Part shown: piece by piece, positions 1-34,743 of the stretch
Layout: the number at the start of each line of letters is the position of its first letter
Numbering within the stretch: position 1 is the stretch's first letter
Assembly: GCA_019114745.1 (NCBI GenBank)
Contig: DXEY01000172.1
Location: forward strand, 1-34,743
Length of the DNA stretch: 34,743 nucleotides
Direction: 5' to 3'
From: Candidatus Mediterraneibacter colneyensis
GTDB taxonomy: Bacteria > Bacillota > Clostridia > Lachnospirales > Lachnospiraceae
Made by a program: the position numbers and the translations under genes
The notes under the pieces: generated by a model
Told to the model about the DNA's origin: nothing
Database searches by the model: none
Seen by the model: the letters and a program-made list of their open reading frames with translations, nothing else

Positions 1-1
1 A

Positions 2-343
2 TTTGAAAGGGATAATATATTTGTGGATATGGTCAGGATGCTCTATCGTGCGGATACGTGTACGAATGTATTTCCGAGCCTTCACGTGTTCAATTCCCTG
101 AGTGCGTGCATTGCGATCTATAAGAGCGAGCGCCTGAAAAAGCACAGGTGGATCTGCTTCTCGGCGTACGTGCTGGCGCTGCTGATCATTCTCGCGACTG
201 TATTTTTAAAGCAGCATTCCGTGATCGATGTGTGCGGGGCGTCTTTGATGGCGTATGTGCTTTACCAGCTTGTCTATGTTCCGGAAAAGCGCAGAGTTCC
301 GGGATATACAAAGGAGAAACGCCCGCTGCTGCAGGATAAGTAA
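2..343 (+). CDS. PAP2-superfamily phosphatase, C-terminal part (5' end outside window)
   Basis: Frame is open from base 2; contains [10 protein letters not shown] and [12 protein letters not shown], matching the PAP2 SxxHxF and SxxxHxxxD-type motifs; truncated by the window edge. Confidence 0.75.
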
Positions 344-366
344 GAGATTCAGGAGGAAATAGTAAT

Positions 367-1455
367 ATGAAGAAGATTATGCTTACCGGCGACCGCCCGA
401 CCGGGAAACTGCATGTGGGACATTATGTGGGATCCCTGAGGCGGAGGGTAGAGCTTCAGAACAGCGGAGAATATGACGATATTTTTATTATGATAGCGGA
501 TGCGCAGGCGTTGACGGACAATGCCGATAATCCCGAAAAAGTACGGCAGAATATCATTGAAGTCGCACTGGATTATCTGGCGTGCGGGCTTGACCCGGAA
601 AAGTCAACTCTTCTGATCCAGTCACAGATCCCGGAGCTGTGCGAACTGTCGTTTTATTATATGAACCTGGTGACAGTATCCAGGCTTCAGCGCAATCCGA
701 CGGTAAAGTCCGAGATCCAGATGCGCAATTTCGAGGCGAGTATCCCGGTCGGATTCTTTACTTATCCGATCAGCCAGGCTGCCGATATCACTGCCTTTAA
801 GGCGACGACAGTGCCGGTAGGAGAAGATCAGATGCCGATGCTGGAGCAGACAAAGGAGATCGTGCATAAGTTTAATTCTGTGTATGGGGAGACACTGGTG
901 GATCCGAAGATCCTCCTTCCGGATAATCAGGCGTGCCTGCGCCTTCCGGGGATCGACGGGAAAGCCAAGATGAGCAAGTCTCTCAACAACTGTATCTATC
1001 TGTCGGAAGAGCCCGAAGAGATCAAGAAGAAGGTATTCAGTATGTTTACGGATCCGAACCATATCCGGATCGAAGATCCGGGCAGACTGGAAGGAAATAC
1101 AGTGTTTACTTACCTGGATGCATTCTGCAGGCCGGAGTATTTTCCGGAGTTCCTGCCGGAGTATGCGAATCTTGATGAACTGAAAGACCACTACAAGAGA
1201 GGCGGTCTTGGTGATATGAAGGTGAAGCGTTTCCTTAACAATGTGCTCCAGGCTGAGCTGGAACCGATCCGCAACCGCAGGAAAGAATTTCAGAAGGATA
1301 TCCCGGCTGTGTATGAGATCCTCAGAAAAGGAAGCGAAAAGGCGGAGAAGGCTGCCGCGCAGACGCTGAAAGAAGTTAAGGCGGCGATGAAGATCAATTA
1401 CTTTGACGATGAAGAGCTGATCAGGATGCAGGCTGCGAAATATACGGAAGAGTAA
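367..1455 (+). CDS. trpS: Tryptophanyl-tRNA synthetase
   Basis: 362 aa class I aa[19 protein letters not shown] (HIGH region) and [11 protein letters not shown] (KMSKS). Confidence 0.96.
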
Positions 1456-1467
1456 GCGATAAATATA

Positions 1468-1497
1468 GAGGACGGCGAGTGATGCCGTCCTTGTTTA
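1468..1497 (+). terminator. Intrinsic terminator after trpS
   Basis: aggacggc-gagtgat-gccgtcct followed by T-rich ttgttt, directly downstream of the trpS stop. Confidence 0.7.
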
Positions 1498-1511
1498 CTA
1501 TATAGAGGTAC

Positions 1512-1546
1512 AAAAAAGAGTATTCCGATCTGGAACACTCTTTTTC
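1512..1546 (-). terminator. Intrinsic terminator after tRNA-Arg (possibly bidirectional)
   Basis: On minus strand agaaaaagagtgttcc-agatc-ggaatactctttttt, just 3' of the tRNA. Confidence 0.7.
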
Positions 1547-1548
1547 TA

Positions 1549-1622
1549 CGTGCGATAGAAGATTCGAACTCCCGACCTTCTGGTCCGTAGCCAGACGCTC
1601 TATCCAGCTGAGCTAATCGCAC
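1549..1622 (-). tRNA. tRNA-Arg (anticodon ACG)
   Basis: Minus-strand GTGCGATTAGCTCAGCTGGATAGAGCGTCTGGCTACGGACCAGAAGGTCGGGAGTTCGAATCTTCTATCGCACG; full cloverleaf, CTACGGA anticodon loop, TTCGAAT T-loop. Confidence 0.95.
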
Positions 1623-1655
1623 ATATTATTTGCTGTCTTGTCTACAGCAAAAAAT

Positions 1656-1684
1656 ATTATAGTATAGTTTTATTCAGAAGTCAA
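1656..1684 (-). promoter_or_regulatory. Sigma-A-type promoter for tRNA-Arg
   Basis: Minus strand TTGACT-N17-TATAAT upstream of the tRNA. Confidence 0.75.
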
Positions 1685-1718
1685 CAATTTTTTGCAAAAA
1701 ACTGAGAAAGCCTTTCTG

Positions 1719-2606
1719 TCAGCGCAAAACGCGCGCCATATCTTCCGGAAGCGGCGCTGTAAAGCTGAGTTCTTCGCCTGTGATCGGATGGCGGAATGTC
1801 AGTCTGCCTGAGTGCAGTGCCTGACGGCTGATCGCTTCCATGTCCGGGTTGTAGAGATAATCCCCGATCAGAGGATAGCCGATATGCTTCATATGGACGC
1901 GGATCTGGTGGGTGCGTCCTGTCTCCAGAATGAGAGATACAAGGCTGTATCCGTTTTTCTCCTCTACAACGCGATAATGTGTGACCGCATTTTCGCCGTT
2001 TTCAAAATCAATCCTCCGCTCAATCAGAGAACTGCCTGTCCGCCCGATGGGAGCATTTATTGTCCCCGCAGGCGGAACAAGGTGTCCCCGGACGATCGCG
2101 CGGTATTCGCGGGTTATCTCATGCCGTGCGGTCATGCCCGACAGGACGCTGGAGCTGACCATATGCTTTGCAATGACAGTGAGACCGGAGGTATCCCTGT
2201 CCAGCCGGTTGGTACACCGGAAGATAAAAGGTTTTCCCTGAGACTGATAGTAATACATGAGAGCATTGGCGAGGGAGTTGCGGTAATTATTGAGAGATGG
2301 ATGTATGGGCATCCCCGATGGTTTGTTTACGACTATAATATCCTCATCCTCATAAACAATATCGACCGGAAGCCTGACAGGAGGGATATTTGGCGAGGAC
2401 TCTGTCTCCTGGATGTGGACGGTGAGAGTATCGCCGGCGCGAAGGGGTGCGCGCATGTATTCCCAGACTCCGTTTCGCAGGATGCTCTGGGGCATTTTTT
2501 TCAGCTGTGTAAGATTTTGATAGGAATAGCCTTTCCGGCGAAGGTACTGCTCAATGCGCAGCCCATCGGAAAAACTGTCGATTTGGTATGTGATCGTGCG
2601 TTCCAT
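1719..2606 (-). CDS. RluA-family 23S rRNA/tRNA pseudouridine synthase
   Basis: S4-like N-terminus; catalytic NRLDRDTSGLTVIAK and ETGRTHQIRVHMKHIGYPLIGD. Confidence 0.93.
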   Translation of the reverse strand: MERTITYQIDSFSDGLRIEQYLRRKGYSYQNLTQLKKMPQSILRNGVWEYMRAPLRAGDTLTVHIQETESSPNIPPVRLPVDIVYEDEDIIVVNKPSGMPIHPSLNNYRNSLANALMYYYQSQGKPFIFRCTNRLDRDTSGLTVIAKHMVSSSVLSGMTARHEITREYRAIVRGHLVPPAGTINAPIGRTGSSLIERRIDFENGENAVTHYRVVEEKNGYSLVSLILETGRTHQIRVHMKHIGYPLIGDYLYNPDMEAISRQALHSGRLTFRHPITGEELSFTAPLPEDMARVLR

Positions 2607-2960
2607 GAAATGACTCCTGTCTTATGCGGTTGTGCCCGCTCGAATGATAATGATATTGTGAATAATCAGAGTGGGGATGTCAATAAGTTTTTGACATGCT
2701 GTGGATATCTTTTTACAGATCCTGTAAGTTTGTCGATAACTGTACTTTTTCATGCCCGCCTATTGAAAGACCGGGGACGGCGTGCTATGGTAATGGAACT
2801 CAGAAGAGTCAGGCATATCGGATCATTTGAAATCTATCTGTTCTTTTTTCGTCTGAATATCGCAATTCATCGGGAGTTTTGCCCGGAAATCCAGTGGATC
2901 AGAAAATGAGATGAAAGCTGCTTTCTTCTAAATGAGGAACGTGGTAAGATAAGGAGGAAT

Positions 2961-3264
2961 ATGAACGAAAGAAACCATGAAAATTCTATAATGCTTCCCA
3001 CTGTGGATTTCTGCTTCAAGGAGCTGATGAAGAACCCAAAAGTGAGAAAAGGATTCATCCGCCGGAAGATCAAAATGAAGACGGAGTCATCCGCTGGATG
3101 CGATTCCTCGGAGGGAAGGATCGGAAGGAGTTTGAAGACATGGCAGGAAAAGACGAGTATATCGGAGAGGCATGAGTGCAGAGCAGATCGCGGAATTATT
3201 TGAAATGGATGCCGGGTATGTGGCGGAACTGGCAGAGCAATACAGGAGCGGGCGGACAGAGTGA
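2961..3264 (+). pseudogene. Degraded Rpn-family / PD-(D/E)XK nuclease (putative transposase) remnant
   Basis: Three family-like blocks in different frames: IMLPTVDFCFKELMKNPKVRKGF; PEDQNEDGVIRWMRFLGGKDRKEFEDMAGKDEYIGEA(stop); MSAEQIAELFEMDAGYVAELAEQYRSGRTE(stop). Confidence 0.75.
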
Positions 3265-3344
3265 AAATTTTCTGGATTCTGTTACAGCGTTTGTGATAAA
3301 ATGGCATGGCAGATCGCATAGAAACTTTGAAAGGATAACAGCAC

Positions 3345-5498
3345 ATGGACATTAATGGAAAACTGACAGAAGAGCTGGGCGTAAAGCGCTGGCAGACCGA
3401 TGCTGCGGTCAAACTGATCGATGAGGGAAATACGATCCCTTTTATCGCAAGATACAGAAAAGAGGCTACAGGTTCGTTAAACGACGAACAGCTCAGAAAA
3501 CTGCACGAGAGGCTTATATACCTGAGAAATCTGCAGGAGAAAAAAGAACAGGTGATATCGGGCATTGAAGAGCAGGGGAAGATGACGGAGGAACTCCGTC
3601 AGCAGATCCTTGCGGCGGAGACACTCGTTACAGTGGAGGATCTGTACCGCCCGTACCGTCCGAAGAGAAGGACGAGGGCGACGATCGCGAAGGAGAAGGG
3701 CCTGGAGCCTCTGGCAGCGTTCATCCTGCTGCAGAATACGAAAGAGCCTCTCGAAAAAACTGCCGGGATGTATCTCTCGGAGGAAAAAGGCGTAAAGACA
3801 GTGGAAGAGGCAATTGCCGGGGCAAAAGATATCATTGCCGAGTCCATCTCGGATCATGCGGATTACCGGAGCTGGATCAGGAAGGAGACTCTGAAAAAGG
3901 GAAAAGTCGTCTCAACTGCCAAAGACCCGGAAGCAGAGTCCGTATATGAGATGTACTACGAGTTTGAAGAACCTGTATCAAAACTGGCAGGTCACAGGAT
4001 CCTTGCCCTTAACCGCGGAGAAAAAGAGAAATTTCTTGTAGTGAAGGTGGAAGCTCCGGAGGAGGATATCCTGCGTTATCTTGAAAAGCAGACCATACTC
4101 CGGGAAAATCCGTATACAGCGCCGGTGTTAAAGGACACAGTGGAAGACAGCTACCGCAGATTGATCGCTCCGGCAATCGAGCGCGAAGTAAGAAATGAGC
4201 TTACGGAAAAGGCGGAGGACGGCGCTATCGAGGTGTTTGGAAAAAATCTCCATCAGCTTCTCATGCAGCCGCCGATCGCGGGAAAAGTAGTGCTCGGATG
4301 GGATCCGGCATTTCGTACCGGATGTAAACTGGCAGTGGTAGATCCCACCGGAAAGGTGATCGGTACGACGGTCATTTATCCGACTGCTCCGACTACGCCG
4401 CAGAAGATCAAGGCGAGCAAGGATCTTCTGAAAAAGATCATCCCGAAATATCATATTTCTCTGATCTCTCTCGGAAACGGAACCGCGTCCAGGGAATCCG
4501 AACAGTTTATTGTCGAGCTGTTAAAAGAGATACCGGAGAAGGTACAGTACGTGATCGTCAATGAGGCGGGCGCCTCGGTGTATTCGGCAAGTAAACTCGC
4601 CAGCGAGGAGTTCCCGAAGTTTGATGTGGGCCAGAGGAGCGCTGCGTCTATCGCCAGAAGGCTGCAGGATCCGCTTGCCGAGCTGGTGAAGATCGATCCG
4701 AAATCCATCGGCGTCGGACAGTACCAGCATGATATGAACCAGAAGAAGCTGGGAGAGTCGCTGAGTGGAGTCGTGGAAGACTGCGTAAATAAAGTGGGCG
4801 TTGACCTCAATACCGCATCGGCACCGCTATTGGCGTATATCTCAGGGATCAGCAGCGCGATCGCAAAAAATATCGTGGCATACCGGGAGGAAAACGGAAA
4901 GTTCGCAGACCGCAGGGAACTTCTGAAAGTGCCGAAGCTGGGACCGAAAGCATACGAGCAGTGCGCCGGGTTTATGCGGATCCAGGGAGGAAACAATCCT
5001 CTGGATGCCACAGGAGTGCATCCGGAATCCTACGAAGCGGCAGAAAAACTGCTGGACAGACAGGGATTCAGGCCGGAAGATGTGGCGGAGCATCATCTGG
5101 CAGGTCTCTCCCTTACGATAAAAGACTATAAGAAACTTGCGGAAGAGCTGGGGATTGGCGAGATCACCCTCCGGGATATCGTGAAGGAGCTGGAGAAGCC
5201 GGCACGGGATCCCCGCGACGAGATGCCCAGACCGATCCTGCGCACGGATGTGCTGGAGATGAAAGACCTGAAAGAAGGCATGATCCTGAAAGGCACCGTG
5301 CGAAATGTGATCGATTTCGGCGTGTTCGTAGATATCGGAGTCCATCAGGACGGTCTTGTCCACATATCCCAGATCACAGACCGGTACATTAAACATCCGC
5401 TGGAAGTTGTGAGCGTGGGAGATATTGTGGATGTGAAGGTGATGAGCGTGGATCTGAAGAAGAAGCGTATCCAGCTCACAATGAGAGGGATCTCATAA
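3345..5498 (+). CDS. tex: Tex-family transcription accessory protein with S1 RNA-binding domain
   Basis: 717 aa; IPFIARYRKEATGSLNDEQLR, helix-hairpin-helix block, C-terminal S1 domain (EGMILKGTVRNVIDFGVFVDIGVHQDGLVHISQI). Confidence 0.95.
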   Translation: MDINGKLTEELGVKRWQTDAAVKLIDEGNTIPFIARYRKEATGSLNDEQLRKLHERLIYLRNLQEKKEQVISGIEEQGKMTEELRQQILAAETLVTVEDLYRPYRPKRRTRATIAKEKGLEPLAAFILLQNTKEPLEKTAGMYLSEEKGVKTVEEAIAGAKDIIAESISDHADYRSWIRKETLKKGKVVSTAKDPEAESVYEMYYEFEEPVSKLAGHRILALNRGEKEKFLVVKVEAPEEDILRYLEKQTILRENPYTAPVLKDTVEDSYRRLIAPAIEREVRNELTEKAEDGAIEVFGKNLHQLLMQPPIAGKVVLGWDPAFRTGCKLAVVDPTGKVIGTTVIYPTAPTTPQKIKASKDLLKKIIPKYHISLISLGNGTASRESEQFIVELLKEIPEKVQYVIVNEAGASVYSASKLASEEFPKFDVGQRSAASIARRLQDPLAELVKIDPKSIGVGQYQHDMNQKKLGESLSGVVEDCVNKVGVDLNTASAPLLAYISGISSAIAKNIVAYREENGKFADRRELLKVPKLGPKAYEQCAGFMRIQGGNNPLDATGVHPESYEAAEKLLDRQGFRPEDVAEHHLAGLSLTIKDYKKLAEELGIGEITLRDIVKELEKPARDPRDEMPRPILRTDVLEMKDLKEGMILKGTVRNVIDFGVFVDIGVHQDGLVHISQITDRYIKHPLEVVSVGDIVDVKVMSVDLKKKRIQLTMRGIS

Positions 5499-5543
5499 GA
5501 TTTAAAATGGAACAGCGCCCGCTTCTCCGTGCTGCCGCTGCCC

Positions 5544-5572
5544 TTGACATATCGAAAAATGTCTGTTATATT
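5544..5572 (+). promoter_or_regulatory. Sigma-A-type promoter upstream of DnaJ-like gene
   Basis: TTGACA-N17-TATATT. Confidence 0.75.
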
Positions 5573-5660
5573 ACAAATAGAACAAAAATATTTGTAAAAG
5601 TGTGTCTTCTGAGCACACATTCTATCATTGAAAACAGACAGGACAAGGAGGGTGGTTACG

Positions 5661-6650
5661 ATGGCAGATAAGAGAGATTATTATGAGGTGCTGGGTGTAG
5701 GCAGGAATGCTGATGATACACAGATAAAAAAGGCATATCGTAAGCTGGCAAAACAATATCACCCGGACACCAATGCAGGTGACGCAGATGCAGAGAAAAA
5801 GTTTAAGGAAGTCACAGAAGCATATAATGTCTTGAGTGATAAAGAGAAACGGAAACTGTACGACCAGTTCGGGCATGCGGCGTTCGGTCAGGGCGCAGGC
5901 GAAGGAGGTCCGGGAGGAAACGGATACCGGCGTACTTACGGAGGCCCTCAGGGCTCTTATCAGGAGTACCACTTTGACGGCGGCAATATGGATGACATTT
6001 TCGGCGATATTTTTGGAGATATCTTCCATCACGGAACCGGAAGGAACACATACGGAGGATTCCATAGCGGCGGGTTCCACAGCGGCGGTTTCCGTCAGAG
6101 AGGCAGTGATGTGAGGGCTGAAGTCACGGTGGGATTTGACGAGGCGGCGTTTGGGTGCGACAAGGTGATCCGGATTCAGGATCCGTCTGATCCGAAAGGC
6201 GGCGTGCAGTCGCTCCAGGTTCATATCCCGGCGGGAATCGATACCGGAAAGACTGTCCGCTTAAAAGGTAAGGGCATGCCCGGAGCGGGCGGAGGTGAGC
6301 CGGGAGATCTCCTGCTGAATGTGACAGTGGCAGAAAAACCCGGATTTGAGAGAAAAGGTACAGACGTGTATACCACGATACGGATCCCATTTACAACAGC
6401 CGTGTTCGGCGGGGAAGCGGTGGTAAATACCCTGTATGGAAACGTTCTCTGTAAGATACGGGAAGGAACCCAGTCCGGGACAAAGATCAGGCTGAGAGGA
6501 AAAGGCATTGTCTCGATGAAAGACCCGGCGGTTCACGGGGATCAGTATGTAACGGTGCAGATTGATGTGCCGCAGGATTTAAATGAATCCGCAAAGAGAA
6601 AATTAAGAGAGTTTGAAGCAGTATCGGGAAGGCGTGCACGGACGGCATAA
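5661..6650 (+). CDS. DnaJ-like co-chaperone (CbpA-type, no zinc finger)
   Basis: J domain [33 protein letters not shown] with HPD motif, Gly/Phe-rich linker, DnaJ C-terminal domain; no CxxCxGxG repeats. ATG at 5661 follows aaggaggg; the longer ORF start at 5628 is unlikely. Confidence 0.92.
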
Positions 6651-6674
6651 CGCCCGCACGGCTGCCCGAAGATA

Positions 6675-6722
6675 CGGCTCGGGAACACAGACCGGAAGGT
6701 CTGTCTCCCGGGCTGTTTTTCT
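6675..6722 (+). terminator. Intrinsic terminator after DnaJ-like gene
   Basis: ggctcgggaacacagacc-ggaa-ggtctgtctcccgggctg followed by tttttc. Confidence 0.85.
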
Positions 6723-6732
6723 TTGTCTTTTA

Positions 6733-6761
6733 TTGCGTTCAAGTTCTGAATTTGTTATGAT
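6733..6761 (+). promoter_or_regulatory. Sigma-A-type promoter upstream of rpiB
   Basis: TTGCGT-N17-TATGAT. Confidence 0.55.
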
Positions 6762-6805
6762 GAGAAAGATAGAACGGTAAGTTTAAGAAAGGGGATCACC
6801 AGGTT

Positions 6806-7252
6806 ATGAAAATAGGAATCGGAAATGACCACTCCGCATTGGAGATGAAAGCGGAGATTGTAGATTTTCTGAAAGAGAGGGGATACGAGGTCGTGGATTA
6901 CGGCACAGATTCAGAAGAAAGCTGTGACTATCCGGTGTATGGCGAGGCGGTAGCCCGTGCAGTTGCATCCGGTGAAGTAGAGCAGGGGATTCTGATCTGC
7001 GGGACAGGTCTTGGGATCTCCCTTGCTGCGAATAAAGTCAGAGGCATCAGGGCGGCGGTCTGCAGTGAACCGTTTACTGCGAAGATGGCAAGGGCGCATA
7101 ACGATTGCAATATCCTGGCGTTTGGCGCAAGAGTAGTGGGCGCCGAGCTCGCCAAAATGATCGTAGATACATGGCTGAACACAGAGTTTGAAGGGGGACG
7201 CCATCAGAGAAGAGTAGATATGATCATGGATATTGAAGAGAAGGAGATGTAA
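6806..7252 (+). CDS. rpiB: Ribose-5-phosphate isomerase B
   Basis: 148 aa; MKIGIGNDHSALEMKAEI, GILICGTGLGISLAANKVRGIRAA, HNDCNILAFGARV, typical of the RpiB/LacAB family. Confidence 0.95.
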   Translation: MKIGIGNDHSALEMKAEIVDFLKERGYEVVDYGTDSEESCDYPVYGEAVARAVASGEVEQGILICGTGLGISLAANKVRGIRAAVCSEPFTAKMARAHNDCNILAFGARVVGAELAKMIVDTWLNTEFEGGRHQRRVDMIMDIEEKEM

Positions 7253-8253
7253 TGCATACCTATCATCTGACACAGTGGCTGCTGTTTTTCTTTTTCTATA
7301 GTTTCGTCGGATGGGTGTGGGAGTGCTGCTATGTATCAGCCAGGAAACACCGCTGGATAAACCGTGGCTTTATGCACGGACCGATGCTGCCCATCTATGG
7401 ATCGGGTGCTGTTGTGATCCTGGCCGCTACGCTGGAGTTCCGCGGCGACCCTCTGCTCGTATTTTTGTTTGGGATGGCGGCGGCAACGGTGCTGGAATAC
7501 ATCACAGGAGCTGTAATGGAACGTCTCTTTCACGTAAGATACTGGGATTACAGCAATCAGAAGTTCAATCTGAACGGGTATATCTGTGCGAGTTCCTCGC
7601 TTTGCTGGGGCGTTTTTTCCGTGCTGCTCGTACAGGTGGTCCATGTGCCGGTTGAACGGGCGGTTTTGTCTGTCCCTGCGGCAGCGACGGACGGTCTGGC
7701 GATCGTGTTGACAGTGGCTGCGTCTGTTGACTTTACGCAGTCCTTCAACGAGGCAATGGATCTGAAACACATTCTCGTGCAGCTTGAGGAAAGCAGGGTA
7801 CAGATCAGGAAAATGCAGGAAAAGCTCAGGGCCACTTCAGAGGAAGTCCTGGAAGATTACCGGCAGAAAGCGGATGAGGTCGTGGCAGAGTACAGAGCGC
7901 GCATAGAAGCGCTCTCAAAAAGGAATCATTCGAGGAAAGAGGCGTATCTGGAATGGATCAATATGAAACGCGCCCAGAAACGCCTGCAGCTTGAGGAACT
8001 GAGAGACCGGGCGGAATTTTTGATGAAAGACGAGCTTCCGTCCAGGGTAGATGAACTGATCGGACCTGAGCGCAGGGAGAGCCTTAAAGCTCTCAGGGAT
8101 AATATTGTAAAGGAACTTCATAAGATCAATACTCGCACAGACCGCAGCTATCTGAATATTGCAAGCCAGCTCAGGAGAAATCCAACTGCGGCATCAAAGA
8201 GGTTTTCAGAGGCTCTCGAAGAACTGAGAGAGTATCTGGAGCAAATGAAATAG
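7252..8253 (+). CDS. Membrane protein with putative ABC-transporter permease-like domain (PF06541-like) plus long C-terminal coiled coil
   Basis: N-terminal TM region FFFFYSFVGWVWECCYVSARKHRWINRGFMHGPMLPIYG..WDYSNQKFNLNGYIC resembles PF06541; charged heptad-like C-terminus; 1-bp overlap with rpiB. Confidence 0.8.
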   Translation: MHTYHLTQWLLFFFFYSFVGWVWECCYVSARKHRWINRGFMHGPMLPIYGSGAVVILAATLEFRGDPLLVFLFGMAAATVLEYITGAVMERLFHVRYWDYSNQKFNLNGYICASSSLCWGVFSVLLVQVVHVPVERAVLSVPAAATDGLAIVLTVAASVDFTQSFNEAMDLKHILVQLEESRVQIRKMQEKLRATSEEVLEDYRQKADEVVAEYRARIEALSKRNHSRKEAYLEWINMKRAQKRLQLEELRDRAEFLMKDELPSRVDELIGPERRESLKALRDNIVKELHKINTRTDRSYLNIASQLRRNPTAASKRFSEALEELREYLEQMK

Positions 8254-8294
8254 CCGGAATATAAAAGAAAGCCAGAAGGGAAGGAATCAGACAA

Positions 8295-8930
8295 ATGACA
8301 AAAAAACAGCGGGCTCTGGAAGTAATCGAACGGTTGAAAAAGGAATATCCGGACGCCGGGTGTACCCTTGACTACGACCAGGCATGGAAACTGCTGGTCA
8401 GCGTCCGTCTTGCGGCGCAGTGTACGGACGCCCGGGTCAATGTAGTGGTTGAAGGACTGTATGACAGGTATCCTGATATAAACGCTCTGGCAGACGCTGA
8501 CGTGGATGATATCGAGGCGATCGTACGTCCCTGCGGGCTCGGGAGGAGCAAAGCAAGAGATATCAGCGCATGTATGAAGATGATCCGGGATGAGTACGGC
8601 GGAAAAGTACCGGATGATTTTGATGCTCTGCTGAAACTTCCGGGAGTCGGGCGCAAGAGCGCCAATCTGATCATGGGAGATGTGTTTGGGAAACCGGCGA
8701 TCGTGACAGATACTCACTGTATCCGCCTGGTCAACCGCATCGGACTCGTGGACGGTATCAAAGAGCCGAAAAAAGTGGAGATGGCACTCTGGAAGATCAT
8801 TCCGCCGGAGGAGGGAAGCGACTTCTGCCACCGTCTTGTCTACCATGGCAGGGACGTGTGCACTGCGCGCACAAAACCACACTGCGACGTGTGCTGCCTG
8901 GCAGATATCTGTAAGAAAGCCGGCGTATAA
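8295..8930 (+). CDS. nth: Endonuclease III
   Basis: HhH LPGVGRKSANLIMGDVFGKPAIVTDTH with catalytic Lys/Asp; C-terminal Fe-S pattern CTARTKPHCDVCCLADIC. Confidence 0.95.
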   Translation: MTKKQRALEVIERLKKEYPDAGCTLDYDQAWKLLVSVRLAAQCTDARVNVVVEGLYDRYPDINALADADVDDIEAIVRPCGLGRSKARDISACMKMIRDEYGGKVPDDFDALLKLPGVGRKSANLIMGDVFGKPAIVTDTHCIRLVNRIGLVDGIKEPKKVEMALWKIIPPEEGSDFCHRLVYHGRDVCTARTKPHCDVCCLADICKKAGV

Positions 8931-8973
8931 ATGCCGGAAAAAATAAGAAAATAAAGAAGAAAAGGAGACAGAC

Positions 8974-11508
8974 ATGAAAAGTATTCAGCTCAGGGACAAT
9001 TTCTATTGGACAGGAATTATTGACGATCAGTTGAGAGTGTTTGATATCATCATGTATACGGAGTTTGGTACGACCTACAATTCTTACGTGATGAAGGCAG
9101 GGGATAAGACCGTGCTGTTCGAGACTGCGAAAGCGAAATTCTTTGACGAATATCTGGAAAAACTCCGGGAAGTCATTGATGTCCACAAGATCGATTATCT
9201 TGTGGTAAGCCACACAGAGCCGGATCATGCCGGAAGTGTGGAGCGGCTTCTTGACTACAGTCCCCAGATGAAGATCATTGCGACGGGCTGCGCGCTCGGA
9301 TTTTTGAAAGAGATCGTAAACCGCGACTTTGTCGGAATCCCGGCGAGGGACGGAGAGAAAATGGAGATCGGAAACCGCACGCTGCGTTTTCTGTTTGTGC
9401 CGAACCTGCACTGGCCGGACACAATGTATACATTTATCGAGGAAGAGCAGATCCTTGTGACATGCGACTCTTTCGGATCCCACTACTGTCTGCCGGAAGT
9501 TGTCTCCACGGAGATACGGAATGAGGAGGATTACCAGAAAGCCCTGAAATACTATTACGACTGTATTATCGGGCCGTTTAAGCCGTATATGCTCAAAGCG
9601 CTCGACCGGGTGGAAACGATGGACATCTCCATGGTGTGCACAGGACACGGACCGGTGCTTGTGGGAGACCGGATCAAAGACGTAATGAAACAGTACCGTG
9701 AGTGGTCCACCGTGGTGAACCCCAACCCGAAGAAAACGGTCATTATCCCCTATGTCAGCGCTTACGGCTATACGAAAACGCTGGCGGAAAAGATCGCGGA
9801 AGGCGTGCGGGACAGCGGGGATATCGATGTGAGAGCTTACGATATGGTAGAAGCAGATGCGGATAAGGTTAATGAAGAACTCCTCTTTGCCGACGGCATC
9901 CTGCTGGGAACTCCTACGATCGTGGGCGACGCCCTGAAGCCGATCTGGGATCTGACCCTTGGCATGTTCCCGGCTACCCACGGCGGAAAATATGCCGGGG
10001 CATTTGGAAGTTACGGCTGGAGCGGAGAGGGCGTTCCGAATATTACGGAGCGGCTGAAACAACTGAAAATGAAAGTGTCCGAAGGATTCCGCGTGCGTTT
10101 CAAACCTTCAGAGGCAGACCTGATAAGCGCTTATGAGTACGGATACCAGTTCGGATGCACTGTACAGAACAAAGAGCCGGTGAAGCCGAAGAAAAAAGGC
10201 GTGAGAAGCCTTGTGAAATGCCTTGTATGCGGTGAGATTTTCGACTCTTCCATGGAGATCTGCCCGGTGTGCGGCGTGGGAAAAGAGAACTTTGTGCCTG
10301 TCGATGTGGAGGAGACAGGATATGTCAACAATACAAAAGAATATTACGTGATCCTCGGAAACGGAGCGGCTGGATTTAATGCTGCCAAAGCGATCCGGGA
10401 AAGGGACAAGACCGGATCGATCGTAATGATCTCGAATGAGCCTTATGCTTCCTACAACCGTCCGATGCTCACAAAATCCATCGTTGCCGGACTGAGCGCG
10501 GAGCAGATCGCGATCGAGGGCCCGCAGTGGTATGAAGAAAACAAAGTATACCAGATGCTGGGCAAGCAGGTGGCGTCTGTGGATATGGACGCGAAAGAAG
10601 TTTTCCTTGAGAGCGGCGAGAGGATCCAGTTTACCAGGCTGATCTACGCACTCGGAAGCGAGTGCTTCATACCGCCGATAGAAGGCAGCAGCCTTCCGGA
10701 AGTGGTGGCGATCCGCAGGCTTTCCGATGTGGAAAAGACAGAGCGGCTGATGGAGAATGCTTCAGACGCAGTCGTGATCGGAGGCGGCGTGCTCGGACTT
10801 GAGGCGGCGTGGGAACTGAAGAAGGCAGGACTTAAAGTGACAGTGCTCGAGGCGGCGCCGGTACTGATGGGACGCCAGCTCGACGCCGGTTCAGCGGAGA
10901 TCCTCAAACAGCTCGCGGCGAAAAACGATATTGCCATCCGTACCGGAGTGTCCGTGACGGCGATAGAAGGCGACGGGCATGTAACCGGAGTACGGCTTGC
11001 CGGAGGCGAGGATATCCCGGCTCAGATGGTGGTCATTTCCGCAGGCGTCCGCGCCAATACAGATCTGGCACAGAAGATCGGGCTTGATATCGGAAGAGCG
11101 GTAAAAGTCAACAGCCATATGGAGACAAATATACCGGGCGTGTATGCATGCGGCGACTGCGCCGAGTACAGCGGAGCAAACTTTGCGATCTGGCCCGAAG
11201 CGGTGGAACAGGGAAGGATCGCGGGAGCGAATGCTGCCGGTGAGGAACTGGAATATGAACCTGTAGAGGCAGCTCTCACATTCCATGGTATGAATACCGC
11301 GTTATTTGCGGCGGGAGATAACGGAAAGAATCCGAATCTGCTGTACAAGACCGTGGAGTTCAGGGACATGGGGAAATCCCAGTACCGGAAATACTTCTTC
11401 CTCAATAACAGGCTGTCGGGCGTGATCCTGATCGGGGATCTCAGCGAGATGGCAAAGATGACAGAGGCGCTGAGAAAACATGCCTTATATAAAGATGTGA
11501 TACAGTAG
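8974..11508 (+). CDS. Multidomain flavodiiron protein: metallo-beta-lactamase-like diiron + flavodoxin + short-spaced rubredoxin + NADH:rubredoxin oxidoreductase-like domain
   Basis: HTEPDHAGS diiron motif; flavodoxin-like TVIIPYVSAYGYTKTLAEKIAEG; CLVCGEIFDSSMEICPVCG; FAD/NAD motifs VILGNGAAGFNAAKAIRERD, VVIGGGVLGLEAAWELKKAG, GVYACGDCAEY. Confidence 0.93.
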   Translation: MKSIQLRDNFYWTGIIDDQLRVFDIIMYTEFGTTYNSYVMKAGDKTVLFETAKAKFFDEYLEKLREVIDVHKIDYLVVSHTEPDHAGSVERLLDYSPQMKIIATGCALGFLKEIVNRDFVGIPARDGEKMEIGNRTLRFLFVPNLHWPDTMYTFIEEEQILVTCDSFGSHYCLPEVVSTEIRNEEDYQKALKYYYDCIIGPFKPYMLKALDRVETMDISMVCTGHGPVLVGDRIKDVMKQYREWSTVVNPNPKKTVIIPYVSAYGYTKTLAEKIAEGVRDSGDIDVRAYDMVEADADKVNEELLFADGILLGTPTIVGDALKPIWDLTLGMFPATHGGKYAGAFGSYGWSGEGVPNITERLKQLKMKVSEGFRVRFKPSEADLISAYEYGYQFGCTVQNKEPVKPKKKGVRSLVKCLVCGEIFDSSMEICPVCGVGKENFVPVDVEETGYVNNTKEYYVILGNGAAGFNAAKAIRERDKTGSIVMISNEPYASYNRPMLTKSIVAGLSAEQIAIEGPQWYEENKVYQMLGKQVASVDMDAKEVFLESGERIQFTRLIYALGSECFIPPIEGSSLPEVVAIRRLSDVEKTERLMENASDAVVIGGGVLGLEAAWELKKAGLKVTVLEAAPVLMGRQLDAGSAEILKQLAAKNDIAIRTGVSVTAIEGDGHVTGVRLAGGEDIPAQMVVISAGVRANTDLAQKIGLDIGRAVKVNSHMETNIPGVYACGDCAEYSGANFAIWPEAVEQGRIAGANAAGEELEYEPVEAALTFHGMNTALFAAGDNGKNPNLLYKTVEFRDMGKSQYRKYFFLNNRLSGVILIGDLSEMAKMTEALRKHALYKDVIQ

Positions 11509-11527
11509 GCGATGAGCCTTCAGATTG

Positions 11528-11568
11528 GTAACAGTTCAGCTATTCCGGCTGAACTGTTACTTTTTTAA
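11528..11568 (+). terminator. Intrinsic terminator after flavodiiron gene
   Basis: Perfect 13-bp stem gtaacagttcagc-tattccg-gctgaactgttac followed by tttttt. Confidence 0.9.
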
Positions 11569-11587
11569 ATTTGTCAGTAAAAAATCC

Positions 11588-11616
11588 TTGCATTTTGAAA
11601 AGAACTGTGATATTAT
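11588..11616 (+). promoter_or_regulatory. Sigma-A-type promoter for tRNA-Gly
   Basis: TTGCAT-N17-TATTAT ending ~21 bp before the tRNA. Confidence 0.7.
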
Positions 11617-11637
11617 ATCACTCGTGTCAGACATGAT

Positions 11638-11708
11638 GCGGGTGTAGTTCAATGGTAGAACACCAGCCTTCCAAGCTGGATACGTGAGTTCGATTCTCAT
11701 CACCCGCT
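11638..11708 (+). tRNA. tRNA-Gly (anticodon TCC)
   Basis: GCGGGTGTAGTTCAATGGTAGAACACCAGCCTTCCAAGCTGGATACGTGAGTTCGATTCTCATCACCCGCT; cloverleaf with CTTCCAA anticodon loop, then a T-run. Confidence 0.95.
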
Positions 11709-11745
11709 CTCTTTTTTTGCCCGGATCCGGGCAGATCGAGTTTAT

Positions 11746-12882
11746 TTACAGTCTTGTCCCGGCTCTCAGCATCCGGAACATCCTCCTCGCTGCTCCGAGA
11801 TACAGTTCCTCTGCGCGTGCGAGCGCCTCGGCAAGCGGCATGATCCCATTTACTGTAGTAATGATAGAATCAATACCATACTCAAAGATGTCCTCAGCGC
11901 CAGTCCCCATACTTCCGACAATGGCAACGGCGGGGACATTGTTTTTCTTACAGTGTACTCCGACTCCCTGCATGACTTTTCCGAATACTGACTGCCAGTC
12001 TGTGGCGCCTTCTCCTGTGACGACAAGATCGACTCCCTCCAGTTTGCGGTCAAAATCGACCAGATCCAATACAGTTTCAATTCCGGATTTCAGTTTCCCG
12101 TTCAGGAAGACCATCAGTCCCCCTCCGAGACCGCCTGCTGCACCGGCGCCGGGGATCTGATCCAGGTCAGTCCCGAACTGTGATCTGATCACATCACGAT
12201 AGTTCTCCATGCCTTTTTCCAGTTCGTCAAGGATCTCTTTCGTTCCGCCTTTTTGTTTTCCGAACGTGTATGTAGCCCCGTTTTCGCCGCACAGGGGATT
12301 GGTCACGTCGCACATCACAGTAAATGACGTTTCCTTTACCAGCGGATTAAGTCCGGAGACGTCAATGTGCCTTACGCGGATAAGATCTTCTCCGGCGCCT
12401 CCGAGTTCTTTCCCGTCTCCGTCCAGAAATTTCACGCCGAGGGCGCGCATACAGCCCATTCCGCCGTCGTTTGTGGCAGACCCTCCGATAGCGATGGAAA
12501 TATCCCGGTAGCCTTTCGCCATGGCGTCAGCGATGATTTCCCCGGTGCCGTAGGACGAGGTCCTTCTCGGGTCGCGCAGATTGTCCGGCACAAGCGGGAG
12601 GCCGGACGCGGCTGCCATTTCCATAACGGCGCGTGTGCCGTCCAGTGCGCCGTAGTAACATTCCGTCACATCGCCCAGCGGTCCGCGGACGGAAATGCTG
12701 ATCCGGGAGCCGTTGACTGCGGCAAGGACGGCGTCGGTCGTACCCTCCCCTCCGTCAGCTACTTCTACGTGGGCGCACTCGCAGTCCGGAAAAATTTCTG
12801 CTGCTGCCTGTGAAAGAAGCTCGGCGGTTTTCTTTGAGGATAACGTACCTTTGAAAGAATCCGATGCAAATAATAATTTCAT
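11746..12882 (-). CDS. Glycerate kinase
   Basis: MKLLFASDSFKGTLSS..EVADGGEGTTDA..IAIGGSATNDGGMGCMRALG..VVTGEGATDWQSVFGK, characteristic of the GlxK/GarK family. Confidence 0.94.
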   Translation of the reverse strand: MKLLFASDSFKGTLSSKKTAELLSQAAAEIFPDCECAHVEVADGGEGTTDAVLAAVNGSRISISVRGPLGDVTECYYGALDGTRAVMEMAAASGLPLVPDNLRDPRRTSSYGTGEIIADAMAKGYRDISIAIGGSATNDGGMGCMRALGVKFLDGDGKELGGAGEDLIRVRHIDVSGLNPLVKETSFTVMCDVTNPLCGENGATYTFGKQKGGTKEILDELEKGMENYRDVIRSQFGTDLDQIPGAGAAGGLGGGLMVFLNGKLKSGIETVLDLVDFDRKLEGVDLVVTGEGATDWQSVFGKVMQGVGVHCKKNNVPAVAIVGSMGTGAEDIFEYGIDSIITTVNGIMPLAEALARAEELYLGAARRMFRMLRAGTRL

Positions 12883-13049
12883 GCTCTCACCTCGTTTAGT
12901 TCAAACTTTATATTGTTATTGTATCAGGACTCGGGGTGTATGGAATAGGGCTGTGATACCAAAAAAAGCAACTTTTTTTGTGATGCCAAAACAAAAACCG
13001 GACGTTCCGGACGCGGGACGGCGGCGGGACAGTATGAGGAATCTGCGCA

Positions 13050-13078
13050 TTGTATCATTTTATCCCCTGTGCTATACT
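13050..13078 (+). promoter_or_regulatory. Sigma-A-type promoter upstream of DUF624-xpt
   Basis: TTGTAT-N17-TATACT. Confidence 0.6.
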
Positions 13079-13112
13079 GTAAGAAATTATATGGACAGAG
13101 GTTAGGAGAATT

Positions 13113-13766
13113 ATGAGATTCGATATTACTGACAATGTGATCGTAAGAGCGCTCTCGAAAATCTGCGATATGGTGTGCCTGAATGTGCTGTGGCTGGTCT
13201 GTTCCATCCCGATCATTACGATAGGCGCATCTACCGCTGCGCTGTATACGGTTATGCTGAAAATGGTGAAAAATGAAGAGGGTTATATTTTCCGCGGGTT
13301 TTTTAAAGCATTTAAGTCCAATTTCAGACAGAGTACGATCATGTGGCTCATATTGCTGCTGCTCGGGATCATCTGCTGGATCGACTACCGGGTGTCCGGG
13401 ATGATGCCGGGGACGGCTGGGCTTATTATGAGGAGCATATTTTTGCTGGCAGGGTTTATCCTGCTTTCGGTCATTAATTATGCATTCCCGCTGACCGCGC
13501 GGTATGAGAACAGTATCCGTGCCACATTCCGGAATGCGCTGCTTCTTACCATCGGAAAACTTCCATATACAATACTGATGGCGGCGGTAGTGGCAGCAGC
13601 AGTGATCGCCTCGCTCTGGAATACGGTAACTCTGATGTTTGCACTGCCGCTGTGGCTCATAATCGGAGTATCGCTGATCGCGTGGATCAACTCCTGCATA
13701 TTGAGGAGGGTGTTTTTAATATTTGAAGACGGAGAGACCAAAAACAGTACAGAGGAAGAAGGGTAA
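13113..13766 (+). CDS. YesL/DUF624-family membrane protein
   Basis: 217 aa multi-TM; NVLWLVCSIPIITIGASTAALYTVMLKMVKNEEGYIFRGFFKAFKSNFRQ is typical DUF624. Confidence 0.85.
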   Translation: MRFDITDNVIVRALSKICDMVCLNVLWLVCSIPIITIGASTAALYTVMLKMVKNEEGYIFRGFFKAFKSNFRQSTIMWLILLLLGIICWIDYRVSGMMPGTAGLIMRSIFLLAGFILLSVINYAFPLTARYENSIRATFRNALLLTIGKLPYTILMAAVVAAAVIASLWNTVTLMFALPLWLIIGVSLIAWINSCILRRVFLIFEDGETKNSTEEEG

Positions 13767-13769
13767 GAT

Positions 13770-14411
13770 ATGAACTTTTTGGAGGAAAGAATTGTAAAAG
13801 ACGGTGTGGTAAAAGAGGGAAACGTACTCAAAGTAGACAGCTTCCTGAACCACCAGATGGATATCGGGCTGCTGGATCAGATGGGGGCGGAATTTAAGCG
13901 CAGATTTGCGGACAAGCCGATCAATAAGATCCTGACGATCGAAGCGTCGGGGATCGGGATCGCCTGTGTGGCTGCCCAGCATTTTAATGTGCCGGTCGTA
14001 TTTGCAAAAAAGTCACAGAGTATCAATCTGGACGGGGATATGTATGTGGCAGAGGTGGAGTCCTTTACCCACAAATGTATTAACCATGTGATCGTCGGAC
14101 AGAAATTCCTGACGCCGGACGACCACGTGCTGATCATTGACGATTTTCTGGCAAACGGATGCGCCCTGCAGGGACTGATCCAGATCGTTCAGTCTGCCGG
14201 AGCCACTGTGGAAGGGATCGGGATCGCGATCGAGAAAGGCTTCCAGTCCGGAGGAAGGATCATCCGGAATCTCGGGTACCAGCTCGAATCTCTGGCGATT
14301 GTGGACGGCATGAATGCGGAGACCGGCGAGATCCGTTTCAGGGAGCAGCCTGTGAGCACAAACGGCAGCCTGCCGGATGGTGAAGTCTGCCGGAGTTCTA
14401 CGCTTGACTAA
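13770..14411 (+). CDS. xpt: Xanthine phosphoribosyltransferase
   Basis: [62 protein letters not shown]-binding motif. Confidence 0.93.
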
Positions 14412-14451
14412 AAATTGCTGAAGATATATTCTTATACTTTGCACACTTTTC

Positions 14452-14480
14452 TGGACAAATTCCTCCCTTTCCTATATAAT
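14452..14480 (+). promoter_or_regulatory. Sigma-A-type promoter upstream of AGCS transporter
   Basis: TGGACA-N17-TATAAT. Confidence 0.7.
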
Positions 14481-14522
14481 GAGAATCCGACTGATATCTA
14501 AAAGGAAAGAGAGGAATGAATA

Positions 14523-15926
14523 TTGTTTGCACAAATCATCAACACATTGAGCGATCTTTTGTACAGCTATATTCTGATCATTCTGCTCCTTGGCACAGGC
14601 ATTTATTTCACGATCAGAACTCACTTTGTACAATTCCGTTTGCTTCGTGAATCTATCCGCGTGGTCATGGAACCGAAAGAGGACGAGAACGGTCTGTCTT
14701 CATTTCAGGCCCTGATGGTTTCTACGGCGTCGCGTGTCGGTACGGGAAATATTGCGGGAATCTCCACAGCAATCTGTCTCGGAGGGCCGGGAGCTGTCTT
14801 CTGGATGTGGATCACCGCGCTCCTGGGAAGCGCTTCCGCGTTTATTGAGAGTACCCTGGCACAGATCTATAAAAGGAAGGCAGACGACGGAACCTGTTAC
14901 GGGGGTCCGGCATATTATATCCAGGCGGTGCTGAAGAAACGCTGGCTTGGTGCACTGTTTGCCGTATTTCTCATTCTTACCTATATGGTAGGATTTAACC
15001 TGGTGGCTTCTTTCAATATTGTGGACAGCTTCCGGACATACAGCTTTTTTAATGAATCGGTCACTCCGCTGATCGTTGGCGGCATTCTGGCCGTGATTTT
15101 CTGTATCTGTATCTGCGGCGGAAGCAAACGGATCTCCAGGATCACAGGAATTCTTGTACCGGTAATGGGAATCTTTTACCTGCTGCTGGCATTGTATGTG
15201 GTAGTGACTCATTTCGAGCTGATCCCGCAGATGTTTTCCGACATCTTTTCCAATGCGTTTGACTTTCAGGCGATCTTCGGAGGCTTCGCAGGTTCCTGTG
15301 TCATGCAGGGAATCAAGAGAGGATTGTTTTCTAATGAGGCGGGTGTTGGTTCCGCGCCGAATGCCGCTGCAAGTGCTTCTGTGTCCCACCCGGTGAAGCA
15401 GGGGCTTGTCCAGATGCTTTCCGTGTTTATTGATACGATCGTAATCTGTTCCGCCACATCGTTCCTTCTGCTCTGCTCCGGTGTTGCGCCGAGCGATGAA
15501 CTCAAGGGGATGCCCTGGGTGCAGGCGGCAGCGGAAGCGTCGCTGGGCCAGGCGGGGATCATCTTTATCACGATCGCGCTGTTCCTGTTTGCGTTTACTA
15601 CTCTGATCGGAAATTTTTTCTATGCTGAGATGGGACTTGGCTACCTGTGCGATAAAAAACCGAATAAAAATCTTCTTATTGCGCTGAGAGTTATTGCAAC
15701 GATCGTTGTGTTTGGCGGATCGATGATGGAATTTAGTGTGGCATGGAGTACGGCGGACGTTATTATGGGATTCCTTGCCCTGATCAACCTGCCCGTGATC
15801 ATTATACTGGGCGGACCGGCGATCCAGTGTATGCGCGATTATATGAAACAGAAAAGAGAAGGGAAAAATCCGGTGTTTAAAGCGAAAGATATCCGGCTTA
15901 GAGATAAGACGGATTTCTGGAATTAG
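14523..15926 (+). CDS. Alanine/glycine:cation symporter family (AGCS) transporter
   Basis: 467 aa; SRVGTGNIAGISTAICLGGPGAVFWMW and GLFSNEAGVGSAPNAAASASVSHPVKQGL; apparent TTG start after aggaaagagagg. Confidence 0.93.
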   Translation: MFAQIINTLSDLLYSYILIILLLGTGIYFTIRTHFVQFRLLRESIRVVMEPKEDENGLSSFQALMVSTASRVGTGNIAGISTAICLGGPGAVFWMWITALLGSASAFIESTLAQIYKRKADDGTCYGGPAYYIQAVLKKRWLGALFAVFLILTYMVGFNLVASFNIVDSFRTYSFFNESVTPLIVGGILAVIFCICICGGSKRISRITGILVPVMGIFYLLLALYVVVTHFELIPQMFSDIFSNAFDFQAIFGGFAGSCVMQGIKRGLFSNEAGVGSAPNAAASASVSHPVKQGLVQMLSVFIDTIVICSATSFLLLCSGVAPSDELKGMPWVQAAAEASLGQAGIIFITIALFLFAFTTLIGNFFYAEMGLGYLCDKKPNKNLLIALRVIATIVVFGGSMMEFSVAWSTADVIMGFLALINLPVIIILGGPAIQCMRDYMKQKREGKNPVFKAKDIRLRDKTDFWN

Positions 15927-16064
15927 CAGACGGCTGCCGTGCCCGCATGAGCGGGTGTCTGCCTGTCATTTCTTTTTACACGGATTTAACTCAAAATGAG
16001 CAGCCTTTTTTACAGCACGCTATATAATTGTCAGCAGATCAGTATGCTCGTAAGGGGGATCAGC

Positions 16065-17243
16065 ATGACAGAAAAACGAAGTGTCCGATTTTTGAAATGG
16101 CTGCTCAGGGGTGTGGTGTCTTACGCGATTTTCATCTCAGCCGGTGTGCTGCTGTCTTTTGTTCCTGGAAGCCGGCTCGGTTTGTCTGAAGAGACTTTTT
16201 TGAATCTGCGGATGTTTCTGATGATTTTGGGTCCGGTTTATCTTACGCTGACAGTTAAAATAATTCTGACCGTTTCAGCCGCATTGAAGGGACAGGAAAA
16301 AGATACTGCTGAAAAGAGCAGGGGAGTGCTGTATTTTGTTATGGCTCTTTTGCTATCTGCCAGTCTGTCCGGTTCGCAGACGGTTTCCGACCTGTCCACC
16401 GGATATGCCGGGAGCAAGGGACTGCGGAATCTGGCGAAAAGCAGCCGTTATTCCATGAAGGGCAGGCGGTTTTTAAATGTATTTCTGCCGGTGGGATTCT
16501 ATCTGTTGATTTTGGAAGTGCTGACCCTTCTGGTCAGCATTGTTTCCTTTGCCCCTCTGCCGGAATCTGTGAGCAATGTGTTCCTCTTTCTGATCGCGCT
16601 GACCGCCCTGTCGCTCGTTTTTATCCCGCTTGTTCTTTCTCTGGTTTCCGGGTATCGGGGAGATAAAGCAGAATATGCTCAGAAACGTTCGGAAGAAAAA
16701 CAGAAGGCGGCTATGGCGGACGGTATGGTGCTTGAAACAGATCCCATCCGCCGCAGGGAGTATCTGCGTCTGCCGAAAATACTGACACTGCTTGTCTGTC
16801 CCTGCGTCTGTCTGGTTTCTGTTCCGGTGCTTGTTGCTACAAGGGACCTTCAGGCTCTTCTGGTTGTCAGGATGGTGCGGATGCCGTTTGTTTTACTGAT
16901 GGCAGCTTCGGTATTTTCCGTTATCCCTCTGCTGCTGTATTGGGCGAACTGTTCCGGAACCTCGCTGGTTCAGAGGATTTATATAGTCAAGGATCAGTTA
17001 TACTATACCGGTTACAGCGGCAGTATGGAGGAGCGAGTGGAATTTACCTTTATCCTGCTCCATCTGGAGCGCTGCCAGGTCGGGAAAAGAACAATCCGCA
17101 TCCGGGGCAGGTTTGTGAAAATAACGAAAGACGCTTACGGTACCGGGACCAAAGGACCGCTTACGAAAACCCTGCTGATTCCCCGGACTTTCCCTGTGGA
17201 ACAGGAACGGGCGCTGCTGGGATTTTTAGAGAAATATTCCTGA
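16065..17243 (+). CDS. Hypothetical polytopic membrane protein
   Basis: ORF extends from 15996, but ATG at 16065 has an agggggat RBS; several TM segments and a soluble, possibly PH-like C-terminus; no confident family assignment. Confidence 0.65.
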   Translation: MTEKRSVRFLKWLLRGVVSYAIFISAGVLLSFVPGSRLGLSEETFLNLRMFLMILGPVYLTLTVKIILTVSAALKGQEKDTAEKSRGVLYFVMALLLSASLSGSQTVSDLSTGYAGSKGLRNLAKSSRYSMKGRRFLNVFLPVGFYLLILEVLTLLVSIVSFAPLPESVSNVFLFLIALTALSLVFIPLVLSLVSGYRGDKAEYAQKRSEEKQKAAMADGMVLETDPIRRREYLRLPKILTLLVCPCVCLVSVPVLVATRDLQALLVVRMVRMPFVLLMAASVFSVIPLLLYWANCSGTSLVQRIYIVKDQLYYTGYSGSMEERVEFTFILLHLERCQVGKRTIRIRGRFVKITKDAYGTGTKGPLTKTLLIPRTFPVEQERALLGFLEKYS

Positions 17244-17512
17244 TTGTGCAAAATAACTCTATCCAGGAATCCCGACTCATCAAAGGTCAGATTCCAATAT
17301 GCAGCCCCGGATGAAGTCTCCCGGTAGGTGAGACTGTGATCCATATAACTTTGATCCGGCGCGCCGTATCGTTTCAGCACATCCTCCCTGGAGGCCCATC
17401 CAGGCATGAGCCCGCCGGGAATCCGAAGATCCGTTCCGGAAAAATCATAATTTCCATAGATCACGCAGACAGTCCCTACAGTACATTGGGTTATATCCAG
17501 AGTCTGCCCGCT
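17230..17512 (-). pseudogene. C-terminal remnant of an unidentified (possibly secreted/lipoprotein) gene
   Basis: Minus-strand open frame SGQTLDITQCTVGTVCVIYGNYDFSGTDLRIPGGLMPGWASREDVLKRYGAPDQSYMDHSLTYRETSSGAAYWNLTFDESGFLDRVILHNQEYF reads like real protein but lacks a start with a convincing RBS and is stopped by TGA upstream. Confidence 0.5.
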
Positions 17513-17524
17513 TCATCCTATCCT

Positions 17525-17553
17525 TTGCAACTATCCACGGATTATGTTATCCT
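17525..17553 (+). promoter_or_regulatory. Sigma-A-type promoter upstream of murE
   Basis: TTGCAA-N17-TATCCT, ~60 bp before murE. Confidence 0.5.
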
Positions 17554-17613
17554 ATAGAGTGACAATAAAGAATCCAATCCGAATCATGGAAGAGGAGCAG
17601 GAGGAATCATACT

Positions 17614-19083
17614 GTGAAATTAAGTAAACTACTGGAACGTCTGGAATACAAGGTTGTTCAGGGGAACGATGAGATTGAAGTGACGACGCTGATCAATGAC
17701 TCCCGGAAAGTGGAGGAAGGATCTGTGTTTGTATGCATCAGCGGAGCTGTGTCTGACGGACACCGGTTCATCCCGGATGTGGCGGGCAAAGGAGCAGCGG
17801 CTGTTATAGTGGAGAAGGAAGTGGAAGCGCCGGAGCATGTGACGGTCATCCGGGTAGAGGATACCAGATATGCGCTGGCGCTTATGTCCGCAGCCTATTT
17901 CGGATATCCGGCTGAGAAACTGAAAGTGATCGGCATAACCGGAACGAAAGGGAAAACTACCACTACCTATATGATCAAATCCATCCTGGACAGTGTAGGG
18001 TATAAAGTGGGTCTGATCGGCACGATCGAGGCTATCATCGGAGACGAAAAGATCCCGGCTTCCAACACGACGCCGGAGTCGTATACGATCCAACAGTATT
18101 TTGCGCGGATGGTGGAAGCAGGCTGCGACTGTGTTGTGATGGAAGTATCTTCCCAGGGGCTTATGCTCCACCGCACGGCCGGCATCCAGTTTGAGATCGG
18201 CATTTTTACGAATCTGGGAAAAGACCATATCGGGCCGAACGAACATAAAGACTTTGACGACTACAAACGCTGTAAGGGACTTTTGTTCAGGCAGTGTAAT
18301 CTGGGCATCGCCAATATTGACGACAGGTATTTCCGGGATGTGTTCCGCGGGGCAACCTGCCGCACAGAGACATTCGGGTTTTCCGCAGAGGCGGATCTCC
18401 GGGCAGAGGACGTACAGCTTGTCTCCAGACCCGGCTACCTGGGTGTGGCTTACCACGTGGCAGGGCTGATGGATTTCGATGTGGAGATCGATATCCCGGG
18501 GACGTTCAGCGTATACAATTCCCTGACTGCGATCTCGGTCTGCCGCCACTTTAAAGTGCCGGTGGATAAGATACGGGAAGCGCTCAAAAAGGCGAAAGTA
18601 AAAGGCAGGATCGAGATGGTCAAAGTGTCGGATGAATTTACGCTGATGATCGATTATGCACACAATGCGATGAGCCTTGAGAGCCTGCTTACCACATTAA
18701 AAGAATATCATCCGAAGCGCCTTGTGTGTCTCTTTGGCTGCGGCGGAAACCGGTCGAAAGACAGACGCTACGAGATGGGGGAAGTATCGGGAAGGCTGGC
18801 AGACCTGACGATCATCACGTCGGATAATCCGAGATTTGAGGAGCCCCAGGCGATCATAGACGACATCAAAGAGGGGATCGGAAGGACAGCCGGGAAGTAT
18901 GTGGAGATCTGTGACAGGAAAGAAGCGATCCGGTATGCGATCGAACACGGGCAGCCGGGGGATGTGATCGTTCTGGCAGGAAAAGGACATGAAGACTATC
19001 AGGAGATCAGAGGCGTCAAATATCCGATGGATGAACGCGTCCTGATCTCGGAAGTGTTAGAGGAAATAAAAGAAGGAAAGTAA
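17614..19083 (+). CDS. murE: UDP-N-acetylmuramoyl-L-alanyl-D-glutamate--2,6-diaminopimelate ligase
   Basis: GITGTKGKTTTTYMI P-loop; TSDNPRFEEPQAIIDDI contains the DNPR motif associated with meso-DAP specificity. Confidence 0.94.
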   Translation: MKLSKLLERLEYKVVQGNDEIEVTTLINDSRKVEEGSVFVCISGAVSDGHRFIPDVAGKGAAAVIVEKEVEAPEHVTVIRVEDTRYALALMSAAYFGYPAEKLKVIGITGTKGKTTTTYMIKSILDSVGYKVGLIGTIEAIIGDEKIPASNTTPESYTIQQYFARMVEAGCDCVVMEVSSQGLMLHRTAGIQFEIGIFTNLGKDHIGPNEHKDFDDYKRCKGLLFRQCNLGIANIDDRYFRDVFRGATCRTETFGFSAEADLRAEDVQLVSRPGYLGVAYHVAGLMDFDVEIDIPGTFSVYNSLTAISVCRHFKVPVDKIREALKKAKVKGRIEMVKVSDEFTLMIDYAHNAMSLESLLTTLKEYHPKRLVCLFGCGGNRSKDRRYEMGEVSGRLADLTIITSDNPRFEEPQAIIDDIKEGIGRTAGKYVEICDRKEAIRYAIEHGQPGDVIVLAGKGHEDYQEIRGVKYPMDERVLISEVLEEIKEGK

Positions 19084-19087
19084 CCGC

Positions 19088-21346
19088 GTGTTTGCAGATG
19101 TGATCATAGACATACAACATGAAAAACTGGATAAGATCTTTCAGTACCGTATCCCGGAGGCGATCGGTGAGAAGCTGGAAGCAGGGATGGAGGTTATCGT
19201 CCCTTTCGGGAAGGGAAACCGTCAGATCAAAGGGTATGTGACGGGCATCTCCGAGACGTGCGATTATGACCTGTCCAAGGTGAAGGATATCGCAGCGATC
19301 TCTGAGCAGGGCGTGGAGATCGAGGCAAAGCTCATCGCCCTTGCCGCCTGGATGAAACAGAACTATGGCGGCACTATGATCCAGGCGCTGAAGACCGTCC
19401 TCCCCATCAAGCAGAAAGAAAATGCCAAAGTAAAGAAACGGCTGCGTCTGCTGCTGGATCGGGATACCGGGGAGCGCCAGCTCCATTACTATCTGGAAAA
19501 GAACCAGAAAGCCCGCGCCAGACTGATGGCGGCTCTTCTGGACGACCCGGTGCTGGAGTATGAGCTTGTGACAAAGAAGTTAAATATCACAATGCCGGTG
19601 ATCCGCGCCCTTGAGGAACAGGGCGTGCTGGCACTGGAGACAGAGCAGGTTTTCAGGGATCCGGTAAAAAAGGCGGAAGGGCCGGCGAAGCAGATCACAT
19701 TTACAGATGAACAGCGGCATGTGATCGGGCGGTTCCGTGAGGACTATCTGTCAGGGGAGAGAAAAACGTATCTGATCCACGGGGTGACCGGGAGCGGTAA
19801 GACGGAAGTATATATGGAGATGATACAGACCGTGGTGGATCAGGGAAAGCAGGCGATCGTGCTGATCCCGGAGATTGCCCTGACCTATCAGACGGTCATG
19901 CGCTTTTACAGAAAGTTTGGCGGGCGGGTATCGATCATGAACTCACGACTTTCTCCCGGGGAGAGATATGACCAGATGATGCGTGCCCGCGCGGGAGAGG
20001 TGGACGTGATGATCGGTCCGAGATCTGCGCTGTTTACGCCGTTTCCGGATCTGGGTCTGATCGTGATCGATGAGGAACATGAGCCGACTTACAAGAGCGA
20101 ACAGACGCCACGGTATCACGCCAGGGAGACCGCAGTCAGGCGGGCTCAGATGGAAGGGGCGAGCGTCGTGCTCGGAAGCGCCACTCCTTCCATGGAAGCC
20201 ATGTACCGCGCAAGGCGGGGCGAGTATGAGCTTTTCGAGATGAAGAACCGTTCCCGTATGCAGAAGATGGCGGAAGTATATACCGTTGATATGAGGGAAG
20301 AATTAAAGAGTGGCAGCCGTTCGATCCTGAGCAGAAAGCTCTCGGAGCTTATGGCAGACCGGTTGGAGAAAAAAGAGCAGATCATGCTCTTCTTAAACCG
20401 CCGGGGGTACTCCGGTTTTGTCTCATGCAGAGAATGCGGATATGTGGTAAAATGTCCCCATTGCGACGTGTCTCTCTCTGTCCACAGGGACGGGATCATG
20501 AGATGCCACTACTGTGGGTACGAACAGCCGAGGATCACAGAGTGCCCGGAATGCGGATCCCGGTATATCGGGGAATTTCGTGCCGGCACCCAGCAGATCG
20601 AAGACATTGTAAAAGCACAGTTCCCGGACGCGCGGGTACTCAGGATGGATATGGACACGACAAGACAGAAAGATGCCCATGAAAAGATCCTGTCCGCATT
20701 TGCCAATGAGGAGGCGGATGTGTTAGTGGGAACCCAGATGATCGTGAAGGGACACGATTTCCCGAACGTCACTCTGGTCGGAGTGCTTGCGGCGGATATG
20801 TCTCTCTATACGGCAGATTACCGTTCCGGTGAGCGGACATTCCAGCTTTTGACCCAGGCGGCAGGACGTGCCGGCAGGGGGGAGCGGCCCGGGGCGGCTG
20901 TGATCCAGACTTACGATCCGGGACATTATGCCATCGAGACTGCTGCCGCCCAGGACTATGAAGCGTTTTATGAAGAAGAGATCCGCTACCGTGAGCTTAT
21001 GGGTTACCCTCCGGCGGAACACCTCCTTGCCGTTCATGCGGCTTCTGAAGATCAGCCGCTCCTGGAAGAGGGCTGCCGTTATCTGAAGGCATATATCCTG
21101 CGGATCATCCGCAGTATGGAGAGAGGCGGGACAGACGGCAGAGACCGGGAGAGAGAGGGAGCGCAGGTGATCGGCCCTGCCAGCCCGGGGATCGACAAGA
21201 TCAAAGATGTTTACCGCCGGGTGATCTATATCAAGGCATATGAATATAAAGCGCTCGTTGGGATAAAAGACAAAACAGAACAATATATTGAGATAAACAC
21301 AGGTTTTAATAAGATACGGATCCAGTTTGACTTTGATCCGATGTAA
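19088..21346 (+). CDS. priA: Primosomal protein N' (replication restart helicase)
   Basis: GTG start; [16 protein letters not shown] Walker [23 protein letters not shown], zinc-binding [45 protein letters not shown]. Confidence 0.95.
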
Positions 21347-21374
21347 AACACACAGAATGAAAAGGAGGCCAATC

Positions 21375-21884
21375 ATGGCAATCAGACAGGTAAGAGAGAT
21401 AGGCGATGAGATATTGACAAAACAGTGTAAGGCAGTCCCGAAGATGACGCTGCGCACAAAGATCCTGATCGGGGACATGCTGGAGACGATGTATGAGTAT
21501 AACGGCGTCGGGCTGGCAGCTCCTCAGGTGGGAGTCCTCAAAAGGATTGTAGTGATCGACGTGGGGGAAGGCCCGATCGTGCTGATCAACCCGGAGATCA
21601 TCGAGACTTCCGGTGAACAGACCGGAGAGGAAGGCTGTCTGAGCGTTCCGGGAAAATGGGGCATCGTAACACGACCTGACCATGTGAAGGTGAGAGCCCT
21701 GAACCAGGAGATGGAGCCTGTGGAACTGGAAGGGGAAGGCCTGCTGGCAAGAGCATTCTGCCACGAGATCGACCATCTGTCCGGGGAACTGTATGTAGAT
21801 AAAACGGAGGACGGACTCCACGATGTGACTTATGACAGCGGCGATGCTGACGGGGAGGACGAAGGAGAAGAAACGGAGGAATAG
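21375..21884 (+). CDS. def: Peptide deformylase
   Basis: [28 protein letters not shown] motifs; start after aaaggagg. Confidence 0.95.
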
Positions 21885-21888
21885 AGCG

Positions 21889-22827
21889 ATGCGTGTGATC
21901 TTTATGGGAACCCCCGAATTTTCCGTGGGAACATTAGAGGCGCTGATCGCGGCGGGACATGAAGTGTGCCTGGCTGTGACTCAGCCGGATAAGCCAAAAG
22001 GCAGGGGCAGGGCGATGCAGGCTCCGCCAGTGAAAGAGAGGGCGGAGTTTTATGGCATCCCGGTCTGTCAGCCGAAGAGAGTGAGGGATCCGGAGTGCGT
22101 GGAGGAACTGAGAAAATTTAATGCGGATGTGATCGTTGTAGTGGCGTTTGGACAGATCCTTCCGAAGTCGATACTGGAACTGACGCCTTACGGATGTATT
22201 AATGTACATGCGTCTCTTCTTCCAAAGTACCGCGGCGCGGCTCCGATCCAGTGGGCGATCATCGACGGCGAGACGGTGACGGGAGTGACTACGATGCAGA
22301 TGGATGAGGGACTGGATACCGGGGATATGATCATGAAAACGGAAGTCCCCATTACGGAAGACGAGACAGGGGATACCCTTCATGACAAGCTGGCGGCAGC
22401 AGGGGCGCAGCTCTGCGTGGAGACCCTGAAGGCGCTGGAAGATCAGACGGCGTCATTTGAAAAACAGGGGGACAGTCCTACAGCCTATGCTAAAATGCTC
22501 ACAAAAGAACTGGGAAACATTGACTGGAACTGCCCGGCGGTCCAGATCGGGCGCCTGATCCGGGGACTGAATTCATGGCCCGGCGCATATACACGGTGGA
22601 ACGGCAAAGTAATGAAGATTTGGAAGGCAAAGGCAGAGACATGCGAAAAGCCCCAGGCAGATCCGGGAACGGTAGTTTCTGTCGGAAAAAATGAGTTCGC
22701 CGTACAGACAGGCGACGGCATCCTGCGCGTGCTGGAAGTTCAGATGCCGGGAAAGAAGAGGATGGAGACAGGTGCCTTCCTGAGGGGGAATACGATGGAG
22801 CCGGGGAGTGTTCTGACAAGCGAGTGA
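21889..22827 (+). CDS. fmt: Methionyl-tRNA formyltransferase
   Basis: MRVIFMGTPEFSVGTLEALI..NVHASLLPKYRGAAPIQWAIIDGETVTGVTTMQMDEGLDTGDMI. Confidence 0.96.
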   Translation: MRVIFMGTPEFSVGTLEALIAAGHEVCLAVTQPDKPKGRGRAMQAPPVKERAEFYGIPVCQPKRVRDPECVEELRKFNADVIVVVAFGQILPKSILELTPYGCINVHASLLPKYRGAAPIQWAIIDGETVTGVTTMQMDEGLDTGDMIMKTEVPITEDETGDTLHDKLAAAGAQLCVETLKALEDQTASFEKQGDSPTAYAKMLTKELGNIDWNCPAVQIGRLIRGLNSWPGAYTRWNGKVMKIWKAKAETCEKPQADPGTVVSVGKNEFAVQTGDGILRVLEVQMPGKKRMETGAFLRGNTMEPGSVLTSE

Positions 22828-22868
22828 TGCAGGGAACACCGGCGTTCTGAATGCAGGAGGTTGCGATT

Positions 22869-23570
22869 ATGTTTTACTATTATTATGACTGGACCTATAT
22901 CCTTGTTGTTATCGGTGCGGTTATCTGTATTGCGGCATCAGGAAGAGTGAACAGCGTCTTTTCCCGCTATTCAGGAGTGAGAAGCCGTCTCGGCCTGACC
23001 GGGAGGGAAGCGGCTGAACAGATCCTGCACAGAAATGGGATCTATGACGTACAGGTGATCCATATTTCCGGGAATCTGACCGACCATTATAATCCGGGGA
23101 AAAAGACCCTCGGGCTGTCGGACACGGTATATAATTCTACTTCTGTGGCTGCTATTGGAGTGGCAGCTCATGAGTGCGGGCACGCGGTGCAGCATGCAGT
23201 CGGCTATGCCCCGCTGTCCATCCGGGGAGCGCTGGTTCCTGTGGCAAATATCGGATCCATGGCGGCATGGCCGCTGATCATCATCGGGCTTCTGATGAAC
23301 GGTCAGACTGCGGCGCTGTTCATCAATCTGGGGATCCTGCTCTTTTCGGCAGCAGTGCTCTTTCAGCTCGTGACCCTTCCGGTGGAATTTAACGCATCGA
23401 GACGGGCGGTAAAAGAACTGGAGTCCTCAGGAATGCTCTATCAGGATGAGGCGGCGTCAGTTAAAAAGGTGCTGGGTGCGGCGGCGCTCACTTATGTAGC
23501 GAGTGCGGCGGCGATGATCCTGCAGCTGCTGCGTCTCATTATCATTGGAGGAAGAAGAAGGAATGACTAA
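22869..23570 (+). CDS. YugP-like zinc metallopeptidase (PF04298-type)
   Basis: MFYYYYDWTYILVVIG..AAHECGHAVQHAVGYAPLSIRGALVPVANIGS; HExxH; start after aggagg. Confidence 0.92.
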   Translation: MFYYYYDWTYILVVIGAVICIAASGRVNSVFSRYSGVRSRLGLTGREAAEQILHRNGIYDVQVIHISGNLTDHYNPGKKTLGLSDTVYNSTSVAAIGVAAHECGHAVQHAVGYAPLSIRGALVPVANIGSMAAWPLIIIGLLMNGQTAALFINLGILLFSAAVLFQLVTLPVEFNASRRAVKELESSGMLYQDEAASVKKVLGAAALTYVASAAAMILQLLRLIIIGGRRRND

Positions 23571-24921
23571 GGGGATCAATGAACGGGAGATCGTGCTGTC
23601 AGTTCTGATGGAAGTGACAGAACACGGGCAGTACAGCCATATCATCCTCCGCGACGTGCTTTCCAAGTATCAGTATCTGGAGAAGCGCGAGCGGGCGTTT
23701 ATCACCAGAGTGACAGAAGGAACTCTGGAGCACATGATCGAGATCGATTATATCCTGGATCAGTTTTCCAAAGTAAAAGTAAAGAAGATGAAGCCGGTGA
23801 TCCGCAATCTTTTAAGAAGCGCGGTATACCAGATCAAATATATGGACAGCGTGCCGGACCGCGCCGTGTGCAGCGAGTCGGTTAAACTGGCGGTGCGGAA
23901 AGGATTTTCCGGGCTGAAGGGATACGTGAACGGCGTCCTGCGCAGCGTGATCCGCGGCATTGATGATGTAAAATATCCGGAGTCCGGAATGGAACGGCTC
24001 TCCGTGATCTACTCCTGTCCGCTGTGGATCCTCAGGCTGTGGGAGAAAACTTACAGCGCAGAGGTGATCGAGACGATGCTGAAAGATTTTCAGCAGGAGA
24101 AACCGCTCACCATCCGATGCTGCCTGAACCGCACGGATCCGGAGGCGCTGAAAGAACAGCTTGAAGCGGAAGGCGTACAGGTGGAACAGCACCCATATCT
24201 CCCGTATGCGCTCAGAATTTCGGGGTATGACTATCTGGAAGATCTGAAAACATTTCGCGAAGGGCTTTTCACGGTGCAGGATATCAGTTCTATGCTGGCA
24301 GGCGAGCTGGCGGCGCCAGAGAAGGGAGCGCGGATCCTGGATGTCTGCGCGGCTCCGGGCGGGAAGTCGCTTCACCTTGCGGAAAAGCTGGAACTGGCAG
24401 GCGGGGGCACTGTGGAAGCAAGAGACCTGACGGAGTATAAGACAGAACTGATACGCGAGAATATCAGCCGTTCCGGCCTTACGAATATTACGGCGGTGTG
24501 CCGTGACGCATCGGTTTTCGATGAGACTATGGCTGAAAAAGCAGATATCGTCATTGCGGATCTGCCCTGTTCGGGGCTTGGCGTTATCGGCAAGAAGGCG
24601 GATCTGAGGTATAATTCTTCACCGGAAGGGATCGAGAGCCTGATCTGCCTGCAGCGAAAGATCCTGAGCTGCGTCCGGGCATATGTGAAGCCAGGCGGTA
24701 CGCTGGTCTACAGTACCTGTACGCTCAATGACGGGGAAAACATCGAGAATGTGCGGTGGTTTCTCCGGGAGTATCCGGAGTTTTCGCCTGCTGATATCAG
24801 AGAAGAGCTCTGTCCGCAGCTTGCGGGCAGTGTAGAGGAAAAAGGCTGTATCCAGCTCCTGCCGGGCGTACATGAGAGCGACGGATTTTTTATCGCAAAG
24901 CTGGTAAAACGGAGGAAGTAG
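23563..24921 (+). CDS. rsmB: 16S rRNA (cytosine(967)-C(5))-methyltransferase
   Basis: NusB-like N-terminus; VCAAPGGKSLHLAE, ADLPCSGLGVIGKKADLRY, YSTCTLNDGENIENV. Confidence 0.94.
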   Translation: MTKGINEREIVLSVLMEVTEHGQYSHIILRDVLSKYQYLEKRERAFITRVTEGTLEHMIEIDYILDQFSKVKVKKMKPVIRNLLRSAVYQIKYMDSVPDRAVCSESVKLAVRKGFSGLKGYVNGVLRSVIRGIDDVKYPESGMERLSVIYSCPLWILRLWEKTYSAEVIETMLKDFQQEKPLTIRCCLNRTDPEALKEQLEAEGVQVEQHPYLPYALRISGYDYLEDLKTFREGLFTVQDISSMLAGELAAPEKGARILDVCAAPGGKSLHLAEKLELAGGGTVEARDLTEYKTELIRENISRSGLTNITAVCRDASVFDETMAEKADIVIADLPCSGLGVIGKKADLRYNSSPEGIESLICLQRKILSCVRAYVKPGGTLVYSTCTLNDGENIENVRWFLREYPEFSPADIREELCPQLAGSVEEKGCIQLLPGVHESDGFFIAKLVKRRK

Positions 24922-24927
24922 AGACTT

Positions 24928-25980
24928 ATGAAAAAAGATATCCGCTCCTATGGATATACAGAACTTCAGAAAGAACTGGAACATCTCGGAGAGAAAGCGT
25001 TTCGCGCCAGACAGGTGTATGAATGGCTCCACGTAAAACTCTCGGACAGTTTTGCGGAGATGACAAATCTCTCGCTGAAACTGCGGGAAAAGCTGGACGG
25101 CGAATACGAGATATTTCCGGTATCTCCCGTGGAGCGCCAGATATCCAGACTGGACGGGACAAACAAGTTTTTGTTCCGCCTGTGGGACGGAAATATGGTG
25201 GAGAGCGTTCTTATGAGATATAAACATGGAAACTCCGTCTGTATCTCATCTCAGGCGGGATGCCGGATGGGATGTGCCTTCTGTGCTTCCACGATCGGCG
25301 GACTGAAGAGAAACCTTACTGCTTCCGAGATGCTCGGGCAGATCTATCAGATCCAGAAGATCACAGGAGAACGGGTATCCAATGTGGTGGTCATGGGTAC
25401 GGGCGAACCTCTGGATAATTATGAGAATTTCGTGCAGTTCATCCGCCTTCTGACGGATGAACACGGTCTTCATATCAGCCAGAGAAATGTGACCGTATCC
25501 ACCTGCGGCATCGTACCGAATATGCTGCGGCTGGCGGAAGAGGGCTTCCAGATCACACTGGCACTTTCCCTTCACGGCTCGACCCAGGAAAAGCGGAGAA
25601 AGCTGATGCCCGTTGCAAATAAATATGACCTGGAAGAAGTGCTTGCCGCCTGCGATACTTATTTTGAAAAGACTGGGCGCAGGGTGACTTTCGAGTACAG
25701 CCTGGTCCACGGGGTGAATGACAGGGAGGAGGATGCCCGGGAACTGGCGGCGATCCTCAGGCCCAGAAACTGCCATCTGAACCTGATCCCGGTGAACCCG
25801 GTAAAAGAACGTGATTTTGTACGCCCGAGCAGGGAAAATGCCCTGAATTTCAAAAATAAACTTGAAAAAAGTGGAATAAATGTTACTATAAGAAGGGAAA
25901 TGGGCTCTGACATCGACGGGGCCTGTGGACAGCTCAGACGCCGTTATGCGGAGGAAGAGAAGATCGTGGACGAGATATAA
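24928..25980 (+). CDS. rlmN: Dual-specificity 23S rRNA/tRNA adenine-C2 methyltransferase
   Basis: Radical SAM CRMGCAFCAST; NVVVMGTGEPLDNYENF; ISTCG-like VSTCGIVPNM; MGSDIDGACGQLR. Confidence 0.95.
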   Translation: MKKDIRSYGYTELQKELEHLGEKAFRARQVYEWLHVKLSDSFAEMTNLSLKLREKLDGEYEIFPVSPVERQISRLDGTNKFLFRLWDGNMVESVLMRYKHGNSVCISSQAGCRMGCAFCASTIGGLKRNLTASEMLGQIYQIQKITGERVSNVVVMGTGEPLDNYENFVQFIRLLTDEHGLHISQRNVTVSTCGIVPNMLRLAEEGFQITLALSLHGSTQEKRRKLMPVANKYDLEEVLAACDTYFEKTGRRVTFEYSLVHGVNDREEDARELAAILRPRNCHLNLIPVNPVKERDFVRPSRENALNFKNKLEKSGINVTIRREMGSDIDGACGQLRRRYAEEEKIVDEI

Positions 25981-25990
25981 GGAGACAGAT

Positions 25991-26734
25991 ATGAGGACAT
26001 TTTCGATTACAGATGTAGGCATGGTACGGCAGGTGAATCAGGATTATGTCTATACGACGGATAAACCGCTGGGTATCCTCCGGAATCTTTTCGTAGTCGC
26101 AGACGGTATGGGCGGACATCAGGCGGGAGATTATGCTTCCAAATACACGGTTGAGGTATTGCAGAGGGAATTGAAGATGAGCGAGGGCGAGGATGTGGAG
26201 AAATGTCTGGTCAGCGCAATCAAGACAGCAAACCGTGAGATCATTAAGGAAGCGTCCCGTGATGAGCATCTGAAGGGAATGGGAACAACGGTAGTGGCGG
26301 CAACGATCATGAATCAGATGATGTACTTCGCCAACGTGGGAGACAGCCGTCTGTATCTGATCAACCAGGGGATACAGCAGCTTACGAAAGACCATTCTCT
26401 TGTGGAGGAGATGGTACGGCTCGGGGGCATTAAGCCGGAAGAAGCCAAACACCATCCGGACAAGAATATTATTACAAGGGCCATTGGCGCGAAAGCGGAT
26501 GTAGACGTTGACTTTTACGAGCACCGCCTGAAACGGGGAGACATCATACTGATGTGTACAGACGGGCTGAGCAATATGGTAGAAGATGAAGAACTGTTCC
26601 ATATTGTTCAGGGCGGAAGAGACATTGTAGAATCCGGCCAGGCTCTGGTAGAGGCTGCAAAAGAAAACGGCGGTACTGACAATATAGGGGTTGTCCTGGT
26701 GGAACCGTTCGCAGATGAGGTGAGTGTATTATGA
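25991..26734 (+). CDS. Stp/PrpC-type PP2C protein phosphatase
   Basis: TDVGMVRQVNQDYVY, VVADGMGGHQAGDYAS, NVGDSRLYLI, CTDGLSNMVEDEE, GGTDNIGVVLV. Confidence 0.94.
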   Translation: MRTFSITDVGMVRQVNQDYVYTTDKPLGILRNLFVVADGMGGHQAGDYASKYTVEVLQRELKMSEGEDVEKCLVSAIKTANREIIKEASRDEHLKGMGTTVVAATIMNQMMYFANVGDSRLYLINQGIQQLTKDHSLVEEMVRLGGIKPEEAKHHPDKNIITRAIGAKADVDVDFYEHRLKRGDIILMCTDGLSNMVEDEELFHIVQGGRDIVESGQALVEAAKENGGTDNIGVVLVEPFADEVSVL

Positions 26735-28770
26735 TCAAAGAAGGAGTAGTTTTAGGGAGAAGATATGAGATACTGGGACGCATCGGTTCCGGCGGAATGG
26801 CTGATGTCTACAAAGGGAAAGACCATAAGCTGAACCGCTATGTGGCGATCAAGGTGCTGAAAAGCGATTACCGGTCGGACCAGGTATTTATCAAGAAGTT
26901 TTTGAGTGAGGCGCAGGCGGCAGCAGGCCTGATGCACCCGAATGTGGTCAACGTCTATGACGTAGGACAGGACCGCGGGCTGTATTATATGGTCATGGAG
27001 CTGGTAGAAGGCATCACTCTCAAGGATTATATAGAGAAAAAAGGCAGGATATCCCCAAAGGAAGCCGTAAGCATCTCGATCCAGATGGTGACAGGGCTTC
27101 AGGCGGCGCATAACCATCACATTATCCACAGGGATATCAAACCTCAGAATATTATTATCTCCAAGGACGGCAAGGTGAAGGTGACGGACTTCGGGATCGC
27201 GCGTGCGACAACGTCTACCCAGACGATCAGTACAAGCGTGATGGGATCTGTCCATTATACATCGCCCGAGCAGGCGCGGGGCGGCGTTGTAGATCAGAAG
27301 AGCGATATCTATTCCATCGGTATCACGATGTACGAGATGGTGACCGGACACGTGCCGTTTGACGGGGATTCCACTGTCTCGGTGGCGCTTAAGCATCTTC
27401 AGGAAGAGATCGCATCCCCTGCGGAAGAAGTGGAAGATCTTCCGTACAGCCTGGAATGCATCATTATGAAATGTACGCAGAAGAATCCGGCAGCCCGCTA
27501 TCATGACTGCGCATCCCTTCTCGTGGATCTGAAGCGCTCTCTGGTAGATCCCGACGGTGATTTTGTATTTGCCGGGGCGGCAGGAAATTCTGACCGTACT
27601 GTCGTTATGTCCACGGAAGAGCTGGAGCAGGTTCAGGGACGCGGATACAGCGATGATGACGATTACGATGACGATGACGACGAAGAATATGACGATGACT
27701 ATGACGATGATGACAACGACCGGTATAATGACCGCAGGCGCAGAAAGAAGAACAATGTAAATCCTGATACGAAGCGGATCATGAAGATCCTTATGATCGT
27801 TGCAGGCGTAGTTGTGGCACTGCTCATCCTGTTCCTGGTGGGGAATGCGGCAGGGTTCTTCAATGGCCCGGGCCTGACCCGGCAGGAAGAAGAGGTGGCT
27901 ACAGTACCGGATCTCAGGGGAATGACGGAAGAGAAAGCCAGAAAGGCGCTTGAAGGAACGAACCTTGGAATGAAAGTTGTAGGCGACCCGCAGCCGTCCA
28001 ATCAGTATGAGGAAGGCGAGATCATGAGCCAGGATCCGGCTCCGGATACAGAGGTCGCGCTGAACACGACTATTGAAGTTGTATTGAGCAGCGGAGAAGA
28101 GGCAAAGACTGTACAGGTGCCGAACGTGGTCGACCGTTCGGAAGCAGACGCAGAGCGTACGCTTCAGGCGGCAAACCTGACTGTTGTACACGGCGAGGCA
28201 CAGTTCAGTGACGATATCGCAGAGGGCAATGTAATATCCAGCAGTCCGGCTGCGGGAACAGAAGTGGAAGAGGGTACGGAAGTGACCATCGTGATCAGTC
28301 TCGGGGCTGAGCCCGCTACAGTGCCTGATCTGAGAGGAAAATCTGCTTCTGCGGCTGAGGCGGCGCTGTCAGATGCGGGACTCAACGGAAGCGCCAGTGA
28401 GGAGTACAGCGACAGTGTGGCGGCTGGAAATGTTATCTCACAGAGCATAGACCCGGGCAAGAAAGTTGATAAAGGGACAACGGTCTCATATGTAGTGAGC
28501 CGCGGACCGGAGACGAAATATGCCACAGTGCCGAACCTGATCGGAAAAACGGAGTCGGAAGCGCGGCAGGCGCTCAGAGACGCCGGCTTAAGTGTGGGAG
28601 AAGTAAATGACGACTATGTCAGCTCTGACAATGTAAACCGTGTGGTCGACCAGTCGATAAGCGCAGGTACCTCTGTGGAGGAGGGTACTTCTGTCAGCTT
28701 TACAGTGAACCTGGGATCGGAACCGGATTCAGGCGGATCGGGAGAGAATGGCGGCAACAGTTCACAGTAG
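26731..28770 (+). CDS. PASTA-domain serine/threonine protein kinase (PrkC/StkP type)
   Basis: Kinase HRDIKPQNIIISKDGKVKVTDFGIA; Asp-rich then RRRRKK juxtamembrane; one TM; four PASTA units beginning VPDLRGMT, VPNVVDRS, VPDLRGKS, VPNLIGKT. Confidence 0.95.
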   Translation: MIKEGVVLGRRYEILGRIGSGGMADVYKGKDHKLNRYVAIKVLKSDYRSDQVFIKKFLSEAQAAAGLMHPNVVNVYDVGQDRGLYYMVMELVEGITLKDYIEKKGRISPKEAVSISIQMVTGLQAAHNHHIIHRDIKPQNIIISKDGKVKVTDFGIARATTSTQTISTSVMGSVHYTSPEQARGGVVDQKSDIYSIGITMYEMVTGHVPFDGDSTVSVALKHLQEEIASPAEEVEDLPYSLECIIMKCTQKNPAARYHDCASLLVDLKRSLVDPDGDFVFAGAAGNSDRTVVMSTEELEQVQGRGYSDDDDYDDDDDEEYDDDYDDDDNDRYNDRRRRKKNNVNPDTKRIMKILMIVAGVVVALLILFLVGNAAGFFNGPGLTRQEEEVATVPDLRGMTEEKARKALEGTNLGMKVVGDPQPSNQYEEGEIMSQDPAPDTEVALNTTIEVVLSSGEEAKTVQVPNVVDRSEADAERTLQAANLTVVHGEAQFSDDIAEGNVISSSPAAGTEVEEGTEVTIVISLGAEPATVPDLRGKSASAAEAALSDAGLNGSASEEYSDSVAAGNVISQSIDPGKKVDKGTTVSYVVSRGPETKYATVPNLIGKTESEARQALRDAGLSVGEVNDDYVSSDNVNRVVDQSISAGTSVEEGTSVSFTVNLGSEPDSGGSGENGGNSSQ

Positions 28771-28800
28771 GGACGGACGCCCGAAGGACAAAATAGTTAT

Positions 28801-29679
28801 ATGCAGGGAAAAATTGTAAAAGGTATTGCCGGATTCTACTACGTTCACGTGGTAGAATCCGGTGTTTATGAGTGTAAGGCAAAAGGAATCTTCCGCAAAG
28901 ACGGGATCAGACCTCTGGTCGGCGACAACGTGGAAATTGAAGTTCTGGATGAAAAAGATATGGAGGGCAGCATCAGGGATATTCTTCCGAGGAAGAACGA
29001 ACTGGTGCGTCCGGCAGTGGCAAATATTGACCAGGCGCTGGTCGTGTTTGCGGTGACAAAGCCGAAGCCGCATTTTAATCTTTTAGACCGTTTTCTGGTT
29101 ATGATGGAGAGCAAAGAGATCCCGGCGGTCCTCTGCTTTAATAAGACGGATATCGGGAACGACCCCGACATTGCGGAGTTAAAAGAAATCTATGAGAGCT
29201 GCGGATATCCGCTCATTTTTACAAGTGCAAAGGAAGAAGAAAACATCGGGGCTCTCAGAGAGATCCTGAAAGGTAAGACAACTGCTGTCGCAGGGCCGTC
29301 CGGCGTGGGCAAATCCTCGCTGATCAATCTCCTCCAGTCGGATGTGAAGATGGAGACCGGCGGTATCAGCAGGAAGATCGGGCGCGGAAAACATACGACA
29401 AGGCATTCGGAACTGCTCGTGACAGGAGAGGATTCCTACATTATGGATACCCCGGGATTCAGTTCCCTTTATCTTGGAGACATGGAGAAAGAATCTCTGA
29501 AATACTGCTTCCCGGAATTTAACGCGTATGAAGGCAGATGCCGGTTCCACGGATGCGACCACGTCCATGAGCCGGACTGCGCAGTGAAGCAGGCGGTTGA
29601 AGAGGGAAAGGTACACAGAAAACGGTATGAGGATTATCTGAGCATGTACCGTGAGCTGCAGGAAAGGAAAAGGTATTAG
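28801..29679 (+). CDS. rsgA: Ribosome small-subunit-dependent GTPase A
   Basis: Circularly permuted GTPase: NKTDI, GPSGVGKSSLINLL, DTPGFSSL, and C-terminal Cys-His zinc site CRFHGCDHVHEPDC. Confidence 0.95.
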   Translation: MQGKIVKGIAGFYYVHVVESGVYECKAKGIFRKDGIRPLVGDNVEIEVLDEKDMEGSIRDILPRKNELVRPAVANIDQALVVFAVTKPKPHFNLLDRFLVMMESKEIPAVLCFNKTDIGNDPDIAELKEIYESCGYPLIFTSAKEEENIGALREILKGKTTAVAGPSGVGKSSLINLLQSDVKMETGGISRKIGRGKHTTRHSELLVTGEDSYIMDTPGFSSLYLGDMEKESLKYCFPEFNAYEGRCRFHGCDHVHEPDCAVKQAVEEGKVHRKRYEDYLSMYRELQERKRY

Positions 29680-29683
29680 AAGA

Positions 29684-30346
29684 ATGAAAAATATTCTTGC
29701 GCCGTCTATACTCTCGGCGGATTTTAAAGTGCTGGGCGATCAGATCTGCCGGACAGAGCAGTCGGGAGCCCGGTATATCCATTTTGACGTGATGGACGGC
29801 ATCTTCGTCCCCAGCATTTCTTTTGGCATGCCGGTGCTCTCGTCTATAAAAGGGCTGACAGAGCAGGTGCTGGACGTACACCTGATGGTAACTGAGCCGG
29901 TGCGCTATGTGGAAGAGTTTGCAAAATGCGGAGCTGATATCATCACAGTACATCTGGAGGCGTGCGAAGACCTCTCTGCCACCATTGACGCCATTCACCG
30001 GTGCGGGGCAAAGGCGGGAGTGTCGGTCAAACCGAAAACTCCGGTAGAGGAGCTCGCGCCTTATCTGGATCAGGCGGAGATGTTCCTTGTCATGAGCGTG
30101 GAACCGGGGTTTGGAGGTCAGGAGTTCATACCGGAGTCTCTGGAACGGATCCGGTCGCTCAGGTCGATGCTCGATGAGCGGGGACTGGAAAAGGATATCG
30201 AAGTGGATGGAGGCATCTACCACAGCAATGTGGCGGAGGTGCTGAGAGCCGGAGCGAATGTGATCGTGTCGGGCTCGGGCGTTTATAAAGGAAACATTGA
30301 AGATAACACACAGAGATTCATGGAGATATTAAAAAGCTATGAGTAA
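29684..30346 (+). CDS. rpe: Ribulose-phosphate 3-epimerase
   Basis: MKNILAPSILSADFKVLGDQI..IHFDVMDGIFVPSISFGMPV..VMSVEPGFGGQEFIPESL. Confidence 0.95.
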   Translation: MKNILAPSILSADFKVLGDQICRTEQSGARYIHFDVMDGIFVPSISFGMPVLSSIKGLTEQVLDVHLMVTEPVRYVEEFAKCGADIITVHLEACEDLSATIDAIHRCGAKAGVSVKPKTPVEELAPYLDQAEMFLVMSVEPGFGGQEFIPESLERIRSLRSMLDERGLEKDIEVDGGIYHSNVAEVLRAGANVIVSGSGVYKGNIEDNTQRFMEILKSYE

Positions 30347-30992
30347 GAGAACAGTGATCGTAAGCGGAGGCATGCTCGAAGAGGAGTTTGCGCTTCCAAT
30401 ACTTCAGAGTGAAGAGACGGAATTTGTCATTGGTGTGGACAAAGGGCTTGAGTTTCTCTATAAACACGGGATCAAGCCGGACTATATCGTCGGGGATTTT
30501 GACAGTGTTTCACCGGAGCTGGTGAGCTATTACAGGAAAGAGATGAATGTCCCCATCCGTGAGTTTAATCCGGTGAAAGATGCGTCTGACACGGAGATCG
30601 CCCTCAGGCTCTGTCTGGGGCTCAACCGGAAACAGATCTGGATCCTCGGAGGAACCGGGAACAGGATCGACCACCTGTGGGCGAATGTACAGTGCCTGCA
30701 GATCGCGCTGGCGGCGGGAGCCGATGCCAGGATCATCGACAGCCATAACCAGATCCGTCTGATCGACAAAGAAGTGACATTGAAAAAGTCTGAGGCATTC
30801 GGCCCATATTTTTCACTTTTCCCATTGGAGCTTCCGGTCGATGAGCTGAGTATCAGAGGGGCAAAGTATCCGCTTCAGAAGCATTTTCTCAAGCCCAGCG
30901 ACAGCCTGTGTGTCAGCAACGAATTTGCTGCGGATGAGGTGACGATCTCATTTTTGTACGGCAAGGTGATCCTGATGGAGACGAGAGATTGA
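30339..30992 (+). CDS. thiN: Thiamine pyrophosphokinase
   Basis: GVDKGLEFLYKHGIKPDYIVGDFDSVSPE; DASDTEIALRLCL; GGTGNRIDHLWANVQCL. Confidence 0.93.
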   Translation: MSKRTVIVSGGMLEEEFALPILQSEETEFVIGVDKGLEFLYKHGIKPDYIVGDFDSVSPELVSYYRKEMNVPIREFNPVKDASDTEIALRLCLGLNRKQIWILGGTGNRIDHLWANVQCLQIALAAGADARIIDSHNQIRLIDKEVTLKKSEAFGPYFSLFPLELPVDELSIRGAKYPLQKHFLKPSDSLCVSNEFAADEVTISFLYGKVILMETRD

Positions 30993-31022
30993 TACGATAT
31001 TAGATAAGGAGATAGAAAGACG

Positions 31023-32120
31023 ATGAAATTAGGAATCGTAGGACTTCCGAATGTAGGAAAGAGTACCCTGTTTAATTCACTTACGAAAGCGGGGGCAGAA
31101 TCAGCGAATTACCCGTTCTGTACTATTGACCCGAATGTGGGAGTGGTGACAGTGCCGGACGAGAGGCTGAACGTGCTGGGAGAGATGTACCACACGAAAA
31201 AGATCATCCCTGCAGCGATCGAATTTGTGGACATCGCAGGGCTGGTAAAAGGAGCGTCAAAAGGAGAAGGACTGGGAAACCAGTTTCTCGCCAACATCCG
31301 TGAGGTGGACGCTATCGTCCATGTGGTGCGGTGCTTTGAAAATACGAATATCGTCCATGTAGACGGGAGCATCGATCCGCTCCGCGACATCGAGACGATC
31401 AATCTGGAGCTGATCTTTTCCGATCTGGAAATGCTGGAGCGGAGGATCGCCAGGACAGTGAAACTCTCGCGCAATGATAAGACGGCTGCAAAAGAGCTGG
31501 ATCTTCTGAACAGGATCAAAGCGCATCTGGAGGAGAATAAGCTGGCGAAAAGCTTTGTCACAGACGACGAGGACGAGCAGGCGTGGATGGCAGGATATAA
31601 CCTGCTGACAGCAAAGCCGGTGATCTTTGCGGCAAATGTCTCCGAGGACGACCTCGCAGACGACGGGGCGTCCAATGAAGGCGTGCAGGCAGTGCGCAGA
31701 TATGCCGGACAGGAAGAGTGCGAAGTGTTCGTTGTGTGTGCGGAGATCGAAGAAGAAATCTCCCAGCTTGACGATGATGAGAAGAAGATGTTCCTCGATG
31801 ACCTGGGATTAAAAGAATCCGGTCTGGAGAAACTGATCCGCGCAAGCTATCATCTTCTCGGACTGATCAGCTATCTGACTGCCGGTGAGCCGGAAGTGCG
31901 CGCGTGGACGATCACAAAAGGCACGAAAGCGCCCCAGGCAGCAGGTAAGATCCACTCGGATTTTGAGCGCGGTTTTATCCGCGCCGAGGTTGTCAGCTAT
32001 GACGACCTTATGGCGTGCGGCTCCCATACAGCAGCAAAAGAAAAAGGACTGATCCGTCTTGAGGGAAAAGACTATGTAGTACAGGACGGCGATATTATGC
32101 TGTTTAGATTTAACGTTTAA
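31023..32120 (+). CDS. ychF: Redox-regulated ATPase/GTPase YchF
   Basis: MKLGIVGLPNVGKSTLFNSLTKAGAESANYPFCTIDPNVGVV; C-terminal TGS-like domain. Confidence 0.96.
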   Translation: MKLGIVGLPNVGKSTLFNSLTKAGAESANYPFCTIDPNVGVVTVPDERLNVLGEMYHTKKIIPAAIEFVDIAGLVKGASKGEGLGNQFLANIREVDAIVHVVRCFENTNIVHVDGSIDPLRDIETINLELIFSDLEMLERRIARTVKLSRNDKTAAKELDLLNRIKAHLEENKLAKSFVTDDEDEQAWMAGYNLLTAKPVIFAANVSEDDLADDGASNEGVQAVRRYAGQEECEVFVVCAEIEEEISQLDDDEKKMFLDDLGLKESGLEKLIRASYHLLGLISYLTAGEPEVRAWTITKGTKAPQAAGKIHSDFERGFIRAEVVSYDDLMACGSHTAAKEKGLIRLEGKDYVVQDGDIMLFRFNV

Positions 32121-32131
32121 GGAGTATTGAC

Positions 32132-33085
32132 ATGCACTATGATATAGCGTTCCCCAACCTGGGCATATATCTTGACCACGTGGGGAAGAATATTGACATC
32201 TTTGGGTTTACAGTTGCATATTACGGCATTATCATCGGCTGTGCGATCCTGATCGGCTTTCTGATCGCCACTGCGGAGGCAAAGCGCACGAGACAGAATC
32301 CGGAGGACTATCTGGATATGGGGATCATCGGTGTGATCGCCGGGATCGCAGGAGCCAGGATTTATTATGTGGTATTCTCCTGGAATATGTACAAAGATAA
32401 TCTGCTGGATATTTTTAATCTCCGGAAGGGCGGCCTGGCGATCTACGGAGGCGTGATCGGAGCAGTGATCGCTGTGTTTATCCTTGCGCGTGTGAAAAAG
32501 TTGTCGCCGTTTCAGATATTAGATACCGTGGCGCTGGCTATCCTCAACGGGCAGATGCTCGGGCGCTGGGGAAATTTCTTCAACCGCGAGGCGTTCGGCG
32601 AATACACGGACGGCCTGTTCGCCATGAGGCTTCCGGTGGATGCGGTGCGTTCCGGCGATATTACCGAACGGATGCGGGAACATATGGAGACCATCGGCGG
32701 AGTGGACTATATACAGGTGACCCCTACATTTCTCTATGAGTCGGTGTGGTGCGCGGTTCTTCTGATCCTGCTTGTCCTGTACCGGAAACATAAAAAATAT
32801 GAGGGTGAAATGTTCCTGCTCTATATTTTCGGATATGCACTCGGCAGAGTCTGGATCGAGGGGCTGCGGACAGACCAGCTTCTGATCCCGGGAATCGGAT
32901 TCCCTGTCTCTCAGGCACTGGCAGGATGCGTTGTCATATTTGCCGGAGCGGCGCTTTTGTATTTCAGAAAGAATCACAGAAGGATGCCCCTGCTGAAGAG
33001 CGAGAAGGTGTATGAGCCAATGCCGGACAAGATCGAGGGAAAGAAACCGCCGAAGAAGAAAGACCGGATTTTTAAGTTTAAGTAA
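32132..33085 (+). CDS. lgt: Prolipoprotein diacylglyceryl transferase
   Basis: GGLAIYGGVIGAV; GQMLGRWGNFFNREAFG; PTFLYES; multi-TM. Confidence 0.95.
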   Translation: MHYDIAFPNLGIYLDHVGKNIDIFGFTVAYYGIIIGCAILIGFLIATAEAKRTRQNPEDYLDMGIIGVIAGIAGARIYYVVFSWNMYKDNLLDIFNLRKGGLAIYGGVIGAVIAVFILARVKKLSPFQILDTVALAILNGQMLGRWGNFFNREAFGEYTDGLFAMRLPVDAVRSGDITERMREHMETIGGVDYIQVTPTFLYESVWCAVLLILLVLYRKHKKYEGEMFLLYIFGYALGRVWIEGLRTDQLLIPGIGFPVSQALAGCVVIFAGAALLYFRKNHRRMPLLKSEKVYEPMPDKIEGKKPPKKKDRIFKFK

Positions 33086-33091
33086 ATACTA

Positions 33092-33120
33092 TTGAAATAA
33101 GGCGGTTCTGCACTTATAAT
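33092..33120 (+). promoter_or_regulatory. Sigma-A-type promoter upstream of TM2 gene
   Basis: TTGAAA-N17-TATAAT. Confidence 0.65.
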
Positions 33121-33235
33121 AGTTACAGAGTTAAAAATTACACCTGAGTTTCACAAAAGAACAGACAGTATAACCTACGGCAGTGGTTGAACAAAGGTAA
33201 AAATTTTTACAAAAATGTTTGTGGAGGGAAAGATT

Positions 33236-33670
33236 ATGTTTTGTAAAAATTGCGGTGCACAGTTGAACGACAATGCAGCATTTTGTGTAAAATGCGGATG
33301 TGCGAAAGGAAACGGCAACAGTTTTTGTCCGAACTGTGGCAAACCGGTTAACCCGCAGCAGGCGGTATGTCTCAATTGCGGATTCAAATTAGATGGCTCG
33401 GCAGGCGGAGGCGGAGGAAAAAGCAAGGTGACAGCAGGTCTCCTTGGAATTTTCCTAGGTGCGTTTGGCGTACATAATTTCTATCTGGGCTATACGGCAA
33501 AAGCAATTATTCAGGTGTGTGTTTCGGGCGTGGCTATTTTGCTGTCGTGCTGTACAGCCGGATTGTCGGTGTTTATCCTTGCCGGAATCGGTATATGGGG
33601 ACTTGTTGAAGGTATTATGATTTTAACAGGCGCGATCAGCAAGGATGGAAAGGGTAATCCGCTGGTATAG
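33236..33670 (+). CDS. Double zinc-ribbon TM2-domain protein
   Basis: Two zinc ribbons (CKNCGAQLNDNAAFCVKCG, CPNCGKPVNPQQAVCLNCG), then TM2: GLLGIFLGAFGVHNFYLGYTAKAIIQ; ATG at 33236 after tggaggga. Confidence 0.9.
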   Translation: MFCKNCGAQLNDNAAFCVKCGCAKGNGNSFCPNCGKPVNPQQAVCLNCGFKLDGSAGGGGGKSKVTAGLLGIFLGAFGVHNFYLGYTAKAIIQVCVSGVAILLSCCTAGLSVFILAGIGIWGLVEGIMILTGAISKDGKGNPLV

Positions 33671-33676
33671 CCTGAT

Positions 33677-34078
33677 ATGATGTTGGAACCATTTGAAGAA
33701 AAGGTGCAGATACAGTTGTTTTATCTGTCTCTGGTTCTTGCGGGAATACTGATTATACTGTATTTGAGCGGGATTGATTTCGGACAGTGGTTGCCGGGAT
33801 GCTACTTTTACAGGAAATATCATCTGTATTGCCCGGGGTGCGGCGGGACAAGGGCTGTGCGTTCCCTGCTGGCCGGGCATCCGGTAAAGAGTTTTCTGTA
33901 TCATCCGGTAGTGCCATATGCGGCAGGCGTATATGTGCTTTTCCTGTTTTCAAATATATTGTACAGATTGTCTCTTGTAAAAAAACCGTTTCGGCTGAGA
34001 CCTGTATATTTTTGTGCGGCAATTGCCATTATCATTGTTCAGTGGATTGTGAAAAATTTAATTTTGTTGTTACAATGA
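33677..34078 (+). CDS. DUF2752-family membrane protein
   Basis: YHLYCPGCGGTRAVRSLLAGHPVKSFLYHPVV signature of DUF2752. Confidence 0.88.
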   Translation: MMLEPFEEKVQIQLFYLSLVLAGILIILYLSGIDFGQWLPGCYFYRKYHLYCPGCGGTRAVRSLLAGHPVKSFLYHPVVPYAAGVYVLFLFSNILYRLSLVKKPFRLRPVYFCAAIAIIIVQWIVKNLILLLQ

Positions 34079-34082
34079 TATG

Positions 34083-34134
34083 ATCAGACAGCTGTCTTGA
34101 TGTTTAGCATCAATATGGCTGTCTGATATTTTTT
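34083..34134 (+). terminator. Intrinsic terminator after DUF2752 gene
   Basis: atcagacagc ... ttgatg-tttag-catcaa ... gctgtctgat followed by atttttt. Confidence 0.8.
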
Positions 34135-34155
34135 ATGATAGTATCGAGCCAGAAG

Positions 34156-34215
34156 TCGTCCCTGCGGGACTCCCCGCGGCTTTGCCGCTTCTTTGCTCAT
34201 GAATCGGCGCTTCCT
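34156..34215. repeat. 60-bp direct repeat, copy 1
   Basis: tcgtccctgcgggactccccgcggctttgccgcttctttgctcatgaatcggcgcttcct; 57/60 identical to 34344-34403. Confidence 0.95.
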
Positions 34216-34343
34216 GACTGCTTCCACATGCGGCAGCTCGACTTCGCTGCCCGAGGCAGCAAAATCGAGCTGTATGGCGTCCGCCTATGACTTCTCTCGC
34301 CGCATGTTCATTCTGCTTGCAGTTCCCCCGCGCCATTCGCAAA

Positions 34344-34403
34344 TCGTCCCTGCGGGACTCCCCGTGGCTTTGCCGCTTCTTTGCTCATGAACAGGCGCTT
34401 CCT
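34344..34403. repeat. 60-bp direct repeat, copy 2
   Basis: tcgtccctgcgggactccccgtggctttgccgcttctttgctcatgaacaggcgcttcct; 3 mismatches to copy 1. Confidence 0.95.
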
Positions 34404-34404
34404 T

Positions 34405-34464
34405 CGTCAGGAAAGTCAGTCGGAATTTTATGCAAGCATAATTCCGACTGACCATTTCCTGACG
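34405..34464. repeat. Long imperfect inverted repeat / hairpin
   Basis: cgtcaggaaa-gtcagtcggaatt...aattccgactgac-ca-tttcctgacg; arms match apart from a 2-nt bulge, and the centre (atgcaagcat) is also self-complementary. Confidence 0.9.
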
Positions 34465-34509
34465 GGGAAACTGCACCCCAAAATATACAAAAAAACGGAT
34501 CGCACTCTA

Positions 34510-34538
34510 TAGACTTTTGTCATTTTTGGCGATATAAT
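34510..34538 (+). promoter_or_regulatory. Sigma-A-type promoter upstream of pyruvate:ferredoxin oxidoreductase gene
   Basis: TAGACT-N17-TATAAT. Confidence 0.5.
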
Positions 34539-34576
34539 GAAACTACATGTGAATAAAACTATTTTTTTCAATGTAA

Positions 34577-34743
<167 letters not shown>

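Follow-up and report, generated by a model that had tools for sequence, protein, structure and literature searches.

A predicted IS66-mobilised MITE with an RNA-like fold, and the apparent local duplication of its core, upstream of a pyruvate:ferredoxin oxidoreductase gene in Candidatus Mediterraneibacter colneyensis

Introduction

Bacterial MITEs such as ERIC and the bcr1 element of Bacillus are non-coding, intergenic units of 100-200 bp that have inverted-repeat ends and a strong predicted RNA fold. In the REP/RAYT system, a palindrome of 20-40 bp with a GTAG/CGTC-type tag is associated with a RAYT transposase, and to our knowledge the hairpin-recognising Y1 transposases make no 8-bp target duplication. 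Target repeats of 8 bp are known from classical IS66 elements (PMC3281130) and from ISDge4, a member of the ISBst12 group that was caught transposing and has the terminal inverted repeat (TIR) GTAACTGCTCAGCA (PMC12898284). Among structured RNAs, Rfam family RF01699, the Clostridiales-1 RNA, goes back to Weinberg et al. 2010 (PMC2864571).

Here we consider a pair of direct repeats in Candidatus Mediterraneibacter colneyensis, near the right-hand end of a 34,743-nucleotide stretch of DNA (contig DXEY01000172.1) that we call the window. The repeats are very probably cores of a MITE, family A, for which we propose mobilisation in trans by an IS66-type transposase and selection for folding as RNA, the left-hand repeat being a later, partial and local duplication. 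In its size, non-coding nature, intergenic position, inverted-repeat ends and strong predicted RNA fold, family A resembles ERIC and bcr1, but it differs from them in having ends and a target-site duplication (TSD) of the IS66/ISBst12 type, and a covarying interior of several helices that it has in common with an Rfam family.

Results

The initial annotation had described two 60-bp blocks, offset by 188 bp and bearing small hairpins, in a GC-rich intergenic region. Most of this holds: the blocks (34156-34215 and 34344-34403) differ at exactly 3 positions with 128 bp in between, the DUF2752 gene lies on one side and the POR_N/pyruvate:ferredoxin oxidoreductase (PFOR) gene on the other, GC content falls from 0.58-0.62 within the repeat region to 0.28-0.39 directly outside it, and both hairpins are real, namely the family's helices P4 and P5. 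The direct repeats measure 63 nt each, with 94% identity and 188 bp from start to start; chance is excluded as the cause of their similarity, since they match at 59 of 63 positions and the maximum in 20 shuffles of the 1444-bp region was 34 of 63. What has to be revised is the unit: instead of the 60-bp block it is a 162-bp element, which has the right-hand repeat as its core and extends beyond the annotated interval, to position 34477 (Table 1).

Table 1. Features at the right-hand end of the window
Feature	Position	Strand	Remarks
DUF2752 gene	33677-34078
Inverted repeat	34083-34127		compatible with a terminator
Left-hand repeat	34153-34215	-	truncated core duplicate; 94% identical with the right copy, no more than 83% with others
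Element B	34227-34306	-	second, different hairpin element between both repeats; putative ends CATGCGGC/GCCGCATG
Complete family-A element (predicted MITE)	34316-34477 (162 bp)	-	covariance model R1
TAC-tip site	34316-34318	-	3' terminal inverted repeat; AAG in the window copy
Right-hand repeat	34341-34403	-	core of the complete element, helices P3-P5
Variable long hairpin P2	34408-34460 (approximate ends)	-	inverted repeat, CAGGAAA...TTTCCTG, apex ATGCTTGCAT; hairpin in folds
GTA-tip site	34475-34477	-	5' terminal inverted repeat; GGT in the window copy, family consensus GTA
Sigma-70-like promoter of the PFOR gene	34510-34538	+	TAGACT-17-TATAAT; -35 box 34510-34515, -10 box 34533-34538
POR_N/PFOR gene	start 34598

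Covariance model R1, which was trained on 44 rows with the window copy among them, finds that copy over its full length (1-162) with 127.2 bits and an E-value of 3.8e-29. The RNA-sense strand of the element, which is the minus strand of the window, comprises a terminal helix formed by the TIRs (GCAGTT.../...AACTGC in this copy), a variable, nearly perfect long hairpin with a CUUG tetraloop, and a core domain with a tandem G-A motif, which here reads GGAGCGCC...CATGAGCAAAG-(GCGGC..GCCGC)-(GTCCC..GGGAC)-...TTTGCGAATGGCGC. The element lies antisense to the PFOR gene in an A/T-rich tract, with about 32 bp between its end and the -35 box downstream of it. The PFOR promoter itself is also conserved where relatives have no such element. 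Upstream of this promoter, the sequence AACTGYACCCCAAAATATAC (window 34464-34480; loci L071-L099) is conserved in the genus even where the element is absent; it resembles the end of the MITE, and is possibly a fossil element end retained as promoter-upstream DNA. The flanking 8-mers of the window copy, TATTTTGG and CAGAATGA, do not match, so that no recognisable target duplication is left there; because the duplication is missing and the tips are degenerate, the copy is probably an old insertion that lost its duplication or never had one.

The hallmarks of transposition are clearer in relatives, from which the ends and target duplications, proposed for definition in the initial annotation, could be determined. 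Complete copies, 135 in all, are near-constant in length, mostly 157-160 bp and nearly all at 156-161 bp, with the terminal inverted repeats GTAACAGTTCAGCC; GTA and TAC stand directly outside the common ACAGTTC/GAACTGT ends, and an 8-bp direct duplication follows directly beyond. Of 133 copies, 22 have duplications matching at 7 or more of 8 positions, 14 of them perfectly, against a mean of 0.56 and a maximum of 4 in 1000 shuffled pairings, and no other offset or length of duplication does better than 8 bp. Examples are GTATTTCA at L204, ATCTGGCT at L154 and AAACTTTT at L216, and the 5' target side is T-rich. Among the loci compared between sister pairs, none was a clean empty site at which the 8-bp target stands only once; partial cases exist (L043 and L045 filled against L044; L086 against L092), their empty sites complicated by other insertions. 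Presence and absence of family A can be followed at two orthologous sites, upstream of PFOR and at the ychF-lgt junction; the latter, compared between L080, L083, L086 and L094 on the one hand and window positions 32118-32132 and L092 on the other, is occupied by family A in some of the congeners, retains a remnant in one of them and is free of the element in the window genome.

GTAA-type ends together with 8-bp duplications pointed to IS66, and in two relatives there is indeed an IS66 transposase of the ISBst12 type bounded by the same terminal repeat as family A. The intact IS, picked out among the IS66 loci of the genus (L234:149-1968), is 1820 bp long with a single ORF for a 485-aa transposase, has the ends GTAACAGTTCAGCCTTCCGG and GTAACAGTTCACCCTTCCGA with the TSD CGAAAAAA on both sides, and so displays both the GTAA-type TIR and the 8-bp duplication of the ISBst12 group. 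This IS, in genome G017, adjoins a copy of family A, of which that genome has many. Its transposase matches Pfam DDE_Tnp_IS66 (PF03050) above the cut-off (E 6e-21) and NCBIfam NF033517 with 145.6 bits, under that model's cut-off of 180. Independent transposase copies with 71% identity occur in another genus (L258 and L259) and end in GTAACAGTTCAGCCATGCG, which matches the MITE over at least 16 bases. Family A thus agrees with the IS66/ISBst12 group, as represented by L234, L258 and L259, in TIR type and 8-bp duplication; unlike these IS it has no transposase, and its interior is unrelated to theirs. Since the ends are shared and the duplications equal in length, family A is probably mobilised in trans by an ISBst12-type IS66 element.

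No IS66 transposase was found in the present genome, an 81%-complete MAG, the IS is intact in only 1 of the 58 genus genomes examined, and the plasmid and phage collections hold only distant IS66 transposases (28-30% identity). Genome G461 has copies of the IS, yet the MITE model matches it just once, and weakly. A second IS66-type IS of the genus (L251, L252 and L253) encodes a 567-aa transposase and has the ends GTTACTGTTCA, related to those of family A and distinct from them, with perfect 8-bp duplications at two copies.

The initial annotation had suggested an interspersed element, and the right-hand repeat does belong to one, as part of a full member of a large family; the pair itself is better explained as a local duplication. 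Counting copies, as had been proposed, gave three full-length copies and four fragments in this MAG (81% complete), and 0 to 55 matches among congeners, the highest number being that of G017. Within the genus, 50 of the 58 genomes searched carry family A, many of them with dozens of copies; because no more than 50 candidates were scored in each genome, these counts are lower bounds. A degenerate pattern scan returned at least 120 stretches; among the matches listed, most are from Lachnospiraceae, with the genera Mediterraneibacter, Acetatifactor, Roseburia, Dorea, Blautia, Claveliimonas, Catenibacillus, Lacrimispora and others, and Eubacterium ramulus is also among them. The viral contigs searched contained no family-A core, and a literature search found no paper on MITEs of this kind and a single relevant one that mentions Clostridiales-1; family A is apparently an abundant and so far undescribed repeat of Lachnospiraceae genomes. 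Many copies sit at the ends of draft contigs, in G017 at the extreme ends of contigs C15, C22, C32, C36, C39, C40 and C47, and for this reason the family probably breaks assemblies. The genes next to the copies are oriented in every way (opposite/same 38, opposite/opposite 36, same/same 27, same/opposite 13); this mixed context rules out a fixed link to one downstream gene and supports no single regulatory role.

The interior of family A is a covarying, conserved structure of one strand. Across 58 diverse copies and 40 predicted pairs, 96.1% of cells hold standard pairs, against 83.4% after shuffling and at most 42% when slid; in the same copies two-sided change is found at 25 of 40 pairs, compared with 15.8 after shuffling, and the score for covariation, 0.368 against 0.129, was reached by none of 500 shuffles (both uncorrected for shared ancestry). 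The fold consists of a terminal helix from the inverted repeats, a long hairpin of near-free sequence whose apex is C(UU/UC)G, and a tandem-GA helix (CAUGAGC/GCGAAUG) bearing two small hairpins. In the long hairpin pairing is kept while sequence varies: between copies the arms have a median ungapped identity of 33%, and each pairs with its own partner at a mean of -33.0 kcal/mol, compared with -14.6 kcal/mol when arms are swapped between copies. Uncorrected for relatedness, the sense strand folds more stably in 124 of 135 copies and has more G-U pairs in 103 copies against 8; in the conserved helix columns alone, G-T (21) is barely above A-C (14). The strand bias, the CUUG-type apices and an internal loop with a conserved tandem G-A make it most likely that the interior is constrained to fold as RNA.

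At the Rfam gathering threshold the window contains only two tRNAs. Below it, in E-value mode, the window copy matches RF01699 with 31.7 bits (the best copy in this genome with 39.6) against a gathering cut-off of 48 bits; positions 1-166 are aligned, the 34-nt 3' hairpin being absent, and R1 in return gives weak matches to RF01699-type elements. Both have a terminal helix, a hairpin with a GCUUGC apex and a CAUGAGC...GCGAAUG tandem-GA helix, and differ in that the window copy lacks the 3' GGAUUGYGGGAG...GCAAUCC hairpin. Copies of RF01699 are likewise dispersed and TIR-bounded: in the sister genome G027 (L380-L399) each of the 20 sampled copies is enclosed in a unit, about 194 bp long, whose TIRs measure 17 bp and read GATGCCAGGGTCAAAAG; 7-bp duplications matching at 6 or more of 7 positions flank 16 of these copies, 11 of them perfectly (shuffled mean 2.2, maximum 8). 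The ends and the duplication length of these units differ from those of family A, and no transposase with a 7-bp TSD was identified for Clostridiales-1. From these TIRs and duplications we infer that Clostridiales-1 is transposable in G027, with different ends, and, judging by sequence and structure, that family A is a sub-threshold relative of RF01699, making two MITE types with one RNA architecture.

The left-hand repeat holds only the middle of the core: neither the variable hairpin nor the 3' strand of P3 (TTTGCGAATGGCGC) is present, no ends are recognisable, and the repeat scores 37.2 bits on R1 with its pairs broken. Between the repeats, element B apparently lacks its CTTG hairpin; sister genome G009 (97% identity over the PFOR start) has B with a CTTGC hairpin at the same site and neither copy of A. 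Element B, which combines a CTTG/CTCG-apex hairpin with a GGCGGACGCC...CAGCGAG...CUCGAGCUG domain, occurs also at L005, L006, L043, L044, L045, L071 and L193, in many cases next to family A and at times in tandem. Because the two window cores are 94% alike, and the best other copy anywhere reaches 83% and other copies of this genome at most 70%, the best account of the pair is a partial duplication that took place locally, inside a family-A element. Of 135 family copies, 20 have another same-strand core no more than 300 bp away.

Discussion

The family combines a dispersed, multi-copy short unit with TIRs, TSDs and ends shared with an autonomous element. On the strength of its TIRs, its 8-bp duplications and the same termini on an IS66-type IS, we regard it as a MITE, that is, a non-autonomous DNA transposon. 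We propose that an IS66 transposase would bind the termini of family A and move it in trans, that insertion would prefer T-rich intergenic DNA, often an A-tract upstream of a promoter as in the window, and that the unit would be selected to fold as RNA when transcribed. In a later step the core would have been partly duplicated locally, giving rise to the left-hand repeat beside an element B that was already at the site.

It is conceivable that family A is primarily an RNA gene or a cis-regulatory RNA, as Rfam files Clostridiales-1, so that the repeats would be a duplicated gene and nothing mobile. The strong covariation, the bias towards the RNA-sense strand, the homology to RF01699 and the position of some copies between a promoter-like site and a gene's start codon all fit such an origin, which we nevertheless judge very improbable: RNA genes of this sort account neither for a TIR, an 8-bp TSD and ends in common with an IS, nor for a copy number that varies so widely among congeners in a gene context that is not conserved; the RF01699 copies of G027 also have TIRs and TSDs, and the target duplications are specific in sequence to each copy and so no part of the RNA unit. 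Intergenic palindromes of high GC content, one of them with a hairpin preceded by GGAG, might also recall REP/RAYT or IS200/IS605-type repeats moved by a Y1 transposase, but true TIRs with an 8-bp target duplication, the size of the unit and the existence of an IS66 element with matching ends make this scarcely credible. A more serious competitor, though in our view still unlikely, places the folding at the DNA level, as a cruciform or single-stranded hairpin used in transposition or as palindromes kept by template switching, with no selection on RNA. Pairing of the TIRs follows automatically from transposase binding, and template-switch correction of palindromes would give the same result as seen in the variable hairpin, which pairs despite near-free sequence; the internal helices P3-P5, however, also covary, stability and G-U pairs favour one strand, and the CUUG-type tetraloop apex and conserved tandem G-A internal loop are likewise at odds with it. 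Most likely, then, family A is a selfish MITE, and selection during transcriptional read-through maintains its RNA fold.

As to the pair itself, the same element might have inserted twice and independently, once on each side of element B. The family is probably mobile, B does sit between the copies, and sister G009 has B alone, but two insertions would hardly have produced cores so much closer to one another than to any other copy, both with the unusual GAGTCCC-GCA-GGGAC arm; the left copy is without recognisable ends, and a second same-strand core nearby is frequent in the family. We therefore think two insertions improbable and keep to a local partial duplication.

The architecture that family A and Clostridiales-1 have in common may reflect common descent with exchanged ends, or the capture of an RNA module. 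We speculate, tentatively and with rather more doubt than confidence, that one module, a CUUG-apex hairpin with a tandem-GA helix, has been packaged repeatedly between differing transposon ends, possibly those of element B included. If RNA cargo of this kind does travel between varied transposon ends, it would explain how a transposon came to be filed as an sRNA in Rfam.

Our reading would explain mechanistically how an abundant repeat of Lachnospiraceae spreads and would name the enzyme that likely mobilises it; the repeat would also account for assembly breaks in draft genomes, and the Rfam "sRNA" family Clostridiales-1 would be reclassified as transposable in at least one genome. A constraint on RNA structure inside mobile elements raises the question of what benefit the RNA may bring to the transposon or to its host.
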